From: Chloroflexota bacterium
GTDB taxonomy: Bacteria > Chloroflexota > Anaerolineae > UBA4142 > SHND01
Assembly: GCA_029778615.1 (NCBI GenBank)
Contig: JAKOPZ010000180.1
Span: forward strand, 1 to 64,000
Direction: 5' to 3'
Length of the DNA stretch: 64,000 bases
Position 1 is the first letter of the stretch. Each line of letters begins with the position of its first letter. This document shows, in pieces, positions 1 to 64,000 of the stretch. Under the pieces are notes generated by a model. It searched no databases, had not been told where the DNA came from, and saw nothing but the letters and a program-made list of their open reading frames with translations. The position numbers were made by a program, and so were the translations under genes.

Positions 1-19
1 TAGAGAGTGCATCCTACGC

Positions 20-68
20 ATTCTGCGATTCGCTATTTGCTATCTGCCATTGGCTATTGGCTCTTGGC
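20..68. repeat. Heptad array 1 (degenerate 7-bp units)
   Basis: Units in 7-bp register read attcgct, atttgct, atctgcc, attggct, attggct, cttggcg. The array covers the 3' end of the response regulator gene and supplies its last codons (KSQ) and its TAG stop. It belongs to the family of junction arrays described in the findings. Confidence 0.75.
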
Positions 69-638
69 GTCTTGCGCCAACACAATCGCCTGCGCGATTT
101 CTTTCATCGGCTTGCGCGTGTTCATGGACATTTTTTGAATTTTGCGGAACGCTTCTTGCTCCGTCAATCCTTGCGAGTCCATGAGAATCCCTTTCGCGCG
201 GTCAACGACTTTTCGTGTTTCGAGTGTCTCGTTCAAATCGCCCACTTCTTTTTCCAATTCACGAAATTCGCTAAAACGCGCGAGCGCGATTTCAATGGCA
301 GGAACAATTTCTTGTTCGCGGAATGGTTTCACCAAATAACCAACAACGCCCGCTTCTTTGGCGCGGTCAACGAGATCGCGCTGTGCGTACGCGGTCAGCA
401 AAAGCACGGGCGCGATTTTTTCTTGCGTCATCAATTTCGCCGCTTCGATGCCGTCCATGTCGGGCATCTTGATGTCCATTATCACGACATCGGGTTTCAA
501 TTCGCGCGCGAGATTCACCGCGCTGCGTCCGTCGCCCACTTCTCCGACAACCAGATAATTCAAATTGGTCAGCATTTCGCGCAAATCGGCGCGAATGACC
601 GATTCGTCGTCTGCAATAATTACTCTTGTTCGCTCCAC
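54..638 (-). CDS. pdtaR: Response regulator with ANTAR RNA-binding output domain (PdtaR-like)
   Basis: This 194-aa protein has a receiver domain (about residues 4-120) with the acidic pair D10/D11, phospho-acceptor D55 in a VVIMDIKMPD context, T82 and K104. An ANTAR domain follows (about 128-185) with the conserved VVDRAKGILM stretch. ANTAR proteins bind paired hairpins in mRNA leaders and act as antiterminators when phosphorylated. The GTG start at 638 sits 8 nt after a GGAGG and overlaps the end of the kinase gene by 19 nt, so the two are translationally coupled and form a cognate pair. The last three residues (KSQ) and the stop fall inside a 7-bp repeat array. Function is assigned from domains; the RNA target is unknown. 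Confidence 0.93.
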   Translation of the reverse strand: MERTRVIIADDESVIRADLREMLTNLNYLVVGEVGDGRSAVNLARELKPDVVIMDIKMPDMDGIEAAKLMTQEKIAPVLLLTAYAQRDLVDRAKEAGVVGYLVKPFREQEIVPAIEIALARFSEFRELEKEVGDLNETLETRKVVDRAKGILMDSQGLTEQEAFRKIQKMSMNTRKPMKEIAQAIVLAQDAKSQ

Positions 639-2104
639 GCTTCGTCGCCTCCGAGAGGAATTTTCGGGAAATTTACGATGGCGGAAACCCCGTTGTCGCT
701 CACCATTTCAATCGTACCTTTTAAATCATCCGTTACCAACATCCGCACAATTCGCAGTCCCAAACTATCCACTGTATTCAAATCAAAATTTTCTGGCAAA
801 CCACGCCCGTCGTCATGTACACGCAGTTCCACGCGGTCGCCGAAATCTTGAAACGATAGCGAAATGGTGCCGCCGCGTGCGCGCAGATCAAAACCATGCT
901 CCAGCGCGTTCTGCAAGAGCTCGTTAATGACGAGCGCACATGAGGTCGCCTGCCGCGCGGTGAGATAAATGTTGGGACCTTGCAAACGCAGTTTGATTTC
1001 GCGGTTTGGGTCGAGGACGCCGCTTTGCATTTGATTCAAAATGCGTCCCGCAATGTCGCGGATGTTGATTATACGCGAATCCTGCGCGGATAGAAATTCG
1101 TGAATCACAGCAATGCTCAAAATGCGATTCACTGCCTCGCCCAACGCAGTCCGCGCTTCTTCCGTCTGCATTCGACGCGATTGCATTCGCAACAATGCCG
1201 CAACGGTCTGCAAATCATTCTTGACGCGATGATGCACTTCTTTAATCATCGTCGTCTTGATTTTTAATTCGCGTTCGCGCGCTTTGGCTTCGGTGTCGTC
1301 GTGAATCGCAATCAAAACGCCCGCGAGCCGTGTGCCGCGATTCAGCCACAACAGCGCGTCGGTTTCAAAAATCGGTATCGCTTTTTTAACCCATTCGCGC
1401 CCGCGTTCATCGAGGGCGCGTTCGACGACGCGGTTTTCCGCAACCGCCTGCTCAAAAAGTTTCGCGTCGCCCGTTTCCAAAAACGTCAATGGTCTGCTGA
1501 TAAGGGTTTCGCTGTACCCAATGCTGCGATACAGGTTCGTCGCGACGCCGCTCATGTAACGAATGACGCCGGTATAGTCCGCAAACAACAAACCGTCGAA
1601 CTCGACAAAGTGGGAAAGGTCGGCAGGCACTTGGGGTTCGCCGCGCGTTGCCATTTCTTTTAAATCGCGCACCACCTGTTGAAAGACGCGATGGCGGCGG
1701 CGCATGCGTTCCACTTCGAGCAAATTGGTATCAATCACCAACACGCCGAACGCGCTCTTGTCCGAAATGTGCAGAGGGAATGCTTCGCGCTGGACCGGTG
1801 CACCCTCGCTCGGCACGTCGCGGATGCGGCGCACCGCGCGATGTTGCTCCAGCGCTTCGTGTACAAACGGGTCACTTTCGCGCGTCAGGATTTCGCCGAC
1901 AAGCGCTTTCTCATACGCGGGGGCGATGGAATGCGGACGCGCATGCGAACAGATGCGGACGTGTTGATTCTCGCGCAAGCATATCATCGCATCCGCGCGC
2001 GCCAGGTCCGCTAACAACGGAAGGAGTGCGCGCACGTGCGCGAGCAACTTTTCTTCGTCGCTCGCCAGCGAGGGGGGGGGGACGGCAATGTCCGCGTTTA
2101 GCAT
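620..2104 (-). CDS. pdtaS: Sensor histidine kinase, HisKA_2/PdtaS-like
   Basis: The protein is 494 aa from the ATG at 2104. The N-terminal ~150 residues resemble the H_kinase_N/GAF-like sensor of PdtaS kinases. A PAS-like segment (about 165-275) follows, then the H-box KEVHHRVKNDLQT with the phospho-histidine at H291 or H292, the N-box LVINELLQNALEHG near 392-404 and the G-box DDGRGLPE near 431. There are no membrane segments, so it is probably a cytosolic kinase for the adjacent ANTAR regulator. The start is odd: it lies directly after the T-tract of a terminator and has no clear ribosome-binding site. Codons near 2072-2081 form a run of ten identical bases encoding PPP. Family assignment is firm; the start is less so. 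Confidence 0.9.
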   Translation of the reverse strand: MLNADIAVPPPSLASDEEKLLAHVRALLPLLADLARADAMICLRENQHVRICSHARPHSIAPAYEKALVGEILTRESDPFVHEALEQHRAVRRIRDVPSEGAPVQREAFPLHISDKSAFGVLVIDTNLLEVERMRRRHRVFQQVVRDLKEMATRGEPQVPADLSHFVEFDGLLFADYTGVIRYMSGVATNLYRSIGYSETLISRPLTFLETGDAKLFEQAVAENRVVERALDERGREWVKKAIPIFETDALLWLNRGTRLAGVLIAIHDDTEAKARERELKIKTTMIKEVHHRVKNDLQTVAALLRMQSRRMQTEEARTALGEAVNRILSIAVIHEFLSAQDSRIINIRDIAGRILNQMQSGVLDPNREIKLRLQGPNIYLTARQATSCALVINELLQNALEHGFDLRARGGTISLSFQDFGDRVELRVHDDGRGLPENFDLNTVDSLGLRIVRMLVTDDLKGTIEMVSDNGVSAIVNFPKIPLGGDEAWSEQE

Positions 2105-2141
2105 AGATAAAAAGAAAGGTCGAGATGCGATTCTCGACCTT
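2105..2141 (-). terminator. Intrinsic terminator after tRNA-Pro
   Basis: On the minus strand a 10-bp stem (AAGGTCGAGA / TCTCGACCTT) with a 6-nt loop is followed by TCTTTTTATC. It lies 10 nt past the tRNA 3' end and directly before the kinase start codon. Confidence 0.85.
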
Positions 2142-2147
2142 GGAGAC

Positions 2148-2224
<77 letters not shown>

Positions 2225-2271
2225 AAAAGGAACGATTCCTCGCAAGATGGGGTAAAGGAACCGCAAAAACG

Positions 2272-2300
2272 ATTATAGTTGATGTGACACTTTTCACCAA
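2272..2300 (-). promoter_or_regulatory. Promoter of tRNA-Pro
   Basis: On the minus strand TTGGTG (2295-2300), a 17-bp spacer and a perfect TATAAT (2272-2277) lie about 48 nt upstream of the mature tRNA end. Spacing and -10 match the sigma-70 consensus. Confidence 0.75.
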
Positions 2301-2310
2301 ATTTCCTCTA

Positions 2311-2354
2311 AAAAACAAACTTGCTCAAACAGAGTTTGAGCAAGTTTGTTTTTC
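2311..2354 (-). terminator. Intrinsic terminator after nrdJ (bidirectional)
   Basis: A perfect stem of about 18 bp (…CTTGCTCAAAC / GTTTGAGCAAG…) with a 3-nt loop is flanked by A- and T-runs on both sides. It can end minus-strand transcription just after nrdJ and keeps it out of the tRNA promoter. Confidence 0.9.
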
Positions 2355-2362
2355 TATTGCGC

Positions 2363-4717
2363 TTATGTTTGTGGCTTGCCCGCAAAGTCCACATCACATA
2401 CGCCGGCGAGACACGCCAACTCTTGCGCCGCCGTCGTTAAATCTTCTTCTTCGTACCGATACAATTTGCTAAAATCAATCGCGGGAAAATGCGCTTTGAG
2501 TTTTTCGTACTCCCCCGCGTCAATTTCGTGATACGGCATTTGGTCATACATTGCATCAAACGCGGGGAGGAACGTGATGCCGCCGAGATAATCAACGTGT
2601 TCCCACACCCACTTCATCAAATCCAAAACTTCGTGCGGCTGGTACGTAATCGTCACGCTCGGATTGTGTTCCGTCCAATTCAATTTGTTTTGCAGCCAGT
2701 ACTCGCATTGTTGAATCGCGGTGCGGTCTTGGCGCGTAATCGCGCCGTCCGGTGATTTCACCGGAAAATGAATGACGTACGTATTCGCGTCTTCAGGCGT
2801 TTGTCCATTTTCGGGGTCCATCGGCGCGCCCGCGTCGCGCATCACTTTGTAAATTGGCGAATGGGTGGCGACGCGCACATTGCGAATGTAATACGGCGAC
2901 CAGCGCGCGTGAATGCCCGATGAGCAGTTCAATAACTGCGACGAATTGCCCGATGGTTTCACGCACGTTACGGAAACAGATTGATTGATATTCAATTGCG
3001 ATGCGACGACGCGATTCGTTTCAATCGCCACCTCGCGCAATGCGCGCTGCACATTCGCGTCTTGCGCGATGGGGCTGTCGAGTTGTCCGTTAATGTCCAC
3101 GCCGAGCAAGCGTTCTTCTTCACAATTGTCCTGCCATTGTTTCCGCAGCCCCGGGAAATGTGTAGCAAGCGATTGAATTGTGCCGATGATGGACGCGAGT
3201 TCCACTTTGTCTTGTAATGATTCGTACGTATCGCTTTGGCGCGCGACGGCGACAGAGAGATTGCAGAATTCGAATGGACGCAAAACAATTTCGCCGCACG
3301 GGTTCGTACCAAACTCGGCTTCTTTGCGCCGCGATGGGCGCATCGCAACCGCAGAATCGCGATTGAAAATGCCCGGCTCGCCGCGTCCGCCCTGCGCCAT
3401 GTCGAGGAAAAAGCGCGCAAACTCCAACTGTGTCAAACCGCCGCGCGGCAGCACTGCCGAATTGTTTGCGTTCCAACGCTGACTGTTCTCGCGTTCAAAG
3501 TCGCCGTCTTTCGCATGAAGCATTTCGTTATCGTCATAATCGAAAAGCGAAATCATCGCGGTCCGGCGCACGCCGCCGCTGACCGCCGCGTTGCCCACCG
3601 CGCACATAATGTCGTGTGCGTCGAGCGAACGCAGGAAGCTGCCTTGCCGCGCCAACACGCGCGTGCGAATAAATTCAAACATTTTGCGGAGCGGTTCGGG
3701 TCCCGACGCGCGTCCGCCTTTTGTTTTCAACGGCGCGCCCGCCGCACGCAACAGTCCTAAATCAAATTTCACATCGCCGCCGTCGAACCATGTCTCCAAA
3801 CCAAAACGCAGCGCGTCCGCCCAACCCTCCGCCGAATCTTCGACAAAGTACGTCGTCGGCGCTTTGCCTGCTTGGCGTTTCACGCGCGGGAAATTTTCCA
3901 CGTACTTGCGTTCGACCGAATAACCGACGCCACAGCCGCTCATCGAAATAATCAACGCCTCGACAAACGCGTCAATGCTTTCGACCGGCATGTACGAACA
4001 ATTGTAAATTGTGATGTTGTTGCGCCGCGCCGCCGCGCCCGCCATCGCCAAGAGACGCATCGAAGGCATCGCGCGCATTTCCAAAATACCGCGGCGAATC
4101 CGTTCGTATGTTTCGCGCGGCAGTCGTTCGCCCGCGAGCTCGTGCAAAAAATCTACCGAACGGTCAACGGTCTCAATCCATGTTTCGCGGCGTCCCAAAT
4201 CATAGTTGAACCGCGAATACTTGTCATAGAACTGGAATTTTTGGAGGTCGGTCGGAAAATAGTGGTCCGATTCCGCGAATGCGGCGCGCACGTTTTCAGG
4301 GATGGGACGCTCCGCGCGCAGTTTCGCATGTTCCGCGCGATAGAGAATGTAACGTTTTGCCGCTTCAAATTCGCCTGCCGCTTGCAGTACCATTTCCACA
4401 ATGTCCTGTACGTTTTCAACGGACGGCTGTTCATATTTCGCCGCGACGATGTTGCCCACTTGCTTGGCAAGGTCCGCGATAGGAATCACCGGTGCGCGTC
4501 CGAAACTCGCAAAACAGCGCGCCAACGCGTTTTCGATGCGCTCGATTTCAAATGGCATCACGCGTCCATCGCGTTTGACGATGCTCGTGGGCATCACAAT
4601 CGGCGCGTCCAAATCCAACGCGTTCGGTTTGTGTCCATTGCGGTTGGAATGTCCGTTGCCATTGCCATTTGTTTTTGACGAAAAGCGCGTGTCTACGCGC
4701 GGTTGTGCGCTGCTCAT
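2363..4717 (-). CDS. nrdJ: Adenosylcobalamin-dependent ribonucleoside-triphosphate reductase (class II)
   Basis: This 784-aa enzyme reduces ribonucleotides to deoxyribonucleotides with a B12-generated thiyl radical. A Gly/Asn/His-rich N-terminal tail (about 1-40) precedes an ATP-cone allosteric domain (about 45-135, beginning IVKRDGRVMPFE). The catalytic barrel carries YNCSYMP, NPCGE (radical Cys and Glu), the second redox cysteine in FCNLSVAV and CVKPSG. The C-terminal shuttle pair is ACLAGVCD. Length and motifs fit the monomeric RTPR-type family better than large NrdA-like NrdJ. The ATG at 4717 is preferred because GGAGG lies 7 nt upstream; a start 15 nt earlier is possible. It is the next gene downstream of nrdR, beyond a terminator hairpin that may regulate it. 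Confidence 0.94.
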   Translation of the reverse strand: MSSAQPRVDTRFSSKTNGNGNGHSNRNGHKPNALDLDAPIVMPTSIVKRDGRVMPFEIERIENALARCFASFGRAPVIPIADLAKQVGNIVAAKYEQPSVENVQDIVEMVLQAAGEFEAAKRYILYRAEHAKLRAERPIPENVRAAFAESDHYFPTDLQKFQFYDKYSRFNYDLGRRETWIETVDRSVDFLHELAGERLPRETYERIRRGILEMRAMPSMRLLAMAGAAARRNNITIYNCSYMPVESIDAFVEALIISMSGCGVGYSVERKYVENFPRVKRQAGKAPTTYFVEDSAEGWADALRFGLETWFDGGDVKFDLGLLRAAGAPLKTKGGRASGPEPLRKMFEFIRTRVLARQGSFLRSLDAHDIMCAVGNAAVSGGVRRTAMISLFDYDDNEMLHAKDGDFERENSQRWNANNSAVLPRGGLTQLEFARFFLDMAQGGRGEPGIFNRDSAVAMRPSRRKEAEFGTNPCGEIVLRPFEFCNLSVAVARQSDTYESLQDKVELASIIGTIQSLATHFPGLRKQWQDNCEEERLLGVDINGQLDSPIAQDANVQRALREVAIETNRVVASQLNINQSVSVTCVKPSGNSSQLLNCSSGIHARWSPYYIRNVRVATHSPIYKVMRDAGAPMDPENGQTPEDANTYVIHFPVKSPDGAITRQDRTAIQQCEYWLQNKLNWTEHNPSVTITYQPHEVLDLMKWVWEHVDYLGGITFLPAFDAMYDQMPYHEIDAGEYEKLKAHFPAIDFSKLYRYEEEDLTTAAQELACLAGVCDVDFAGKPQT

Positions 4718-4777
4718 TGCGACTGCCTCCAAATAAAATTTTGATAGAGCGCAAGCTCTTGCGTAAAAATACAGCTG

Positions 4778-4857
4778 AAAAAAAAACGGCGGGTGAATCG
4801 CGCTCTCGATTCGCCCGCCGTGTTCGCGATTCCGCGAAGGATTTACGGGGGCGAACC
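4778..4857 (-). promoter_or_regulatory. Terminator with candidate antiterminator upstream of nrdJ
   Basis: On the minus strand a 14-bp stem (4807-4820 with 4787-4800, one G-U) is followed by nine T's (4778-4786). This is a strong intrinsic terminator 60 nt before the nrdJ start. Upstream GGTTCGCCC (4849-4857) is complementary over 9 bp (one G-U) to the 5' arm of that stem, so an alternative antiterminator could form. A weak promoter-like pair, TTGCAA and TACAGC with 17 bp between, lies further upstream in the same 340-nt gap. I see no canonical B12 box. It may be an nrdR terminator, an nrdJ attenuator, or both. Confidence 0.6.
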
Positions 4858-4990
4858 GACCTGAACCGAAATAAAGCCGCGCGCGCGAATCATCGGTGTG
4901 AGCGCTGTAACGGTGAAACAGCAGAGTTGCAAGCTCGCAACGTGTTTAAGGAGAAATACACCAGAGGAAGGAAAAATTCGCGGCTCTTGC

Positions 4991-5064
4991 ATTTCCGATT
5001 TAAGATTTCCGATTTCAGATTGAAAATTTTCGTCCACGCATCCAATCTTTAATCTCGAATCTCT
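4991..5064. repeat. Heptad array 2
   Basis: Two runs keep a 7-bp step: atttccg, atttaag, atttccg, atttcag, attgaaa (4991-5025) and aatcttt, aatctcg, aatctct (5044-5064). The second run reaches the TAG stop of nrdR. Confidence 0.7.
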
Positions 5065-5551
5065 ACATCAACTTCATCTGCGACTTGGCTTCTTGTTCGC
5101 GTTCTTTGCGGTCACGCAAACGTTGAATCTCTGCCTGCAAGCTTTCCAAATCGGCAAAGCGGCGATACACGGACGCAAAACGCACATATGCCACATCGTC
5201 GAGCGTGCGCAAGCGGTCCATCACCATCTGCCCAATGCGCTGCGAGTCCACTTCGGAACGTCCGAGCGTATGCAATTGCGCTTCGATGTCGTCTACAATC
5301 GCTTCAATCGCTTGCATCGGCACGGGACGTTTCGCGCACGCGCGCGTGATGCCGCTCAATAATTTTTGTCGGTCAAACGCTTCGCGTCGTCCGTCTTGCT
5401 TGATGACCATCAGCGAAGTTTGCGCGACCCGTTCGTAGGTTGTAAAACGATGCCCGCATTTTTGGCACTCGCGGCGACGCCGAATCGCGTCTTCGGATTC
5501 GCGAGTGTCAATGACCTTGCTATCTTCTTCGGTGCAGTACGGACAGCGCAT
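5063..5551 (-). CDS. nrdR: Transcriptional repressor NrdR
   Basis: This 162-aa NrdR senses (d)ATP and represses ribonucleotide reductase genes. The N-terminal zinc ribbon has its four cysteines in MRCPYC and CQKCGHRF. An ATP-cone domain (about 47-137) begins [16 protein letters not shown]. The charged C-terminal tail (about 138-162) is slightly longer than the core family. Two NrdR-box-like sequences lie just upstream of its own start, pointing to autoregulation. The reductase gene nrdJ is next downstream on the same strand. The stop codon lies in the final unit of a heptad array. Confidence 0.96.
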
Positions 5552-5590
5552 TTGCGGGGTTAAAAATAGGGCATGGGCAGCCCCGCCCAG

Positions 5591-5636
5591 ACCCTAAATA
5601 TTGTAGCCAATATTGCCGAGCCACAATATGTCGTGG
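5591..5636 (-). promoter_or_regulatory. Tandem NrdR-box-like sites in the nrdR leader
   Basis: Two 16-bp sites, ACCCTAAATATTGTAG (5591-5606) and CCACAATATGTCGTGG (5621-5636), match the NrdR consensus acaCwAtATaTwGtgt at most core positions. Their centres are 30 bp apart, close to the usual three-turn spacing. The second sits in a longer dyad, gagccac-N8-gtggctc. They lie just downstream of the predicted start point of the nrdR promoter. Confidence 0.7.
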
Positions 5637-5649
5637 CTCTGTGCTGGAG

Positions 5650-5678
5650 AGTGTAGCACAATCCGCGCGTCAATTCAA
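5650..5678 (-). promoter_or_regulatory. Promoter of nrdR
   Basis: On the minus strand TTGAAT (5673-5678), 17 bp and TACACT (5650-5655). Transcription would start near 5643, placing both NrdR boxes in the early transcribed region. Confidence 0.6.
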
Positions 5679-5732
5679 GAGTTTGACCTTAAAAATCTGT
5701 TACAAGAAAAAGATTTGGACACTGTGCACAAT

Positions 5733-5769
5733 AAAAAAAGAGCCAGAGTCGTCATGCAACTCTGGCTCT
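5733..5769 (-). terminator. Intrinsic terminator after the Yip1-like gene
   Basis: A perfect 11-bp stem AGAGCCAGAGT / ACTCTGGCTCT with a 9-nt loop is followed on the minus strand by seven T's. Confidence 0.92.
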
Positions 5770-5790
5770 CGTACAATCGCAAACCCCCGG

Positions 5791-6390
5791 TTATTGCGCG
5801 CCGCCCAATGCTGCAACACCAATACCGAACGCTGCCGCAATCGTGCCGCCGATTACCGCGACAATCAAGAAATTCACAATCGCCGCGATGATGGCGGTGA
5901 TAATCGCGTTGCCGGTCGAAAACTCTGCCGCTTCGCGTACGCCGATGACGTAACCGATGAGGCGCAGAATCGCCGCCACAAAGCTAATGAGCGAGGTTAC
6001 GCAGCCGAGTGCGGGCGTAATGAGCGCGAGAATGCTCAAAATTCCGACCAACCCGAAAATATTCACATAGCCCGTCACGCGCAACATTTCTTGCGTATTC
6101 GTCTTGCCGCCGAACCATTTGGAAACGAATGCCAACACCCACGCGGCAATGAACCAACCAATCAGCGCCAAGACAACACTGATGATGGCGAAAATAATGC
6201 CGCCGGTGAGATTGAAACTCGACGTTTGCGCGGTGGTGTCAAACGCGACCGCGCCGCCAAAGAAACCGGCAATCAACGCCACAACCGCCGTGATAATCGC
6301 CGCAGGAGTGGTTGCGTTCGGGTCTTCGGCAATTTGGCGGTACGTTGGGGCTTTGAGCGTAATGACGCCCATAATACGATCCATGTCCAT
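5791..6390 (-). CDS. Yip1-family integral membrane protein
   Basis: This 199-aa protein begins MDMDRIMGVITLKAPTYRQI, a short cytosolic head, followed by five hydrophobic segments (about 30-52, 63-95, 115-135, 137-150 and 163-190). This pattern matches bacterial YIP1-domain proteins, whose role is not defined. The ATG at 6390 follows AAAGGAG by about 10 nt. It is monocistronic: a terminator follows it and a TATAAT lies about 290 nt upstream, giving an unusually long leader. The family call rests on topology and the head sequence. Confidence 0.72.
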   Translation of the reverse strand: MDMDRIMGVITLKAPTYRQIAEDPNATTPAAIITAVVALIAGFFGGAVAFDTTAQTSSFNLTGGIIFAIISVVLALIGWFIAAWVLAFVSKWFGGKTNTQEMLRVTGYVNIFGLVGILSILALITPALGCVTSLISFVAAILRLIGYVIGVREAAEFSTGNAIITAIIAAIVNFLIVAVIGGTIAAAFGIGVAALGGAQ

Positions 6391-6681
6391 GTTTTCTGTC
6401 TCCTTTACTGATGAGAGAAAATAATCAGAGTGTCGTTCACCGCCAGAGAAAGCAAATGAATGGGTGGGGATGAACTCACACTCGGTGACGTGCAGGAATC
6501 AAACTCTACCGCGCCGCAGCACGGCGCAGGGTCGGAAAAAATCGCGACTCTGCTGTGTAGGGGAAAATAAAAATCGCGCCGCTTGCTGTACCTCCTTTCC
6601 TTGCCGGACTGAAAGCTTCAAACCTTCAAGGCGATGGTTTTCTCAAACAAACTGACGCGCGCGAATGCAACAAAAATTATA
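6391..6681 (-). promoter_or_regulatory. Long, possibly structured leader of the Yip1-like gene with -10 element
   Basis: A perfect TATAAT on the minus strand (6676-6681) would start transcription near 6669, about 280 nt before the start codon. I see no good -35. The leader contains GC hairpins such as GCGCCGTGCTGCGGCGC and a GGAGG not followed by a start codon. It matches no riboswitch I recognise and holds no convincing ORF. Confidence 0.45.
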
Positions 6682-6723
6682 ACACCGATTGAGGCAAAAG
6701 TTCCTTAAGAAAATTACGCGTTC

Positions 6724-6779
6724 GTTGGGTAGGAACGGAACCGGGTTCCATTCCTACCCAAGTTCCGTTCCTACCCAAC
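6724..6779. repeat. 18-bp perfect inverted repeat with an internal partial copy
   Basis: The arms are gttgggtaggaacggaac (6724-6741) and its exact complement (6762-6779). The interior carries another ttccattcctaccca copy. It lies beyond the ftsZ terminator in a 568-bp gene-free stretch and looks like a small non-coding hairpin element. Confidence 0.7.
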
Positions 6780-6783
6780 ACAC

Positions 6784-6817
6784 AAAAAAAGAAGCGGGGT
6801 CCCACTACCCCGCTTCT
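6784..6817 (-). terminator. Intrinsic terminator of the dcw cluster after ftsZ
   Basis: A perfect 10-bp stem AGAAGCGGGG / CCCCGCTTCT with an 8-nt loop and seven T's on the minus strand lies about 140 nt past ftsZ. Confidence 0.92.
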
Positions 6818-6904
6818 CCGCCGGTTTCCGCCGCACTATCACTTGCTTGTTCACACAGACGCCCGGTGTGTTTCGGCGAGTGCAGAGCGAGCGGTTCGAA
6901 CTTT

Positions 6905-6960
6905 AATCTCTCGTCTCGAATCTCTAATCTCCAAGACCGGAGACTAGAGATTGGAGAGCT
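6905..6960. repeat. Heptad array 3 with fold-back
   Basis: Units aatctct, cgtctcg, aatctct, aatctcc, aagaccg, gagacta, gagattg, gagagct keep a 7-bp step. The two halves are complementary (ctctaatctcc against ggagactagag, 10 of 11). The array abuts the ftsZ stop codon. Confidence 0.75.
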
Positions 6961-8107
6961 AACCGCGCTTTCTCAAAAATGCGGGGATGTCCAAATCTTC
7001 ACGGTCAAATTGGCGCACCGGGAAATCAATCGTTTTCTTGCCCGGAGCCGCGACCACGTTTCCTGTCGCGATGCCCGCGCCCGTACCGGGCACACGTTTC
7101 GCTTGCGCTTGGAATCCTGTGGCAATCACCGTGATACGCACTTCGTCCTTCATTTCAGGATTGATGACTGCGCCGAAAATCAAATTCACTTCCGCGTCGG
7201 CAACCCGCCGGACAATTTCCGCTGCTTCGTACACTTCGTGCAACGTCAAATCTTCGCCGCCCGTCACATTGAACAAAACGCCGCGCGCGCCATCAATGCT
7301 CACGTCGAGCAGCGGCGACTTGATTGCCATCTCTGCCGCCGCGACCGCGCGATTTTCGCCGCTGCCGCGTCCGACTGCCATCAATGCCGCGCCGCCTTCG
7401 CCCATAATTGTTTTCACATCGGCAAAGTCCAAGTTGATCAAACCGGGCACCGTAATCAATTCGCTGATGCCCTGAATGCCTTGCCGCAACACATCATCTG
7501 CCAAACGGAACGCGGATTGCAGCGATGCCTTTTTATCAACAATATCGAGCAGGCGGTCATTGGGAATAATGATGAGCGTGTCAACGTTATCTTTCAAACG
7601 ATTCAACGCTTCATCGGCAACCTTTTTGCGTTTTGCGCCTTCGAACATGAACGGCTTGGTGACAACGCCGATGGTGAGCGAACCCATATCGCGCGCGATT
7701 TTCGCAATGACCGGCGCGGCACCGGAACCGGTACCGCCGCCCATACCCGCCGTAATAAAAACCATGTCCGCGCCTTTAATGGCTTCGCGGATTTCGTCCG
7801 ACGTTTCTTCGGCAGACTTCATGCCGCGTTCGGGGTCACCCCCCGCGCCCAAGCCGCGCGTTAATTTGTCGCCAATGCGAATTTTCGCTTGCGCTTGCGA
7901 ATGAATCAATGCTTGCGCGTCCGTGTTAACGGCAATAAAGTCCACGCCGCGCAGACCTTCCACAATCATTCGATTCACCGCATTCGTGCCGCCGCCGCCG
8001 ACGCCAACAACTTTGATTGCGGCAAAATTCTCGAATCCGTTAAAAAGGGGTTCGGGTCGCTTTTGCGGAACTGGGGGACGGGGTGGATTGAGGGAATTTC
8101 GCTCCAT
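6959..8107 (-). CDS. ftsZ: Cell division GTPase FtsZ
   Basis: This 382-aa FtsZ polymerises into the cytokinetic ring. A 30-residue N-terminal tail precedes the nucleotide-binding core, with [13 protein letters not shown] near 35-47, the tubulin signature GGGTGSG at 123-129 and NDRLLDIV near 203. The T7-like region is around [16 protein letters not shown]. The linker is short, and the conserved C-terminal peptide [12 protein letters not shown] binds FtsA or other tethers. The ATG at 8107 has GAGAGG 8 nt upstream. It is the last gene of the cluster and has a consensus promoter of its own. Confidence 0.98.
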
Positions 8108-8239
8108 CGCTGTAACCTCTCAACAGGGGAATATTATGTTCCCCACTAGGCGGGACTGGAAATAATTTCGATCTCTCGACGCACACAACATCTAGGCAGA
8201 AATAAGGGAAAATCCCCTAGATTTAGGAGACGTGCGGAG

Positions 8240-8268
8240 ATTATAAGCCCCAATATACACTATGTCAA
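8240..8268 (-). promoter_or_regulatory. Consensus sigma-70 promoter for ftsZ
   Basis: On the minus strand a perfect TTGACA (8263-8268), a 17-bp spacer and a perfect TATAAT (8240-8245). The predicted start near 8233 gives a leader of about 125 nt with two inverted repeats (ATCTAGG…CCTAGAT and GGGGAACATAATATTCCCC) before the ftsZ ribosome-binding site. Confidence 0.88.
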
Positions 8269-8390
8269 GACCCAATTTTCAAAACGGCGGCTAGCAGAAA
8301 TAGTGTGATAATAAGCCGCGTCAGCAGCGCACGCCAGTCAAAATCGCTCGCCAGAATACTTGATTTCACCTTGTCCATTGCCATCATCAT
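8265..8390 (-). CDS. Tiny single-pass membrane protein between ftsA and ftsZ (hypothetical)
   Basis: A 41-aa ORF from the first of three consecutive ATGs (8390, 8387, 8384) encodes a short polar head and one hydrophobic helix, LLTRLIITLFLLAAVLKIGS, at the C-terminus. GGGGTG lies just upstream and would suit the second or third ATG. Its 3' end overlaps the -35 of the ftsZ promoter. No homologue is recognised; its position suggests a divisome accessory peptide, which is inference. A longer ORF running back into ftsA looks like a shadow. Confidence 0.45.
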   Translation of the reverse strand: MMMAMDKVKSSILASDFDWRALLTRLIITLFLLAAVLKIGS

Positions 8391-8487
8391 TGCACCCCGC
8401 TTGAAAATTGCTCGTTTTGAGCAGCATTTGCCAACATTTTTGTCGGCGTCGCAAGATGTCCGCCGGCGGCAAAATGAAACTGCCGCA

Positions 8488-9756
8488 TCAACCCTCGCCG
8501 CGTTCGGGCAGCAACGCATTTCGCAGCCAATTTCCCGCGTTGAGCAGCGGCGCCATAATCCCTTCTTCACTCCGGCGTTTCGCGCGCGCGGCAACTTCGG
8601 TCAGCTGCAAAGTTTGGCGGTCCGCTTCGCGTACGCCCCAATGCGCCAGCCCCACACTCGTCGCGTACGTTGGCGAGCTCACGCGTTCAATCAAGCCCTC
8701 CATCTTGGCGGGCGAACCGATACGCGTGGGCAGCCCCACAATTTCACGCGCAAGCGATTTGATGCCGACGAGCTGCGACGCGCCGCCGCACAGTACCACG
8801 CCGGCGGGCAGTAACCCATCGTACCCCGAACGTTTGATTTCGGTCAGCACCATCGTGAACATTTCCTCCGCGCGCGCCTGCAAAATTTCTGCCACTTCGC
8901 GCCGCGACGCGATGCGTTTTTCTTCGTCGCCAAACGCGGCGAGTTCAATAATTTCTTCGGGACGCGCATCCTCTACCGCGACCGTGCCGTACTTTATTTT
9001 GATTTCTTCTGCTGCCGCGAACGGCGCGCGCAGACCGACGGCGAGGTCATTCGTCAAGTGCATTCCACCAATCGGCAGAACGACAGTGTGCCACACACTG
9101 CCGTCAATAAAGATTGCAATGTCCGTCGTCCCGCCGCCAATGTCCACCAGCGCGACACCCAAATCGCGTTCGGCGCTCGTGAGCACTGCTTCGCCCGCCG
9201 CAATGGGTTCAAGCACGAGCTCAATCACACGCACGCCCGCCGCTTCGACCGCTTTGTATAAATTTTGAATCGAAGCGACCGCGCCCGTAACGATATGCGC
9301 TTCCACTTCGAGCCGATAGCCCATCATGCCGATAGGGTCGCGCACGCCGTCTTGTCCATCGAGTGAAAAACCGCGCGCAATCGCGTGTACCACTTCGCGG
9401 TTATCGGGCACGGCAATTGCTTGTGCCGCATCCATCGCGCGCTGCACAATATCTTGCGTCACCGCGCGCGCGTGCGGAATCGGCGCGACGCCGCGTGAAT
9501 TGATGGATGCGATGTGCGCGCCGGCAATGCCCACATACGCGCCTTCGATGGACATGTTCGCCATGCGTTCGGCTTGTTCCACCGCGAGCGCGATAGATTG
9601 CGCGGCGAGTTTTACATCCACCACGACGCCTTTGCGCATCCCTTCACTCGGTGCAAGTCCCACGCCGAGAATGCGTACATCATCACCCACCGCTTCCGCA
9701 ATCAAAGCAACGGTTTTCGTCGTGCCAATATCCAACACTGCGACAGGAATACTCAT
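8488..9756 (-). CDS. ftsA: Cell division protein FtsA
   Basis: This 422-aa actin-fold ATPase anchors FtsZ to the membrane. Visible are the phosphate-1 loop VLDIGTTKTVALI (about 6-18), the SHS2/1C region, phosphate-2 VALVDIGGGTTDIAIF near 205, and the adenosine motif VVLCGGASQLVG near 330. The C-terminus has a short amphipathic stretch, NWLRNALLPERGEG, consistent with membrane targeting. The ATG at 9756 is chosen because GGAGG lies 4-5 nt upstream. An upstream extension of the frame is only read-through of a heptad array. The order ftsQ-ftsA-ftsZ is conserved. About 100 nt without features follow before the small membrane ORF. Confidence 0.97.
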   Translation of the reverse strand: MSIPVAVLDIGTTKTVALIAEAVGDDVRILGVGLAPSEGMRKGVVVDVKLAAQSIALAVEQAERMANMSIEGAYVGIAGAHIASINSRGVAPIPHARAVTQDIVQRAMDAAQAIAVPDNREVVHAIARGFSLDGQDGVRDPIGMMGYRLEVEAHIVTGAVASIQNLYKAVEAAGVRVIELVLEPIAAGEAVLTSAERDLGVALVDIGGGTTDIAIFIDGSVWHTVVLPIGGMHLTNDLAVGLRAPFAAAEEIKIKYGTVAVEDARPEEIIELAAFGDEEKRIASRREVAEILQARAEEMFTMVLTEIKRSGYDGLLPAGVVLCGGASQLVGIKSLAREIVGLPTRIGSPAKMEGLIERVSSPTYATSVGLAHWGVREADRQTLQLTEVAARAKRRSEEGIMAPLLNAGNWLRNALLPERGEG

Positions 9757-9771
9757 TGTGCCTCCGGGGAC

Positions 9772-9838
9772 GACGGCGGACGAAAGACGGCAGACGACCG
9801 AATCAAGATTCGCCGTTCGTCGTTCGTCATTTCGTCTG
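9772..9838. repeat. Heptad array 4 with fold-back
   Basis: Strict 7-bp units: gacggcg, gacgaaa, gacggca, gacgacc, gaatcaa, gattcgc, cgttcgt, cgttcgt, then catttcgtctgc. The right part is roughly the reverse complement of the left, around gaatcaagattc. It overlaps the ftsQ stop and supplies its final QTK. Confidence 0.85.
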
Positions 9839-10744
9839 CTTGACCGCAATTTCTTGATAGTACGGCAGTCCGCTTCCTAAATCAATAAATGCCACCGCGC
9901 GTTTGTCTTTGAGCAATTGGGTTGCCACAATCCTGAGCGCGGTCACTTTGTCCTGCATCTGACTCGCGCTGCCAAAGTAAATCAACCAACCATGTTCGTC
10001 GCGCAGCGTCAGCCCGTGCTCTTTGGTCCATTCAAAATAACGCGGCGCGTCTTGCCAGACGTTAATGAGCGACACCGCCGCGTTGAACGCGTCGGGGTTG
10101 ATGCGTTCGCCGTACTTGACGCTTTTGCCTTCGGCGTCGCGCACGAGCCATCCGTTTTGCACCATCCCGCGCGGACGCATCGCAATCCCATCTTCGTCAA
10201 TCCAATAATTTTTTCCCGCCACTTCCCAAACAAAAATCGGTTTGCGCTCGGTGGTATAGATTTCAAGCGTGTTGGGCAGCGTCACATACACTTGTACGTC
10301 TTTGAATTCGGGCAGTGTGCGTACCGCATTTTCCACCGCCTGCGGCTCGACAAAGAAAATATTCCACCCGCGCATTCCCGAGACCTGCGCAATTTCTTGA
10401 CGCGGCACAATTTTGTTTCCAATCACCACCGGCTCGCCGATGAAAAACAGGTCCAGGTTGAACGCGGCGTACAACGCGCCGACGAACACAACAAACAAGA
10501 CCGCCGCCGCAAATTTTGGACGGCTCGCTTTCCAATCGCGTTGGGTGCGCCATGGATTCAAGACCAGACGCGGCGCGGCAATGTCAAACGTCGCGCGTTT
10601 TTGCGCCGGTCGTTTCGGTTCGGGGGCGCGCGGCTCCACGCTCAATACACGCACGCGTGAGGTGGCGCCGACCACCGGGCGCTTGCGGCGCGGGCGACGC
10701 GGCGATGTGGTTTCTTGTTTATTTGCTTGACGACGAATGCTCAT
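9827..10744 (-). CDS. ftsQ: Cell division protein FtsQ/DivIB
   Basis: This 305-aa bitopic divisome protein has a basic cytosolic N-terminus (about 1-75, rich in R/K/P) and one membrane helix (AAAVLFVVFVGALYAAFNL, about 80-100). A POTRA domain follows (about 105-175, with WNIFFVEPQAVENAVRTLPEFKDVQV), then the FtsQ beta domain. The ATG at 10744 has AGGAG 7 nt upstream; a TTG overlapping the ddl stop is less likely. The last residues QTK and the stop derive from a heptad array, and the same QTK ending occurs in the ftsL-like gene. Confidence 0.93.
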   Translation of the reverse strand: MSIRRQANKQETTSPRRPRRKRPVVGATSRVRVLSVEPRAPEPKRPAQKRATFDIAAPRLVLNPWRTQRDWKASRPKFAAAVLFVVFVGALYAAFNLDLFFIGEPVVIGNKIVPRQEIAQVSGMRGWNIFFVEPQAVENAVRTLPEFKDVQVYVTLPNTLEIYTTERKPIFVWEVAGKNYWIDEDGIAMRPRGMVQNGWLVRDAEGKSVKYGERINPDAFNAAVSLINVWQDAPRYFEWTKEHGLTLRDEHGWLIYFGSASQMQDKVTALRIVATQLLKDKRAVAFIDLGSGLPYYQEIAVKQTK

Positions 10745-10791
10745 TGCATTTCTCCTGCAACTGGCATTGCTTGCACCTTGCGGCGGCTGGC

Positions 10792-11901
10792 TCAATACGT
10801 CACTTTGTTGCGTTGCTTGTCCGCGTGCCGTTCCAGTGCCAACTGAATCAGACGGTCAATCAACTGTGCGTAGGTCACGCCGCTCGCTTCCCACATTTTC
10901 GGATACATCGAAACGTTCGTGAACCCGGGGATGGTGTTGATTTCATTCACCAAAATTTTGCCGTCCCGCGCGTCAATAAAAAAGTCCACGCGCGCCATGC
11001 CGTTGCAATCTATCGCTTGAAACGCACGCACTGCCAATTCTTGAACCGTGCGCGTTTGTTCCGCGCTCAAATCGGCGGGAATTACAAAGCGCGTCTGTTC
11101 GTCTGCGTACTTGGCTTCGTAATCGTAAAATTCGCGTTCCACCAGCACCTCGCCGGGTAGAGACGCCAGCGGCACATCGTTGCCCAAAACACTGCACTCG
11201 ATTTCGCGTCCTTGCACCGCGCGCTCAACCAAAATTTTTCGGTCATATTGCGCGGCAGTCGTCAACGCCTGTGTCAATTCGTCCCAATTGTGCGCGCGGG
11301 AAATTCCAACGCTCGAACCCAAATTCGCCGGTTTCACAAAACAAGGAAAGTGAATAATCGTTTCAATATCGTGAATCGTTTCTTCAGGGGCATGTTCCCA
11401 AGTGTGGCGCAAGATGACGAGATACTCTGCCACCGGCAGACCCGCGTTGCGAAACATCGCTTTCATCAACGCCTTGTCCATCCCGACCGCGCTCGCCGCC
11501 ACATTCGCGCCCACATACGGCAAATCCGCGAGTTCGAGCAAGCCCTGAATCGTTCCGTCTTCGCCGTTCGGTCCATGAATCAACGGAAAGACCACGTCCA
11601 CCGTTTCATTCAACGCGTCCGTTGTCGTGAGTTCCGTCGCGCTGTGCGAAACCAATGCGCTCGTGTCATTACTGGTTGAACCGTTCATCGCTTTCAACAA
11701 CGGCGATTGCGTAGCATGGACCAACTGTTTCAACGGATTCCCGCCCGTCAACCACTTGCCTTCCTTTGTCACACCAATCAACACCGCGTCGTATTTTTCC
11801 GGATTCAACGCGCGCAGAACAGACTGCGCCGACGCGAGCGAAACTTCATGCTCACCCGACTTGCCGCCAAAAATGAGACCGACGCGAATTTTTTTTGTCA
11901 T
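10792..11901 (-). CDS. ddl: D-alanine--D-alanine ligase
   Basis: This 369-aa ATP-grasp ligase makes D-Ala-D-Ala for the peptidoglycan stem peptide, the substrate of the MurF enzyme encoded upstream. The N-terminal motif is GLIFGGKSGEHEVSLASAQSV. HGPNGEDGTIQG, KPANLGSSVGI, and the C-terminal RVDFFIDARDGKILVNEINTIPGFT with Mg-binding E/N residues are all present. The ATG at 11901 lies directly beside a heptad array and lacks a clear ribosome-binding site. It sits between murB and ftsQ. Confidence 0.97.
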   Translation of the reverse strand: MTKKIRVGLIFGGKSGEHEVSLASAQSVLRALNPEKYDAVLIGVTKEGKWLTGGNPLKQLVHATQSPLLKAMNGSTSNDTSALVSHSATELTTTDALNETVDVVFPLIHGPNGEDGTIQGLLELADLPYVGANVAASAVGMDKALMKAMFRNAGLPVAEYLVILRHTWEHAPEETIHDIETIIHFPCFVKPANLGSSVGISRAHNWDELTQALTTAAQYDRKILVERAVQGREIECSVLGNDVPLASLPGEVLVEREFYDYEAKYADEQTRFVIPADLSAEQTRTVQELAVRAFQAIDCNGMARVDFFIDARDGKILVNEINTIPGFTNVSMYPKMWEASGVTYAQLIDRLIQLALERHADKQRNKVTY

Positions 11902-11902
11902 G

Positions 11903-11944
11903 CGTTATTCGTTGTGCGCTGCTGGTTATTCGTTGTTCGCTCCG
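11903..11944. repeat. Heptad array 5
   Basis: Six strict units: cgttatt, cgttgtg, cgctgct, ggttatt, cgttgtt, cgctccg. It encodes the last residues (ANNE) and TAA stop of MurB and fills the gap to ddl. Confidence 0.8.
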
Positions 11945-13254
11945 GATTGTTCGCCGACGATTTGGATTTCGAGTTCCAATTCCACCTTGAATTTTTCGCG
12001 CACGCGCGCTTGCACCAGCTCAATCAACTGCATCACATCCCGCGCGGTGCCGCCTCCCAAATTTACAAAAAAATTTCCATGAACCATTGAAACTTGCGCC
12101 TTTCCAATTCGCGTTCCCTTTAACCCCGCCGCTTCAATCAAACGTCCCGCGTAATCACCCGGCGGATTTTTGAACATGGAACCCACGCTCGGTTCCGTCG
12201 GCTGGGTGCGGCGCCGATGTTCGGTATATTGGTTCATCCGCGCAATGCAATGCGTTGCATCATCGCGTTCCAGTTCAAATTCCGCGCGCAGCACCACAAA
12301 TTTGTTGGAATGTTTTTTCAAAAAACTCGAACGATATTCGTATTGCAATTCCTCGCGCGTCCACCAACGCATAGTCTCTGCGTGCCAAAGTAGGTCGCTT
12401 TCATCTTGCGTTGCCGCGATTTCAATCGCCGCGACATCCAAAATTTCCGCGCGCACCAAATTGTCACTCAACGCGCCGCCGTGCGCGCCGGCGTTCGTCA
12501 CCACTGCCGCGCCGATTGTCGCGGGTACGCCAATCGCCCATTCAAGCCCGCGCCACCCTTGCCGCGCCAGCCGATTCGCCAAGCCCGGCAGCGATGCGCC
12601 GCTGTCAACAATCACGCGTAACCTTTCGCCGCTTTCTTCCCTTTCGCGGTGTTCGCCAGTTTCGCGGTGTTCGCTTGTTTCGCGGTGTTCGCCAGTTTCG
12701 CGGTGTTCGCTTGTTTCGCGGTGTTCGCCAGTTTCGCGGTGTTCGCCAGTTTCGCGGTGTTCGCCAGTTTCGCGGTGTTCGCTTGTTTCGCGGTGTTCGC
12801 CAGTTTCGCGGTGTTCGCTTGTTTCGCGGTGTTCGCCAGTTTCGCGGTTTTCGCTAGTTTCGCGGTGTTCGCCAGTTTCGCGGTTTTCGCTAGTTTCGCG
12901 GTTTTCGCTAGTTTCGCGGTTTTCGCTAGTTTCGCGGTTTTCGCTAGTTTCGCGGTGTTCGCCAGTTTCGCGGTGTTCGCCAGTTTCGCGGTTTTCGCTA
13001 GTTTCGCGGTTTTCGTGTACCACGATTTCATCCGCGTGATTTTCAATCACCATGCCGCGCATTCCCGCGTCACTTGCAAGAATGTTCGAGCCGTTGCCGA
13101 GTATGAAAATTTCAAGGTGCTGTTGCCGCGCCCACTTGACCGCTTGTATCAATTCGTCGCGCGAATCTACGCGCACAAAATAATCTGCCGGTCCGCCGAT
13201 GCGCAAGGTCGTATGACGCGCCAGCGGTTCATTCCGCAAAATTTTTTCAAGCAT
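11926..13254 (-). CDS. murB: UDP-N-acetylenolpyruvoylglucosamine reductase with a large repeat insertion
   Basis: MurB reduces UDP-GlcNAc-enolpyruvate to UDP-MurNAc with FAD and NADPH. The FAD-binding motifs TTLRIGGPADYF and LGNGSNILASD (about 15-62) are followed by a 120-residue insertion of 20 six-residue units, ET(G/S)E(H/N)R, at residues 84-203. The enzyme then resumes with VDSGASLPGLANRLA, GVPATIGAAVVTNAGAHGG, YRSSFLK, the catalytic serine in GSMFKNPPGDYAG, and the final glutamate region LELEIQIVGE. Without the insertion the protein would be about 320 aa, normal for MurB. Its ATG follows the upstream TGA by 1 nt. The last residues come from a heptad array. All key residues are present, so it is probably functional. 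Confidence 0.94.
   Translation of the reverse strand: MLEKILRNEPLARHTTLRIGGPADYFVRVDSRDELIQAVKWARQQHLEIFILGNGSNILASDAGMRGMVIENHADEIVVHENRETSENRETGEHRETGEHRETSENRETSENRETSENRETSENRETGEHRETSENRETGEHRETSEHRETGEHRETSEHRETGEHRETGEHRETGEHRETSEHRETGEHRETSEHRETGEHREREESGERLRVIVDSGASLPGLANRLARQGWRGLEWAIGVPATIGAAVVTNAGAHGGALSDNLVRAEILDVAAIEIAATQDESDLLWHAETMRWWTREELQYEYRSSFLKKHSNKFVVLRAEFELERDDATHCIARMNQYTEHRRRTQPTEPSVGSMFKNPPGDYAGRLIEAAGLKGTRIGKAQVSMVHGNFFVNLGGGTARDVMQLIELVQARVREKFKVELELEIQIVGEQSGANNE
12646..13005. repeat. 18-bp minisatellite, 20 in-frame units, inside murB
   Basis: Twenty full copies of an 18-bp unit, with partial copies at both edges. On the plus strand there are three main variants: cggtgttcgccagtttcg, cggtgttcgcttgtttcg and cggttttcgctagtttcg. 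Translated in the murB frame they give ETGEHR, ETSEHR and ETSENR. The unit length is a multiple of three, so copy changes preserve the frame. The array lacks stops in several frames and creates misleading ORFs on both strands. Confidence 0.97.
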
Positions 13255-13255
13255 C

Positions 13256-13996
13256 TCAAGCGGGCTGCGTCGAAGTCAAACGCGTGAGCGCGAGAATCGC
13301 GCCGACAATGCCCCACGCAATTCCAAAAAAAATATTGGTTGCCAGCGTATTGCCAAAAACCATGAGCGTATTAAAAAACTGCGCCAGAATCACGGACGTT
13401 TGCGTCGGCAGTAAAAAAAGCGCAATCAATACCGCTTCCAACAGACCGCGCCAAAACGCGCGGCGGCTGTTCACCCCCCCTCCAATAAAGACGAGCACAA
13501 ACAACGCAATCATCAAAATCCAAAAACCGGCGAGCGGATTTTGTGTCAACAAGTTGCCCGCGCCTTCGAGCGGACCGATATTCGTGAAACCGATAATGTA
13601 GCCCTCAATCCGCAAAACAAAATACAGCACAAACAACGTAATAATGTCATCGCCCAGCGCGCTGCTTTTCAGCGCCCGCACGTACATCGAAACCGCGCCG
13701 CCCAACACGAGCAAGCCCACAATCACCGCTAAAATCCAATTCGGCAGAAAAATCGGCGAACTGATGAGCGGCGCCTCCGGATTGAATTGCACCGCTTGCT
13801 CGATGCCGAGCGCCAATTGGTCCAGCCACGAATTGAGTCCGCTGACCAAACTGAATGGAAAATTGGACGGCGAAAAAAATCCGTTGTCGCGAAAGAATCC
13901 TTCGATAGACGGCAAAACTTGGATCCGCAAAAAGACAGTGGTCGTCAACGCCGCCCACCAATAGATCCAATTCCGCGAGCCAAAAACATCACGCAT
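13256..13996 (-). CDS. Unknown polytopic membrane protein in the dcw cluster
   Basis: This 246-aa protein is not recognised. It has about five hydrophobic segments (roughly 10-27, 85-105, 118-140, 157-175, 187-240), separated by a periplasmic-like segment rich in F/P/N near residues 30-80. The ATG at 13996 overlaps the end of murC by 8 nt, and its TGA is 1 nt before the murB ATG, so it is firmly embedded in the operon. A role in envelope synthesis or division is inferred from position only. It contains a 7-base G tract encoding part of IGGGVN. Confidence 0.75.
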   Translation of the reverse strand: MRDVFGSRNWIYWWAALTTTVFLRIQVLPSIEGFFRDNGFFSPSNFPFSLVSGLNSWLDQLALGIEQAVQFNPEAPLISSPIFLPNWILAVIVGLLVLGGAVSMYVRALKSSALGDDIITLFVLYFVLRIEGYIIGFTNIGPLEGAGNLLTQNPLAGFWILMIALFVLVFIGGGVNSRRAFWRGLLEAVLIALFLLPTQTSVILAQFFNTLMVFGNTLATNIFFGIAWGIVGAILALTRLTSTQPA

Positions 13997-15395
13997 GTTC
14001 GTTCTCGACCAAGCTTGTCAGCACCCGGTTCACATCGCCCGCGCCGAGCGCAAGCAGCACATCGCCCGCGCGCAATTCCATTCGCAAAATTTTCTCTGCC
14101 TCTTCCAACGAAGCAACATAGCGCGCATTGACGCGGTCCATTCTCGCCACCAACGCGCGACTGCTCAGGTTCGTCGTTTCTGTTTCGCGCGCCGCGTAAA
14201 TCTCTGCAATCAAAATTTCGTCCGCGTCGCCGAACGCGTTTGCAAATTCATCCCACAACGCGCGGGTGCGCGAATACGTGTGCGGTTGAAAGAGCGCCAG
14301 AATCCGCGCGCCCGGAAAACGCATTCGCGCTGCGCGCAGCGTGGCGCGAATTTCGGTTGGATGATGCGCGTAATCGTCCACCAACGTCGCCCCGCGAAAC
14401 CTGCCGCGAATTTGAAAACGTCGTCCGACGCCGGAAAAATTTTCGAGCGTCAAACGGCAAGCGTCAAACGTCACGCCAACGCGCTGTGCTGCGGCAAATG
14501 CAGCAAGCGCATTCAAAACATTGTGTTCGCCCGGAATCTGTAACGCTGCTTTGGTTAAAAAGTGATTCGAGTGAAAAATTTCAAAATCGGTCCCGCCGCT
14601 CGAGTTGGCGCGCAACTTGAGCGCGCGCCATTCGTTCGCATCGCCGAAACCATAACGAATAACCGTTCGCCGCGCGTTTTCTGCCAAGTCGCTCGCAGCG
14701 CGTTCGTCGCCGCACACCACAGTTGCGCCGTCCGCGCGCGTTTGTTTCAAGAATTGCGCGAACGCGCTCTGATATGCCTCGCGCGTCGGAAACAAATCGG
14801 GATGGTCATAGTCCACGTTCGTCAAGACCGCAATTTGCGGTTCCAATCCCCAGAACGCGTAATCATACTCGTCTGCTTCAATGACGAACCATTTGCTCGC
14901 GCCGACGCGTGCGTTGCTATCCCACGCGGGCACAATTCCGCCGACCACCACCGTCGGGTCGAGTCCCGCCGCCACAAGAATCTCCGCAATCATTGCCGTC
15001 GTGGTTGTTTTGCCGTGTGAGCCCGCGATGGCAATCACGTCGTCCCCGCGCGTCAGCTCGCGCAAGAATTCGCGCCGTTTCAAAACCGGAATATGTTGTA
15101 AATGTGCGGTAACAATTTCGGGATTATCTTCCGGTGCGGCAGAGGTGGTGACGATTAAATCTGCGCCCGCGACATTTTTCGCCGCATGTCCCGAAAAAAT
15201 TTTCGCGCCCAGTTTTTCCAACGCGTCCGTTACGCGATTCGGCGCTGCCGGGTCGGACCCGCTTACCACATACCCGCGCCCCAACATCACCTGCGCCAAC
15301 GCCGACAGACCCGCGCCACTGATGCCGATGAAATGAACATGTCTCCGTTGCCTCTCCTTGTAAGAGAGGCGTTGTGGGCGAGGGTCTGGTCTCAT
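13989..15395 (-). CDS. murC: UDP-N-acetylmuramate--L-alanine ligase
   Basis: This 468-aa Mur ligase adds L-alanine to UDP-MurNAc. The N-terminal Rossmann motif is HFIGISGAGLSALAQVM (about 20-36). The ATP loop is AGSHGKTTTTAMIAEI (about 118-133), followed by FVIEADEYDYAFW, NVDYDHPDLF, and in the C-terminal domain DDYAHHPTEI and FQPHTYSRT. The ATG at 15395 shares an ATGA overlap with the murG stop. The ~19-residue basic N-terminal extension is longer than usual, but the overlap favours this start. Confidence 0.97.
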   Translation of the reverse strand: MRPDPRPQRLSYKERQRRHVHFIGISGAGLSALAQVMLGRGYVVSGSDPAAPNRVTDALEKLGAKIFSGHAAKNVAGADLIVTTSAAPEDNPEIVTAHLQHIPVLKRREFLRELTRGDDVIAIAGSHGKTTTTAMIAEILVAAGLDPTVVVGGIVPAWDSNARVGASKWFVIEADEYDYAFWGLEPQIAVLTNVDYDHPDLFPTREAYQSAFAQFLKQTRADGATVVCGDERAASDLAENARRTVIRYGFGDANEWRALKLRANSSGGTDFEIFHSNHFLTKAALQIPGEHNVLNALAAFAAAQRVGVTFDACRLTLENFSGVGRRFQIRGRFRGATLVDDYAHHPTEIRATLRAARMRFPGARILALFQPHTYSRTRALWDEFANAFGDADEILIAEIYAARETETTNLSSRALVARMDRVNARYVASLEEAEKILRMELRAGDVLLALGAGDVNRVLTSLVENEHA

Positions 15396-16492
15396 CGCGC
15401 ATACTCGTACAGCAAATTTCCAATATGCCCCGCCGCGTCCGGTCGCGCCAATTGTTTCATCGCCGCGCGCATAGTTTCTAATTGCGCCGCGTCATTCAGC
15501 AAGTTCTTTAACGTCGTCACAAACTCGCGCTCAAGATTCCCTTCCGCTATTTTCAACGCGGCGCCGCGCGCTGCCAGAAAATCCGCGTTTTTTTCTTGAT
15601 GCCCTTGTGCAAACAATCCCGGCACCAAAATACTTGGCACGCCAACCGCCGGAAATTCGCCGAGCGTCGCCGCGCCCGCGCGTGCGACAATCACATCGGC
15701 GGCGGCAAGCGCGAGCGGCATCTCGGTATTTAAATATTCAAACACGTGATAACGCGCGGCGGACGCGGTTTCCAGCAAAGCGCGTTCCGCATCGAGCGCC
15801 ATTTTGTCACGCGTTCCGCAAATGTGAATAATTTGCGTTGCGGCAAGCAATTCTTTTAAATTGGTACGCACCGCCTCATTCAACGCATGTGCGCCTTGAC
15901 TGCCGCCAAACACCGTGACGACCGGAAAATTTTTTTCGAGTTGAAACTGCGCGCGTCCCGCCTCACGCGTCGCTTGAAAAAATTCCGCGCGCACCGGATA
16001 GCCCGTCACCGTTGCGCGCCCGCGCGCAAAATATTTCAATACCTCGTCGAACGAGACGGCGACCTGCTTGCTCAAACGCCACGTCGCCTGAATCGCCCAG
16101 CCCGGTTCCAAGTCCGGCAGTTCAATCACAATCGGAATTTTTTTGCGCCACCCCGCCCACAACGCGGGCGCGCTCACGTAACCGCCCGTTGCCAGAATTA
16201 CATTCGGTTTGAAATGTGCGATGGCATCACCCGCGACCCGCGACGCGCGCAGCATCCGCAAGAAATTTTGCGCCTGTGTGCGCACGCCCAAACTCCGAAT
16301 CCCGCCGACGACAAGACCCGTAAAAGGAATTTGAAATTGGGACGCGATTTTTTCTTCCACACTCGCGGCGCGCCCGACATACAGTACATCACTCGTCAGA
16401 TTGAGTTGATGCGTTGCGGCGAGCTGTTCCAGCACGGCGACGAGGGGATACACGTGCCCGCCGGTCCCCCCCCCCGTAACGAATAGTCGCAT
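15392..16492 (-). CDS. murG: UDP-GlcNAc:lipid I N-acetylglucosaminyltransferase
   Basis: This 366-aa GT-B enzyme converts lipid I to lipid II. The N-terminal glycine loop VTGGGTGGHVYP (about 5-16) is encoded through a run of ten G's. TGGYVSAPALWAGW, VFGGSQGAHALNEAV, and the donor-site region VIVARAGAATLGEFPAVGVPSILVPG are present. The start ATG at 16492 lies inside the end of ftsW (104-nt overlap). It is coupled to murC downstream by ATGA. A one-base change in the G tract would destroy this frame. Confidence 0.96.
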   Translation of the reverse strand: MRLFVTGGGTGGHVYPLVAVLEQLAATHQLNLTSDVLYVGRAASVEEKIASQFQIPFTGLVVGGIRSLGVRTQAQNFLRMLRASRVAGDAIAHFKPNVILATGGYVSAPALWAGWRKKIPIVIELPDLEPGWAIQATWRLSKQVAVSFDEVLKYFARGRATVTGYPVRAEFFQATREAGRAQFQLEKNFPVVTVFGGSQGAHALNEAVRTNLKELLAATQIIHICGTRDKMALDAERALLETASAARYHVFEYLNTEMPLALAAADVIVARAGAATLGEFPAVGVPSILVPGLFAQGHQEKNADFLAARGAALKIAEGNLEREFVTTLKNLLNDAAQLETMRAAMKQLARPDAAGHIGNLLYEYAR

Positions 16493-17732
16493 TCTTTTTT
16501 ACCGTCTTGTTTTGCAAAACAGCCGCTTGGTTTTCTTGCGTTGGCGCACCCACGACGGTCGGCACACTTTTTACGACCACCGGCTTGGGCAGCGCGCGCG
16601 AGATGCTCAGCAGAATTCCGACGCTCGCCAAACACATCACCAGCGACGAACCGCCGTAGGAAACAAACGGCAGCGGCTGTCCGGTAAACGGAATCAGTTG
16701 CGTTACGACGCCCATGTTCACAAACGCTTGCAGGACGAGCCAAAATGTGACGCCCGCTGCAAGCACGCGTCCAAAATCATCCGGCGCGTTGCGCGCAATG
16801 CGAAAGCCGCGATAGGCGAGCGCGACAAACAATATCACCAAAATCGTCGCGCCGATGAGCCCTGTCTCTTCACTCCAAATCGCAAAAATGCCATCCGAAT
16901 GCGCGAGCGGCACATAGCCGTACTGTCCGCCGCCGGTGCCCAATCCTTTGCCAAAAATTCCGCCCGACGCGACCGCAATCAACGTTTGCGCCGCCTGCCA
17001 TGACCCATCCGTCAATTCTTGGGTGGGTTCGACGAACCACGAGCTAACCCGCACCATTGCGCGCGGCGATTGCGTCACCACCAACGCCGCGACCGCCCCG
17101 CCAAAAACTGCCGCGCCCGCGAATTGTTTCAAATCCGCGCCCGCCATGAAAAACATCGTGAACGCGACGGCAGAAATCATCAACGCCGTGCTGTAATTCG
17201 GCTGCAAAATAATCAGACCCGCAATCAACCCAATCAAAATCGAAAACGGAATCAAGCCGTACACGAGCCGTTTCAATTTTTTCCCTTTGGAGGCAGCCCA
17301 CGCGGCAACATAAATAATCGTCACAAGTTTGGCAATTTCCCCCGGCTGCACCGATTGACCAATCAGCCAACGCTTGGCGCCGTTTTCTTCATGTCCCCAA
17401 AACAACAACGCGATGAGCAATGCCAATGTGACGAGCATCAGCGGGACCGCATAGCGCATCAGCAAGTGATAATCGAGCCGCGCAAAAACAAGCAGCACGG
17501 CAACGCCGATGAGCAGCATCCCCAAGTGCCTCTCGATGAAACCGAGCGGGTCATCGCCCACTTGCAAATTGGGACCGAACGAGACACTGTAAATGCTCAG
17601 AATCCCAATCAAGACCATCAAGCCGACGATGAGCGCCAACACATAATCGGCGGGACGTGTATTGGCGCGCGCCCACAAGAGCCCGCGCAAATTGCCGAAT
17701 AACGAACGTTGTGTGGAAACTTGAACAGCCAT
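16389..17732 (-). CDS. ftsW: SEDS glycosyltransferase FtsW
   Basis: FtsW polymerises lipid II at the septum with its partner PBP. This form has about 447 aa and ten membrane segments. Conserved stretches include ENGAKRWL, QPGEIAKLV, LIILQPNYSTALM, GLGTGGGQYGYVPLAHSDGIFAIWSEETGL, and the C-terminal TGQPLPFVSYGGSSLV. The ATG at 17732 is chosen; a TTG 9 nt earlier overlaps the murD stop and is equally possible. The last ~35 residues are basic and run out of frame through the murG start, including the G10 tract, so the C-terminus is unusual. Confidence 0.95.
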   Translation of the reverse strand: MAVQVSTQRSLFGNLRGLLWARANTRPADYVLALIVGLMVLIGILSIYSVSFGPNLQVGDDPLGFIERHLGMLLIGVAVLLVFARLDYHLLMRYAVPLMLVTLALLIALLFWGHEENGAKRWLIGQSVQPGEIAKLVTIIYVAAWAASKGKKLKRLVYGLIPFSILIGLIAGLIILQPNYSTALMISAVAFTMFFMAGADLKQFAGAAVFGGAVAALVVTQSPRAMVRVSSWFVEPTQELTDGSWQAAQTLIAVASGGIFGKGLGTGGGQYGYVPLAHSDGIFAIWSEETGLIGATILVILFVALAYRGFRIARNAPDDFGRVLAAGVTFWLVLQAFVNMGVVTQLIPFTGQPLPFVSYGGSSLVMCLASVGILLSISRALPKPVVVKSVPTVVGAPTQENQAAVLQNKTVKKNATIRYGGGDRRARVSPRRRAGTARRNASTQSDE

Positions 17733-17737
17733 ACGAA

Positions 17738-19147
17738 TCAATGCAAGGGCGATTCAGAAATCGCCCGGACGATTTCGCGGAAGGTGTCGCCGCGTTCGAA
17801 CTCATTCGCAAACATACCAAAACTTGCCGCGCCCGGTGAAAGCAAAACAATGTCGCCCGCACGCGCTGAATTTTTTCCGAACTCTATCGCGTCGCGCAAA
17901 TTTTTCGCGCGCGCCGCAATTTGTGTTTGCGCGTTTGCTTGTTCCAACGCGCGTTCAATTTTTTCCGTCGCCGTTCCGTCGAGCAAAATCACGCGTGCCT
18001 TGCTTTCTGCAATCGCGCGCGCCATGTCCGCGTAAGGCAGCCCTTTGTCGTACCCGCCCGCAATCAAAAAAATGTTTCCCCCGCGCGGCGCCAATGTTTT
18101 CAATGCCACAATTGTTGCGTTCGGCGCGGTCGCCGTCGTGTCGTTGATGTATTGCACGCCGTTTATTTCGCGCACCAATTCCAACCGATGCGGCACGCCG
18201 CGAAATTCGCGCAGTGTTTCGGCAATGATTTCATTCGGCGCGCCCCACGCTTTGGCTGTTGCGATGGCGGCGAGTGCGTTCTCGATATTGTGTTCCCCCG
18301 CAATCAAATCGCTGACAGGCATAATTTTGTGCGAACCATTTTCATTATTCCAAACAAGCCAGTCTTTATCCAACCGCGCGCCTTGTTTGATGGCGCGGGT
18401 GCGGCTGAACCAAATCACTTGTCCAATTGCTTTGGGACGCAGACGCGTACTGATGCCATTATCAAAGTTCAATATCACAAAATCGCGCGGCTGCTGATGT
18501 AAAAAAATTTGTGCTTTTGCCCACGCGTATTCGTCCATGTCACGGTAACGATTCAAATGGTCAGGAAAAATATTGGTCAACGCGGCGATGTGCGGGCTGC
18601 GTTTCAGTTCTTGAAACTCTTCGAGTTGGAACGAGGACATTTCCAAAACGACGGGTGTTTCGGCATCAATCGAATCAATCAGTTCAAGCGCCGCTACGCG
18701 TAAATTCCCCGCAATGATTGTTTTGGGATTCGCGCGTTTCAAAATCGCGCCGACCATCAACGTCGTCGTCGTCTTGCCTTTTGTTCCCGTAATACCGACA
18801 ACCTGTTCCATCCCGTGCGGCAGTAATTCTGTAAAGAGTCCCAACTCCATCCGAATCGGGATATTTTTTTCGCGTGCGATTTGTAAATAACGCGATTCGC
18901 GCGGCACGCCCGGATTGCGAATTATCAAGTCGGCGTTTTCAAAATCGCGTTCGCGATGTTCGCCTAAAACAAAGTCAACCTGCGACGAATCAATTTGCTC
19001 CAGCGTTGGTTTCAAAACATCGGCGGTTCGCAAATCTGTGATAGTAATCTGCGCGCCTTGTTTCAACAACCAGCGCGTCACGCCCAGTCCGCCGCCGTGC
19101 AGTCCCAATCCCATGACGAGGACGCGTTTATTCTTTAAATCAATCAT
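17738..19147 (-). CDS. murD: UDP-N-acetylmuramoyl-L-alanine--D-glutamate ligase
   Basis: This 469-aa Mur ligase adds D-glutamate. The N-terminal fold begins RVLVMGLGLHGGGLGVTRWL. The ATP loop is VGITGTKGKTTTTLMVGAI (about 110-128). NIFPDHLNRYRDMDEYAWAKAQI, and in the C-terminal domain NDTTATAPNATIVAL and LIAGGYDKGL are clear. The ATG at 19147 overlaps by 8 nt the remnant gene upstream. It ends 5 nt before the chosen ftsW start. Confidence 0.97.
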   Translation of the reverse strand: MIDLKNKRVLVMGLGLHGGGLGVTRWLLKQGAQITITDLRTADVLKPTLEQIDSSQVDFVLGEHRERDFENADLIIRNPGVPRESRYLQIAREKNIPIRMELGLFTELLPHGMEQVVGITGTKGKTTTTLMVGAILKRANPKTIIAGNLRVAALELIDSIDAETPVVLEMSSFQLEEFQELKRSPHIAALTNIFPDHLNRYRDMDEYAWAKAQIFLHQQPRDFVILNFDNGISTRLRPKAIGQVIWFSRTRAIKQGARLDKDWLVWNNENGSHKIMPVSDLIAGEHNIENALAAIATAKAWGAPNEIIAETLREFRGVPHRLELVREINGVQYINDTTATAPNATIVALKTLAPRGGNIFLIAGGYDKGLPYADMARAIAESKARVILLDGTATEKIERALEQANAQTQIAARAKNLRDAIEFGKNSARAGDIVLLSPGAASFGMFANEFERGDTFREIVRAISESPLH

Positions 19148-19358
19148 CCACTTGACTCAAATGCTCTATATCATTCAAGTCCTTGTAACGCCCGCTTGCT
19201 TTTTTATTTATTAACAAGTTCTTCAAGTTGATGATCTTTACAGGTCTCCCATCCATTTCATCTACAGTTTTTTCGCGATAACTTTTTTGAAAATCAACTC
19301 CATGAGCGTTCAACAATTTCAAAAAATCTTGCAAGTCGCTCGGTAGCTCGATGTCCAT
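19140..19358 (-). pseudogene. Internally deleted nucleotidyltransferase-like gene (DUF6036-type remnant)
   Basis: The 72-aa ORF joins a typical N-terminus (ELPSDLQDFLKLLNAHGV) directly to a typical C-terminus (DFQKSYREKTVDEMDG…KASGRYKDLNDIEHL) of a widespread nucleotidyltransferase-like family. From family knowledge roughly 100 residues holding the catalytic GG and D-x-D motifs should lie between, so it is probably inactive. It overlaps the ORF upstream, as these pairs usually do, and sits between mraY and murD where no such gene belongs. Recognition of the family is from memory. Confidence 0.6.
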
Positions 19359-19518
19359 AATTCATCCGCCGCAAAATTTCCGCATGCCGCAATCGTTCTT
19401 CGGGCGTGCGCGACAGCCAATATGCCTTTTCATCGGAATCATCACCTAACCGCGCAATCGAAATGACCCTGCGGTCAATTCGCATCGTCTTGCGCTCCAT
19501 TTCAATACTCGGCTTCAT
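19294..19518 (-). CDS. Small partner protein of the nucleotidyltransferase remnant
   Basis: A 74-aa acidic/basic helical protein containing the stretch WLSRTPEERLRHAEILRRMNYG, typical of short ORFs found directly upstream of DUF6036-like nucleotidyltransferases. It overlaps the remnant by 65 nt. AAGGA lies a few bases before the ATG at 19518. It may be the surviving half of a toxin-antitoxin-like or accessory module inserted in the dcw cluster; activity is unknown. Confidence 0.6.
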   Translation of the reverse strand: MKPSIEMERKTMRIDRRVISIARLGDDSDEKAYWLSRTPEERLRHAEILRRMNYGHRATERLARFFEIVERSWS

Positions 19519-19557
19519 CTCACGTATCCTTCATTTCCTATATTTCCATTTTCTGTT

Positions 19558-20544
19558 TTACAACAACGCCAACGCCACGCCCAACATCGCCGCCAACAAT
19601 CCGACCAACCAAAAACGCTGTACCACTTGCGTCTCGCTCCAACCCAAAAGTAAAAAATGATAATGAATCGGCGTCTTTTTGAAAATGCGTTTGCCTTTGG
19701 TCAATTTGAAATAACTCACTTGCAAAATCACCGACACCATTTCCGCGACAAAAATAATTCCAATCAATGGCAGCAAGAGCCACTGCCCTGTCATCAACGA
19801 AACGACCGCGAGCGTCGAACCCAACGCGAGCGAACCCACATCACCCATGAACAATTCCGCCGGATGCGCGTTGTACCAGAGAAACGCGAGCAGCGCGCCG
19901 ACCATGATGAAACAAAACGTGACGAGATAAATTTGCTGTTGCAAAAACGCAATTACGCCGTAGGCGGCAAAACCAAACGCCGTCACCCAACCTGCGAGCG
20001 AGTCCAGTCCGTCCGTAAAATTCACCGCGTTGCACGCGCCGACGATGATAAAGACGGCGATGGGAATATAAATCAAACCCAAATCAATTTTTTGCGGAAT
20101 CGTCGGAATCGCGATACTGTGAATGTCGAGCGGAAAATAAAGAATGAGCGCAATGACGAACGCGAGCGCGATTTGGACCAATATTTTATAACGCCCCAAC
20201 AAACCCACCGCGCCGTGTACGCCGCCGCGCAGTCCACTCCAATCATCGTACGCACCCAACGCGCCGAAACCAACCAGCGTCATGAGCGGGACTAGAATCG
20301 AACCGCCCACAATTGTGCCGCCAATCAAATTGTAAATGTTCAGTACGACGGTAATCACCACCACCGGCACCAGAATCATAATCCCGCCCATCGTGGGCGT
20401 ACCCATTTTTACTTGATTCGATTCCGGCTCTTCGATGCGAATTTGTTTGCCGATGCGATTTGCGCGCAGCCAACGAATTAACGGCGAACCCCAAATCACC
20501 GCCAGCAAAAAAGACAACGTTCCGAGCGCAAGAGGAATGGACAT
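19558..20544 (-). CDS. mraY: Phospho-N-acetylmuramoyl-pentapeptide transferase MraY
   Basis: This 328-aa, about ten-segment membrane enzyme transfers phospho-MurNAc-pentapeptide to undecaprenyl phosphate, giving lipid I. Motifs seen are KMGTPTMGGIMIL (about 46-58), the acidic pair in GALGAYDDW, NAVNFTDGLDSLAG, the Mg-binding GDVGSLALGSTLA, and the histidine-rich loop PIHYHFLLLGWSETQVVQRFW. The ATG at 20544 follows the murF stop by 1 nt. Confidence 0.97.
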   Translation of the reverse strand: MSIPLALGTLSFLLAVIWGSPLIRWLRANRIGKQIRIEEPESNQVKMGTPTMGGIMILVPVVVITVVLNIYNLIGGTIVGGSILVPLMTLVGFGALGAYDDWSGLRGGVHGAVGLLGRYKILVQIALAFVIALILYFPLDIHSIAIPTIPQKIDLGLIYIPIAVFIIVGACNAVNFTDGLDSLAGWVTAFGFAAYGVIAFLQQQIYLVTFCFIMVGALLAFLWYNAHPAELFMGDVGSLALGSTLAVVSLMTGQWLLLPLIGIIFVAEMVSVILQVSYFKLTKGKRIFKKTPIHYHFLLLGWSETQVVQRFWLVGLLAAMLGVALALL

Positions 20545-20545
20545 G

Positions 20546-22069
20546 TTAGTGTGGCGTCGCGCGCGATGTGAACCCTCCGTGCGCTTCGGTATCCTCTGCC
20601 AATGCCTGCACAATTTCTTCCATCTGCGCGCCGCGCGAACCCTTGACCAAAATAATATCGTCCGGCTGCGCTATCTGTCTAATTTGCTCAATCGCCTCGG
20701 CGTTGCCGCGCGCATAATAGACTTGAGCCAATCCTTCGGCGCGCGCGGCATCGCCAATCAATTTTCCCAAAGGACCCACTGCGATAACAAGGTCTGCCAC
20801 TTCGGCGGCGCGAATGCCGACGAGTTGATGTCCTTCCTGTTCATACTCGCCCAGTTCGCGCATGTCGCCCAGCACCGCAATTTTTCGTCCGCTCATCTCG
20901 TGCAACAGATTCAATGCCGAAAGAGTGGAGGGCGGACTGGCATTGTATGTATCATCCAAAATCGTGATGCCATTTTTCCCCGGCACCGCAATCAAACGGA
21001 GCTGCGCCGACACATCCGTCAAACCGCGCAAAATTTCTTCCCACGACAATTCTTGCGCAATTCCGACGGCGGCGGCGGCAAGCGCAGTGTGAACGCTGTG
21101 TTGTCCAAGCAATGGCACACGCACATGCAAATGCGTATCCTGATAATGCAGCGCAAACTCCATGCCGCTCAAACCCTGACTTTCGATTTCGTCCGCCCAC
21201 ACATCATTCGTCGTATCAAGTCCGTACGTCAAAACATTCGCGCGCGTTTTTTCGCGCATTGCGCGCACGCGGAAATCATCGCCGTTCAAAATCGCCCAGC
21301 CGTTTTCAGGCAATGCTTCTACCAACTCTGCTTTGGCGTTCGCGATATTTTCAATCGTGCCGAGCCGTTCCAAATGAATCGGCGCGACCAACGTGACGAC
21401 ACCGATGCGCGGCTGCGCGATTTCGCACAGGGTTGCAATTTCGCCGCGCGCATACATGCCCATTTCAAGAACGGCGCGCTCGTGTGTTTCGTTCAAATCG
21501 AAAAGTGTCAGCGGCAGACCCGTTTCGCTGTTGAGATTGCCTTGACTTTTTAAGGTGCGATAGCGCTGTTTCAAAACTGCCCAAATCAATTCTTTGGTCG
21601 AAGTTTTACCGACACTGCCCGTTACGCCAATCACCTCAACGTTCGGAAATTTTCTACGCCAAAAGCCGGCAAATCTTTGCAAAGCGACCAAACTATTGTC
21701 CGTGACCAAACACGGCACCGTGTCCCGTGCAAGCGTTGCGAACAAGTTGGGGTTCGGTTGTAACCCGGCGACATCTATTAAAGTTAGACTGCGGCCGAAC
21801 CCCAACTCGCGCGCGCGCGCATTTCCGACGATGGCAATTGCACCGCGCGCCAGTGCTTCGCCAATAAATTGATGCCCATCGAGCGTTTCACCCTCTAACG
21901 CAAAAAACACCGACCCCGGTATTACTTGCCGCGAATCAATCGCCACTCGCGCGATGCGCTCTGGCATGAGCGCCGCAACCGCGTGGGGAATGCTAACGTC
22001 AGCATGCCCTACGCCACCCGATGGTTTGTTTCCGGTTAATGCTTGAAATAAATCGCCCAGCGTCAACAT
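20546..22069 (-). CDS. murF: UDP-MurNAc-tripeptide--D-alanyl-D-alanine ligase
   Basis: This 507-aa Mur ligase adds D-Ala-D-Ala. The N-terminal domain has IDSRQVIPGSVFFAL and GETLDGHQFI. The ATP loop is VIGVTGSVGKTSTKELI (about 143-159), followed by NLNSETGLPLTLF and EMGMYARGEI. The C-terminal domain has DDTYNASPPSTLSAL, LGDMRELGEYE and a final VKGSRGAQMEEIV. It is longer than usual by an N-terminal stretch near 14-34. It stands where murE-murF normally occur together, but murE is missing. Confidence 0.96.
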   Translation of the reverse strand: MLTLGDLFQALTGNKPSGGVGHADVSIPHAVAALMPERIARVAIDSRQVIPGSVFFALEGETLDGHQFIGEALARGAIAIVGNARARELGFGRSLTLIDVAGLQPNPNLFATLARDTVPCLVTDNSLVALQRFAGFWRRKFPNVEVIGVTGSVGKTSTKELIWAVLKQRYRTLKSQGNLNSETGLPLTLFDLNETHERAVLEMGMYARGEIATLCEIAQPRIGVVTLVAPIHLERLGTIENIANAKAELVEALPENGWAILNGDDFRVRAMREKTRANVLTYGLDTTNDVWADEIESQGLSGMEFALHYQDTHLHVRVPLLGQHSVHTALAAAAVGIAQELSWEEILRGLTDVSAQLRLIAVPGKNGITILDDTYNASPPSTLSALNLLHEMSGRKIAVLGDMRELGEYEQEGHQLVGIRAAEVADLVIAVGPLGKLIGDAARAEGLAQVYYARGNAEAIEQIRQIAQPDDIILVKGSRGAQMEEIVQALAEDTEAHGGFTSRATPH

Positions 22070-22078
22070 GTCCGGTGA

Positions 22079-22132
22079 CAGGTTTCAAGTTGCAGGTCGC
22101 TTGAAATTCTTTTTCAAACCTGCCACCTGTAA
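22079..22132. repeat. Heptad array 6 with fold-back
   Basis: Units caggttt, caagttg, caggtcg, cttgaaa keep a 7-bp step. The right half (tttcaaacctgccacctgt) is roughly complementary to the left. It lies between the 109-aa ORF and murF. Confidence 0.7.
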
Positions 22133-22462
22133 CTATTCCGCCATGACTCCCGCGCGTTCCATTCCAATTCTGGCATTCTCGCGCGCCAACTCGTGTTCGT
22201 ATCCCAACGGCTCTGCCGCGCGCAGCGTCTCGACATGGGAACGCGTTCGCCATCCCAAGCCCACGCGCAAAAAATCCAAAACCCGCACCGTGTCTATTGT
22301 CGCACAAATAATTTCATCCGCGACCAATGCGCGCAATTCGCGCGCGCCGATACGGCACGTTGCCCACGCGCGCGCGCGCAAACCGGGTTCGCGGCGCGCG
22401 ACGCGCTGCGTTTTTGATTTGTATCCGCGCGTGACTCCATTGTGTTTTTGCGCAATTGCCAT
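22133..22462 (-). CDS. Unknown 109-aa basic protein in the murE position
   Basis: The ORF from the ATG at 22462 has GGGAG 8 nt upstream and starts 22 nt after the ftsI stop. The product is soluble, Arg-rich in its N-terminal third, with a hydrophobic middle (LVADEIICATIDTVRVLDFL) and an Ala/Glu/Arg-rich helical end. No family is recognised. It occupies the slot between ftsI and murF where murE is normally found but has no Mur ligase motif. A longer upstream reading overlaps ftsI and is not supported. It could be a lineage-specific accessory gene or a chance ORF. Confidence 0.55.
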   Translation of the reverse strand: MAIAQKHNGVTRGYKSKTQRVARREPGLRARAWATCRIGARELRALVADEIICATIDTVRVLDFLRVGLGWRTRSHVETLRAAEPLGYEHELARENARIGMERAGVMAE

Positions 22463-22484
22463 CAGTTTGCTCCCTGCCAAAACG

Positions 22485-24215
22485 TTATTGTTGCGCGGTC
22501 GTACGAATATCATCCGGCGGCAAGCCGGTGAGCTGCGAGATTTCTTTTGCCACTGCCGCGAAAATCGGTGACGCCACTTGTGAGCCCCACGGCGATTTTG
22601 TCGGGCGGTCAATCTTTACCAAAATCACATACTGTGGATTGTCCGCCGGAAAAAATCCGCCGAACGACGCAATCGTCCATTTCGGGTCATACCCGCCGGG
22701 TATGGGAATTTGCGCCGTGCCTGTCTTGCCCGCAATTTTGTAGCCGGGCAAATTGGCTTTGTTGGTGGATTCGACGCCGATGGAATGCGCCAAAATGTCG
22801 GTGACGATTTTCGATGTTTCAGGTTTCAGCACGCGTCGAATCACGCGCGGACTGCGCGGTTCCACCGAACCGTCAGGATGAATGATGCGGTCAACAATGT
22901 AGGGACGCATCAGGTTGCCGCCATTCGCCACCGCCGCCAATGCGTTCGCCATTTGCAAGGGCGTCGTCGCAATGCCCTGCCCAAACGAATTGGTCCCCAA
23001 ATCCGATTCGTACCAAATGCCGTCGCCCGGATTCTTGACCGTGCCCGGAATTTCGCCCGCCAGATCTACGTTCGTGAGCGAACCGAAACCGAAATCGTGC
23101 AAATACTGATAAAACGTTTTGGGTCCCGTCGCCAACGCGATTTTTGCCGCAATCACGTTCAAGGATTTTTCCATCGCGGTGGTCAAACTGACGTCGCCAT
23201 ATCCTTTGCGGTCGGAATTGTAAAAACGCCGCCCGCCGATGACGACGGAACCCGGGTCGTTCAAAATAATGTTGGGCGTAAGCTTGCCCGAATCCAAACC
23301 CGCCGAAAGCGTAACCACTTTGAATACGGAACCCGGTTCATAGGGCAAGCTCACCGCAGGGTCGTTAAAGCGCGAAAGGTCAGTGGTGGCGAACGCGTTC
23401 AAATCGGGTGCGGGATAACTGGCAAGCGCGAGAATTTTTCCGGTGCTGGGTTCGAGAATGATAATTTGTCCGGTCTGCGCGCCGAACTCTTGTAAACCGT
23501 TCGCCAATTCGCGTTCCGCAATGTTTTGCAGCGCGCTGTTGAGCGTAAGCACCAGCGTCGAACCATCCGTTGCCCAAGAACCTTGCGGCAAATCGAACGG
23601 CAAAATTTCATCGCCCAACGCGTCGGACTCGGCACGAATTTTGCCATCGCGCCCGCGCAAAATTTCATCGTAATATTGTTCCAAACCGTACGCGCCGATG
23701 CGGCTTTGGCTCGTAAAGCCGATAATGTGCGCGGCGAGCGAACCACCCGGATAGCGGCGATTCGGCTTGGCGACAAAATCAATCGCGCCGATTTTTCCCG
23801 CGTTGCGCAGCGCCGTCAATTCTTCTCCCGCGCGGGTGGATGCGTTCAGCGTGAGCATCACCGTCTCTTTGCCGGAAGAGAGCTGCGCGACAAGTTCCGC
23901 TTCGGGTAGATTCAAAATCGGCGCAAGCAGCTGCGCTTGCTCTTTGGGATTTTTAATGAGCGTTGGATGCGCGGCGACCTCGTACGAAAAAATATCCGTC
24001 GCCAACAAGATTCCGTCCGCCGTCAAAATATCGCCGCGTTTCGCGTATTCGGTAATGGTGCGCTGGCGCAGCACTTCAGACAGTTTGTCCAGGTCTTCGT
24101 GCCGCATCAACTGCCAGTAACCCAGTCGTCCCGCGATGAACAATGCCGCTGCCACCATAATGGTAAACAAGACATAGGTGCGGCGCGAGAACTGGTTCGG
24201 GGTGAGTGCGGACAT
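22485..24215 (-). CDS. ftsI: Division-specific penicillin-binding protein (FtsI/PBP2-type transpeptidase)
   Basis: This 576-aa class B PBP cross-links septal peptidoglycan with FtsW. One N-terminal membrane helix (about 13-33) precedes the dimerisation domain (with AKRGDILTADGILLA near 58-72). The transpeptidase has SxxK in EPGSVFKVVT, SxN as SLN in MEKSLNVIA, and KTGTAQ near 520. There are no PASTA repeats. The ATG at 24215 borders a heptad array. It is placed between ftsL-like and the murE slot as in standard dcw order. Confidence 0.95.
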   Translation of the reverse strand: MSALTPNQFSRRTYVLFTIMVAAALFIAGRLGYWQLMRHEDLDKLSEVLRQRTITEYAKRGDILTADGILLATDIFSYEVAAHPTLIKNPKEQAQLLAPILNLPEAELVAQLSSGKETVMLTLNASTRAGEELTALRNAGKIGAIDFVAKPNRRYPGGSLAAHIIGFTSQSRIGAYGLEQYYDEILRGRDGKIRAESDALGDEILPFDLPQGSWATDGSTLVLTLNSALQNIAERELANGLQEFGAQTGQIIILEPSTGKILALASYPAPDLNAFATTDLSRFNDPAVSLPYEPGSVFKVVTLSAGLDSGKLTPNIILNDPGSVVIGGRRFYNSDRKGYGDVSLTTAMEKSLNVIAAKIALATGPKTFYQYLHDFGFGSLTNVDLAGEIPGTVKNPGDGIWYESDLGTNSFGQGIATTPLQMANALAAVANGGNLMRPYIVDRIIHPDGSVEPRSPRVIRRVLKPETSKIVTDILAHSIGVESTNKANLPGYKIAGKTGTAQIPIPGGYDPKWTIASFGGFFPADNPQYVILVKIDRPTKSPWGSQVASPIFAAVAKEISQLTGLPPDDIRTTAQQ

Positions 24216-24220
24216 TCGCT

Positions 24221-24298
24221 AAACAAACGACGGGGGACAATGAACGCGGCAAGCGGCGTTCGTCGTTTGTCTCCCGTCTATCGTTATCATTTCGTCTG
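24221..24298. repeat. Heptad array 7 with fold-back
   Basis: The right half reads gttcgtc, gtttgtc, tcccgtc, tatcgtt, atcattt, cgtctgc in strict 7-bp steps. The left half (aaacgacgggggac…) is roughly its complement. It overlaps the stop of the ftsL-like gene and gives it the C-terminal QTK. Confidence 0.8.
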
Positions 24299-24829
24299 CG
24301 CGCTGGCGCGGTCCGAAAAATTTTCCAAGCCCAACAAAGCAAGCAGTTGTTCGAATGTGTTCGGGTCGTTTTCAAATGTTTGCGGCGCGGTCACTTGATT
24401 GCCTTGCGGCAAAAAAGCGGGCATCAATTCATTCGGCGGCGGTTGAATCCACGGCATGTCCGCATAGACAACATGTTTAGCCGGACCCAAACCCAACTTG
24501 CGCGCGCGCTGCTCAATCGCGGAGGGCGAAGCCAGCGCGGCGATTTCGTAGCGCAGCTGCGCGTTCTCGCGTTCCACTTGTTGGATTTTCAATTGCTTGA
24601 CGCGCAAATCGCGCGCAATCAGCGCCGCGTTCGACGCCTGCGCGAGATAAATCATCGCCACCAAAATAAACATGCCGAGTGCGAGCAATGCCACGCGCAT
24701 CATGCCAAAGGTCGGCATGTTGTCCCAACGCACGCGCAGATTTTTCTTGAACGCGCGAAATTCTTGGTTCCAATTCTCACGCCACTGTGCCAAATGTTTT
24801 TTCATTGCCTTGTGTAACCGTTTTTCCAT
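24287..24829 (-). CDS. ftsL: FtsL/DivIC-like septum formation protein
   Basis: The 180-aa protein has a long basic cytosolic N-terminus (about 1-42), one membrane helix (MMRVALLALGMFILVAMIYL, about 43-62) and a leucine-zipper-like coiled coil (about 65-100). A proline-rich tail (about 120-180) contains the FtsL-type IEQRARKLGL motif. This topology and the position between rsmH and ftsI identify it as the FtsL/DivIC component that bridges FtsQ and FtsI. The last residues QTK and the stop come from a heptad array. Confidence 0.85.
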   Translation of the reverse strand: MEKRLHKAMKKHLAQWRENWNQEFRAFKKNLRVRWDNMPTFGMMRVALLALGMFILVAMIYLAQASNAALIARDLRVKQLKIQQVERENAQLRYEIAALASPSAIEQRARKLGLGPAKHVVYADMPWIQPPPNELMPAFLPQGNQVTAPQTFENDPNTFEQLLALLGLENFSDRASAQTK

Positions 24830-24865
24830 CCCAAATCGCGAGGTGCGAATTACGCTGTCGCTTTT

Positions 24866-24914
24866 GACGTTTCACGTTCGATTAAATTGCGTGCTGCGTT
24901 CTGAATACCGTTTT
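24866..24914. repeat. Heptad array 8
   Basis: Units gacgttt, cacgttc, gattaaa, ttgcgtg, ctgcgtt, ctgaata, ccgtttt keep a 7-bp step between the ftsL-like gene and rsmH and run into the rsmH TAA stop. Confidence 0.7.
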
Positions 24915-25773
24915 ACGCCACTCTTTCTGCCACGCGCAATTTTGCGCTGCGCGCCCGCGCGTTTTCGCGCGTTTGTTGATACGTCGGTTTGATTGGATGT
25001 TTGGTTAAATTTCTCCAGTGTTCATTCGCTTTGAAAAAATTTTTCACGATGCGGTCTTCGAGCGAATGAAAGGTAATGATAGCGACGCGTCCGCCCTGCC
25101 CGACGACATCTGCCAATTGCGGCAAAGTCATTTCCAGATTTTCGAGTTCATTGTTCACGACGATACGTAATGCTTGAAATGTTTTCGTCGCCGGATGAAT
25201 TTTGCCGTGCCGCCCCAGCGCGCGTTCGATAACGTTCGCGAGTTCTTGCGCGTTGTTGAGGGGACGATTCGCTACAATCCAGCGCGCGATTTTGCGTGAC
25301 GCGCGTTCTTCGCCATATTCGAAAATCAAGTCCGCGAGGTCGGCTTCATCCCATGCGTTGACAATATCCGACGCGGTGAGTTCGGTGCGGTCATCCATTC
25401 GCATATCCAGCGAGTGGCTCAAGAACGAAAAACCGCGTTCGAGATTCGCCAACTGCATCGAAGAAAGACCAAGGTCGAGCAGCACGCCATCGGCGGGAAT
25501 GAAATGATTTTCCACCGCGACTTTTTTGATTTGTGTAAAGTTCGAGCGAACTAAAATCGCGCGTTCCCCAAATGGAGCGAGTGTTGTACGCGCGATGTGT
25601 AATGCTGCGGGGTCACCGTCGAGCCCTAAAAGTTTTCCGTCCGGCGCGGTGACTTTTAAAATCGCTTCCGCATGTCCGCCTGCGCCCAGCGTGCCGTCAA
25701 CGTATTTGCCCCCCGCTTTCAATGCCAGCGCCTCGATGACCTCATTCAGCAGAACAGGAATGTGCGGCTTCAC
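24913..25773 (-). CDS. rsmH: 16S rRNA (cytosine1402-N4)-methyltransferase RsmH
   Basis: This 286-aa SAM-dependent enzyme methylates C1402 in the ribosomal P site. It opens HIPVLLNEVIEAL, followed by the SAM loop DGTLGAGGHAEAIL (about 25-38), LDLGLSSMQL, and near the end AIITFHSLEDRIVKNFFK. The start is GTG at 25773 and lies inside a cacgttt unit of a heptad array. No ribosome-binding site is obvious. It follows mraZ as in the standard cluster. Confidence 0.97.
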   Translation of the reverse strand: MKPHIPVLLNEVIEALALKAGGKYVDGTLGAGGHAEAILKVTAPDGKLLGLDGDPAALHIARTTLAPFGERAILVRSNFTQIKKVAVENHFIPADGVLLDLGLSSMQLANLERGFSFLSHSLDMRMDDRTELTASDIVNAWDEADLADLIFEYGEERASRKIARWIVANRPLNNAQELANVIERALGRHGKIHPATKTFQALRIVVNNELENLEMTLPQLADVVGQGGRVAIITFHSLEDRIVKNFFKANEHWRNLTKHPIKPTYQQTRENARARSAKLRVAERVA

Positions 25774-25791
25774 GTTTCACGTTTGGCAATT
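25771..25791. repeat. Heptad array 9 (short)
   Basis: Three units, cacgttt, cacgttt, ggcaatt, lie between mraZ and rsmH. Read on the minus strand the first unit supplies the GTG start of rsmH. Confidence 0.6.
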
Positions 25792-25805
25792 GAAATAATG
25801 ATGCA

Positions 25806-26249
25806 CTAGGCGCGCATTTTCTGGAGCGCCTGATTCACACGTTCCGACATATCGGGAACATTATTTACCAATTCCGCATCGGCGTTCGCGTACTGGCTGG
25901 GGCTCCACAATTCGATATGGTCAAACGCGCCGACGACCATCACTTCGCCGTTCAGCTTGGCAAACTCGCGCAGATTTTGCGGCAGTGAAATGCGTCCCTG
26001 CTTGTCCAACTCATCATCGGTTGCCTTGCTGCTGAAAAAGCGCGATAATCCGCGCGCATCGGCGGCAGTCATGCCGACCGTGTTAATTTCGTTCAGGAAG
26101 GTTTCAAATTTCGCGGCGGGGAAAACAAATAGGCACGGCTCCATTCCGCGCGTGACAACCACGCGCAGACCCAACTGTTCGCGCCAACGCGCGGGCAAGG
26201 TCAGCCGCCCTTTTTCATCAATGTTGTGAGAATACTCGCCGAGAAACAT
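25806..26249 (-). CDS. mraZ: Transcriptional regulator MraZ
   Basis: The 147-aa protein has two SpoVT/AbrB-like swapped-hairpin domains, each with the D-K-x-R motif: NIDEKGRLTLPARWRE (about 9-24) and ELDKQGRISLPQNLRE near 85-99. MraZ binds TGGG-type repeats in its own promoter and controls the dcw cluster; such repeats are present 85-110 nt upstream. The ATG at 26249 (MFLGEYSHN) matches the family start. The open frame extends 52 codons further back, but only through the operator region. Confidence 0.96.
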   Translation of the reverse strand: MFLGEYSHNIDEKGRLTLPARWREQLGLRVVVTRGMEPCLFVFPAAKFETFLNEINTVGMTAADARGLSRFFSSKATDDELDKQGRISLPQNLREFAKLNGEVMVVGAFDHIELWSPSQYANADAELVNNVPDMSERVNQALQKMRA

Positions 26250-26333
26250 GGTTTTTTGCAGAGGCGGCAGAATGCCGCGATAGAACAGCCGTTCTATAAT
26301 TCCCCACTCGTGCGGTGGAATTAGGGGTAAATT

Positions 26334-26398
26334 TGCCACTTTCCCCCACTTTCCCCCACCGTATGCCACATTATCACTTATTTTTGGGGGTATGTCAA
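26334..26398 (-). promoter_or_regulatory. dcw-cluster promoter with MraZ operator
   Basis: On the minus strand TTGACA (26393-26398), 17 bp and GATAAT (26370-26375) form a near-consensus promoter. Immediately downstream TGGGG (26354-26358), TGGGG (26344-26348) and TGGCA (26334-26338) recur every 10 bp with GAAAG between. This matches the known MraZ target of TGGGN repeats separated by 5 bp. The sites sit at the start of the transcript, suited to autorepression. Confidence 0.88.
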
Positions 26399-26454
26399 TA
26401 GCCATCCCCCACCAATTCTATGCCCGCGCGTAAAATTTAAGGATTTCCGATTGT

Positions 26455-27153
26455 ATGAATCAAATTTCGCTTTTGGTCGAACTTCAGAATCTGGATATGA
26501 AAAGTGATGAAAACGCCTCTGCACGCGTCTTGCTCGAAAAAAAATTGGCGGACACAGCCGGGCTGGACGCCGCGCACGCGGCACTGGAACGAGCCGACAA
26601 GCAAGCGCATGACCTCAAAGCGCAACTCCGCGCACTGGAATTGGAAACCAACGGGCTCGCCGAAAAATTAAAAACGGTGAATGAACGCCTCTACAGCGGA
26701 CGCATCACGAACGCCAAAGAACTGGCGGGTCTGAATCAAGATGAAAAAATGTTGGCGCGCCGCAAGAGCGAATTGGAAGACCAAGAACTCGCGCTGATGG
26801 AGCAAATCGAAAACGCGGACAACGCGGCACGCGACCAGCGCGGGTTGTACGAAAAAATCGCGGCTGACACGAACGCGCGGAATAAAAAAGAGCACGCGCA
26901 ATTGGACGCGCTCGACGCAGCGGATGCGGAACTCGCGCGCAAACGCGATTCCATCCGCGCGCAGCTTTCTCTCGAAACGCTGCGCGTGTACGATGAATTG
27001 CGGCAGACGAAAAAAGGACGCGCGGTGGCGATGATGAAGGGTTCATCCTGCGCGACATGCGGTTATGAGGTGCCGAGTGGTTTGATTTCGCGAGTCCGCG
27101 CGGGGACGGAATTGGTGTTTTGTAGCAATTGTCAGAGGATTTTGGCGAGCTAA
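26455..27153 (+). CDS. Coiled-coil protein with C4-type zinc ribbon
   Basis: The 232-aa protein is a long alpha-helical coiled coil (about 1-185) rich in Ala, Leu, Glu and Lys. It ends in a zinc ribbon with CATCG and CSNCQ around residues 195-228. This is the PF02591-type arrangement, widespread but of uncertain role; family members have been linked to RNA or flagellar functions elsewhere. It is transcribed divergently from mraZ. AAGGA lies about 12 nt before the ATG. Confidence 0.85.
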   Translation: MNQISLLVELQNLDMKSDENASARVLLEKKLADTAGLDAAHAALERADKQAHDLKAQLRALELETNGLAEKLKTVNERLYSGRITNAKELAGLNQDEKMLARRKSELEDQELALMEQIENADNAARDQRGLYEKIAADTNARNKKEHAQLDALDAADAELARKRDSIRAQLSLETLRVYDELRQTKKGRAVAMMKGSSCATCGYEVPSGLISRVRAGTELVFCSNCQRILAS

Positions 27154-27330
27154 AGCCATGCGCGAAACCATTCTGCTGTCACGCCCGAACTTGAGCATTC
27201 CCTCGTGGCGGGTTTTTCAATCACGTTTGGACATTTATCCCGAACACAACTTGGCGATTTTGAGTTGGCGTTCGCGTACCAAGCCCTGGCGGGCGGCGAT
27301 GGATGCAAAAGGCGACAATTTGGACGGACC
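27154..27330 (+). other. Gap between the zinc-ribbon gene and terminator; possible 70-codon ORF
   Basis: A frame from the ATG at 27158 runs 70 codons, past the terminator stem to 27370, without a recognisable domain or good ribosome-binding site. Its last codons are terminator sequence. I cannot say whether this is a coding tail, a small RNA or plain 3' UTR. Confidence 0.3.
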
Positions 27331-27365
27331 AAAAAAGCGTGACGAGAATCTCGTCACGCTTTTTT
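27331..27365. terminator. Bidirectional intrinsic terminator
   Basis: A perfect 10-bp stem GCGTGACGAG / CTCGTCACGC with a 3-nt loop is flanked by A6 and T5-6 runs. It serves the plus-strand zinc-ribbon gene and the minus-strand DUF167 gene, whose stop codon lies inside the stem. Confidence 0.93.
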
Positions 27366-27641
27366 GTTGAGGATTTCATTCACACGCGCAGCGGTCATTC
27401 CGCGCACGCGCACCACTTTGTGCCGCGAGGATTCTCCGCGCACAATTTCGACATTTGCGCGTGCAACACCCAACGCGTGCGCGAGAAATTTGAGCAGCGC
27501 TTCATTCGCGCGTCCTTCGACGGGCGGCGCGGTGAGCCGAATCTTCACTGCGTTGTTTTCGATTCCCACAATTTCGTTGCGTTTTGTGCGCGGGATAACT
27601 CGCACGTTGAACGTCACCGCGTTTTGGGATTCTTGAAGCAT
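27354..27641 (-). CDS. DUF167/YggU-family protein
   Basis: The 95-aa protein matches the DUF167 (YggU/UPF0235) family in length and sequence: FNVRVIPRTKRNEIVG, VKIRLTAPPVEGRANEALLKFLA and VEIVRGESSRHKVVRV. The function is not established. Its ATG at 27641 overlaps the TGA of the small membrane gene upstream, so the two are co-translated. The stop lies in the terminator. Confidence 0.9.
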   Translation of the reverse strand: MLQESQNAVTFNVRVIPRTKRNEIVGIENNAVKIRLTAPPVEGRANEALLKFLAHALGVARANVEIVRGESSRHKVVRVRGMTAARVNEILNKKA

Positions 27642-28012
27642 CACGATACCTTGACGAAAAACAGCATGAACCAGCGCACGAGACACAGAGCAGCCAAAAC
27701 TTGAATCCCCAAGGGGTCCGGCACCAAGAGCGCATAGAACAGAGCGTACACTCCCGCAAACGCGACATAGCCCGCCGCAATGAGGCACAAAAAAACGAGC
27801 GGCAGTGCCGTGGCGAATTTTACCAAGACGAGAGACATGACCCCGATTTCGAGCAGTGCGACGGCGAGCAGAAGCAAAAAAATTACAATCGCCGCTTCGG
27901 AAATGAGAATGAGAAATTTCAGTACGCCCGCGTTTTCCATCGCGAGCCAATAAAAGAGCGCGGCGAGAAGGATTCCAGCCGCGCCAGAGAGCAAGAGGAG
28001 GGTGCGCTTCAT
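27641..28012 (-). CDS. Small polytopic membrane protein (unknown)
   Basis: A 123-aa protein with four hydrophobic segments (about 4-24, 30-52, 58-85 and 92-120). No family is recognised. It overlaps the DUF167 gene by one base (TGATG). YggT-like proteins often neighbour DUF167 genes in bacteria, but the sequence here lacks a clear YggT signature, so that link is only a possibility. Confidence 0.65.
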   Translation of the reverse strand: MKRTLLLLSGAAGILLAALFYWLAMENAGVLKFLILISEAAIVIFLLLLAVALLEIGVMSLVLVKFATALPLVFLCLIAAGYVAFAGVYALFYALLVPDPLGIQVLAALCLVRWFMLFFVKVS

Positions 28013-28092
28013 TGAGAGTTCGGGCAGTTAGAAACTGCAGCAACAATATCGCGAAATCGCCCTACGGCGATTAGTCAATCTGCGATTGTTCA
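28013..28092. repeat. Cluster of short hairpins between the Nudix gene and the small membrane gene
   Basis: Three adjacent inverted repeats: gcagttagaaactgc, aatcgccctacggcgatt and catcaaccttcggttgatg. No U-tract follows. The 80-bp gap has no gene. It resembles small repetitive hairpin elements. Confidence 0.6.
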
Positions 28093-28587
28093 TCAACCTT
28101 CGGTTGATGATGAACCTGCGGAGACCGGTTTCGCGTTTTCGTTGGAGCGAATTCTATTCGCCCGCAGCACCACTGCCTTTTCAATCACCGCGCGCGTCCA
28201 CGACGGCAGAGGATACGCGTCCAAATCGTTTGGCTCAACCCATCGCGCGTCCATCACATCATCGCGCGCGCGCAATTCACCGCCGCGCCATTCCGCCCAA
28301 AAATCAATCAGCGCGTAATGAAAACGCACGCGTCCCGCGTCATCGCGCGCAATCAAATCCAACACGTCCACCAAATCGCGCAATTCAATTTCGCCGCCGC
28401 ATTCTTCGGCAAATTCGCGCCGTGCTGCGTCGCGCACCGTTTCGCCCACTTCTACTGCCCCGCCGGGAATGCTCCACTCGCCGCGACGCGGTTCTTTGCC
28501 GCGTTGAATCAACAACACCGCGTCATTTTGAAAACAGACCACGCCGACACCGGGAATCGGAAAAGAGGGATATTCGCGCGAATTCAT
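28093..28587 (-). CDS. Nudix hydrolase
   Basis: The 164-aa protein carries a complete Nudix box, GGAVEVGETVRDAARREFAEECG (about residues 42-64), fitting G-x5-E-x7-R-E-U-x-E-E-x-G-U. The N-terminus (GVGVVCFQNDAVLLIQRGKEP) and the following RFHYALIDFWAEW suggest an ADP-ribose or NTP pyrophosphatase of the MutT-like type. The substrate cannot be told. It is downstream of recJ, with a heptad array between them. Confidence 0.93.
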   Translation of the reverse strand: MNSREYPSFPIPGVGVVCFQNDAVLLIQRGKEPRRGEWSIPGGAVEVGETVRDAARREFAEECGGEIELRDLVDVLDLIARDDAGRVRFHYALIDFWAEWRGGELRARDDVMDARWVEPNDLDAYPLPSWTRAVIEKAVVLRANRIRSNENAKPVSAGSSSTEG

Positions 28588-28663
28588 TTTTGATTTAGGA
28601 TTTTCGATTTATGATTTTTGCGGGTCATTCTTTGCAAATCAAAAATCGCATATCATAAATCCG
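28588..28663. repeat. Heptad array 10 with fold-back
   Basis: Left units ttttgat, ttaggat, tttcgat, ttatgat, ttttgcg and right units aaatcaa, aaatcgc, atatcat, aaatccg each keep a 7-bp step and are complementary to one another across a 13-nt centre. The right arm supplies the TGA stop and last residues of recJ, so the mRNA end could fold into a long imperfect hairpin. Confidence 0.85.
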
Positions 28664-30380
28664 CAAGACGAATGTCTTTGACTTCGAGTTGAAGACGCGG
28701 TTCGTTCTGCCACACTTTGGACGCGAGGTTGTACACAATGTCCACTTGTTTGGGCAGCGGCGCGAGCTGCGGCAAAATGTCTTTTTGGCGAAACGCAATC
28801 GCATCCCAAACGACAATCCCGTCGGAAACAGTGAGCGCCACATGCTCTGCGCCGACGAGCCGCGCGGCTTTGACCAGCACATTGCGCGACAGGAACACCG
28901 GTTCACGGTTACCGTACCCGAACGGTGCGAGTTGGTCGAGATGCTCCAACAGTTTCCAATTCATTTCGCTCAAAGATGCTTCCGCATCAATGGATAACGT
29001 CGGCGTCAATTCCAAACGCGCAAGTTCGCGTTCGGCAATTGCGCGCAGGCGCGCGTGGAGCGCGTCAAATTTTAGAGTATCCACCGTAAAACCCGCCGCC
29101 GCCGCGTGTCCGCCGTGCCGCACCAACAAGTCCGCACATTCGTCTAGCGCCGCGACGATATTGAATTCCGGAATACTGCGCGCGCTGCCGCGCATCACGC
29201 CGTCTTTGTGCGTCATCGCAACGGCGGGGCGATAGGTGTCCTCTTGAATTTTGCTGGCAATGAGTCCGATGATGCCTTCCGGAAATTCCGGCGAACCCGC
29301 AATCAAAATATATTCATCCGGCGGCAGCGCGGCGACCATCGCGCGCGCTTTTTGTGTCATCTCGTCCGTCAATTTTTGACGCTCGCGATTGGTCGCTTCC
29401 AATTTCGCCGCAAGGTCTTCGGCTTCGCCCGGATACTGTGTGGTGAGCAATTTGTACGCGGTGCGCGCGTGTTCGATGCGTCCCGCCGCATTCAAACGCG
29501 GCCCGAGAAAAAAGCCAATCGTCCCCGCGTTCATCGCGCGATTTTTTCCCGCCGCTTGCTGCATCATTGCGACAAGTCCGGGGCGTTCGGTCTTGTTCAA
29601 TCGCGCCAATCCGCGTTTCACGAGCATTCGATTTTCGCCGATGAGCGGGACCAAGTCCGCAACGGTGCCCAGCGCGACGAGGTCGAGCAATTCATCGAGG
29701 TTGAGCGCTTGTCCGTTCGGCAGCGGCTGCTGTTCTTGCAGCATGGACAATGCCTGCGCGAGCTTGAAGGCAATGCCCACGCCCGCAAATTCTTGAAACG
29801 GATACGCGTCGCCCTCTTGTTTCGGATTGATGACCGCGACGGCGCGCGGCAGCTCCGCGCCCACCGAATGATGGTCGGTCACAATCATGTCGAGACCGAG
29901 TGCGGCGCCCTTGTCCACTTCGCCGAGAGAACGAATGCCGCAGTCCACCGTCACGACGACGCGCGCGCCTTTTTCTTTTAACTCTTTGAGCGCGTCTTCA
30001 TTCAAGCCATATCCTTCGTTGATGCGATGCGGAATGTACGGCAAGGCTTTGGCGCCGAGAAGCTTTAACGCTTGCGTCAAGAGCGCGGTAGCACAAACGC
30101 CGTCCGCATCGAAATCGCCGTACACCGCAATTGCTTCGCCGTCGCGTATGGCGCGGCGAATGCGTTCGACGGCGCGCGTCATCCCATGCATTTTGAACGG
30201 GTCATCGCCAAAGGCGTGTCCGTCCCCCGCGTCGGGCGCGCCGACAAAATGATTTGCGTCCGCGAGTGTGGTGATGCCGCGATTGAAAAAAATTTGAGCA
30301 ATGAGGGCAGGAAATTGTGGAAACCGCGCGCTAAAGGTAGGCGGTGCGAGCGGCGCAACGTGCCAACGACGTTTGGGCAT
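28653..30380 (-). CDS. recJ: Single-strand-specific exonuclease RecJ
   Basis: This 575-aa DHH-family 5'-3' exonuclease acts in recombination and mismatch repair. The motifs are YGDFDADGVCATALL (about 87-101), VVTVDCGIRS, IVTDHHSVG, the DHHA1 region with IPEFNIVAALDECADLLVRHGGHAAAAGFT, and a C-terminal OB-like domain ending in RLQLEVKDIRLADL. The ATG at 30380 (MPKRRWHV) lies 10 nt after a TACAAT -10 element, so the transcript is nearly leaderless. The last three residues come from a heptad array. Confidence 0.96.
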   Translation of the reverse strand: MPKRRWHVAPLAPPTFSARFPQFPALIAQIFFNRGITTLADANHFVGAPDAGDGHAFGDDPFKMHGMTRAVERIRRAIRDGEAIAVYGDFDADGVCATALLTQALKLLGAKALPYIPHRINEGYGLNEDALKELKEKGARVVVTVDCGIRSLGEVDKGAALGLDMIVTDHHSVGAELPRAVAVINPKQEGDAYPFQEFAGVGIAFKLAQALSMLQEQQPLPNGQALNLDELLDLVALGTVADLVPLIGENRMLVKRGLARLNKTERPGLVAMMQQAAGKNRAMNAGTIGFFLGPRLNAAGRIEHARTAYKLLTTQYPGEAEDLAAKLEATNRERQKLTDEMTQKARAMVAALPPDEYILIAGSPEFPEGIIGLIASKIQEDTYRPAVAMTHKDGVMRGSARSIPEFNIVAALDECADLLVRHGGHAAAAGFTVDTLKFDALHARLRAIAERELARLELTPTLSIDAEASLSEMNWKLLEHLDQLAPFGYGNREPVFLSRNVLVKAARLVGAEHVALTVSDGIVVWDAIAFRQKDILPQLAPLPKQVDIVYNLASKVWQNEPRLQLEVKDIRLADL

Positions 30381-30390
30381 AGGTGAAATA

Positions 30391-30418
30391 ATTGTAATGA
30401 GGTGAGAGATTAAGTCAA
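30391..30418 (-). promoter_or_regulatory. Promoter of recJ
   Basis: On the minus strand TTGACT (30413-30418), 16 bp and TACAAT (30391-30396), which ends 10 nt before the ATG. The predicted 5' UTR is about 5 nt or less. Confidence 0.65.
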
Positions 30419-30452
30419 ACGAAAAATTGATTTTTGAAGACGCTGCTTGTGT

Positions 30453-30458
30453 TACAAT
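30453..30458 (+). promoter_or_regulatory. -10 element of fmt
   Basis: TACAAT ends 7 nt before the fmt ATG, again implying a leaderless or nearly leaderless message. No convincing -35 at 16-18 bp is seen. Confidence 0.45.
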
Positions 30459-30465
30459 TCTTCCC

Positions 30466-31392
30466 ATGACCCGCATCGTCTTTATGGGCACTCCCGAATT
30501 TGCTGTGCCGATTCTGCAAGCGCTCGTCGAAAATTACAATGTCGTCGCGGTCTATACGCGCATTGACAAACCATCGGGGCGCGGCAAACAAGTCGTCGTT
30601 TCGCCCGTCAAACATTTCGCGCTGCAAAACAATTTGCCGCTCGAACAGCCGCGTTCGTTACGCAACACTGCCGAACAACATCGCTTGCGCGAATACAATC
30701 CCGATTTAATTGTCGTCGCCGCGTACGGACTAATTTTACCGCAAGCGATTCTGGACATTCCCCCGCGCGGCTGCATCAACACGCACGCGTCCCTCTTGCC
30801 GCGTTGGCGCGGCGCGTCGCCGATTACATATGCGATTCTGGTAGGCGACCATGAAACGGGCGTGACGTTAATGAAAATGGACGCGGGACTCGACACGGGC
30901 GATATTCTCACCGCGCGCGCGATTCCTATCGCGCCCGACGACACCACCGGTTCGCTCACGGAAAAATTAGCCGCGCTCGGCGCCGAACTCTTGCTCGAAA
31001 TGATTCCCCGCTATCTGGCAGGCAACGTTACACCAACGCCGCAAGACAACGCGCTCGCGACCATGACCTCGCTCGTCGCCAAAGAGGACGGACAAATTCA
31101 TTGGGACAAATCCGCGACGTACATCGAACGCATGGTGCGCGCGTATCAACCGTGGCCCACCGCGCACACCAACTATCGAGGCGAACAATTCAAAATTTTA
31201 CGCGCGTCCGTTCTCGAACACAACGCGCCCGAAATTCCCGGCACCGTTTTGCAAATCGGCAAAGATATTGGTGTGGCAACCGGCAAGGGCATTTTGCTCT
31301 TGCGCGATGTGCAACTTGCGGGCAAACGCGCGATGAGCGCGGCTGAATTTGCGCGCGGGCAGCGCGAGTTTGTTGGTTCGCATCTCGCGTAG
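30466..31392 (+). CDS. fmt: Methionyl-tRNA formyltransferase
   Basis: This 308-aa enzyme formylates initiator Met-tRNA with 10-formyl-THF. It opens RIVFMGTPEFAVPILQAL, with SGRGKQVVVSPVK, the catalytic INTHASLLPRWRGASPI (Asn, His), and LMKMDAGLDTGDIL with the active-site Asp. The C-terminal OB domain begins near residue 205 (IHWDKSATYIERMVRAYQPWP). The ATG at 30466 is the family start; the frame is open further upstream but unsupported. It is divergent from recJ. Confidence 0.97.
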   Translation: MTRIVFMGTPEFAVPILQALVENYNVVAVYTRIDKPSGRGKQVVVSPVKHFALQNNLPLEQPRSLRNTAEQHRLREYNPDLIVVAAYGLILPQAILDIPPRGCINTHASLLPRWRGASPITYAILVGDHETGVTLMKMDAGLDTGDILTARAIPIAPDDTTGSLTEKLAALGAELLLEMIPRYLAGNVTPTPQDNALATMTSLVAKEDGQIHWDKSATYIERMVRAYQPWPTAHTNYRGEQFKILRASVLEHNAPEIPGTVLQIGKDIGVATGKGILLLRDVQLAGKRAMSAAEFARGQREFVGSHLA

Positions 31393-31460
31393 AGGCAAAG
31401 CATTGACATTTACGGTCGCTCAAGTTTTCCAAGCGCGTCTGTCTATGGTTCGCCTCTACT
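31389..31460. repeat. Inverted repeat between convergent genes
   Basis: The 8-bp arms gtagaggc (31389-31396) and gcctctac (31453-31460) flank about 56 bp. They lie between the convergent fmt gene and the first glycosyltransferase. No classical U-tract is seen. Confidence 0.4.
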
Positions 31461-32928
31461 GCAATTTATATACGCGTAAATTTTCCTCTCCCATCCCCCG
31501 CGTCACCGAACACCCCGTCGAAAAAATTTCCACAAAGGTCTCATCACGCGCCAGTTGCGGATACCATGTTGGAAAAAAAATCGCGTACCGGGCATCGCGC
31601 GCAATCATCCACGCTTTTAATTTTGCTTCATCCCGAATAAACGGAATCACTTCGGGCGAAACCAGTCCCGCCATATCCAACATCGGATGCTGCGAGTCAA
31701 AATACTCTTGCGCGCCAATATCGTGCGCGGCGATGAATACGCCTTGCGGCAGATTCGCGCGCGTGAAATTTGCGACGGCAATCATTTCACAATTTACAAT
31801 CGCCACCGATTGCGCGTAAAAATTCGCGCCGAGAAAAACAAACGCAACGTGCAATACCGCAATCGTCATGCCCCATGCGCGGCGCAGCACGCGCCAAGAA
31901 ATTTTTTCAAACAATAATTTTGTGCCCACGCTCCCGTAAATCATCACGAACGGAATAAGCGGCATCATATAGCGCCCGAACTGATATTCCACAGGCAAAC
32001 GCCACGCATACAACAGCGGCAGGAACACAATCCACAACGCAGGTAAAACTTTTTCCCACGCGCGGTGGCGCACAAAATAATACGACGCATAGCCCAATCC
32101 CGGCAGGAGCAAAATTTGCGCGCCGATAAGCGGTTGGCGATAGAGCGACAGCCAGCGCGCGAGAAAATTCGCTTGCGTCAGTTCTGCATATTCCGCACTC
32201 TTGGCGTAAAACGTGTTGGGCAGCAGTGTGCCGCTTGTTTGGAGATTGAACATCCAGTACGGCGCGAGCAGCAAGAAAAACATCAACGCATACGCAAACA
32301 GCGAGCGCAGCGAACGCGCGGACCACAAAGCTTGACGGCGCTGCACGAGCAAACCCAAGCCCACCAGCGCAGCGAGCAAAACTCCTTCAGGGCGTGTTAA
32401 CGTCAACCCGCCCGCGAGCAATCCAAGCCACAGCGCGCTGCGTTTGGCAAAAAACGCTTCGACCAACGCGAGCGCCAGAAACACAAACAAAACAATTTCC
32501 ATGCCGCTCGCCGCCGCCCAGACCATGTGCCATTCCGAAATCATCAAAAGCGGCGCAAACCAATTTGCGAGCCGCGCATCGTCCGATACCAAGTTCATGA
32601 CGCGCTGCGTCATCAATCCCGACGCGGCAAGAAAAATGATTCCCAATCCGAGCGTCCACACACGAAAATCTATACGCACCGCGTAACCGACGCCCAAGAG
32701 AATTGCCCACAGCGGCGAGGTGGAACCCGCGCTCGGTTGCCCCGCGAAAAAAGAAAATTCAAAACGTGTGCCGAGATTGCGCGCATACACTTGATGAATC
32801 CACGCGTCGTCGAGGGGAAAACCGAACGCGCCGCTTTGCCAATACGCCATGAGGACATACAACGCGACCAGACAGAGCGCGAGGAAAAAATAGACGCGGA
32901 AAAGTGGCTGCCGTCGTTCGTGCATCAT
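31456..32928 (-). CDS. GT-C-type membrane glycosyltransferase (paralogue of the gene at 50.2 kb)
   Basis: The 490-aa polytopic protein has about ten hydrophobic segments. The first outer loop has an Asp pair (GFPLDDAWIHQVYARNL), the usual catalytic site in GT-C polyprenyl-phosphate sugar transferases, followed by AGSTSPLW. TRPEGVLLAALVGLG precedes a mid-protein helix. The C-terminal soluble part has AAHDIGAQEYFD and LDMAGLVSPEV, shared in form with the gene at 50209-51672. The donor and acceptor are unknown. The ATG at 32928 overlaps the upstream stop (ATGA). Confidence 0.75.
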   Translation of the reverse strand: MMHERRQPLFRVYFFLALCLVALYVLMAYWQSGAFGFPLDDAWIHQVYARNLGTRFEFSFFAGQPSAGSTSPLWAILLGVGYAVRIDFRVWTLGLGIIFLAASGLMTQRVMNLVSDDARLANWFAPLLMISEWHMVWAAASGMEIVLFVFLALALVEAFFAKRSALWLGLLAGGLTLTRPEGVLLAALVGLGLLVQRRQALWSARSLRSLFAYALMFFLLLAPYWMFNLQTSGTLLPNTFYAKSAEYAELTQANFLARWLSLYRQPLIGAQILLLPGLGYASYYFVRHRAWEKVLPALWIVFLPLLYAWRLPVEYQFGRYMMPLIPFVMIYGSVGTKLLFEKISWRVLRRAWGMTIAVLHVAFVFLGANFYAQSVAIVNCEMIAVANFTRANLPQGVFIAAHDIGAQEYFDSQHPMLDMAGLVSPEVIPFIRDEAKLKAWMIARDARYAIFFPTWYPQLARDETFVEIFSTGCSVTRGMGEENLRVYKLQ

Positions 32929-33863
32929 ATGCGCGCGAGGAGAAATGCTCCGCCCAGCGCGAGCACAAACGCGGCGAGAGTGGGAAGCGCGAGCCGGGCT
33001 GCCAATTGCGCCAAGGTCGTTTGCGAAATGACGAGAACGTACCACGGCTTGAGCACAAGGCGCTGTGCCGCGAACGCATCGGCGTTCAGGTCGGCAGCGC
33101 CAAGTTGGTCCAGCGCGCCCTGTGTGATGAGCCGCTGTGCCCGCTGCAAATTGGTCGCGCGCGGCTGTGGAATTTCCGCGCCGTACGTTTTGGCATTGAC
33201 AATGCGCGTCGCGCGTTCCGCATCCAGCGCGCCAAACGATTCAAGTCGCTGCGCGGGATTGCCCGAATCGTCAAGCCGCACACCATTTTCATCAGCGAGG
33301 ACCGCGTAATAATTTTCACCGCGCGGCGTCACTTGCCACAGCTCTTGCGCGGCGACGCGCAGAAACAGCGCGCCCGCAATCTCTTGACGATTGTTCAAAA
33401 TCGGCGCCGCGTAAAACGTGGAAAACTCGCCGCGGTCTTTGGCGACCGGCGACACCGCAAGCTGTCCGCGCAGCGCATCCTGAACAAACCCCCGCGCGCT
33501 GAGGTCCGTATTCCATCCCTCCCAAGTCGTCATAATGACAATGCCCTGCGCGTCGGTGATAAACACTTCGCGCACATTCGTATCCGCCGAGACCCACGCC
33601 TGCAATTCATTCAATGCAATGGCAGCGCGCGCGGCCCGCGCCCCCGGTTCGGACGCGGCAAATGCGCGCACAGACGGGAACGCGGCGACGGTAAAGACTT
33701 GTTGGGAACGCAGACGAATGAGGCGGTCCCACTCGTTCGCGGTCTGCTGCGCGATTTCTTTAAGGTTGCGAGCGGGAGCCGCCGCGAGCGCGGCAAAGAG
33801 GAGCAGCGGAATGAGCGCGACGAAAAACAAGAGCGCAAAACGGAGCGCCAAGGAACGAATCAT
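32925..33863 (-). CDS. Membrane-anchored dCache-like sensor without output domain
   Basis: The 312-aa protein has an N-terminal membrane helix (LALRFALLFFVALIPLLLFAAL) and a large extracytoplasmic region. That region resembles a double-Cache fold: helix with NEWDRLIRLRSQQVF, then VREVFITDAQGIVIMTTWEGWNTDLSARGFVQDAL and APILNNRQEIAGALFLRV. A C-terminal helix (LALPTLAAFVLALGGAFLLARI) ends the protein with no HAMP, kinase or cyclase. It may be a truncated sensor or a ligand-binding membrane protein. It is coupled by ATGA to the glycosyltransferase downstream. Confidence 0.7.
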   Translation of the reverse strand: MIRSLALRFALLFFVALIPLLLFAALAAAPARNLKEIAQQTANEWDRLIRLRSQQVFTVAAFPSVRAFAASEPGARAARAAIALNELQAWVSADTNVREVFITDAQGIVIMTTWEGWNTDLSARGFVQDALRGQLAVSPVAKDRGEFSTFYAAPILNNRQEIAGALFLRVAAQELWQVTPRGENYYAVLADENGVRLDDSGNPAQRLESFGALDAERATRIVNAKTYGAEIPQPRATNLQRAQRLITQGALDQLGAADLNADAFAAQRLVLKPWYVLVISQTTLAQLAARLALPTLAAFVLALGGAFLLARI

Positions 33864-33869
33864 CGCGCG

Positions 33870-34538
33870 TTAATTTTCCGGGCGCACTCGGCGCAGCACC
33901 CGAGCGGGATTGCCGACGACCACTAAATTCGCGTCCACATCGCGGAGCACCACACTGCCCATGCCAACCAATGCAAAATCGCCGATGGTCACGCCCTCTT
34001 TGATGCTCGCGTGGCTGCCGAGATAACACGATTCGCCCACGCGCACATTGCCCGAAATTGCAACGCCGCCTGCGATACTCGTGTAATCGCCAATCGCGTC
34101 GTCGTGACTGATAATCGTTTGCGGCAGGACGATAACGTGATTGCCAAGCATGACGTTGGAAGCAATTGTCACGTGCTGCAGAATCACGGCGCCGTAGCCA
34201 ATGCGCGCGGTGCGCGACACACTCGCGGTCGGATGAACAATTGTGGCAAAACGTTCGTGGGGAACATTTGTGCGCGCAAGAATATCGCGTTTTTTCCAGA
34301 ACGAATTAATACCCGCGATGCCGTTCACAAAAAAACAATCCTTATAGCGTGACGCGCTGTCGAGTCCACCCAAAACACGCGCGCCCAAAATTTCGCGCCC
34401 CCACTGCGTCGCGTCGTCGTCAAGAAATCCGACACATTCGTACACGCGCTCGCGGCGCGCGTCGTTAATGTCGTTCAGCGTATCGAGAATGTCAACGCTG
34501 TTTCCGCCCGTGCCGAGAATGAGGATTTTTTGGGTCAT
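33870..34538 (-). CDS. NeuD-type sugar O-/N-acyltransferase (left-handed beta helix)
   Basis: The 222-aa protein has an N-terminal nucleotide/sugar-binding segment (KILILGTGGNSVDILDTL). A hexapeptide-repeat domain follows from about residue 100 (HPTASVSRTARIGYGAVILQHVTIASNVMLGNHVIV…), ending VGNPARVLRRVRPEN. This layout is typical of the sialic-acid O-acetyltransferase NeuD/PglD family that acetylates sugars or UDP-sugars. It sits among glycan genes. The substrate is not determinable. Confidence 0.88.
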   Translation of the reverse strand: MTQKILILGTGGNSVDILDTLNDINDARRERVYECVGFLDDDATQWGREILGARVLGGLDSASRYKDCFFVNGIAGINSFWKKRDILARTNVPHERFATIVHPTASVSRTARIGYGAVILQHVTIASNVMLGNHVIVLPQTIISHDDAIGDYTSIAGGVAISGNVRVGESCYLGSHASIKEGVTIGDFALVGMGSVVLRDVDANLVVVGNPARVLRRVRPEN

Positions 34539-34550
34539 GTGGTTCGCGCG

Positions 34551-36044
34551 CTATTGTACAACATCTTGCCGTCGGTAGATGGTATAGTCACCCAGCGTTT
34601 CTACAGCGGCATAGGTTCCTTTTTCAAGAACGTTGGCGTAAATGTGATAAAGCCGCCCAAAGCGGCCGACGACGATATAGTCGGGATGGAAAGCGGAGGC
34701 GTCGTATGTGAGTACGAATGAGGGGTCAATCTCGCGTGCGCGAATGACCTCGACGTTCAATGTGTCGGGCGGATAATGTATGCGCGGTTTCAAGCCAAAA
34801 AAGATTTCCGGCTCGTACGATTCGATTAATTGTTGAGCCGAAACATTCGCGTTGAGCCACGCGGTGGTTTCCTTTGCGAAGGATGGCGAGACTGTGATTT
34901 GGGAAACTTGCTGCCAGGTCATCATCAGATACAACCCACCCAAGATGGCTACGCCAAGTGCGGCGAGAGCGCGTGAATTCAATTTTCGCTCCCGCGCGAA
35001 CGTGCGCCAATCGAACCGCCAGACCGCGTCGTCAATTAGAGCGCCGAGGAAAATCGTCGCAACAAAGGCGGCAGGAAACAAATAGCGCAGCGAGCCGACG
35101 GACAAAAGCGCGTACCACGCGAACCAGCTTGCCGCGAACGCGAACAGCATGAGCTGTGTGACGCGGCGCGCGAAATTTTCACTTGAGGTCTCGAACCATC
35201 TCCACGCCGCGTATGTCAAACCTAGCAATGTTGGCAAGCCAAAGACGAGCAAAATGAGCAAGACTCGGGCTCGCACACCCAAATCGGTCACGAACGCGCT
35301 TACTTGCACCAGTCCGGGAGTCGGCATACTCGGCAATGCCCTTTGCCCTAAAAGTAATTCCGGCGCGAATGATAGCCCTTGTACGACCATCACCGTCGCG
35401 AACATTGCGACAAGAATTCCAAGCGCTTGGCGCCATCTGTGATGCAGCGCGCAAAACATGGCTGCTGCCAAAAGCGAGCCCAGCCAAAACGGAAGCGGCT
35501 GGGCTTTGCTGACCAACCCAAGCGCCCAAAATGCAATTGCGCCAAGCCAAAGCCAATTCCTTGCGGCAAGCGCGCCAAAACAAAACAAATAACCGAGCAA
35601 GAGAAAAAACAGCATCAACATCTCGGCAAGCACTTGATGCCCAAGATAGAGCGGATGAATTTCGAGATGCGGAAAAAAAATCAGTGTGGCAAGGACCGCG
35701 AACATTGCGGTACGTGAATTGTAGAGGCGCGTGCCCAAGGCGTAGAGGATTGCAAACGTTGCGAGGGTATAAAGAACAATGACGAACCGCGCCTGCCACA
35801 AACCCGTGCCGGTCATTTGAAATGCAAACGCGACGGAAAAGACAGCGGGAAAGGCGGCGGACTGCCCGGGCGGTGCAGGTTGTCCATTGAGCCATTGCGC
35901 GTAATACCCACGCTCGACCAAAGTGCGCGCGACATTGAGCGTCCAACCTTCATCCCACCAGAAAGATGGGAATTTATCCAACGCAGTCAACAGGATGGCA
36001 AATAAAAGCAGGAGGAGCAAAAGGGGAAGAAAAAATCTACGCAT
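34551..36044 (-). CDS. GT39/ArnT-like membrane glycosyltransferase
   Basis: The 497-aa protein has about eleven membrane helices. The first luminal loop carries the GT39-type acidic motif FPSFWWDEGWTLNVARTL (about 27-44). The next conserved stretch, LEIHPLYLGHQVLAEMLML, resembles the PMT/ArnT second loop. The C-terminal ~120 residues are soluble and end with a beta-rich GDYTIYRRQD. It probably transfers a sugar from a polyprenyl phosphate to a surface glycan or protein. Its start overlaps an 83-codon remnant upstream. Confidence 0.8.
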   Translation of the reverse strand: MRRFFLPLLLLLLLFAILLTALDKFPSFWWDEGWTLNVARTLVERGYYAQWLNGQPAPPGQSAAFPAVFSVAFAFQMTGTGLWQARFVIVLYTLATFAILYALGTRLYNSRTAMFAVLATLIFFPHLEIHPLYLGHQVLAEMLMLFFLLLGYLFCFGALAARNWLWLGAIAFWALGLVSKAQPLPFWLGSLLAAAMFCALHHRWRQALGILVAMFATVMVVQGLSFAPELLLGQRALPSMPTPGLVQVSAFVTDLGVRARVLLILLVFGLPTLLGLTYAAWRWFETSSENFARRVTQLMLFAFAASWFAWYALLSVGSLRYLFPAAFVATIFLGALIDDAVWRFDWRTFARERKLNSRALAALGVAILGGLYLMMTWQQVSQITVSPSFAKETTAWLNANVSAQQLIESYEPEIFFGLKPRIHYPPDTLNVEVIRAREIDPSFVLTYDASAFHPDYIVVGRFGRLYHIYANVLEKGTYAAVETLGDYTIYRRQDVVQ

Positions 36045-36288
36045 CTTTGCGCGCGACGATAACGTACGCGCCGCAGGTCAATTCATCACAGCAAATTGAC
36101 TTGGTCAGTTCCATAGACTGAAAATACTCTTGCTTGCAAGACAGCCAGTAGCGCGTGCAAACGTCGACTGCGAAATCCAAGATGCAGATGGACAAGAAGA
36201 CGAGTACGCGCGCTGTCGCGCGTGTTTCTGTGCCGCGCGATTTGTTCCGTCCGCTCACTTGCGAAAAGCTACTTGGTTGCGAACCCAA
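36037..36288 (-). pseudogene. Short ORF resembling the C-terminal remnant of a methyltransferase
   Basis: An 83-codon frame ends with YFQSMELTKSICCDELTCGAYVIVARKDA, which resembles the C-terminal strand region of SAM-dependent methyltransferases. The preceding residues look random. It overlaps the next gene by 8 nt. It could be a decayed gene end or a chance frame. Confidence 0.3.
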
Positions 36289-36303
36289 TCAACCTCTTTG
36301 GAA

Positions 36304-37332
36304 TTACATATCATGGAGCGTCCCGTTGTTCTTGCCATTGTTCATTCTGACTACTCGAAATTTTTGCCATAGAGAAGCCAGCGGAATGTACGACAACATG
36401 AATAGATTCAATACATAAAATACCAAACGAAAACTCAACAGGAACGCTGCGCTTTCAGCCAAATCAATGTGCAACTGTCCAAAGATGACAAGGAGGGGAA
36501 TATCAATTGTTCCGAGTCCACCAAGGACATGTATTGGAACAAGACCAAGGAGCTGTGTCCCTGAAACAGCCAGGGCGGCGCCAACTAGATTAACAGGAAA
36601 ATTGAATGCCCTTGCCAAACACCACAGGAAAAGGATGCTTAATGTATTGCATAGGACGGAATAGGAGAACATCGCCGCTGCAACTTGCCGCAATCTCGCA
36701 TCGTCCAACGATGCAAATTGGTCCAATGCGGAACTCGCCCTCTCGGGAATTCCAAACTTTAATTTCTGAGCGAGTACCGCAATCTGTTTCCTAAGCGTTA
36801 CCCGAAATAGGATCGCCAACCCTGCGGTGAGAATGCACGCAAACAGCAATGCGATAAATGGCAGGAGCAGAATCCGAAGGTCTCCCAAGTCATTCCACAA
36901 AAAAGCAGTGGACAGCGAGACTACCAGCGTCAAAATAACAAGGTCCCCAAAGCGCGCGAGTATCAACGAGCCAATCCCAAAGCTCAGGCGCAACTTTTGA
37001 CTGCGCATGATTGCGATATACGAGGCTGCCCCGGCGCTGGTTGCGAACGTATTACCTAAAGCGGTCTGAACGACCGTAGCCCTGAGCAAATAAAGAAACG
37101 GCAAGCGTTTCCCTATGAGGATCCAATATCGTCTAGCGAGCGCCCACACTTGAAGATAAAAAACGAATGCCGAAAACAAGAGCCAGGGAAAGGATGCACG
37201 TTGGAATGTCAGCACGATCTGCTCGATTGTTGTTTGCGAAAAAACAAATCCGATGAGCGCAATACCCAGAGCCACTTGTAATGCAGTCCAGAACCAAGAC
37301 CGAAACCGTGATTGCAAAGACACACTATTCAT
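36304..37332 (-). CDS. Flippase-like integral membrane protein (LPG_synthase_TM/UPF0104 family)
   Basis: The 342-aa protein has about eight membrane helices. Features of the AglD/YbhN-like PF03706 family are LGNTFATSAGAASYIAIMRS (about 88-107) and GLVPIHVLGGLGTIDIPLL near 260-278. Members act as lipid or glycolipid handling proteins next to glycan genes. The ATG at 37332 overlaps the stop of the methyltransferase gene. It begins a stretch (36.3-39.2 kb) poorer in GCGCGC words than its surroundings. Confidence 0.83.
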   Translation of the reverse strand: MNSVSLQSRFRSWFWTALQVALGIALIGFVFSQTTIEQIVLTFQRASFPWLLFSAFVFYLQVWALARRYWILIGKRLPFLYLLRATVVQTALGNTFATSAGAASYIAIMRSQKLRLSFGIGSLILARFGDLVILTLVVSLSTAFLWNDLGDLRILLLPFIALLFACILTAGLAILFRVTLRKQIAVLAQKLKFGIPERASSALDQFASLDDARLRQVAAAMFSYSVLCNTLSILFLWCLARAFNFPVNLVGAALAVSGTQLLGLVPIHVLGGLGTIDIPLLVIFGQLHIDLAESAAFLLSFRLVFYVLNLFMLSYIPLASLWQKFRVVRMNNGKNNGTLHDM

Positions 37333-38081
37333 TTCGATTCAATTTGCACTGTTTTTTCGTCAATGCGCGACGGCTGCGTTGTTCTGCATTGACCGATTAT
37401 GAGGACCGCGCGCCCAAACGTAAATCTCAATTTATGTAATCGTTCACTGTAAAAGCGCGTGCCCGGTACCGCATTCATCAGCCGATAAGGTAGAAGCCGC
37501 GCCAAAGTTCCAATTGCCAAGCCCTGCCATCCCGTCAAATGGTTATAAATGTACTCGAGATTGACCACCTTTAATCCTTGGTCAACGAACAACTGGGACA
37601 ACCGACGTGCCGAAGTTGCGAAATTATGACTATAGTCGCAATCCCAAAACTCTTCTCTCTGCCACAAAACATCAGGTGAAACGATCAGTACATAACCGCC
37701 GGGTTGTGTCACTCGCATCATCTCTGCAACGAATGCCTGTGCCTCCGCCAATGAAGAAGTATGCTCAAGCACGTGCGCGGCGACGACCGCATCGAACGAA
37801 TCCTTTTTGAAAGGAAACGGAGGGACCAGTGCGCAAACGGTCGATATACCGTCAAGCCGTCGGAGCAATCCGACGTTTGCATCCACCGCCAAATAATCCA
37901 GCGACCGTTCAGCACATGCGATGGCAAGTGAACCCCAGCCCGGACCAATTTCCAATACATGTTGGAGTGAAGGTGCCAGACGCGTGAGACGGTCAAGTAC
38001 AAGCCTTGAAGATTGTTCCATCCATTGTTTACCAATCCGAGTTACCGATTGGTCTTGCCAGTAAAAGTCATAAAAGGGCAT
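37329..38081 (-). CDS. Class I SAM-dependent methyltransferase
   Basis: The 250-aa protein has motif I LEIGPGWGSLAIACAE (about 43-58), acidic motif YLAVDANVG, and SFDAVVAAHVLEHTSSLAEA with a Methyltransf_11-type post-II region. The C-terminal half is typical of small-molecule or sugar methyltransferases in polysaccharide clusters. It is coupled by ATGA to the flippase-like gene and follows the GT4 gene by 20 nt. The substrate is unknown. Confidence 0.88.
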   Translation of the reverse strand: MPFYDFYWQDQSVTRIGKQWMEQSSRLVLDRLTRLAPSLQHVLEIGPGWGSLAIACAERSLDYLAVDANVGLLRRLDGISTVCALVPPFPFKKDSFDAVVAAHVLEHTSSLAEAQAFVAEMMRVTQPGGYVLIVSPDVLWQREEFWDCDYSHNFATSARRLSQLFVDQGLKVVNLEYIYNHLTGWQGLAIGTLARLLPYRLMNAVPGTRFYSERLHKLRFTFGRAVLIIGQCRTTQPSRIDEKTVQIESK

Positions 38082-38101
38082 AGAGTATCCGTTTCACCGT
38101 G

Positions 38102-39244
38102 TCAACTCTTTTCGCTCAATACTTGATGGTAGAGACTATTTATCGAGCTTACAAGGCGCGGCATATCATATTGAGTGCTGACCTTTTTGAATCCCTGTTG
38201 AATCAAGCCTGACCGTAATGTTGGCTCCCTCAAAAGTTGCATTACCATTGCGGCGAGTCCCCCTGCATCTCCGACATCTGCCAAAAGCCCATCCACACCA
38301 TGTGTGATAATCGTTTGGGGACCATCTGCTCGAGTTGATATGATCGGACATCCCGCAGCCATTGCTTCGAGCAGCACGATTCCGAAAGGTTCAAAGCGCG
38401 AGGTCAACAAAAAAATATCTGCGTGGGCTAGCAAGGCAGGAATATCCTGACGTTGCCCGAGCAAAAAGACTGTGCCCGGCGGTTGCAATGCGGCGAATTC
38501 CTGCAAGGGACCCAGCATTGTTCCGGTGCCGGCAATAACAAAGGTTAGAGGTTCTTGGGTCATCTGTAAAACACGCCCGACGACTTTAATCCACGTTTCC
38601 CATCCCTTCTCCGCCGCCAAACGTGCCGCCGTTAATATGATTTTTCGGTTTGGAGGTATGCCGAGCGCGTGATAAGGAGAATCCACTTCCGAAGCAGCCC
38701 TGAAAGAATGGACCGGGATCGCATTCGGAAGCACAACCGCCTTGTCACCTGCAATTTGATAATAGCGCAAATAATCTGTTCGTGTGTTTGGAGTTAACAC
38801 GACGACACGCGCCGCACGAGCAAGCGCGTGCCGATAAACTGCATTGTATGCGAAACGAATTGGGAAGTTCGGAAAAAAGAATTCTAGAACCTTTGGTGAG
38901 AGACTCGTATGGTCATGCAGAATCAGAGGGCAGGCAACCCGGTGTGTGGCAATTCCGCTCAAAATGACGGAGCGAAAAAGATGGGCGTGAATTAGGTCAA
39001 TATGCTGTTCTTGAATGAGCTTGATCAAGTTGAAGAGAGGAACAATACTCCAACGACCCTGCTTCAACCCAAACTCAAAAACCTGAAGACCTAACGCTCG
39101 GTAATCTGCCGAATAACTGCCTGTCTTGCCAAGCACAGCCACCTGCAAACTGAAATCATTACGTTGGTACGCAAGCAAATCTCGTAAGAGTTTTTGGGCA
39201 CCGCCTGCTTCCGAATGGTCTATTACATGCAGAATTCGTATCAT
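38102..39244 (-). CDS. GT4-family glycosyltransferase
   Basis: This 380-aa GT-B enzyme begins IRILHVIDHSEAGGAQKLLRDLL. The N-terminal Rossmann domain has HIDLIHAHLFRSVILSG. The C-terminal nucleotide-sugar domain has ILTAARLAAEKGWETWI and the conserved E-x7-E in SRFEPFGIVLLEAMAAGCP. It probably builds the repeat unit of a cell-surface glycan on the cytoplasmic side. The ATG at 39244 overlaps the asnB stop (ATGA). Confidence 0.92.
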   Translation of the reverse strand: MIRILHVIDHSEAGGAQKLLRDLLAYQRNDFSLQVAVLGKTGSYSADYRALGLQVFEFGLKQGRWSIVPLFNLIKLIQEQHIDLIHAHLFRSVILSGIATHRVACPLILHDHTSLSPKVLEFFFPNFPIRFAYNAVYRHALARAARVVVLTPNTRTDYLRYYQIAGDKAVVLPNAIPVHSFRAASEVDSPYHALGIPPNRKIILTAARLAAEKGWETWIKVVGRVLQMTQEPLTFVIAGTGTMLGPLQEFAALQPPGTVFLLGQRQDIPALLAHADIFLLTSRFEPFGIVLLEAMAAGCPIISTRADGPQTIITHGVDGLLADVGDAGGLAAMVMQLLREPTLRSGLIQQGFKKVSTQYDMPRLVSSINSLYHQVLSEKS

Positions 39245-41139
39245 GCATTTACGTCGCACTGGCTCTGCCACAACGCCAACATCAACAGCGCGTACAATTT
39301 TTTGCCGTGATTCGCGCGTCCGCTCACGTGTTGGTCAAACAAATTTTTCACGGCGCGCGCATCAAACCAATTGTCCAGCGCGCGATTTTCAACCAAACGT
39401 TCGCGCGCCCACCCGCGCAATTCGTTTCTCAGCCACATGCCTACAGGAACGCTAAACCCTTGCTTGCCGCGCGCCAAAATCTCATCGGGCAATTGGTCTG
39501 CGAACGCGCGTTTGAGTAACCATTTTGTATCACGCCCGCGCACTTTGAATTTTTCGGGCAAACGCGCCGTCCATTCCACCCAATCCGCGTCGAGCAGTGG
39601 TGCGCGTCCTTCGACCGAATGCGCCATTGTCATGCGGTCTGTTTTCGGCAAGAGGTCACCCGCGAGATAGGTGATGTGGTCTGCATACAGAGTGCGGTCG
39701 AGCAAACTCGACGCGTGCGCTTCATCATACGCGCGGGCCAGCACATCCATCGTATTCAAATCCGCAAGTTCATCGCGCAGACGCGCGTTGTACAATTCCA
39801 TTTTTTCCGCGTGATTAAAATAGGAGCCCCAACGCGCAAGGGATGCTTTGTGGCTTGTGGCAGAAAATTGTCCGAGTCGTTTCAAGCCCGTCACGGGATT
39901 GCGGTCTTCGGGCAGCCAAGCGGGTTCAGGCATCCGCGCCAACATGGCAGGCACCGCGCGCTGTGTCAACCACACGGGCATTTTCGCATACGGTTGCAAA
40001 ATTTTGTCATACGCGTACCGCGTATAGCCCGCGAGCGTTTCATCGCCGCCATCGCCACACAAGGCAACAGTGACATATTGTCGCGTTTCGCGCGCGAGTT
40101 CATACAGCGGCAGCGCGGCGGGGTCGGCAAACGGTTCATCCGTCGCGTGGGCAACCCCTTCAATCACGCGCGTTAAATCGGCGGCGCGAAAAATAAATTC
40201 GTGATGGTCGGTGTGATAACGTTCAGCGACCAAACGCGCGTACCGTGTTTCCGAATAGTGCGCTTCCTCAAAACCAATCGAGAATGTTTTAACCGGCGCG
40301 TTCGAATGTTCCGTCATCAACGCGACGACAATCGAAGAATCAATCCCACCGCTCAAGAACGCGCCGAGCGGCACTTCGGAAATCAATCGGCGCTTTACCG
40401 CCGCGCTCAACAATTCACGCGCGCGTTCACTCGCCGTGTTTTCGTCAATGTTCGATTTCGGTTCAAATTCCAATTGCCACCAGCGTTCGACGCGCGGCGC
40501 CACGCCATTTTCCAAAACAAGTTTGTGCGCGGCAGGCAGTTGGAAGATATTTTCAAAAATCGTGAGCGGGTCGGGCGTGTACTGCAAAGTGAGATAGTGG
40601 TGCAATGCTTCTGCGTTAACGCGGCGTTCCACACCGGGCACGGCGAGCAGGGCTTTTAATTCGGAAGCGAAGACGAGACCGCGCGCGGAAAAATGCCAGT
40701 ATAGCGGTTTCTTGCCCATGCGGTCACGCGCAATCAGCAAACGTTTTTTGTTTTCGTCCCATAACGCGAACGCGAACATGCCGTTGAATTTCAACAGAGC
40801 ATCGTCGCCCCACTCTTCGTACGCGTGTACGACAACTTCGGTATCGCAGCGCGTCGCAAAATGGTGTCCGCGCGTTTCCAGTTCGCGCATCAATGCTTCA
40901 TAATTGTAGATTTCGCCGTTATAGACAATGACAAGGGAATGGTCTTTATTATAAATCGGCTGCCACCCGCCCGCGACATCAATGATTGCCAAACGCCGCA
41001 TCGCCAGCCCGACGTTTGCGTGAACAAAAAAACCTTCGCCATCGGGTCCGCGATGACGCAAGGTGTCGTTCATGCTTTCCAATACGGCGCGGTCTATCGT
41101 TTCACCGGGGCGCGTAATCATTCCACAAATGCCGCACAT
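39241..41139 (-). CDS. asnB: Asparagine synthase (glutamine-hydrolysing)
   Basis: This 632-aa class B enzyme has the N-terminal amidase with nucleophile Cys2 (MCGICGMITRPGE), RHRGPDGEG, RLAIIDVAGGWQPI and NGEIYNYEALMREL. The synthetase domain has the P-loop FLSGGIDSSIVVALMTE (about 258-274) and the C-terminal KTDRMTMAHSVEGRAPLLD. Copies inside glycan clusters often amidate sugars or side chains instead of making free asparagine, so the true substrate is open. Confidence 0.93.
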   Translation of the reverse strand: MCGICGMITRPGETIDRAVLESMNDTLRHRGPDGEGFFVHANVGLAMRRLAIIDVAGGWQPIYNKDHSLVIVYNGEIYNYEALMRELETRGHHFATRCDTEVVVHAYEEWGDDALLKFNGMFAFALWDENKKRLLIARDRMGKKPLYWHFSARGLVFASELKALLAVPGVERRVNAEALHHYLTLQYTPDPLTIFENIFQLPAAHKLVLENGVAPRVERWWQLEFEPKSNIDENTASERARELLSAAVKRRLISEVPLGAFLSGGIDSSIVVALMTEHSNAPVKTFSIGFEEAHYSETRYARLVAERYHTDHHEFIFRAADLTRVIEGVAHATDEPFADPAALPLYELARETRQYVTVALCGDGGDETLAGYTRYAYDKILQPYAKMPVWLTQRAVPAMLARMPEPAWLPEDRNPVTGLKRLGQFSATSHKASLARWGSYFNHAEKMELYNARLRDELADLNTMDVLARAYDEAHASSLLDRTLYADHITYLAGDLLPKTDRMTMAHSVEGRAPLLDADWVEWTARLPEKFKVRGRDTKWLLKRAFADQLPDEILARGKQGFSVPVGMWLRNELRGWARERLVENRALDNWFDARAVKNLFDQHVSGRANHGKKLYALLMLALWQSQCDVNA

Positions 41140-41141
41140 GT

Positions 41142-41915
41142 TTATTCCATTCGCTCAAACACAAATTGATTGCAACCCGTCCAACCGTTTGCGGGAATCA
41201 ACCGCATGCAACGAAAAGACTCTTTGCTCAGAGCGGCAATGATTTCATTTGCCGACGCGTATTCATACGGATAACCGCCGAGCCAATCGCGCAAATCATG
41301 TTCAAATTCCATCCCGCGCGATGGGTCGCTCTTGTACAACATTCTCACGCGCGCCCACATTGGAACGTATGTGCAAGCGAACAAGAAATTTTGTCCAATT
41401 GGCGGCAGCGCGTTGTAAGCACGTTTTAGTGCGTGCCAGAGTGGTGATGTCCAATGCCGATTGTAAATCGCAATAATGAAATATCCGCGCGGTTTGACCA
41501 AACGCATCGCATTTCCCATGGCACGTTTCATGTTGCCCGTATGATGCAACACACCCCAACTATGCACAATATCAAACGGCTCTTGGCTCGAAACAAATTG
41601 CTGCTCGAGAATAGAAGCGATCTGAAAGCGCGGCATTGCGATAGAAGGAAAAAAACGCGCCGTTAAGGTCAACGCGCGTTCACAATGAGGGTCCAGGTCA
41701 ATGCCTTCCGCGTGCGCGCCCGCCTCCGCCGCGAGGTATAGGGCGAGTCCTTGTCCAAAACCAACGTCCAAGAACGTTTTGTTCCGCAACGCGATGCCAC
41801 TCGTCAATTCTGCAAAATCGCGCCGCGCTTGTGCCACACGTTGCGCATTCAACGCGTGCTGCGCAAACGATTCCCAATTGCGTCCAAATGAAAACGCGCT
41901 CACAGGAGAAGACAT
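41142..41915 (-). CDS. Class I SAM-dependent methyltransferase
   Basis: The 257-aa protein begins with SFGRNWESFA, common in glycan-cluster methyltransferases. The SAM loop is FLDVGFGQGLALYLAAE (about 48-64), the acidic motif GIDLD, and VHSWGVLHHTGNMKRAM marks the active region. The C-terminal part has IAIYNRHWTSPLWHALKR. The ATG at 41915 overlaps the TAA of the GT4 gene upstream, and the stop lies 2 nt before the asnB start. The target is unknown. Confidence 0.9.
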   Translation of the reverse strand: MSSPVSAFSFGRNWESFAQHALNAQRVAQARRDFAELTSGIALRNKTFLDVGFGQGLALYLAAEAGAHAEGIDLDPHCERALTLTARFFPSIAMPRFQIASILEQQFVSSQEPFDIVHSWGVLHHTGNMKRAMGNAMRLVKPRGYFIIAIYNRHWTSPLWHALKRAYNALPPIGQNFLFACTYVPMWARVRMLYKSDPSRGMEFEHDLRDWLGGYPYEYASANEIIAALSKESFRCMRLIPANGWTGCNQFVFERME

Positions 41916-43108
41916 TATTGAGAAGTATCTGGAGATGTATACACAGATAGCCGACTCTTTGCGCTTGCTTTTTCATCTACTGAGGAAAACAACCTCAGGT
42001 ATTCATTTGCCACATTCTCCCACGCAAAACCATTGGCGCGTCCCCGTGACGCCCGCCCCATCGCCCGCGCAATGTTGCGATGCGTTGCCAAAAATTGCAA
42101 ATGCTTTGTGAGCGCATCCACATCCGCCCAATCAAACAACAAGCCGTTCACATTTTCTTGCACCAATTCTTTGGTGCCCGGTGTGCGCGTGACGACGAGC
42201 GGCAGACCCGCCGCCATCGCTTCAAGCGTTGCCACACTCATCCCTTCGTTGTACGACGCCAATACGAACACATGCGCGCGTGCGTACTGTTCTGCAATTT
42301 CTTGGCGCGGGACATAGCCAACAAAATTTACGCGCGCTGCAATTTCTAACTCGCGTGCGAGTTGTTCAATCGTCTCTTGCGCGTCGCCGGTTCCCACCAA
42401 ATCCAAAATGACATCAGTCCCCGCATCATTCAACCGTTTGACGGCTTGAATCAAGTGCTGCTGTCCCTTGCGTTCGATTAAACGCGCCACGCACAACAAG
42501 CGCAGCGCGCCGTCATCGGGAATCTGCGCGCGCTTGAACGCGTCCACATCCACCCCATTCGGGACAATGGTCGGCGTCACGCGCGCATCGGCGCGTTGAA
42601 TCATTTTCGCTTCGTCATCGCATTTTGCAATCACATGCGTCGCGCCGTGCCAGGTCGCGCGAAGGATGGGCGAAAGAATCGGATACAGCGCGCCATAGCG
42701 TTCTTCAAAACCGGGGATATCGGGACCGCAGACACGCACAAGGTAATTCAAGCCCGTCAGTTTCTTTAACGCCAATGCGACCGCGCCCGCCGGCACCGCG
42801 CTCCATGCAAATACAAAATCATATTTTTGCGCGCGCTGCAATTTCAACGCATACGGCAGCGCGCGCGCCGCATACACTAGCAATTCGCGATTCGACGAGT
42901 GATGCAGATTTTTGTTATTGACGGGAACAAAATGCAATTGCACACGCTCCGCAAATTGTTCGCGTTGATATTCCTTGCCGAGCGCAGAAGTAACCAAATC
43001 AATTTCCAAATTCGGCACGCGCGCCCACCGTGTCAACAATGCGCGATTCACCGTCCCCGTTCCACCACCGAGCGGCGGAAATTCATTGTTCAACATCAAA
43101 ATTCGCAT
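41915..43108 (-). CDS. GT4-family glycosyltransferase
   Basis: This 397-aa GT-B enzyme starts RILMLNNEFPPLGGGTGTVNRAL (glycine-rich acceptor loop). Its C-terminal domain has LLCVARLIERKGQQHLI and the E-x7-E motif YNEGMSVATLEAMAAGLP. The ATG at 43108 is chosen because it gives the family N-terminus. The frame extends 29 codons upstream only through a heptad array, giving a nonsense peptide. Confidence 0.92.
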   Translation of the reverse strand: MRILMLNNEFPPLGGGTGTVNRALLTRWARVPNLEIDLVTSALGKEYQREQFAERVQLHFVPVNNKNLHHSSNRELLVYAARALPYALKLQRAQKYDFVFAWSAVPAGAVALALKKLTGLNYLVRVCGPDIPGFEERYGALYPILSPILRATWHGATHVIAKCDDEAKMIQRADARVTPTIVPNGVDVDAFKRAQIPDDGALRLLCVARLIERKGQQHLIQAVKRLNDAGTDVILDLVGTGDAQETIEQLARELEIAARVNFVGYVPRQEIAEQYARAHVFVLASYNEGMSVATLEAMAAGLPLVVTRTPGTKELVQENVNGLLFDWADVDALTKHLQFLATHRNIARAMGRASRGRANGFAWENVANEYLRLFSSVDEKASAKSRLSVYTSPDTSQ

Positions 43109-43118
43109 AGCGCGTCGA

Positions 43119-43181
43119 GACTGGAGATTCGAGATTGACGTTTCAAATTTCACGTTTGACGTTTCACGTTTTACGAATGAC
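43119..43181. repeat. Heptad array 11 (nine units)
   Basis: The clearest array: gactgga, gattcga, gattgac, gtttcaa, atttcac, gtttgac, gtttcac, gttttac, gaatgac, with no slip in the 7-bp register. On the minus strand it supplies the RKT ending and TGA stop of the GT2 gene and fills the gap to the GT4 gene. Confidence 0.92.
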
Positions 43182-44273
43182 TTGTCGTACCACATACATC
43201 GGTCGGCGTTTCACCTCTTCAAAGATGCGCCCGACATATTCGCCAATGACGCCGATGGTTATGAGTTGAATGCCTGCGAGAAAAAAAATGGCGACGATGG
43301 TGGTGGGGAAACCCGGGGGCGATAAACCCCAAAACACTTTTTGGATTGTATAGATAATGGCGAGCAGAATCGAAATAATCGAGACACCAATCCCCATCAT
43401 CGAAATCACGCGCAGGGGCACGTAACTAAACGACACGAGTCCGTCGAGCGCGAGCGTAATGAGGCGTCCGTAACTGTATTTCGTTTCGCCTGCGCGACGC
43501 GCGGCGCGTTCATAGGGCAACCCCACTTGTTCTAGTCCCACCCAGCTGCGAATCCCACGCACAAAGCGATTGCGTTCGGGCATGTTGATTAACAAATCCA
43601 CAACACGCCGGTCCATGATGCAAAAATCGCCCGCGTCGAGGGGTATGTTGATGTTGGCGACGCGTTGCAGCAGCCGATAGAACGCGGCGTAACTCGCGCG
43701 TTTGAGCCAACTCTCTTTGCGCCGCGCGCGAATCGCGTACACCACATCGTTTCCTTCGCGCCATTTCGCGATGAATTGTCCCAGCACTTCGGGCGGGTCT
43801 TGCAAGTCCGCGTCCATCACAATTACGGCGCTCCCGCGCGCCTGGTCGAGACCCGCGCTGATGGCGGCTTGATGCCCAAAATTGCGCGCAAAGGTCAGCG
43901 CGGACACGCGCGCGTCGTTTTGCGCGAGCTGCGCGAGAATTTCCAAACTGCGGTCGCGGCTGCCATCGTCAATAAAAATGATTTCGAAATCGGGTTCCAC
44001 CTCTTCCAACGCACGCACGAGCCGCGCATACAACTCGGCGAGATTGTCTTGCTCATTGCAGACAGGAATGACCACCGAAACATTCGGACGGTTCAGCCCT
44101 TCCTGCACCGCGTTCGCGTTAGAGGATGCGGCGGCGCTGCCCATTGCGTGTGCGAGCGCGCGGCAAAATGCGAGCGCCGCTTCGGCATCCTGTGTAGGAA
44201 TCGTTTGCACCAAGGCGGCTGGCGCAGCCGCTTGTTCGCGCCGAGTGGTTTCGACAATCACGCCCGACATCAT
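43164..44273 (-). CDS. GT2 polyprenyl-phosphate glycosyltransferase (GtrB/DPM-like)
   Basis: The 369-aa protein has an Ala-rich N-terminal extension (about 1-62), then a GT-A domain: VSVVIPVCNEQDNLAELYARL, FIDDGSRDRSLEIL and MDADLQDPPEVL (DxD). Two C-terminal helices follow (about 292-315 and 325-348), typical of GtrB-like enzymes. These load a sugar onto undecaprenyl phosphate, producing the donor used by GT-C transferases such as the many encoded here. The RKT ending and stop come from a heptad array. Confidence 0.92.
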   Translation of the reverse strand: MMSGVIVETTRREQAAAPAALVQTIPTQDAEAALAFCRALAHAMGSAAASSNANAVQEGLNRPNVSVVIPVCNEQDNLAELYARLVRALEEVEPDFEIIFIDDGSRDRSLEILAQLAQNDARVSALTFARNFGHQAAISAGLDQARGSAVIVMDADLQDPPEVLGQFIAKWREGNDVVYAIRARRKESWLKRASYAAFYRLLQRVANINIPLDAGDFCIMDRRVVDLLINMPERNRFVRGIRSWVGLEQVGLPYERAARRAGETKYSYGRLITLALDGLVSFSYVPLRVISMMGIGVSIISILLAIIYTIQKVFWGLSPPGFPTTIVAIFFLAGIQLITIGVIGEYVGRIFEEVKRRPMYVVRQVIRKT

Positions 44274-44464
44274 GCGAGTCTCTCTTGAAAATGTACGACA
44301 AATTTCAAATTTGTCCTACCGCCCCACATTTTCATTTGGCGTGGGTGTGCGGGTCGCACATCTTCAACTCCTTGCGTCAAAAAAGGTGAGCGATGGAAAT
44401 GGACCAACGCTCGCGCCTATTCTCACACCAATCGCGTCGAGTGTAAATAGGAACGTGAGACCCA
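44274..44464 (-). other. Gap with terminator, mini-ORF and inverted repeat
   Basis: This 190-bp gene-free stretch holds, on the minus strand, a hairpin (GAGCG / CGCTC, 44379-44412) followed by ACCTTTTTT, a plausible terminator. A nine-codon ORF MCDPHTHAK (44332-44361) has AAGGAG 6 nt upstream. An inverted repeat GGACAAATTTGAAATTTGTC (44293-44319) lies next to the GT2 start. Confidence 0.45.
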
Positions 44465-45652
44465 TCAGTGCACAAATACCCATGCAACAAAGAGCATCAT
44501 CCAAAACAATTGCGCGGCGAACGAAAACGCGGCGAGCGGCGCTTGCCACGCCCTTTTTTTCAGCGCGCCGAGCAGCAAGAAAAAGGGAAACGCGACCAAC
44601 ACGTACCGCGCCAGCGCGGTCAAGGGATAGTGTTCCGAATATGTTGTCGTGACAAAGAGCGGTGGCAAAATAATCGTTGCAAGATACATTGTAAATGCAA
44701 AGGGCAGCCGCCGCGCACTCCAGACCAGCGCGAGCAAAAAGACGACGGCAAAAAACGGGTCCATGAAACTGACCGCCGCATCAAGGAACGATGGCGCGAA
44801 AAAAACCGCGCCCCATGCCGCGCCCAACGCGTCCCACGGCAGCGCGAACCGATGCCATACCGCTTGCGCTTGAAACCAAACAAGCGGCGAGCCAAATTGA
44901 AACGTCAGCCACAAAAAATGCCCGATGCCGCCGAGAACGACAAGCAGTAAAGTCCACCCGCGGCGTCCGGAAATTTCACCGCGTCGAACTTGGACAAAAA
45001 ATTCCACCCCCAACGGCGCGAGAAACAAAACTCCCTGCGGGCGAGTAAGCGCGGCGAATCCACCCAGCGCGCTCGCCCAAAACCACTGTTTGCTGCGCGC
45101 GCAGACGAACGCGCCCAAGACAAATGCGAGGAACACCGCTTCGGTGTACGCCGCAAACAAAAAAAACGCCGTGGGGAACGCGGCGAGAAAGAGCAACGTT
45201 CGCCGCGCCGCGCCTTTATCAAACATTTCGCGCGCGAGGTGATACAACAAAACAAAGCTCGCCAACGCGGCAAGGCTCGAAATTACAAGTCCTGCCGCGA
45301 CGACATTGCTGCCCGTGAACACACTCAAGCACCGCATCAACAGCGGATAGAGCGGCGGAAACACCGCGCGCACATCGGCGGCATATCCTTCCAATGCAAT
45401 TTTGGAATACCAGATTGTGTCCCAGCGCTGCCACGGCGCAATCACCGCATCGTGCAAGGGTTCGACGCCATAGTAATGTTTCGTCGCTTCGGCGGACGGC
45501 AGCACAAACGCCGCCACCGCACTCGCCCACACCAACGTCCATGCGCGCAAAACGAAAAACAGCGCGATGGGGAACGCATTGGTGCGCGCAAATTCAATGA
45601 CGCGCTGCGTCAAGTTGAGAGTTCGAGGGAACGAACGCGTCGTGTGCAACAT
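44465..45652 (-). CDS. PIG-V-like GT-C membrane glycosyltransferase, copy 1
   Basis: This 395-aa protein has about nine membrane helices. PIG-V-like landmarks are WQRWDTIWYSKIALEGY (about 73-89, with the key Asp), VFPPLYPLLMR, FPTAFFLFAAYTEAVFLAF and LTRPQGVLFLAPLGVEF. Related mannosyltransferases use polyprenyl-phosphate mannose, but the sugar here is not known. It is one of three paralogues in this window (others at 47.2 and 53.5 kb). It follows the 45653 gene without a gap. Confidence 0.82.
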   Translation of the reverse strand: MLHTTRSFPRTLNLTQRVIEFARTNAFPIALFFVLRAWTLVWASAVAAFVLPSAEATKHYYGVEPLHDAVIAPWQRWDTIWYSKIALEGYAADVRAVFPPLYPLLMRCLSVFTGSNVVAAGLVISSLAALASFVLLYHLAREMFDKGAARRTLLFLAAFPTAFFLFAAYTEAVFLAFVLGAFVCARSKQWFWASALGGFAALTRPQGVLFLAPLGVEFFVQVRRGEISGRRGWTLLLVVLGGIGHFLWLTFQFGSPLVWFQAQAVWHRFALPWDALGAAWGAVFFAPSFLDAAVSFMDPFFAVVFLLALVWSARRLPFAFTMYLATIILPPLFVTTTYSEHYPLTALARYVLVAFPFFLLLGALKKRAWQAPLAAFSFAAQLFWMMLFVAWVFVH

Positions 45653-47236
45653 CTATCGCCTGATTTCAAACAACGTCACCGGTCTGCCCAGTCCATCTTG
45701 TACCTGAGCGACAGGATTCAATCCCGTAATCGTCGCGCGTCCATCATACAAATCGCGCATGGTCAGCGGTTTGTCGAATTGGAGCACGAGATACCGCGCG
45801 TCAAATTGACGCGCCGCGTCAAAAATCGCGTCCACGCTTTCCGTCGGCAAATAAATCGAACGGCGCCCTGTCTGATTGATGAATGACGGCGGATCAATCG
45901 TGATAATGGGCGAATCGTTTGGCACACCGCGCGCGTCGAGTTCGCGGTCAATTGCGATGTACTCTATGTCGCGTTGATTCCACAGCGGACTCGATGCGTT
46001 CGCACTCGGCGGAATCCAGACGCCCGACGCATACAAATAGAGACTAAAAAAAATCGCCAGCGCGACCGCGCCCGCGCGGAAAAATTTTTGCGCCTGCGCG
46101 ATATTCCACTTTTTGCGGCGTTTGCCAAACCATGCAACCACCGCGTCCAAACCAGGCGGCACGGCGACCGCGCCAAAGGCGACCAGCGCGGCGGCGCTGT
46201 GAAGCATACTCCCGTGCGTCGCGGGAAACGTGAACACGAACGCCATCGCCAACACCAGCAGCGCGAGATAAATCAATGCCGCTTGCATTTCCACGCGCCC
46301 GCGCAGTTTCCAAAAACCGATGGCGGCGAACGGCGCGAGAAAAATTTGCCACACGCCAAAGAGGAGAACAAGAATTACAAAAACGAGCGCGTCGAATTTG
46401 GAGGCGAGAATATTGCCAATGCCCCATTCGAGATAGCGCGAAAACGTCAAACGTGAAACGTCGAACGAGAAAAATTCATCGTAATTCAAGAGCCACAACG
46501 TGCGCGTGCTACCGGGGGCAAAGAACGAACCAACAGTCAAATAGTTTCGGACGAGCCATGGAGCAAGCACCACCGCGAAACCGGCGAGTAGTGCCAAGAA
46601 CAAGGGAAATACGGGAAATGAAGGAATGATGCGGCGATTGAGCCAATACAGAATCGGTGCGACGAACAGAATCAGCAGCGCATCCGCGCGTGACAACTGC
46701 GACAAGCCGATAAAAATTCCTGCGATAAAGAATTTTTTCCAATCGCGAGTCATTGTTCCGAGCGCGAGAAACAAGAGCGCGAAATCGGTTGTCACCGCGA
46801 ACGGCGTGAAATTGTCGGGGCTGACCCAATAAATTGTATAAAAGCCGCTGAACGCAGTAAGCAAACCCGCCATCCATGCGTAATCGTCGCGCGCATACAT
46901 TCGGCGCGCAAGGTAAAACGCAAACAGCGGCGGAATGAGCGAAAGCAGAACAAACGGAATTTGCGCGGCGCGATACGAAATGCCCACGAGCGCCATCGAA
47001 ATGCCCGCGAGGAGCGAAGGGAGCGGCAGCCAATACAAATTGCTCGCTTGCGGAATTGTTTTTTGTTCTTCCAAATAATTCCACACCACATCTTGAACCA
47101 AGCCGCGCCCGCGCGCGAGATTTCCGCCAACATGCTGTGTGTACGACGCGTCCATATACCCGGCGCGTTCGAGCGGCAGCGCGGTGCACAGCCGGAATAA
47201 CAAGACAATCAGCGCCAAGAAAAAATATGCGCGCAT
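45653..47236 (-). CDS. GT-C-like polytopic glycosyltransferase with a heptad-array peptide
   Basis: The 527-aa protein has about eleven membrane helices. The first loop has YMDASYTQHVGGNLARG. Later come SPDNFTPFAVTTDFALLFLALG and LSRADALLILFVAPILYWL, the pattern seen in GT-C enzymes. The C-terminal ~110 residues form a soluble domain ending VTLFEIR. Around residues 255-266 the peptide FSFDVSRLTFSR is encoded by four 7-bp units (46445-46472), as if an array had been inserted in frame. Confidence 0.72.
   Translation of the reverse strand: MRAYFFLALIVLLFRLCTALPLERAGYMDASYTQHVGGNLARGRGLVQDVVWNYLEEQKTIPQASNLYWLPLPSLLAGISMALVGISYRAAQIPFVLLSLIPPLFAFYLARRMYARDDYAWMAGLLTAFSGFYTIYWVSPDNFTPFAVTTDFALLFLALGTMTRDWKKFFIAGIFIGLSQLSRADALLILFVAPILYWLNRRIIPSFPVFPLFLALLAGFAVVLAPWLVRNYLTVGSFFAPGSTRTLWLLNYDEFFSFDVSRLTFSRYLEWGIGNILASKFDALVFVILVLLFGVWQIFLAPFAAIGFWKLRGRVEMQAALIYLALLVLAMAFVFTFPATHGSMLHSAAALVAFGAVAVPPGLDAVVAWFGKRRKKWNIAQAQKFFRAGAVALAIFFSLYLYASGVWIPPSANASSPLWNQRDIEYIAIDRELDARGVPNDSPIITIDPPSFINQTGRRSIYLPTESVDAIFDAARQFDARYLVLQFDKPLTMRDLYDGRATITGLNPVAQVQDGLGRPVTLFEIRR
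46445..46472. repeat. Heptad array 12, inside a coding region
   Basis: Units cgtcaaa, cgtgaaa, cgtcgaa, cgagaaa, of the same wording as the junction arrays, sit in the middle of a glycosyltransferase gene. Confidence 0.75.
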
Positions 47237-47240
47237 GGTG

Positions 47241-48491
47241 CTAATCCAACCACAGCCAATTTACAAACACATAGACCAGCACAAGCTGCGCGGTCAAAGC
47301 GACAAAGAAATACGCGATAATCCGAAAACGCCCCCGCAGAAAAATACCCGCCATCATAAACGCGGGAAAGATGACGACTGCCCTACGCGCAGCGGATGCC
47401 ATGGGCAGAGCCTCAAAACCCGAAGCATGCGCAATCATGCCAAGCGGCATCAAGATAAAAACCAAAGCATACATGCCGTACATAAGCGGCAGCCGTCGCG
47501 TGCCGTGCGCATCTTTGGTGAGCAAGCCCCACAGCCCAAGACCCAAAACAAAGAGCGTGGTCGTCAGGTCAATGAGATTGTTTGCCAGCGCGCTGCTGTC
47601 CCCGAATAAAATTTCGCGTATCGTTAGACCAATTGTCTCCCAAGGCGGGCTGAACGTATTCTCCCACCCGGCGAGTGCGTGCAGCCACAAGCCCGCATCG
47701 CCAAAAGTCAATGCGGTGTAAAGCATATAGAGCCCCAGCCCCAGTGGCACCAAGAGCAGCGCACTCGCGGTTTTTACACGCGTTGTCCAGTCCATTGTAC
47801 GCGCGTGCCATAACCATTCCACACCGAGCGGCACTATCAGCCAAACCCCCGGTGAACGCGTGAGCGCTGCCAAACCGCCACTGATGCCCGCGACAAGCCA
47901 TCTTTTCTGTCGCGCAGCGTCTAACGCGACGAGCGCGCACAATACAAACAGCGCTTCCGCATAGGGGACAAACAAGAAAAATGCGGTCGGAAACGCTGCC
48001 CATGCCAGAGTCGCAAGACGCGCCGTTTGTGAATCATACATGCTCCGACTCTGGCGATAAAACAACACGAATGCCGCAGTACTACAAAGCGTTGCAATGA
48101 GCAGTCCCGCCAAGACCGTCGCGTCCGAACCGAGCGTCACGAGTCGGGTGAGCAAGGGAAACAAGGGAAAAAATGCGGCACTCGCATCATTCACGGCATA
48201 GCCGCGCGTGGCGATGCGTTCATACCATACCGCGTCCCAACGCTGAAAGGGCGCACTCAGCAAATTGAGCCCTGTTGGCGCCAAGAACGCAACATCCTGA
48301 TACTGATTCGCCATACGCGGTCCAATGGGAATAGGACTGGTGGCAACAATATACACGCCGAACGCGGAGAGCAAAACGCGCGCGGCAAGCGCAACGCCAA
48401 TGGGAAACAACCACTGTTCGTGACGAACGAACCATGTTTGCCAGTCCTTGCGCGCCGAGCGCCAAGAGTAATCCGATAGAGTTGGCAGCAT
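47241..48491 (-). CDS. PIG-V-like GT-C membrane glycosyltransferase, copy 2
   Basis: The 416-aa protein shares with copy 1 the landmarks FQRWDAVWYERIATRGY, AFFPLFPLLTR, FPTAFFLFVPYAEALFVL and LTRSPGVWLIVPLGVEWLW, and a similar helix pattern. The ATG at 48491 is chosen because GGAG lies 8 nt upstream; a GTG 9 nt earlier is possible. The stop lies 4 nt before the next ATG, so the genes are in one operon. Confidence 0.82.
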   Translation of the reverse strand: MLPTLSDYSWRSARKDWQTWFVRHEQWLFPIGVALAARVLLSAFGVYIVATSPIPIGPRMANQYQDVAFLAPTGLNLLSAPFQRWDAVWYERIATRGYAVNDASAAFFPLFPLLTRLVTLGSDATVLAGLLIATLCSTAAFVLFYRQSRSMYDSQTARLATLAWAAFPTAFFLFVPYAEALFVLCALVALDAARQKRWLVAGISGGLAALTRSPGVWLIVPLGVEWLWHARTMDWTTRVKTASALLLVPLGLGLYMLYTALTFGDAGLWLHALAGWENTFSPPWETIGLTIREILFGDSSALANNLIDLTTTLFVLGLGLWGLLTKDAHGTRRLPLMYGMYALVFILMPLGMIAHASGFEALPMASAARRAVVIFPAFMMAGIFLRGRFRIIAYFFVALTAQLVLVYVFVNWLWLD

Positions 48492-48539
48492 CCGATTCAC
48501 TCCGGTTTCGGTACACTTTTCGTGACAGTCATAATGGAT

Positions 48540-50189
48540 TCACTCCGATTGTGTCACTTGATAAACGCTTGCTTCTTGATTTCGAAAAACTAATTTCAAG
48601 TACGCGGCGCGCGCGGGGTCAAATCCACCGACCTCGCGTTCGGCGCGCCCATAAAACAAGAATTCAATCTTGTTGGCGCGTAAAAATTCCAAACGCGCCG
48701 CGTCGTTTGTTTCCGCAGCCAAGAACGTGTCCACCAGCTTTTGTTTCGCGTCGAAGTGAATTGTCTCATAGACGTGCCCCAAATACACGCGCATACCGCT
48801 TCGAAATGGCAAGTAGCTTCCCGAAAAATAAGAACTCAACACAACTTGATTCGAGTCTGCGTGTCCCAAAAGCCAATCCATCGCTTCCACTTCAGCGCGC
48901 GGTCGAAACAACGGATACGGCTGCTGAACCACAGTCAAGGCGATGGCACTCAACCATTGATACGCCGACGACACAGAAATAATCCATAGAAACGCGACGA
49001 TAATCAATCGCTCCAAACCTTGCGCGCTGTAGTTGGGGCGCGTTGATAATTTTTGAAACCAGCGCGCGGAACGAATGCGCGGCAGTGCTACTTCAAATAA
49101 TCCAAACGTCGCCAAAATCGCCAGCGGCACTTGGACGCCTTGTAGAAAACGTCGCTGCGCGCCGAGCGGCGCATACACCAACAGCGCGACGACCAAAAGC
49201 CATATCCACAACAACAAGCGTTTGTTATCGTGAACGCCGACGCGCCAGAAATCCAACAACGCGAGGAATAAATACGGCGCGAAGGTCAAAACATAATGCA
49301 GGGGATTCGGCGAGAGCGTTTGCGATTGCGCCGCCCACACGCGCAAGAGTTCGGACGAGGCGAACGCGTACGCATAGTACAACACCAGCGGCACAGTCGA
49401 AAGAATCAACACCAACAGAATCGTCACTTGCCGCCACACCATTTTTTTCGCGCGCAGCATCAACAGGATGCCATACATTCCCAACACGCCGCAGGACAAA
49501 AGCACGAAAAAGGGATAGACCAAAACGACGCCGTTGTTCGCGAGCGCGCCGAGAACGACCAGCGCGAAAAATTTTGCGCGCGCCAGATTTTCATTGCACA
49601 AACGCAGCGCGCACCAAAATAAAATGAGCAATAAGGTGATAGAAGCAAGATAATGCGGAAAGGTAAGCGCAGAGTGAAACAAATGCGCGTCCGCCATTTT
49701 CAAATCAATCGGCGTTGCGCTTGTCGGCGCGAGCGTCTCCCACGGGAACGCGACCCAATCGAAACCGCCCCCCAGAATTGCCAACCCAAACGCGACCCAT
49801 TGCGCGGCGCGCGCCGCGACAAACGTTCGCACAAAACCAAACGTGACAATGAACACAAGCACGGACATGACAAACCGCGCGATATGCCACGTGGTCGTCG
49901 CGTCCCACTGCGCGAGGCGCGCGAGGTGTCCCCATGCCAAATAAAAGACGTACAAGAATGCGGGCGCATCGGGTTCCGAAGTAAAACGCAGCGAGTGCAT
50001 CCACGCGCCTTCACTGCCGCGTTGAATGATGGTAATGTAATTCGCATCTTCGACATTGACGAGCAAGCCGGTGTACAACTCGCTCGCGGGCGCCGTCAGA
50101 TCACCGAGCCAATACGGAATCTGGAGGAACGCGGTCAAAAGTAAACCAAGCGCGACAACCATTAACGATTCGCGAAGTGAGTTTGCCAT
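48540..50189 (-). CDS. Large polytopic GT-C-like protein
   Basis: The ~549-aa protein has a dozen hydrophobic segments. The outer loop LVNVEDANYITIIQRGSEGAW carries acidic residues in the catalytic position of GT-C enzymes. LKMADAHLFHSALTFPHYLASITLLL follows. The soluble C-terminus (about 430-549) has DWLLGHADSNQVVLSSYFSG and VYLGHVYETIHFDAK and ends in a beta-rich strand. The start is uncertain: ATG 50189 or GTG 50219. The exact family is not named with certainty. Confidence 0.7.
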   Translation of the reverse strand: MANSLRESLMVVALGLLLTAFLQIPYWLGDLTAPASELYTGLLVNVEDANYITIIQRGSEGAWMHSLRFTSEPDAPAFLYVFYLAWGHLARLAQWDATTTWHIARFVMSVLVFIVTFGFVRTFVAARAAQWVAFGLAILGGGFDWVAFPWETLAPTSATPIDLKMADAHLFHSALTFPHYLASITLLLILFWCALRLCNENLARAKFFALVVLGALANNGVVLVYPFFVLLSCGVLGMYGILLMLRAKKMVWRQVTILLVLILSTVPLVLYYAYAFASSELLRVWAAQSQTLSPNPLHYVLTFAPYLFLALLDFWRVGVHDNKRLLLWIWLLVVALLVYAPLGAQRRFLQGVQVPLAILATFGLFEVALPRIRSARWFQKLSTRPNYSAQGLERLIIVAFLWIISVSSAYQWLSAIALTVVQQPYPLFRPRAEVEAMDWLLGHADSNQVVLSSYFSGSYLPFRSGMRVYLGHVYETIHFDAKQKLVDTFLAAETNDAARLEFLRANKIEFLFYGRAEREVGGFDPARAAYLKLVFRNQEASVYQVTQSE

Positions 50190-50208
50190 CTTGTAATTTT
50201 TCTTTTGC

Positions 50209-51672
50209 TCAATGGGCACACGCTTTGGCTTGGTAAACGTCGAGATTGACGTCCGGGTTGATTGTATTGAGATTTAAATGAGCCCGAAAAACCGGTTCCG
50301 GTTCAAAGCCGTCGGCAAAGCGCGCAAATACATGTGGATACACAGCGAGAAATTTGACGGATTGTGAACACAAAAAGGGAGTAAGGGATTGACCTGCGCG
50401 CAGCAAGGGTAACACCTCAGGCGTGACCAACCCTTGAATATCCACAACTTGGCGGTGCGAAAAATAACCGATGCCGCCAATATCCTCCGCTGCAACTACA
50501 GTATCCGTAGGCGTGTGACTCTCCAACCACTTGCCAACTGCAACATGTTGTCCATTTATATTTTGGACATTCCAGGCATACACATTTGCGCCAAACCCCA
50601 CCATACCCGCAGCGAAAACGGCGGTGATTCCCAATTGCATCCATCCCACCGCGCGATTTTTTTGCCAGAGCATCGCGGTACCTGAAACCCCAAACAGAAT
50701 CCACCACGGAAGGGTAGGCATCATGTACCGCAGATGATGATAAGCAATTGGAAATGTAAAAACGTAAACACAAAGCAAGAGCAGCACCCACGCGATTGGC
50801 AAAGCAAACTGCCGGATTTGAGAACGCGACGCGTGAAGGAAAAACAAAATTGTCGGAACGAGCAGAACATTCAGCCCCAGCAACAGCATGAAAACATACT
50901 CTCCCAGAAAAACGATTCCTGCTTCCGGTTGATGAATTGTCAAACCTTTCGCCGCCCACGTGTTGGGCAAAAACATTCCTCCGACACTCCAATTGACTCC
51001 AAACATTGGCAGCGTTATCAGGACGGTTGTTAATGCCAGAACAACTTGGCCGCGCCAAGTATTGCGTTTCAGATTCCAAAGCCAAACCAGACCAACCAAC
51101 AAGATACCTTCAACGCGTGTCACAATCAAAAGTCCGCCAACAACTCCCTGCATCCAAAGAGGGCGTTCCCGCTTGTACAAAAAAACGAGGAGCAAGCTTA
51201 GCCACGTGAACAAAGGCGTCTCCATCCCGCCAAGTGAACTCCACATGATATGCCACTCACAAACAGTCAAGACTGCCGCCAACAATCCCCACCGACGCGA
51301 CAGCGGTCCGGGAATAAACAAGCTGCCCAACTCTAGCACGGTCCAACCCACCGCGATGGTCCCCAACAAAGTCAACATGTGGCTCCACAAAAAGGGCGAA
51401 ATCGGTAGCCAATAACCGGGCGTCAAAAGCAGGAACCAGAGCCAAGAGCTCACGCCGGTAGCAGGAACTTGGACATTGAAAGCGACTTGATGAGCTTGAG
51501 CCAGATTCCTTGCAAAGACTTGAAAAATCCATGCGTCGTCAATGGGAAAGCCGGGTTCATGGGCAATCTCTTGCGACCAACCGAACATCGCCGCGCCCAA
51601 AAACAAAACCAACAATGCTATAAGGAACCGCTGTCCTTTCGGGTCGTCAACCAACTTGGACAATGTTTTCAT
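50209..51672 (-). CDS. GT-C-type membrane glycosyltransferase (paralogue of the gene at 31.5 kb)
   Basis: The 487-aa protein shows the same design as 31456-32928: first-loop GFPIDDAWIFQVFARNL, GVSSWLWFLLLTPGYW, VTRVEGILLVGLVWLW. The C-terminal soluble segment has AAEDIGGIGYFSHRQVVDIQGLVTPEVLP. The shared DIG…GL(V)(T/S)PEV block is a good marker of this subfamily. The ATG at 51672 has GAGG 9 nt upstream. The sugar specificity is unknown. Confidence 0.76.
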   Translation of the reverse strand: MKTLSKLVDDPKGQRFLIALLVLFLGAAMFGWSQEIAHEPGFPIDDAWIFQVFARNLAQAHQVAFNVQVPATGVSSWLWFLLLTPGYWLPISPFLWSHMLTLLGTIAVGWTVLELGSLFIPGPLSRRWGLLAAVLTVCEWHIMWSSLGGMETPLFTWLSLLLVFLYKRERPLWMQGVVGGLLIVTRVEGILLVGLVWLWNLKRNTWRGQVVLALTTVLITLPMFGVNWSVGGMFLPNTWAAKGLTIHQPEAGIVFLGEYVFMLLLGLNVLLVPTILFFLHASRSQIRQFALPIAWVLLLLCVYVFTFPIAYHHLRYMMPTLPWWILFGVSGTAMLWQKNRAVGWMQLGITAVFAAGMVGFGANVYAWNVQNINGQHVAVGKWLESHTPTDTVVAAEDIGGIGYFSHRQVVDIQGLVTPEVLPLLRAGQSLTPFLCSQSVKFLAVYPHVFARFADGFEPEPVFRAHLNLNTINPDVNLDVYQAKACAH

Positions 51673-51673
51673 G

Positions 51674-53071
51674 CTAGCGACCTCTGGCACAAGAGTTGTC
51701 CCCCATCCGCTTTACGCGTCGCATAATCAATTCACTGAACCAATCATCCAGACCACGCGATTGCAGAGCAATCCAGTACCATGCGATAGCGATTTCATGC
51801 ATGCACAACCGTTCCGACGCGAGTTCCAAATGATGGGTAAAGGGCACCCAAATCGAAAACAGAAAAGACAATTGGAGCACGGCAAACGGAATCACCGCAG
51901 ACACCCACACATAGCCGTCCGCAAAATTCGAGCTACGCAAACGCGCAACGGATAAAACAAAAAAAATTATCCAAAGCCCGCCCCACATGTCCACCGCCAA
52001 GAATTGCCGAATCGTATTAACGGCAATGAACGGCAAGCGCACCCATCGCGTAAAATCGAGCACCAAGGCAAAATCAGTCGCTTGAATATGAAAGGTGCTC
52101 AGAAAGGCAAACCACGGTACGATAATGCCCACCGCCGGCAGCAAGAATATCAAAAGGGAGCGAACACGCACACGCGCGGATTTGGACCGAGCCAACGCGA
52201 GCCAAATCGCGATTGCCACAAAATTGATGCCCCAATAGACAATTCCTTCGCGTTTGACCCAGACCCCCAGCGCAGCAAGCATTGCGCCAATGAGCAGGTC
52301 CGAATCGTTGCCGCGTTCGAACCAACGCCGTACAAAAACGACCGCGCCCAAGACATACAACATGAGCGGGACATCAGCATATCCCGATGGTGCAGCAATG
52401 GATGCAAGATACGGCACTGTGCCCAACAACACACTAAATAGCATCGCAATTCGACTTGACCCGATTTTGCGTACCGCCGAGTAAAACAACAGCAACAAGC
52501 AAAAATAAAAAAATGGAAAAATGATTTTGATGGCATGTTCATCCGCTTGACCAAGCCAAGCAAATGCCCACGCTTCGAGCGAGGCAACCAACAATGGATA
52601 ATCGCGATGAATGAATTCGGGCCAGGGGAACGCGAAATAGTTCGCCGTCCATCCGCCTTCGACGTACACAACGCGAGCTTTGAACCCCCAGTCTGTCCAT
52701 CCATCAAAACCCAAGTCCGTCTTGAGCGCGACCAGCGCAGCCAAGCCCGAGAGCAAAAAAATCGGCGTGGTCGCAAGGATTGAGAATTTCGTACAGCGCA
52801 ATGCAAGTTGTCTCTTTACAAAAAGTCTTTTCCCGTACGCCAAACTCACAAGCGTCAAGACGAAAAGAATTGTCAATCCGAGCGCGAGCGGCGCATACAC
52901 CAGCGAAAGATAAAAAAGCAACAACGCCACAACTCCGCATCCCAAGGCAAAGCCAAGCGCCATCCGTTCCGAGCCAGACCTCTCGCCCGGCGCCATCCAA
53001 TCCAACGCAAGGTTTCCAACAAGTAGGATGGAACCAAGTCCGGCAAGCACAACCAAAACCTCCAAACTCAT
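51674..53071 (-). CDS. Polytopic GT-C-like membrane protein
   Basis: The 465-aa protein has about twelve membrane helices. A luminal loop after helix 4 reads LGFDGWTDWGFKARVVY, with acidic residues in the usual GT-C position, and IHRDYPLLVASLEAWAFAW follows. PSGYADVPLMLYVLGAVV and VWVKREGIVYWGINF match the pattern of sugar-transferring family members in this region. The ATG at 53071 overlaps the stop of the 156-aa gene (ATGA). Confidence 0.7.
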   Translation of the reverse strand: MSLEVLVVLAGLGSILLVGNLALDWMAPGERSGSERMALGFALGCGVVALLLFYLSLVYAPLALGLTILFVLTLVSLAYGKRLFVKRQLALRCTKFSILATTPIFLLSGLAALVALKTDLGFDGWTDWGFKARVVYVEGGWTANYFAFPWPEFIHRDYPLLVASLEAWAFAWLGQADEHAIKIIFPFFYFCLLLLFYSAVRKIGSSRIAMLFSVLLGTVPYLASIAAPSGYADVPLMLYVLGAVVFVRRWFERGNDSDLLIGAMLAALGVWVKREGIVYWGINFVAIAIWLALARSKSARVRVRSLLIFLLPAVGIIVPWFAFLSTFHIQATDFALVLDFTRWVRLPFIAVNTIRQFLAVDMWGGLWIIFFVLSVARLRSSNFADGYVWVSAVIPFAVLQLSFLFSIWVPFTHHLELASERLCMHEIAIAWYWIALQSRGLDDWFSELIMRRVKRMGDNSCARGR

Positions 53072-53538
53072 TTGACCACCCACAGCGAACGCGTCTCGTC
53101 AAACCGCACGCAATTCTGCTGACAAGGCACAGCATCGGCAAGACCTTCAATCAAGACATATCGAATATCCCTTTTCTCCAACACGCGAACCCAGTTCGAA
53201 TCGCGCACATCCACCGATGTCCAAGCCGTAATCGGCGATTCAGCCGGTCCGTTCCCCAACCACACCACGCGGCGCGGATACAACTCAATCGCCAACCGGG
53301 CATACCGCGTGAGATAGTCATCGCTCGGTGGCGTGAGGTAACCCACTATTTCGCGCGGCGGAGTATTTTGGGACGCAAATTCCGTAAAGCCATTCAAATC
53401 GTGCGAGATGCTCCCCATGTAAATCTGCCAATTCCCGGACAGCGTCAGTGTGTCACGCCACAGCGTCATACCCAGCCCAAAAACCAACTGCATCCACAGT
53501 GCCAACGCGTAAAGCGCAATGCGCCGATTCAGTTTCAT
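53068..53538 (-). CDS. Small bitopic protein resembling a detached GT-C C-terminal domain
   Basis: The 156-aa protein has one N-terminal helix (ALYALALWMQLVFGLGMTLW) and then a soluble domain with VVWLGNGPAESPITAWTSV, NWVRVLEKRDIRYVLIEGL and a final ETRSLWVVK. This is like the C-terminal luminal domains of neighbouring GT-C proteins but without the transferase helices. It overlaps both neighbours by ATGA, so it is surely translated. The frame continues far upstream, but that part is the shadow of the PIG-V-like gene. It may be a split domain or an accessory subunit. Confidence 0.65.
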   Translation of the reverse strand: MKLNRRIALYALALWMQLVFGLGMTLWRDTLTLSGNWQIYMGSISHDLNGFTEFASQNTPPREIVGYLTPPSDDYLTRYARLAIELYPRRVVWLGNGPAESPITAWTSVDVRDSNWVRVLEKRDIRYVLIEGLADAVPCQQNCVRFDETRSLWVVK

Positions 53539-54929
53539 GCGACCCAACCCCACAATAAAAATTGCGCGGTCAAGTACAAATTCAAGGGCGCGCACACATA
53601 AACCACCGCGCGTTCCATCCACCGATTCTTGCTCCAATACGCGAGCAGCATCAACAATGGAAACAACGTCAACACATAACGCGTCATGCTGTTCAACGGC
53701 TGTGTATCCACGTAACGCAGCATCACAATCAAAAGCATTACCGAGCTGTACCACGCCAACGCGGGCGGCAACATTTTCCAGCCGCGCACTAAAATTGCAA
53801 ACGCAAGCAGTGCGGTAACCAAATTCAAAACATCCGCGAGCAAAAATTTTCCCGATGCAATGACTTGAAACGCATACAGCAGATTTTCCCACGGGGGCGC
53901 AAGTCGCGCGTTCAACTGCGGTTCGCTCGTCGGCAGCACATTGCCCTCCCCCGCCCACACGCGCAGCCAGAGATAGAACGCGCCCGCGCCCAAAGCGAGC
54001 GCGAGCATCAACATTTGCGCGAACGAAATTTTCTTGGACGCGCGGAAATTCTGCCACGCGTAATAGACCAGCGGCGCCAATAGCGCGATGCCTTGCAGCC
54101 GCGTCAGAATCGCGAGAAACGCAAAAAATCCAGCCCACGTCCACTGCGCGCGTTCGAGCGCGCGAAAACACAACAGCGTCAACAACAAAAATAACGATTC
54201 GGAATACGCGGTGAAAAAGAAAAACGCGGTCGGAAACAAAAGTGTAAAAATCACCGCGCGTTTTGCCGCACTCGCGTCGCGCCAGCGTTGTGTAAGGCGA
54301 AACAACAGCGCCAAACCCCACACCAGCGCGATTTGGGCAATGAGCCAACCCGCGAAAAAAAAGCGTCCGCCCAGAATTCTGCCCAAAACACTTTCGAACA
54401 ATGGATACAGCGGCGGAAAGTGAATGTCGCCGTTCGTCGCGCCATATCCCCTTTCCGCAATCGCCTGATACCACAACACATCAAACCGCTGCCATATCCC
54501 AAACCAACCGCGTTCGGGCACGAGGCCGCGATAGGGAAAAATATCTTGCGTCGTAAACGGCGCCAGCTCCAATTTTGTTCCCGTCAACGCGCCTTGCACC
54601 GCGCTTGCGTCGCGCAACGACCAAACGCTTTGCGTTTCCACATCGCTCATTGTCCCGTCGCCGTTCGCGCGAAACGTCAACACACGCCCATTGATTTCAC
54701 GCGAAAATACAAAACGCTCGCTCGACGCAACATCAAAATATGCAACGATGGGAACGCCGAACAAATCCAAATTTTGCAGCACGGTGGGAACGAGCAGCAT
54801 TACAACGATTCCCCACAGCGAATAAAAAATGCGCGCGACGACGAATACCCCAATCGCCCAACGCCACGCGGGGTCGAGCGAACGAAATTTTTCAGCGAGC
54901 CGTGTAGAGCAGGATGCGAAGGTCGCCAT
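53535..54929 (-). CDS. PIG-V-like GT-C membrane glycosyltransferase, copy 3
   Basis: The 464-aa protein has the PIG-V-like blocks IWQRFDVLWYQAIAERGY, IHFPPLYPLFESVLG, FPTAFFFFTAYSESLFLLL and LTRLQGIALLAPLVYY. Between helix 1 and the Q-R-F-D block it has an extra ~70-residue soluble insert (about 50-125) absent from copies 1 and 2. The ATG at 54929 overlaps the next gene upstream by 38 nt, which is long but leaves no better start. Confidence 0.8.
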   Translation of the reverse strand: MATFASCSTRLAEKFRSLDPAWRWAIGVFVVARIFYSLWGIVVMLLVPTVLQNLDLFGVPIVAYFDVASSERFVFSREINGRVLTFRANGDGTMSDVETQSVWSLRDASAVQGALTGTKLELAPFTTQDIFPYRGLVPERGWFGIWQRFDVLWYQAIAERGYGATNGDIHFPPLYPLFESVLGRILGGRFFFAGWLIAQIALVWGLALLFRLTQRWRDASAAKRAVIFTLLFPTAFFFFTAYSESLFLLLTLLCFRALERAQWTWAGFFAFLAILTRLQGIALLAPLVYYAWQNFRASKKISFAQMLMLALALGAGAFYLWLRVWAGEGNVLPTSEPQLNARLAPPWENLLYAFQVIASGKFLLADVLNLVTALLAFAILVRGWKMLPPALAWYSSVMLLIVMLRYVDTQPLNSMTRYVLTLFPLLMLLAYWSKNRWMERAVVYVCAPLNLYLTAQFLLWGWVA

Positions 54930-56391
54930 AGTTGGTCTCTTGAACGCGCTGAAAGTGTTGGTCGAGCCGCGCGAGATTCGCGTGCGGTTGATTCAATGCT
55001 TGTGCCTCGTCAATCGCCGTTTGGTAAATTACAAACCACACGCGCGTTTTGCCGCGCACCGCTTGGTCAAAATCAATCGGATACAATTCCATCGCCGCCT
55101 GCGATGCGGGCGCGAACGTATCATTGTCCGATTGCGGCGGGTCGGCGAGAAATACCTGCGGGAGCGCGCGGTCGTACAGGTGCATGGGCAAGAACGCGAG
55201 TTTGTTGTCATGCAAAATCACATCGCCCTCGCGCCGCTGTGCGCGCAAGAACGCATCCGCTTCCACATACGGCGCGCGCCGCCATTCCCCATACGCAGAA
55301 TAATAAAAGGGCAGCAGCGCGCTCGCGAAAAGGAGCGCAAACGCGGCGAGTCCAATTTGAAACACACGCGGCGCGCGCGAGGCAACGAACGCGAGCAAAA
55401 TCCCATACATCAGTGCGGATGCCATCGCGCCGCGCGGGACAAAGACGGGACGAATCAGAAACGAGAGAATGAACAACAGAATCGGAGGAACGAGTGCAGA
55501 GGTGACAACAAGCCCCAACAGGGAAAATTTTTTGGTACGCGCGATTTTGAACAATTGCCAGACGACGAGAATCAAAATTAACACCGCCACAAATAGCGCC
55601 AACGCGATAAGGGGGGGGGGAAGCGGCAGGTATGTAGTGAACACCAACAGCCACTGCACCACGTCGAGCAAACCGGGCGTTTGCGTCCAAAACGCGCGCT
55701 GAATTTTCTCCAACTGGGTTGGAACGTAAAACAACCACGGTGTAAATAAAAGCGCCCCGCCAAGTTGCGCCAAAATCAAACGCCCTTGCACGCGCCATGC
55801 GCGTTGGAGCAAAAAATAAATGTTTCCCGCCAGCAACGAAACGAATGCGAGATTGTGGGAATACAACGCAATCGCCGTGCCGAGCGCGACGAGTGCAAGT
55901 CCCCAACGGTTTTCCAATCGCATCACGCCATACCAATTCATCAGCACGCCCAACGCGAGCAGCGTGTACATGCGCAATTCCTGCGCGTGATAAATTTGAA
56001 ACGGCATTAACGCGACGAGAAAGATTGCCCACTCTGCCGCGCGTCTGCCGAACGCGCGCTTGGCAATCACATACACAAACGCCAATCCCAACAATGACAA
56101 ACTCACCGGCAACATTCGCATTGCCAGTGGAGTTTGTCCGACGAAATTCATCCACGCGGACAACAACAAATAATAACCCGGCGGCATCGTGTCCGCCGCC
56201 GTTCCCGATGCAATTGCCGCCGGTCCGCGTTCTGCGAGCAGCACGCTGAACGCGTCGTCGTACCACAACGGACGCGTTTCAATCACAATGAGCCGCAGCG
56301 CGAATGCCAAGAGCAGGATTGCGACAATGCGCGCATAACGCGAATCAAGTGACTTGATCGGAAAGGGGTTGGTGCGTGAAACGTGAAACAT
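54892..56391 (-). CDS. GT39-type membrane glycosyltransferase
   Basis: The 499-aa protein has the GT39 first-loop motif TRPLWYDDAFSVLLAERG (about 40-58), TMPPGYYLLLSAWMNF, and the family helix HAQELRMYTLLALGVL. It ends in a soluble domain with NLARLDQHFQRVQETNYGDLRILLY. The ATG at 56391 lies inside heptad array 13, so the first residues (MFHVSRT) are array-encoded. It overlaps the upstream gene by 47 nt. A run of ten G/C bases at 55611-55620 encodes a PPP in a membrane loop. Confidence 0.82.
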   Translation of the reverse strand: MFHVSRTNPFPIKSLDSRYARIVAILLLAFALRLIVIETRPLWYDDAFSVLLAERGPAAIASGTAADTMPPGYYLLLSAWMNFVGQTPLAMRMLPVSLSLLGLAFVYVIAKRAFGRRAAEWAIFLVALMPFQIYHAQELRMYTLLALGVLMNWYGVMRLENRWGLALVALGTAIALYSHNLAFVSLLAGNIYFLLQRAWRVQGRLILAQLGGALLFTPWLFYVPTQLEKIQRAFWTQTPGLLDVVQWLLVFTTYLPLPPPLIALALFVAVLILILVVWQLFKIARTKKFSLLGLVVTSALVPPILLFILSFLIRPVFVPRGAMASALMYGILLAFVASRAPRVFQIGLAAFALLFASALLPFYYSAYGEWRRAPYVEADAFLRAQRREGDVILHDNKLAFLPMHLYDRALPQVFLADPPQSDNDTFAPASQAAMELYPIDFDQAVRGKTRVWFVIYQTAIDEAQALNQPHANLARLDQHFQRVQETNYGDLRILLYTAR

Positions 56392-57607
56392 CAAGCGTCA
56401 AGGCGAAAAACGCAAACAGTGTGAACATTGGCAGAATTGTCGTTACGACAACGGCTTCTTGATTTCCTTGCAGAAAATTCAAAAAAACAATCCACGGGAC
56501 CAAGAGCAAAAAACACACAGACAGAAATAAAATTGCGCGCCGTTTTTGGACGAGCCATTTGCCAAACCACGCGAACCAAAAAATAAACAAGAGCACCTGG
56601 TCCGGCGTGCCGATTCTGCCCGCCATCAACGTCGTTACCAATGCGACGAATCCGAGCGTTGGTTGAAACGCGTACCAAGTGCGGGAACGATTTTTCCAGA
56701 CGAGCCCAATCATGCCGCTAACGAGTGCGGCGCTCGCAAAATAGAAGGCAAGAGCTGCCGGTAACGGCGGCAAGAGCAATTTGAAAAAAGTTTCGAGCGG
56801 CGGACCCACAGGCGCGTACTGCGCGTAATTTCGCAGTCCGTTCAAGAAATCCGTCAGCCAGGTTGGCACGAGCAGAAACGACGAGACAATCAAAAGCATC
56901 AACGTTGACAGCGCGCTCCACACCACGCGGCGTCTGCCGTTCATCCAGCACCAAAACAGAATCACGGGCAGTAACAAAATGACGGGCTGTGGTTTTGCCG
57001 ACGCCAGCGCGAGCAAAATTCCGGCAGTTGTGTCATTCCCGCGCGCGAGGGCAAGCGCTGCCCACGCGACGAACGCAAACGCAAGCAGCGCGTATTGTCC
57101 CAGAAAAATTCCACGCACCGATGGATAAAACAAAAACACGCCAAGCAAGATGGAAGCGAGCACAAGCGGCGACCACGTGATTCGATTCACCACAGCCAAT
57201 GCCAACGCGCCGGCAACCACTCCCACCACCAGCAGCGCCATCCACAACGCTTGGGCAAGCGCGTACGGAAACGCCGTGAACGGCGCGGCAAGATACGCCG
57301 CATACAACGGATACGCGAACGCAACCTGGTCCTCGTCCGGGCGCGCGAGGCGTCCATACATGCCCAATTGAATTTCACGCGTCACCTTTTCCGCATACGG
57401 ATTTTCGCCGCGCCAGAACAACGCGCGCGCACCGACCCAACGCGAATAAAAATCATTCGCGCCCGGCGCGTTCCGCGTCAAGCCCGTGTAAATGCCGAAC
57501 GCGAGCAGTGAGTAGATTAACCCAACCACGCCGACGACGAATAGCGCACGATGAACAGAGCCCGTTTGAGGTTTGACGTTTGAGACGTTGACGTTATTTG
57601 ATTTCAT
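56345..57607 (-). CDS. GT87 (DUF2029)-type membrane glycosyltransferase
   Basis: The 420-aa protein has about ten helices. The first loop has ANDFYSRWVGARALFWRGENPY, followed by AFAYPLYAAYLAAPF and FLGQYALLAFAFVAWAALA. These are typical of GT87 polyprenyl-mannose-dependent mannosyltransferases; the sugar here is inferred at best. Its first ~15 residues (MKSNNVNVSNVKPQTG) are encoded by heptad array 14, and its tail contains LDVSRFTHQPLS from array 13. No alternative start is seen downstream, so the array start may really be used. Confidence 0.8.
   Translation of the reverse strand: MKSNNVNVSNVKPQTGSVHRALFVVGVVGLIYSLLAFGIYTGLTRNAPGANDFYSRWVGARALFWRGENPYAEKVTREIQLGMYGRLARPDEDQVAFAYPLYAAYLAAPFTAFPYALAQALWMALLVVGVVAGALALAVVNRITWSPLVLASILLGVFLFYPSVRGIFLGQYALLAFAFVAWAALALARGNDTTAGILLALASAKPQPVILLLPVILFWCWMNGRRRVVWSALSTLMLLIVSSFLLVPTWLTDFLNGLRNYAQYAPVGPPLETFFKLLLPPLPAALAFYFASAALVSGMIGLVWKNRSRTWYAFQPTLGFVALVTTLMAGRIGTPDQVLLFIFWFAWFGKWLVQKRRAILFLSVCFLLLVPWIVFLNFLQGNQEAVVVTTILPMFTLFAFFALTLDVSRFTHQPLSDQVT
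56372..56406. repeat. Heptad array 13
   Basis: Units gtgcgtg, aaacgtg, aaacatc, aagcgtc, aaggcga in strict register lie where the GT87 and GT39 genes overlap. The array gives the ATG of one and part of the tail of the other. Confidence 0.75.
57565..57607. repeat. Heptad array 14
   Basis: Units gtttgag, gtttgac, gtttgag, acgttga, cgttatt, tgatttc. Read on the minus strand the array holds the start codon and N-terminus of the GT87 gene and the stop codon of the 680-aa gene. Confidence 0.85.
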
Positions 57608-59636
57608 AGACCGCGTACGGCGATTGTTCCGCGTTCAGCAATTCCAATTTTCCCTCGCGCGTTTGTAATTCCAAATTCGCGTTCCCGTACACCAACCGCA
57701 AATGATTTTTTTCTAACGCGGCGAGCGTTTGCATTTCCGCTTTTCCGATGGGGTCATATTCCGACTGAAGCATCGCATTCAAGCCCTCGCGATACAAAAG
57801 CGCGTGCGTGTATCCTGCGCGCCGCCAAGCGTTTACAATCGCGTCCGCATCTCCGTTGTACAAAAATTGCAGGTGCGCGAATTTATCCAAAATCGCGTCG
57901 GGCTGCACGGCGCGTTCGATATAGTACGTGCGCGGTTCCCACAGCACGACAATGCGCGCGTCAGGCGGCAAATTCGCGTTGACCCACTGCGCCACGGCGT
58001 AATGCGCGCCGAGATTGCGCGCGAGAAATTCGCCGCGCGTTTCAATCCCCAAGAGAACGTCGAACGGACGCGCGCGCAGCGTGGCAAGCCCATTGCTCAC
58101 CACACTCAAACTCAACCCCAACCCAAGCACCAGTGCGGCGAACCGCTGTATCGAAAATTGGGGCAGCGAAATTTGCGCGAGCCGCTGAAAGCCCTCCGCC
58201 GCGAAAATTGCCAGAAGCGGAAACGCGGGAAACAACAAGCGCGTCTGCCACAACAATTTGGACTGCGCGATGCCCAGCATCCAAAATAGAAACAGTGCCG
58301 CAATCAGAAACCACGCGGCGCGCAAGGGAAAATTTTTTTGTGTCGCGTCGCGTTTGAGAAGATTGAACGGCAGTAACGCCAGCAGCAGCGCGCCAATCGT
58401 CGCATCGAAATCACCGCCTTGAAAACCCTTCACCGTCGCCGTCCACGGCACGAGCAATAATTCCAGCGGCGCGTTCCACAATCCACTCCCGAACCGCGCA
58501 TACCAATTCGCGCGCCACGCGTCCCAATACAAGCCGCCGAACACGAACGGATAAATCGGATTGCCGACGAAAAAAAAGTTTCGCAGATACCACGCGATTC
58601 CCAAAATGAGCGCGGCGAGTCCCAACATCAGCGCCTGCGTCAACGCGCGCCGCGTAGGCAATCTGTTTTGAAACAACACAATCGCGCCGAGCGCGAGCGG
58701 AATAAACAATGCCGTGTATTTTTCACCGAGCGCGAATCCCGCGAGCGCGCCGGCGAGGACGAAATCACGCGCGCGCTGCGTTTCGATGGCGCGCAGGGTC
58801 CAAAACAACGCGGTGATGGTGTACACCATCAGCGCGGCGTCGTTGTAGGCATAGGTTGAAATCAACAGAATCGAAGGCACCGCGACCAACAGTGCGGCGG
58901 CGAGCCAACCGACGCGCCACGAAAAATAACGCGCCGCGAATGCCAACCCCGCGCCGAGCGTCAACACCAAAAACGTCCAATGCACCACTTGCGCGGCGAC
59001 ATCGCTTTTCATCCCCATCGCCGCGAGAAAAAGCATTTCGACCAGCGCGGGATAATTCAACGAAACGTTATCGGGGGGGGGTGAAAAGCGTCCCTGCTCC
59101 AAAGCGAGTTTGGGAAGAATGAGATGATACTGCAAACCATCCCAACCCGTCGGCGGCGTCAGCGCAAAGACGAGCGCAAGGAAGAGATTGACGAGAATAA
59201 AAATGGCGAGCGCGAGTTCGCCGCGCCCCGCGCGCGGCGATTCGACGGAACGGAGACTCTGCCACAACGCGACGACATCGCGATGAAACAGTCCCACCAC
59301 AAGCAAAACGACGACCCAAAAAGCGAGCGGCTGAATCAATCCAAACATGCCCAACGCGAAAATGCCGAGCGCGAGAATCCCATACCCGACGCTCGTTTGC
59401 AAGACCAGCGCTTCGAGCGCGGTGGCAAATTCAAACGCGCGCAGCGCACGATGTCCGAGTGCGGCGGCTGCCGTGAGCAGCAGCGCGACGACAGCCAAAT
59501 CGCCGAGCGTGTTCACCGCGCTCGAAATATTTTGCAAATCGAAGGGGCGATGCAGTAAATAGTACGGGACGACGACGGCAAAAATCCAAACCAATGCAAA
59601 CGCGGCAAGCAGAAACGAACGAAAGGAGGGTTTCAT
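57594..59636 (-). CDS. Large GT39-like membrane glycosyltransferase
   Basis: The 680-aa protein has about fourteen hydrophobic segments. A luminal loop has TPPTGWDGLQYHLILPKLALEQGRF (catalytic-type Asp). STYAYNDAALMVYTITALFWTL and GEKYTALFIPLALGAI follow. A C-terminal soluble domain of about 130 residues begins near WVNANLPPDARIVVLWEPRTYY. A 9-base G/C run (59073-59081) encodes PPP in the first loop. The last codons EIK and the stop lie in heptad array 14. Confidence 0.78.
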   Translation of the reverse strand: MKPSFRSFLLAAFALVWIFAVVVPYYLLHRPFDLQNISSAVNTLGDLAVVALLLTAAAALGHRALRAFEFATALEALVLQTSVGYGILALGIFALGMFGLIQPLAFWVVVLLVVGLFHRDVVALWQSLRSVESPRAGRGELALAIFILVNLFLALVFALTPPTGWDGLQYHLILPKLALEQGRFSPPPDNVSLNYPALVEMLFLAAMGMKSDVAAQVVHWTFLVLTLGAGLAFAARYFSWRVGWLAAALLVAVPSILLISTYAYNDAALMVYTITALFWTLRAIETQRARDFVLAGALAGFALGEKYTALFIPLALGAIVLFQNRLPTRRALTQALMLGLAALILGIAWYLRNFFFVGNPIYPFVFGGLYWDAWRANWYARFGSGLWNAPLELLLVPWTATVKGFQGGDFDATIGALLLALLPFNLLKRDATQKNFPLRAAWFLIAALFLFWMLGIAQSKLLWQTRLLFPAFPLLAIFAAEGFQRLAQISLPQFSIQRFAALVLGLGLSLSVVSNGLATLRARPFDVLLGIETRGEFLARNLGAHYAVAQWVNANLPPDARIVVLWEPRTYYIERAVQPDAILDKFAHLQFLYNGDADAIVNAWRRAGYTHALLYREGLNAMLQSEYDPIGKAEMQTLAALEKNHLRLVYGNANLELQTREGKLELLNAEQSPYAVYEIK

Positions 59637-59647
59637 GGCGAATCAAT

Positions 59648-60673
59648 TCAGACGCGCGGCGCGGGCTCGTAGCGTTTTTGCAATTCATCCAACGACGCGC
59701 CGCGCAACTCTATCTTGGCTGCTTCGATTTGCCCCAAACCTGCCCATGCCATGAACGCGAGAATTTCAATCTGCGCGGGGTCAAAGCCCATTAACCGCGC
59801 GCAGGTCGCATCCACCGCCAAAAAATCCCCCCCCCCTAGTAACGCGCCCGTCGCCACCGGCGTGCCAAACAACGGACCATCGCCTTGCAAACCGACAATG
59901 CCGTCCACGAGCGCAAAACGTTTGGGCGTCGGAAGGGAATCGAGCAGTTCTGCGAGAAACGCGTCAATGCCGTGAATGTGCAGCGTGTTTTTGGGAAAGC
60001 CGTATTTCACGCCAGGGACAATGCCAAACAAATTTTTGATGCTCCCCGAAATGCGCGTCCAGTGATGCGTTTTCAATTTGGGCAGTGAAATCAAGGCGTC
60101 CGCTTCGACGACTGTGCGCGCCATAAACAAAAAATCCATTTTCGCGTAACCGCCGCGCAGTGGAATTTTTACAAGGTCGTCGTAATTCAAATCCACAAAT
60201 TCGATGCGTTCTTGTGTCAGCATTTCACGATAACCCGTTTCGAGCAAAATCGCGTGCGGGTCGCGGCGAAAGGTGGTGCCTTCCGCGACGACAACCGATT
60301 TTACTTGAATCTCATCGCGCAAAAATTGAATCAACGCGCGCGTCACCTGCGGCGCGGTGAAACACGGACGTCCGGGAATCGAGTCCACCAAATTCGGTTT
60401 CAACACGACGCGCGCATTTTCCAAATTTGGCGCGTTTGCATCGCGCCACAGCGCGCGGATTGCGCCCAACAAATCCGCGTCGTACGAAGGAACCGTCGCG
60501 AGCGCCACGCGCGTCGGCGATGCCAGGCGTGCAGTCTGTCCGCGCAGCATCCAGCGCAGCCATTTATCCAAGCCGACCGATTCCGTTTGTTTGTAAATGA
60601 CTGCACCGCCCGCGAGGATGCCGGTGCCGAGCGCGAGGCGGAGGAGCGTGCGGCGCGAGAGGTTGCGATTCAT
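59648..60673 (-). CDS. DUF362-domain protein with Tat-like signal
   Basis: The 341-aa protein begins MNRNLSRRTLLRLALGTGIL, a twin-arginine-type export signal. The DUF362 domain follows (about 75-300), with RVVLKPNLVDSIPGRPCFTAPQVTRAL, SLPKLKTHHWTRISGSIKNLFGIVPGVK and DGIVGLQGDGPLFG. The function of DUF362 is not established. A run of ten G/C bases (59827-59836) encodes GGG. The ATG at 60673 follows the Tat pattern; the upstream open frame is array-derived. Confidence 0.88.
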   Translation of the reverse strand: MNRNLSRRTLLRLALGTGILAGGAVIYKQTESVGLDKWLRWMLRGQTARLASPTRVALATVPSYDADLLGAIRALWRDANAPNLENARVVLKPNLVDSIPGRPCFTAPQVTRALIQFLRDEIQVKSVVVAEGTTFRRDPHAILLETGYREMLTQERIEFVDLNYDDLVKIPLRGGYAKMDFLFMARTVVEADALISLPKLKTHHWTRISGSIKNLFGIVPGVKYGFPKNTLHIHGIDAFLAELLDSLPTPKRFALVDGIVGLQGDGPLFGTPVATGALLGGGDFLAVDATCARLMGFDPAQIEILAFMAWAGLGQIEAAKIELRGASLDELQKRYEPAPRV

Positions 60674-60729
60674 TTTTGATTTATGATTTTTGATTGACCA
60701 TTGAACGTTTGACGATTCGCCATTCACTT
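60667..60729. repeat. Heptad array 15 (nine units)
   Basis: Units gattcat, ttttgat, ttatgat, ttttgat, tgaccat, tgaacgt, ttgacga, ttcgcca, ttcactt without register slip. It fills the gap between the squalene-cyclase-like gene and the DUF362 gene and overlaps the latter's ATG. Confidence 0.9.
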
Positions 60730-60738
60730 TGCCCTGTG

Positions 60739-61581
60739 CTAAATATCAAAGGTCAACGCGACGAGTGCGGTCGTAAAAACATTGCCATCGAAACTGCCGT
60801 CCGCGCGCTGCAAGGTTTCCAATGTCGCGCGCGCGCGTTCGAGCGGCGCGTGGATGGTTTTCCAGTACCACGCGCGCCATGCCCATTCAAACGCCGTGTG
60901 GGTGAAATTTTCTTGGGCGAGAACATTTTGCGCGCGCCGCGTTGTTTCGTTTTCAATGCCGAACGCATCCAGCGCCATCAACGCGAGCGCGGTATTTTCC
61001 ACCGTTGGCGGCAAGCTGCCCGTCACCATAAACGGATTGCCAATGTTCCAGCCGCCGGTTGAAATCGCGCGGTCAAGCAAAAATTGAATGCTCTCTTGGA
61101 CGCGCGGATGCTCGCGCACGTTCTGCGCGTGCAGTGCCAAGAGGGACAATGCGGTTGGAAAAATCCACGCGGCGTCGCCGGGCTGCCATGCCCAACCCGT
61201 AATCGTTGCGTCAATGTGCAAAACATTTTTTACGCCTTCGACTTGTTTTTGGTCGGCAACCCGAATGCCGGCATTTTGCAACAGCCAGCCGACACCGCGC
61301 TCTGCCGCCGCAGGTTCGTGAGATGCCAATGCCCACACCGCCCACGCGGTCATCCATCCGCTTTCGTCATCGGGCGCCGCGATGCCCCAGCCGCCATCCT
61401 GACGTTGAAGCGTTTTCAGAAACGCGCGCGCGCGTTGAACTTGTGTGTTGGAATTGGCGTCTAGAGAAAAGGCGAGGAGCGCGGCGGCTGTGGGTTCGAC
61501 AAAGGACATGCCGCCGTTTTTGTAACCCCACCCGCCGTCGGCATTTTGCGAGGCGCGAAGAAATTCGAGGGCGCGGCTCAT
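60739..61581 (-). CDS. Prenyltransferase/squalene-cyclase-repeat protein
   Basis: The 280-aa soluble protein consists of alpha-alpha repeats with QW-like motifs: SQNADGGWGYKNGG, LQRQDGGWGIAAPDDE and TLQRADGSFDGN. It resembles the repeat domain of terpene cyclases but is less than half their length and lacks a DxDD or DCTAE catalytic motif that I can see. It may be a binding or structural protein. The start ATG (61581) lies 6 nt after a -10 element, implying a leaderless mRNA. Confidence 0.8.
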   Translation of the reverse strand: MSRALEFLRASQNADGGWGYKNGGMSFVEPTAAALLAFSLDANSNTQVQRARAFLKTLQRQDGGWGIAAPDDESGWMTAWAVWALASHEPAAAERGVGWLLQNAGIRVADQKQVEGVKNVLHIDATITGWAWQPGDAAWIFPTALSLLALHAQNVREHPRVQESIQFLLDRAISTGGWNIGNPFMVTGSLPPTVENTALALMALDAFGIENETTRRAQNVLAQENFTHTAFEWAWRAWYWKTIHAPLERARATLETLQRADGSFDGNVFTTALVALTFDI

Positions 61582-61587
61582 GGGGCA

Positions 61588-61617
61588 AACGTAGCACAAG
61601 CTCACGGCAGGCGTCAA
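61588..61617 (-). promoter_or_regulatory. Promoter of the squalene-cyclase-like gene (leaderless)
   Basis: On the minus strand TTGACG (61612-61617), 18 bp and TACGTT (61588-61593). The ATG begins 7 nt past the -10, at or next to the expected start point. Confidence 0.6.
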
Positions 61618-61624
61618 GAGGAAA

Positions 61625-61653
61625 TTGGTCTTTTGCCGCGCTACAGATATAAT
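61625..61653 (+). promoter_or_regulatory. Promoter of the lipoprotein gene
   Basis: TTGGTC (61625-61630), 17 bp and a perfect TATAAT (61648-61653) are followed by GGAGG (61661-61665) and a TTG start at 61672. Confidence 0.8.
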
Positions 61654-61671
61654 TTCTTGCGGAGGAACGTT

Positions 61672-62403
61672 TTGAACAAGTTTTACATTGTATGTGTCGG
61701 CGCGCTCGTGCTGTTGGTCGCTTTTTCGGCATGTAGTTCCGTGCCGTTTATTTCTCAAGCGGGCGCGACGGAAACTCCGACGCGGCGCGTCTTGCGACCA
61801 ACCTTTACACCCAAACCGCGCGCGACGGCGACGGAAGAAATTGCGCCGACGGACGAGCCAACCGAGACGGATGAACCCGCTCCGACGGATGAGCCGCAGG
61901 CAACGCCCATTCCTGTGACCAAAGCGCCAACCAAAGCGCCCGTGGTGCAAAAGCCCAAGCCCACAACTCCACCCGAACCGACCTCGCCGCCCGCGCCAAA
62001 ATTCCTCATCAAATTTGGAGGAAACTATTTGTGTGAGCAGCAAGGTGTCTACAAAGTCATCATCAATGCCAAAAATGGACGCGCTTTTATGGGCGGGGCA
62101 ACGTTCGCGTTTTTTAGCCAGGGCGGCGCGCTGCTTCAGGACGGCGCAGGCAAAAATTTAATCGGCGTCACCAAAAGCGACATCAATGTTTCCATCGGCT
62201 CGAACTGCCGCGTGGAAGCGGATTTTGTAAATCCCAATTCGTCGAACGGGGAATTGGATGTGGGCGACGCAGTGCGCGCGGGCAACAATCCCATTGTCCT
62301 GCGCTTTGTGAAATCCGCTGACGACTTGACGCCCATCTCTGACAATCTGCTCATCAATTTTGGACAGGGTGGACAGTATTGGGTGTACACGAATACGCAA
62401 TAA
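61672..62403 (+). CDS. Secreted lipoprotein with Thr/Pro/Glu-rich linker
   Basis: The 243-aa protein uses a TTG start (61672) 6 nt after GGAGG. The signal peptide ends in a lipobox LVAFSAC with lipidated Cys21. A low-complexity linker rich in T, P, E and A (about 33-108) precedes a ~130-residue beta-rich domain (from FLIKFGGNYLCEQQGVYKV) containing two cysteines that may pair. No family is recognised. Such architectures are common for surface proteins in Chloroflexota. It has its own promoter and terminator. Confidence 0.85.
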   Translation: MNKFYIVCVGALVLLVAFSACSSVPFISQAGATETPTRRVLRPTFTPKPRATATEEIAPTDEPTETDEPAPTDEPQATPIPVTKAPTKAPVVQKPKPTTPPEPTSPPAPKFLIKFGGNYLCEQQGVYKVIINAKNGRAFMGGATFAFFSQGGALLQDGAGKNLIGVTKSDINVSIGSNCRVEADFVNPNSSNGELDVGDAVRAGNNPIVLRFVKSADDLTPISDNLLINFGQGGQYWVYTNTQ

Positions 62404-62411
62404 GTTGACCA

Positions 62412-62472
62412 ACCGGACAGGTTTGTGAACAGGAGCATCGCGCGGAACTGCCGCGTGAACAACCTGTCCGGT
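62412..62472. repeat. 12-bp inverted repeat after the lipoprotein gene
   Basis: The arms accggacaggtt (62412-62423) and aacctgtccggt (62461-62472) enclose a nested GC hairpin. No U-tract follows this stem directly; a separate terminator comes next. Confidence 0.6.
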
Positions 62473-62483
62473 CTTGGCACAAG

Positions 62484-62521
62484 GGCGTTTGTTGCGCGTG
62501 GACGCACGAACGCCTTTTTTT
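62484..62521 (+). terminator. Intrinsic terminator after the lipoprotein gene
   Basis: The stem GGCGTT-TGT-TGCG / CGCA-CG-AACGCC is followed by T7. The ATG of the last gene begins inside the end of the T-tract. Confidence 0.8.
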
Positions 62522-64000
62522 ATGACTCGCGCGTTCAACTCGAAATTTTTCCTTCCGGCAATCACTCTGCTCGGACTCGTTCTGCGGCTCATCCAACTGG
62601 ATGTTCAACCGTTGTGGTGGGACGAAGGATACAGCGTCTTTTTCGCGACGCGCGATTTTGGGACGATGCTCGCGCGCACGGCGATTGACATTCACCCCCC
62701 CCTCTATTACGCGCTGCTCCAAATTTGGATGACGGCGTTCGGCAAAAGCGACCTCGCGCTGCGCATGTTGTCCGTCGTCATTGGCGCCGCAACCATTCCG
62801 CTCGCGTATCTCGTCGCGCAGCAATTGTTCAATCGGCGCGTCGCGCTGGCAAGCGCGTTCCTCCTCGCGCTGGCGCCGCTGCACATTTACTATTCACAAG
62901 AATTGCGGATGTACGGACTGGTCACCTTGCTCGCGCTTGCGTCCGTGTATTTGCAGTTGAAAATGTTGGCGCGCAAGACTGCGCGCGCACAGGGAATTGT
63001 CCTTACCGTCGCGTATGTTGTGGTTACCGCGCTCGCCGTCTATACCCAATACTTTGCCGCGTTTCTGGTTGCGGCGGAAATTGCCGTTGTGCTTGACCTT
63101 AAATTTCGCGCGCGGTGGAAAATGGACCTGCGGGCGTGGAGCACGCCGTGGCTGGCAGTTGGCGCGCTGTACTTGGCGTGGGTGATTTACGCGGGACCGA
63201 AACTGTTTGTCTATGTGACGAACAAAGTTGGCATCGAACAATACGCGCGCCTCGACCCGTTCACGTATCTCGTTCAACATCTCGTTGCCTTTGCGCTCGG
63301 GCACGTGAGCGAATGGACATGGATTTTGTGGGGCGCTGTTTTTTTTATTGCTCTCGCGCTGCTCGGATTTTTTGCCGCGCGCCGATACCAAGTCGGCGAA
63401 GGCAATTCGCAGTTCGCCATTTACAACGGACTCGCGGCGTTTTATCTAGGCGTTCCTCTCGCGCTTGGATTTTTGGTCAATCTTGTATACACGTTTCATC
63501 CGGTGCGTTACGAACGACTGCTGCTTTTCGCGCTGCCGTTTTTCTTGATTTACGTCGCGTGCGGCATTGTTGCGCTGTGGGAACGCGAACGCGCGTTGGG
63601 AATCGCAATCAGCGGGGGCATCGTTGTCCTGTGCGCGGTGTCGCTGTTCGATTTTTATACGGTGCCGCGTTATCCCGACGAAGACTATCGCCCGTTGATT
63701 CAAGAAATGGAAAAGGACGCGGCAGAAAATGATTTGGTCTATGCGTTGTATCCCTGGCAGATTGGCTATTTGGAAACCTATTATCGCGGCGCGCCGTTAA
63801 AGGTGTACGAAGTGAATAGCGAAGCGTGGATGAACAATGCGGACACGCTGAACCGCGAACTCGACGCGCTGCGCGCACAAAATTCGCGCGCGTGGATTCT
63901 CGCGTACCAAAAACAAGGGCGCATTCTCGAAGACCGTTTGACGAACGAATACATTAACGATTATGTGATTCTGGACCAAACGTTCGGCAATACGCGGCTC
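62522..64000 (+). CDS. GT39-type membrane glycosyltransferase (3' end outside the window)
   Basis: At least 493 codons are open to the window edge. The first loop has DVQPLWWDEGYSVFFATRDF (about 25-44) and IDIHPPLYYALLQIWM. The next conserved helix is SQELRMYGLVTLLALAS. About nine helices and the start of a soluble C-terminal domain are visible. The motifs match GT39 dolichyl/polyprenyl-phosphate sugar transferases. Eight C's in a row (62695-62702) encode the HPP of the first loop. The start follows a terminator, and no own promoter is obvious. Confidence 0.85.
   Translation, partial: MTRAFNSKFFLPAITLLGLVLRLIQLDVQPLWWDEGYSVFFATRDFGTMLARTAIDIHPPLYYALLQIWMTAFGKSDLALRMLSVVIGAATIPLAYLVAQQLFNRRVALASAFLLALAPLHIYYSQELRMYGLVTLLALASVYLQLKMLARKTARAQGIVLTVAYVVVTALAVYTQYFAAFLVAAEIAVVLDLKFRARWKMDLRAWSTPWLAVGALYLAWVIYAGPKLFVYVTNKVGIEQYARLDPFTYLVQHLVAFALGHVSEWTWILWGAVFFIALALLGFFAARRYQVGEGNSQFAIYNGLAAFYLGVPLALGFLVNLVYTFHPVRYERLLLFALPFFLIYVACGIVALWERERALGIAISGGIVVLCAVSLFDFYTVPRYPDEDYRPLIQEMEKDAAENDLVYALYPWQIGYLETYYRGAPLKVYEVNSEAWMNNADTLNRELDALRAQNSRAWILAYQKQGRILEDRLTNEYINDYVILDQTFGNTRL

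Follow-up and report, generated by a model that had tools for sequence, protein, structure and literature searches.

Heptad arrays of an Anaerolineae genus appear mostly to abut, and only rarely to supply, ancestral protein ends

Degenerate tandem arrays of seven-base units are present in excess in the draft genome of a Chloroflexota bacterium, where they are concentrated at gene boundaries in preferred orientations, often form inverted pairs, close reading frames, and adjoin protein termini that are largely conserved among congeners. The picture as a whole is read, with a probability of roughly 0.78, as one of intercistronic heptad arrays of multiple families, often inverted and of fast turnover, which would be held by purifying selection at mostly ancestral gene ends. 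The window, the whole stretch of 64,000 nucleotides that was analysed, represents one contig of a 372-contig, 6.0-Mb draft genome, whose nearest named relatives are Anaerolineae/Chloroflexi MAGs. Nearly all genes at issue are located on its minus strand, and Pfam confirmed RsmH, MraZ, DivIC/FtsL-like, FtsQ, FtsZ, NrdR, RecJ, GT2, GT4, GT87 and PMT_2-type (GT39-like) genes among them. Array statistics were derived from 825 kb of the own genome and 0.1-0.6 Mb per relative, with gene calls from a simple in-house finder, the start positions of which are approximate. The named genes were compared with same-genus orthologues in five genomes, while 815 reciprocal best pairs yielded a genus-wide set of 34 array-bearing ends with an array-free orthologue.

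The arrays described in an earlier note on this DNA are real, as Tandem Repeats Finder and lag scans detected degenerate arrays at or touching the sites it had named, together with a repeat excess at period 7 and its multiples far above that at other periods. At equal threshold, 115 lag-7 segments were found in the 825 kb of the own genome, while the other short lags tested gave 0-23; the genome total would thus be over a hundred and probably several hundred arrays. The GTTTSACGTTTSACG motif, with at most one mismatch allowed, has 238 copies genome-wide versus 5 for the reversed control. Its count in same-genus genomes ranges from 19 to 1169, a roughly 60-fold spread, and the array motif is nearly absent from most other families of the class. 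Units of the AATCTCC/AGTCTCC type account for about one third of the own arrays and AAACGTS for about 13%, the mix in the relative G001 being different, and the commonest units (AATCTCC, ACTGGAG and AAACGTC) contain no G-run of three. Moreover, one orthologous 3' end can bear different unit families in different species. Alongside the heptads, a smaller excess of period-8 segments was observed (23 in the 825 kb; 6 with stops, 13 intergenic), and unusually long, near-perfect GTTTSACG arrays were encountered in G001 (contig C20, ~3841-3932; contig C64, ~24618-24849) and G000 (contig C117, ~45906-46018).

The 115 arrays are distributed unevenly relative to genes: intergenic sequence holds 45, a stop is included in 29 and a start in 15 (3 of them belong to both groups), and 29 lie inside genes, whereas random placement would put only ~3.6 over stops and ~98 inside coding sequence. 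Classified by gap type, 77 arrays are situated in tandem gaps, 25 inside genes, 7 in divergent and 4 in convergent gaps, and the genes flanked include the housekeeping genes ftsZ, recJ and rsmH, which bears on a comparison with phase-variable contingency repeats, whose copy-number changes switch a surface gene. Purine-rich arrays prevail near stops (33/41 in the own genome, 23/31 in G001) and are scarce near starts (5/40 and 9/30, respectively), before which the arrays are pyrimidine-rich. All three frames of a given strand are closed by 17-28% of the arrays versus 4-5% of length-matched spacer, about 4-5 times as often, which bears out the earlier proposal that a unit length of seven closes frames; its companion suggestion, that arrays are tolerated at gene ends, also found support. 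Sense-strand stops occur at 0.023 in arrays within coding sequence versus 0.049 on the other strand, while tandem-gap arrays of the own genome displayed no general excess of sense stops (29 vs 22 arrays).

These observations are consistent with a mechanism in which arrays within coding sequence would be purged by purifying selection, since each 7-bp unit shifts the frame and stop triplets recur in every frame; what remains would therefore be arrays that directly adjoin an existing gene end or run a few nucleotides into it. The arrays mainly occupy the short spacers of co-directional genes, frequently as a pair of inverted arms in the order stop, arm, loop, complementary arm, start, and the transcript could form an intercistronic stem-loop with a putative role as an mRNA 3' or intercistronic hairpin. 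They would expand and give way to others rapidly, with slippage or unequal exchange in steps of 7 bp as the probable cause. The termini are mostly ancestral, with a minority rewritten by arrays.

The earlier note had argued, differently, that arrays insert across gene ends, supply new starts and stops and set the protein terminus. The features of the window that bear on this proposal are as follows.

57564-57600, minus strand: heptad array of AAACSTC units, coding GT87 residues ~5-15 (NVNVSNVKPQT); single arm without hairpin, fold z +0.5.
57605-57607, minus strand: GT87 start ATG, within Tyr-Glu codons of the upstream gene and outside the heptads.
57594-57596, minus strand: TAA stop of the 57594-59636 gene (ending VYEIK), at the ancestral position; the end is YEIK in G003 and YVLR in G005.
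56374-56403, minus strand: heptad array at the GT87 3' end and GT39 5' end, containing the GT39 start ATG (56389-56391).
25769-25784, minus strand: two heptads at the rsmH start, a GTG (25771-25773) whose homologous codon in array-free relatives is ATG.
43141-43175, minus strand: AAACGTC/AAACGTG array at the GT2 end (RKT, stop 43164-43166); RKT in G004, where an array is present, and RKS in array-free G005.
25-68, minus strand: GCCAATA-type array over the RR stop (54-56); the KSQ/KNQ end is kept in congeners with other arrays or none.
28583-28655, minus strand: inverted heptads GATTTTTG / CAAAAATC fill the recJ-nudix gap and give a stem-loop that separates stop from start, z -3.3.
6890-6961, minus strand: ftsZ 3' stem-loop with heptad arms AATCTCT / AGAGATT, z -2.9.
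24216-24289, minus strand: ftsL-pbp gap stem-loop, z -3.8; FtsL ends AQTK like its relatives.
4980-5065, minus strand: nrdR 3' inverted heptads; KLM/KLI end conserved, fold z -0.5.
9804-9831, minus strand: CGAACGA heptads over the FtsQ stop; tip KQTK versus KK/KSK/KTK in relatives, possibly array-coded.
11905-11953, minus strand: 21-bp (3x7) repeat over the MurB stop; tail QSGANNE absent from most relatives, likely array-coded.

As a general rule, the setting of termini by arrays is refuted. Among the 34 array-bearing C-termini, 23 end at the same position as the array-free orthologue and share two or more of its last three residues, 6 are partial and 5 have nothing in common with it; a divergent case is that of a G003 gene ending EMRETRNGKRET, the G000 orthologue of which ends EMRET. 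Identity of the last three residues amounts to 0.554 in array/no-array pairs versus 0.463 in no-array pairs, and is hence not below background, and start codons are not significantly in array register (z 1.5). For most examples put forward in the earlier note, array-free orthologues carry the same terminal residues, a finding that the note itself had named as contrary to its claim. Across four species RR ends KSQ three times and KNQ once, the site carrying one of three different arrays or lacking one; the RKT/RKS end of GT2 persists whether an array is present or not, NrdR terminates in MKLM or MKLI among congeners, the C-terminus of RsmH is kept, and its start falls at a homologous (A/G)TG in array-free relatives. 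Since they are common to array-free congeners, the KSQ, FtsL QTK and RKT endings, the NrdR and RsmH stops, most of the RecJ end and the RsmH start are considered array-adjacent rather than array-derived. RecJ, for which the earlier note had named an ADL ending, keeps R(I/L/V)(A/S)(D/E) among congeners and differs in the last residue or two. The argument that two proteins ending in QTK reveal the array as the author of the terminus was discarded, because FtsL AQTK is ancestral and recurs in two relatives without an array call at that end, G004 and G002; the FtsQ tip KQTK, by contrast, is not shared with relatives.

The proposal keeps some ground in the 5 of 34 ends without any likeness to their array-free orthologue, in the median 9 nt of coding sequence covered by stop-containing arrays, and in a minority of termini of the window: the GT87 N-tail and the GT39 start are array-coded, and the MurB tail (the ANNE end of the earlier note) and the FtsQ tip probably are. 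Nevertheless, with 23 of 34 ends conserved, it is regarded as improbable as the main explanation, and the arrays appear in most cases to abut ancestral protein ends and only rarely to supply them.

The GT87 site illustrates both sides. The earlier note had assigned the start codon, the first 15 residues of GT87 and the TAA stop of the neighbouring gene to the array. On the minus strand, 57607-57565 reads ATGAAATCAAATAACGTCAACGTCTCAAACGTCAAACCTCAAAC, the GT87 reading frame begins at 57607, and the called heptad core spans 57564-57584. Residues ~5-15 proved to be heptad-derived, whereas the ATG and TAA reside in or at codons of the upstream gene, outside the core; the same ATG is found in G003, where an AAACGTG array follows it, and in array-free G005, while G002 has an ATGA overlap. 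The array thus moved into the opening codons of a GT87 gene whose start already overlapped its neighbour, and brought neither the ATG nor the TAA. The claim that the GT39 ATG is array-supplied was upheld, since this codon lies within the heptads CTTGATG TTTCACG TTTCACG with no in-frame alternative nearby. In relatives GT39 starts at an ATG overlapping the GT87 stop; that ancestral overlap start is lost here, and the ATG in the heptad variant CTTGATG is the only usable start of the 500-aa protein, which makes it the single convincing example of a start codon born from an array. The predicted array-coded N-tail peptides are MKSNNVNVSNVK (GT87) and MFHVSR (GT39).

Several neighbouring repeats were recorded in addition. 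The murB gene (11926-13254) harbors a 374-bp, 21-copy array of an 18-bp unit (window 12642-13015), which encodes ~21 in-frame hexapeptides ((S/G)E(N/H)RET) in the N-terminal half of MurB, and the best MurB alignments to congeners span only the residues after it. The longest reading frame of the GT4 gene (41915-43195) begins in an array (MWYDKSFVKRETSNVKFET..), while homology places the start further in, at the ATG at 43108 (MRILMLNNEFPP), an instance of an array causing a false N-terminal extension. In G002 (contig C29, locus L152), a tandem ~20-bp unit (GAGGGAACGAAACGCGTGGG) is located directly upstream of rsmH.

The register of the arrays at stops was also considered. Independent of array calling, lag-7 identity near stops reaches the downstream level from ~4 nt before the stop, with little at other lags. 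The raw profile had shown an edge at -6, which partly reflected the base composition imposed by the fixed stop; with position-specific composition controlled, the edge moved to -4. Position -4 is where a tandem duplication of 7 bp first becomes possible without altering either coding sequence or stop. In 50 genes whose array starts at most 4 nt from the stop, the last 7 nt match the array register at 0.50 versus 0.37 when permuted (z 6.8), and the 4 coding nucleotides alone also match (z 5.5). Array and gene end therefore share sequence more often than mere abutting predicts, which implies either that some ends are array-coded or that arrays were seeded from the ends.

According to the latter possibility, arrays are born by a 7-bp tandem duplication of a gene's last bases and stop, followed by downstream expansion; such duplications are among the few frame-shifting ones that leave the protein unchanged, and the lag-7 rise at -4 and the register match point the same way. 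In addition, the RR orthologues of G000 and G001 bear different arrays, each opening with the last codons and stop of its own gene, and array-free orthologues have a stop codon that agrees with the array unit (z 2.7, p 0.0015, n 21). Local birth alone does not predict the unit families that recur throughout the genome, however; part of the lag-7 signal, a weaker one, extends one further unit into the coding sequence, and in conserved-end genes the coding nucleotides of array-free orthologues do not match the array unit (z 0). Because the register match is weaker in the 21 conserved-end genes (0.422 vs 0.365, p 0.03) and genome-wide unit families coexist, the data suggest seeding at stops as a lead rather than a result: we hold such a birth to be rather unlikely overall, and the fuller version, in which arrays spread downstream from the stop and gain an inverted counterpart ahead of the next start, to be more doubtful still. 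The reading of turnover at ancestral gene ends, held in place by selection, remains preferred.

Gaps with two arrays contain inverted copies of one family (unit similarity 0.77 vs 0.54 permuted, z 11), while none of 39 direct pairs reached a 6/7 unit match. These inverted arms, together with the stronger folding of 3' ends with arrays than of those without (z -3.2 vs -2.1), would be expected of REP- or terminator-like functional hairpins kept for transcript stability or termination, and at three sites of the window (recJ-nudix, ftsZ and ftsL-pbp) the predicted stem-loop is better than that of shuffled sequence. At the GT87, GT2, ftsQ and nrdR sites, however, folding does not exceed that of shuffles, the GT87 and GT2 arrays being single-arm. 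The unit order of the two arms is unmatched, unit by unit (z -1.5); the arms are therefore two facing arrays of one family, not precisely maintained stems. Since families and presence also turn over between species, the conserved palindrome and maintained stem of REP/BIME-like elements were not found, and the reading of the arrays as such functional hairpins is considered unlikely. Turnover between mostly ancestral gene ends accordingly stays the favoured account.

Very similar arrays are known from other bacteria, although no description of them in Anaerolineae was located in the open-access literature. The degenerate GGGAATC / GGGGA(C/T)T heptamers of Xanthomonas and Nostoc are intergenic, mostly between co-directional genes and rare in coding sequence; they lie in sense orientation within 50 bp of stops, including stop overlap, and in antisense orientation upstream of starts, and differ between close species (PMC4692102). 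The present arrays share the period of 7, the co-directional gaps, the rarity in coding sequence and the opposite orientation after stops and before starts, but comprise many families, mostly without G-runs and often as inverted pairs per gap, in contrast with one G-rich, quadruplex-forming family. In marine Beggiatoaceae, TAACTGA repeats are found near gene ends, 13 sets overlap stop codons, and repeat-coded residues occur at protein ends; forward repeats close all three frames and so must sit at the ends of reading frames (PMC4679880), by which the frame-closing argument is already published. Those repeats consist of a single near-exact unit, mostly just upstream of starts, whereas the arrays reported here are degenerate, multi-family and flank both stops and starts, and none of their unit families is a TAACTGA unit just upstream of starts. 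As cited in PMC4692102 and PMC4679880, Calothrix carries several families of heptanucleotide STRRs per genome, and heptamers rank first among long simple repeats in most of the surveyed genomes; in those citations they are described as repeats, without the gene-end register or paired arms seen here. Within the same phylum, Chloroflexus aurantiacus possesses (GATAGRA)n heptamer satellites (PMC6749651), one family that the part of that report drawn on here presents as satellites without a gene-end relation.

With a roughly 60-fold range of array load and a gene order largely conserved at the locus, the genus constitutes a natural experiment in which birth, orientation and loss of arrays may be read junction by junction. 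It also calls for caution in annotation, as gene-adjacent arrays can create false N-terminal extensions together with a few real short tails.
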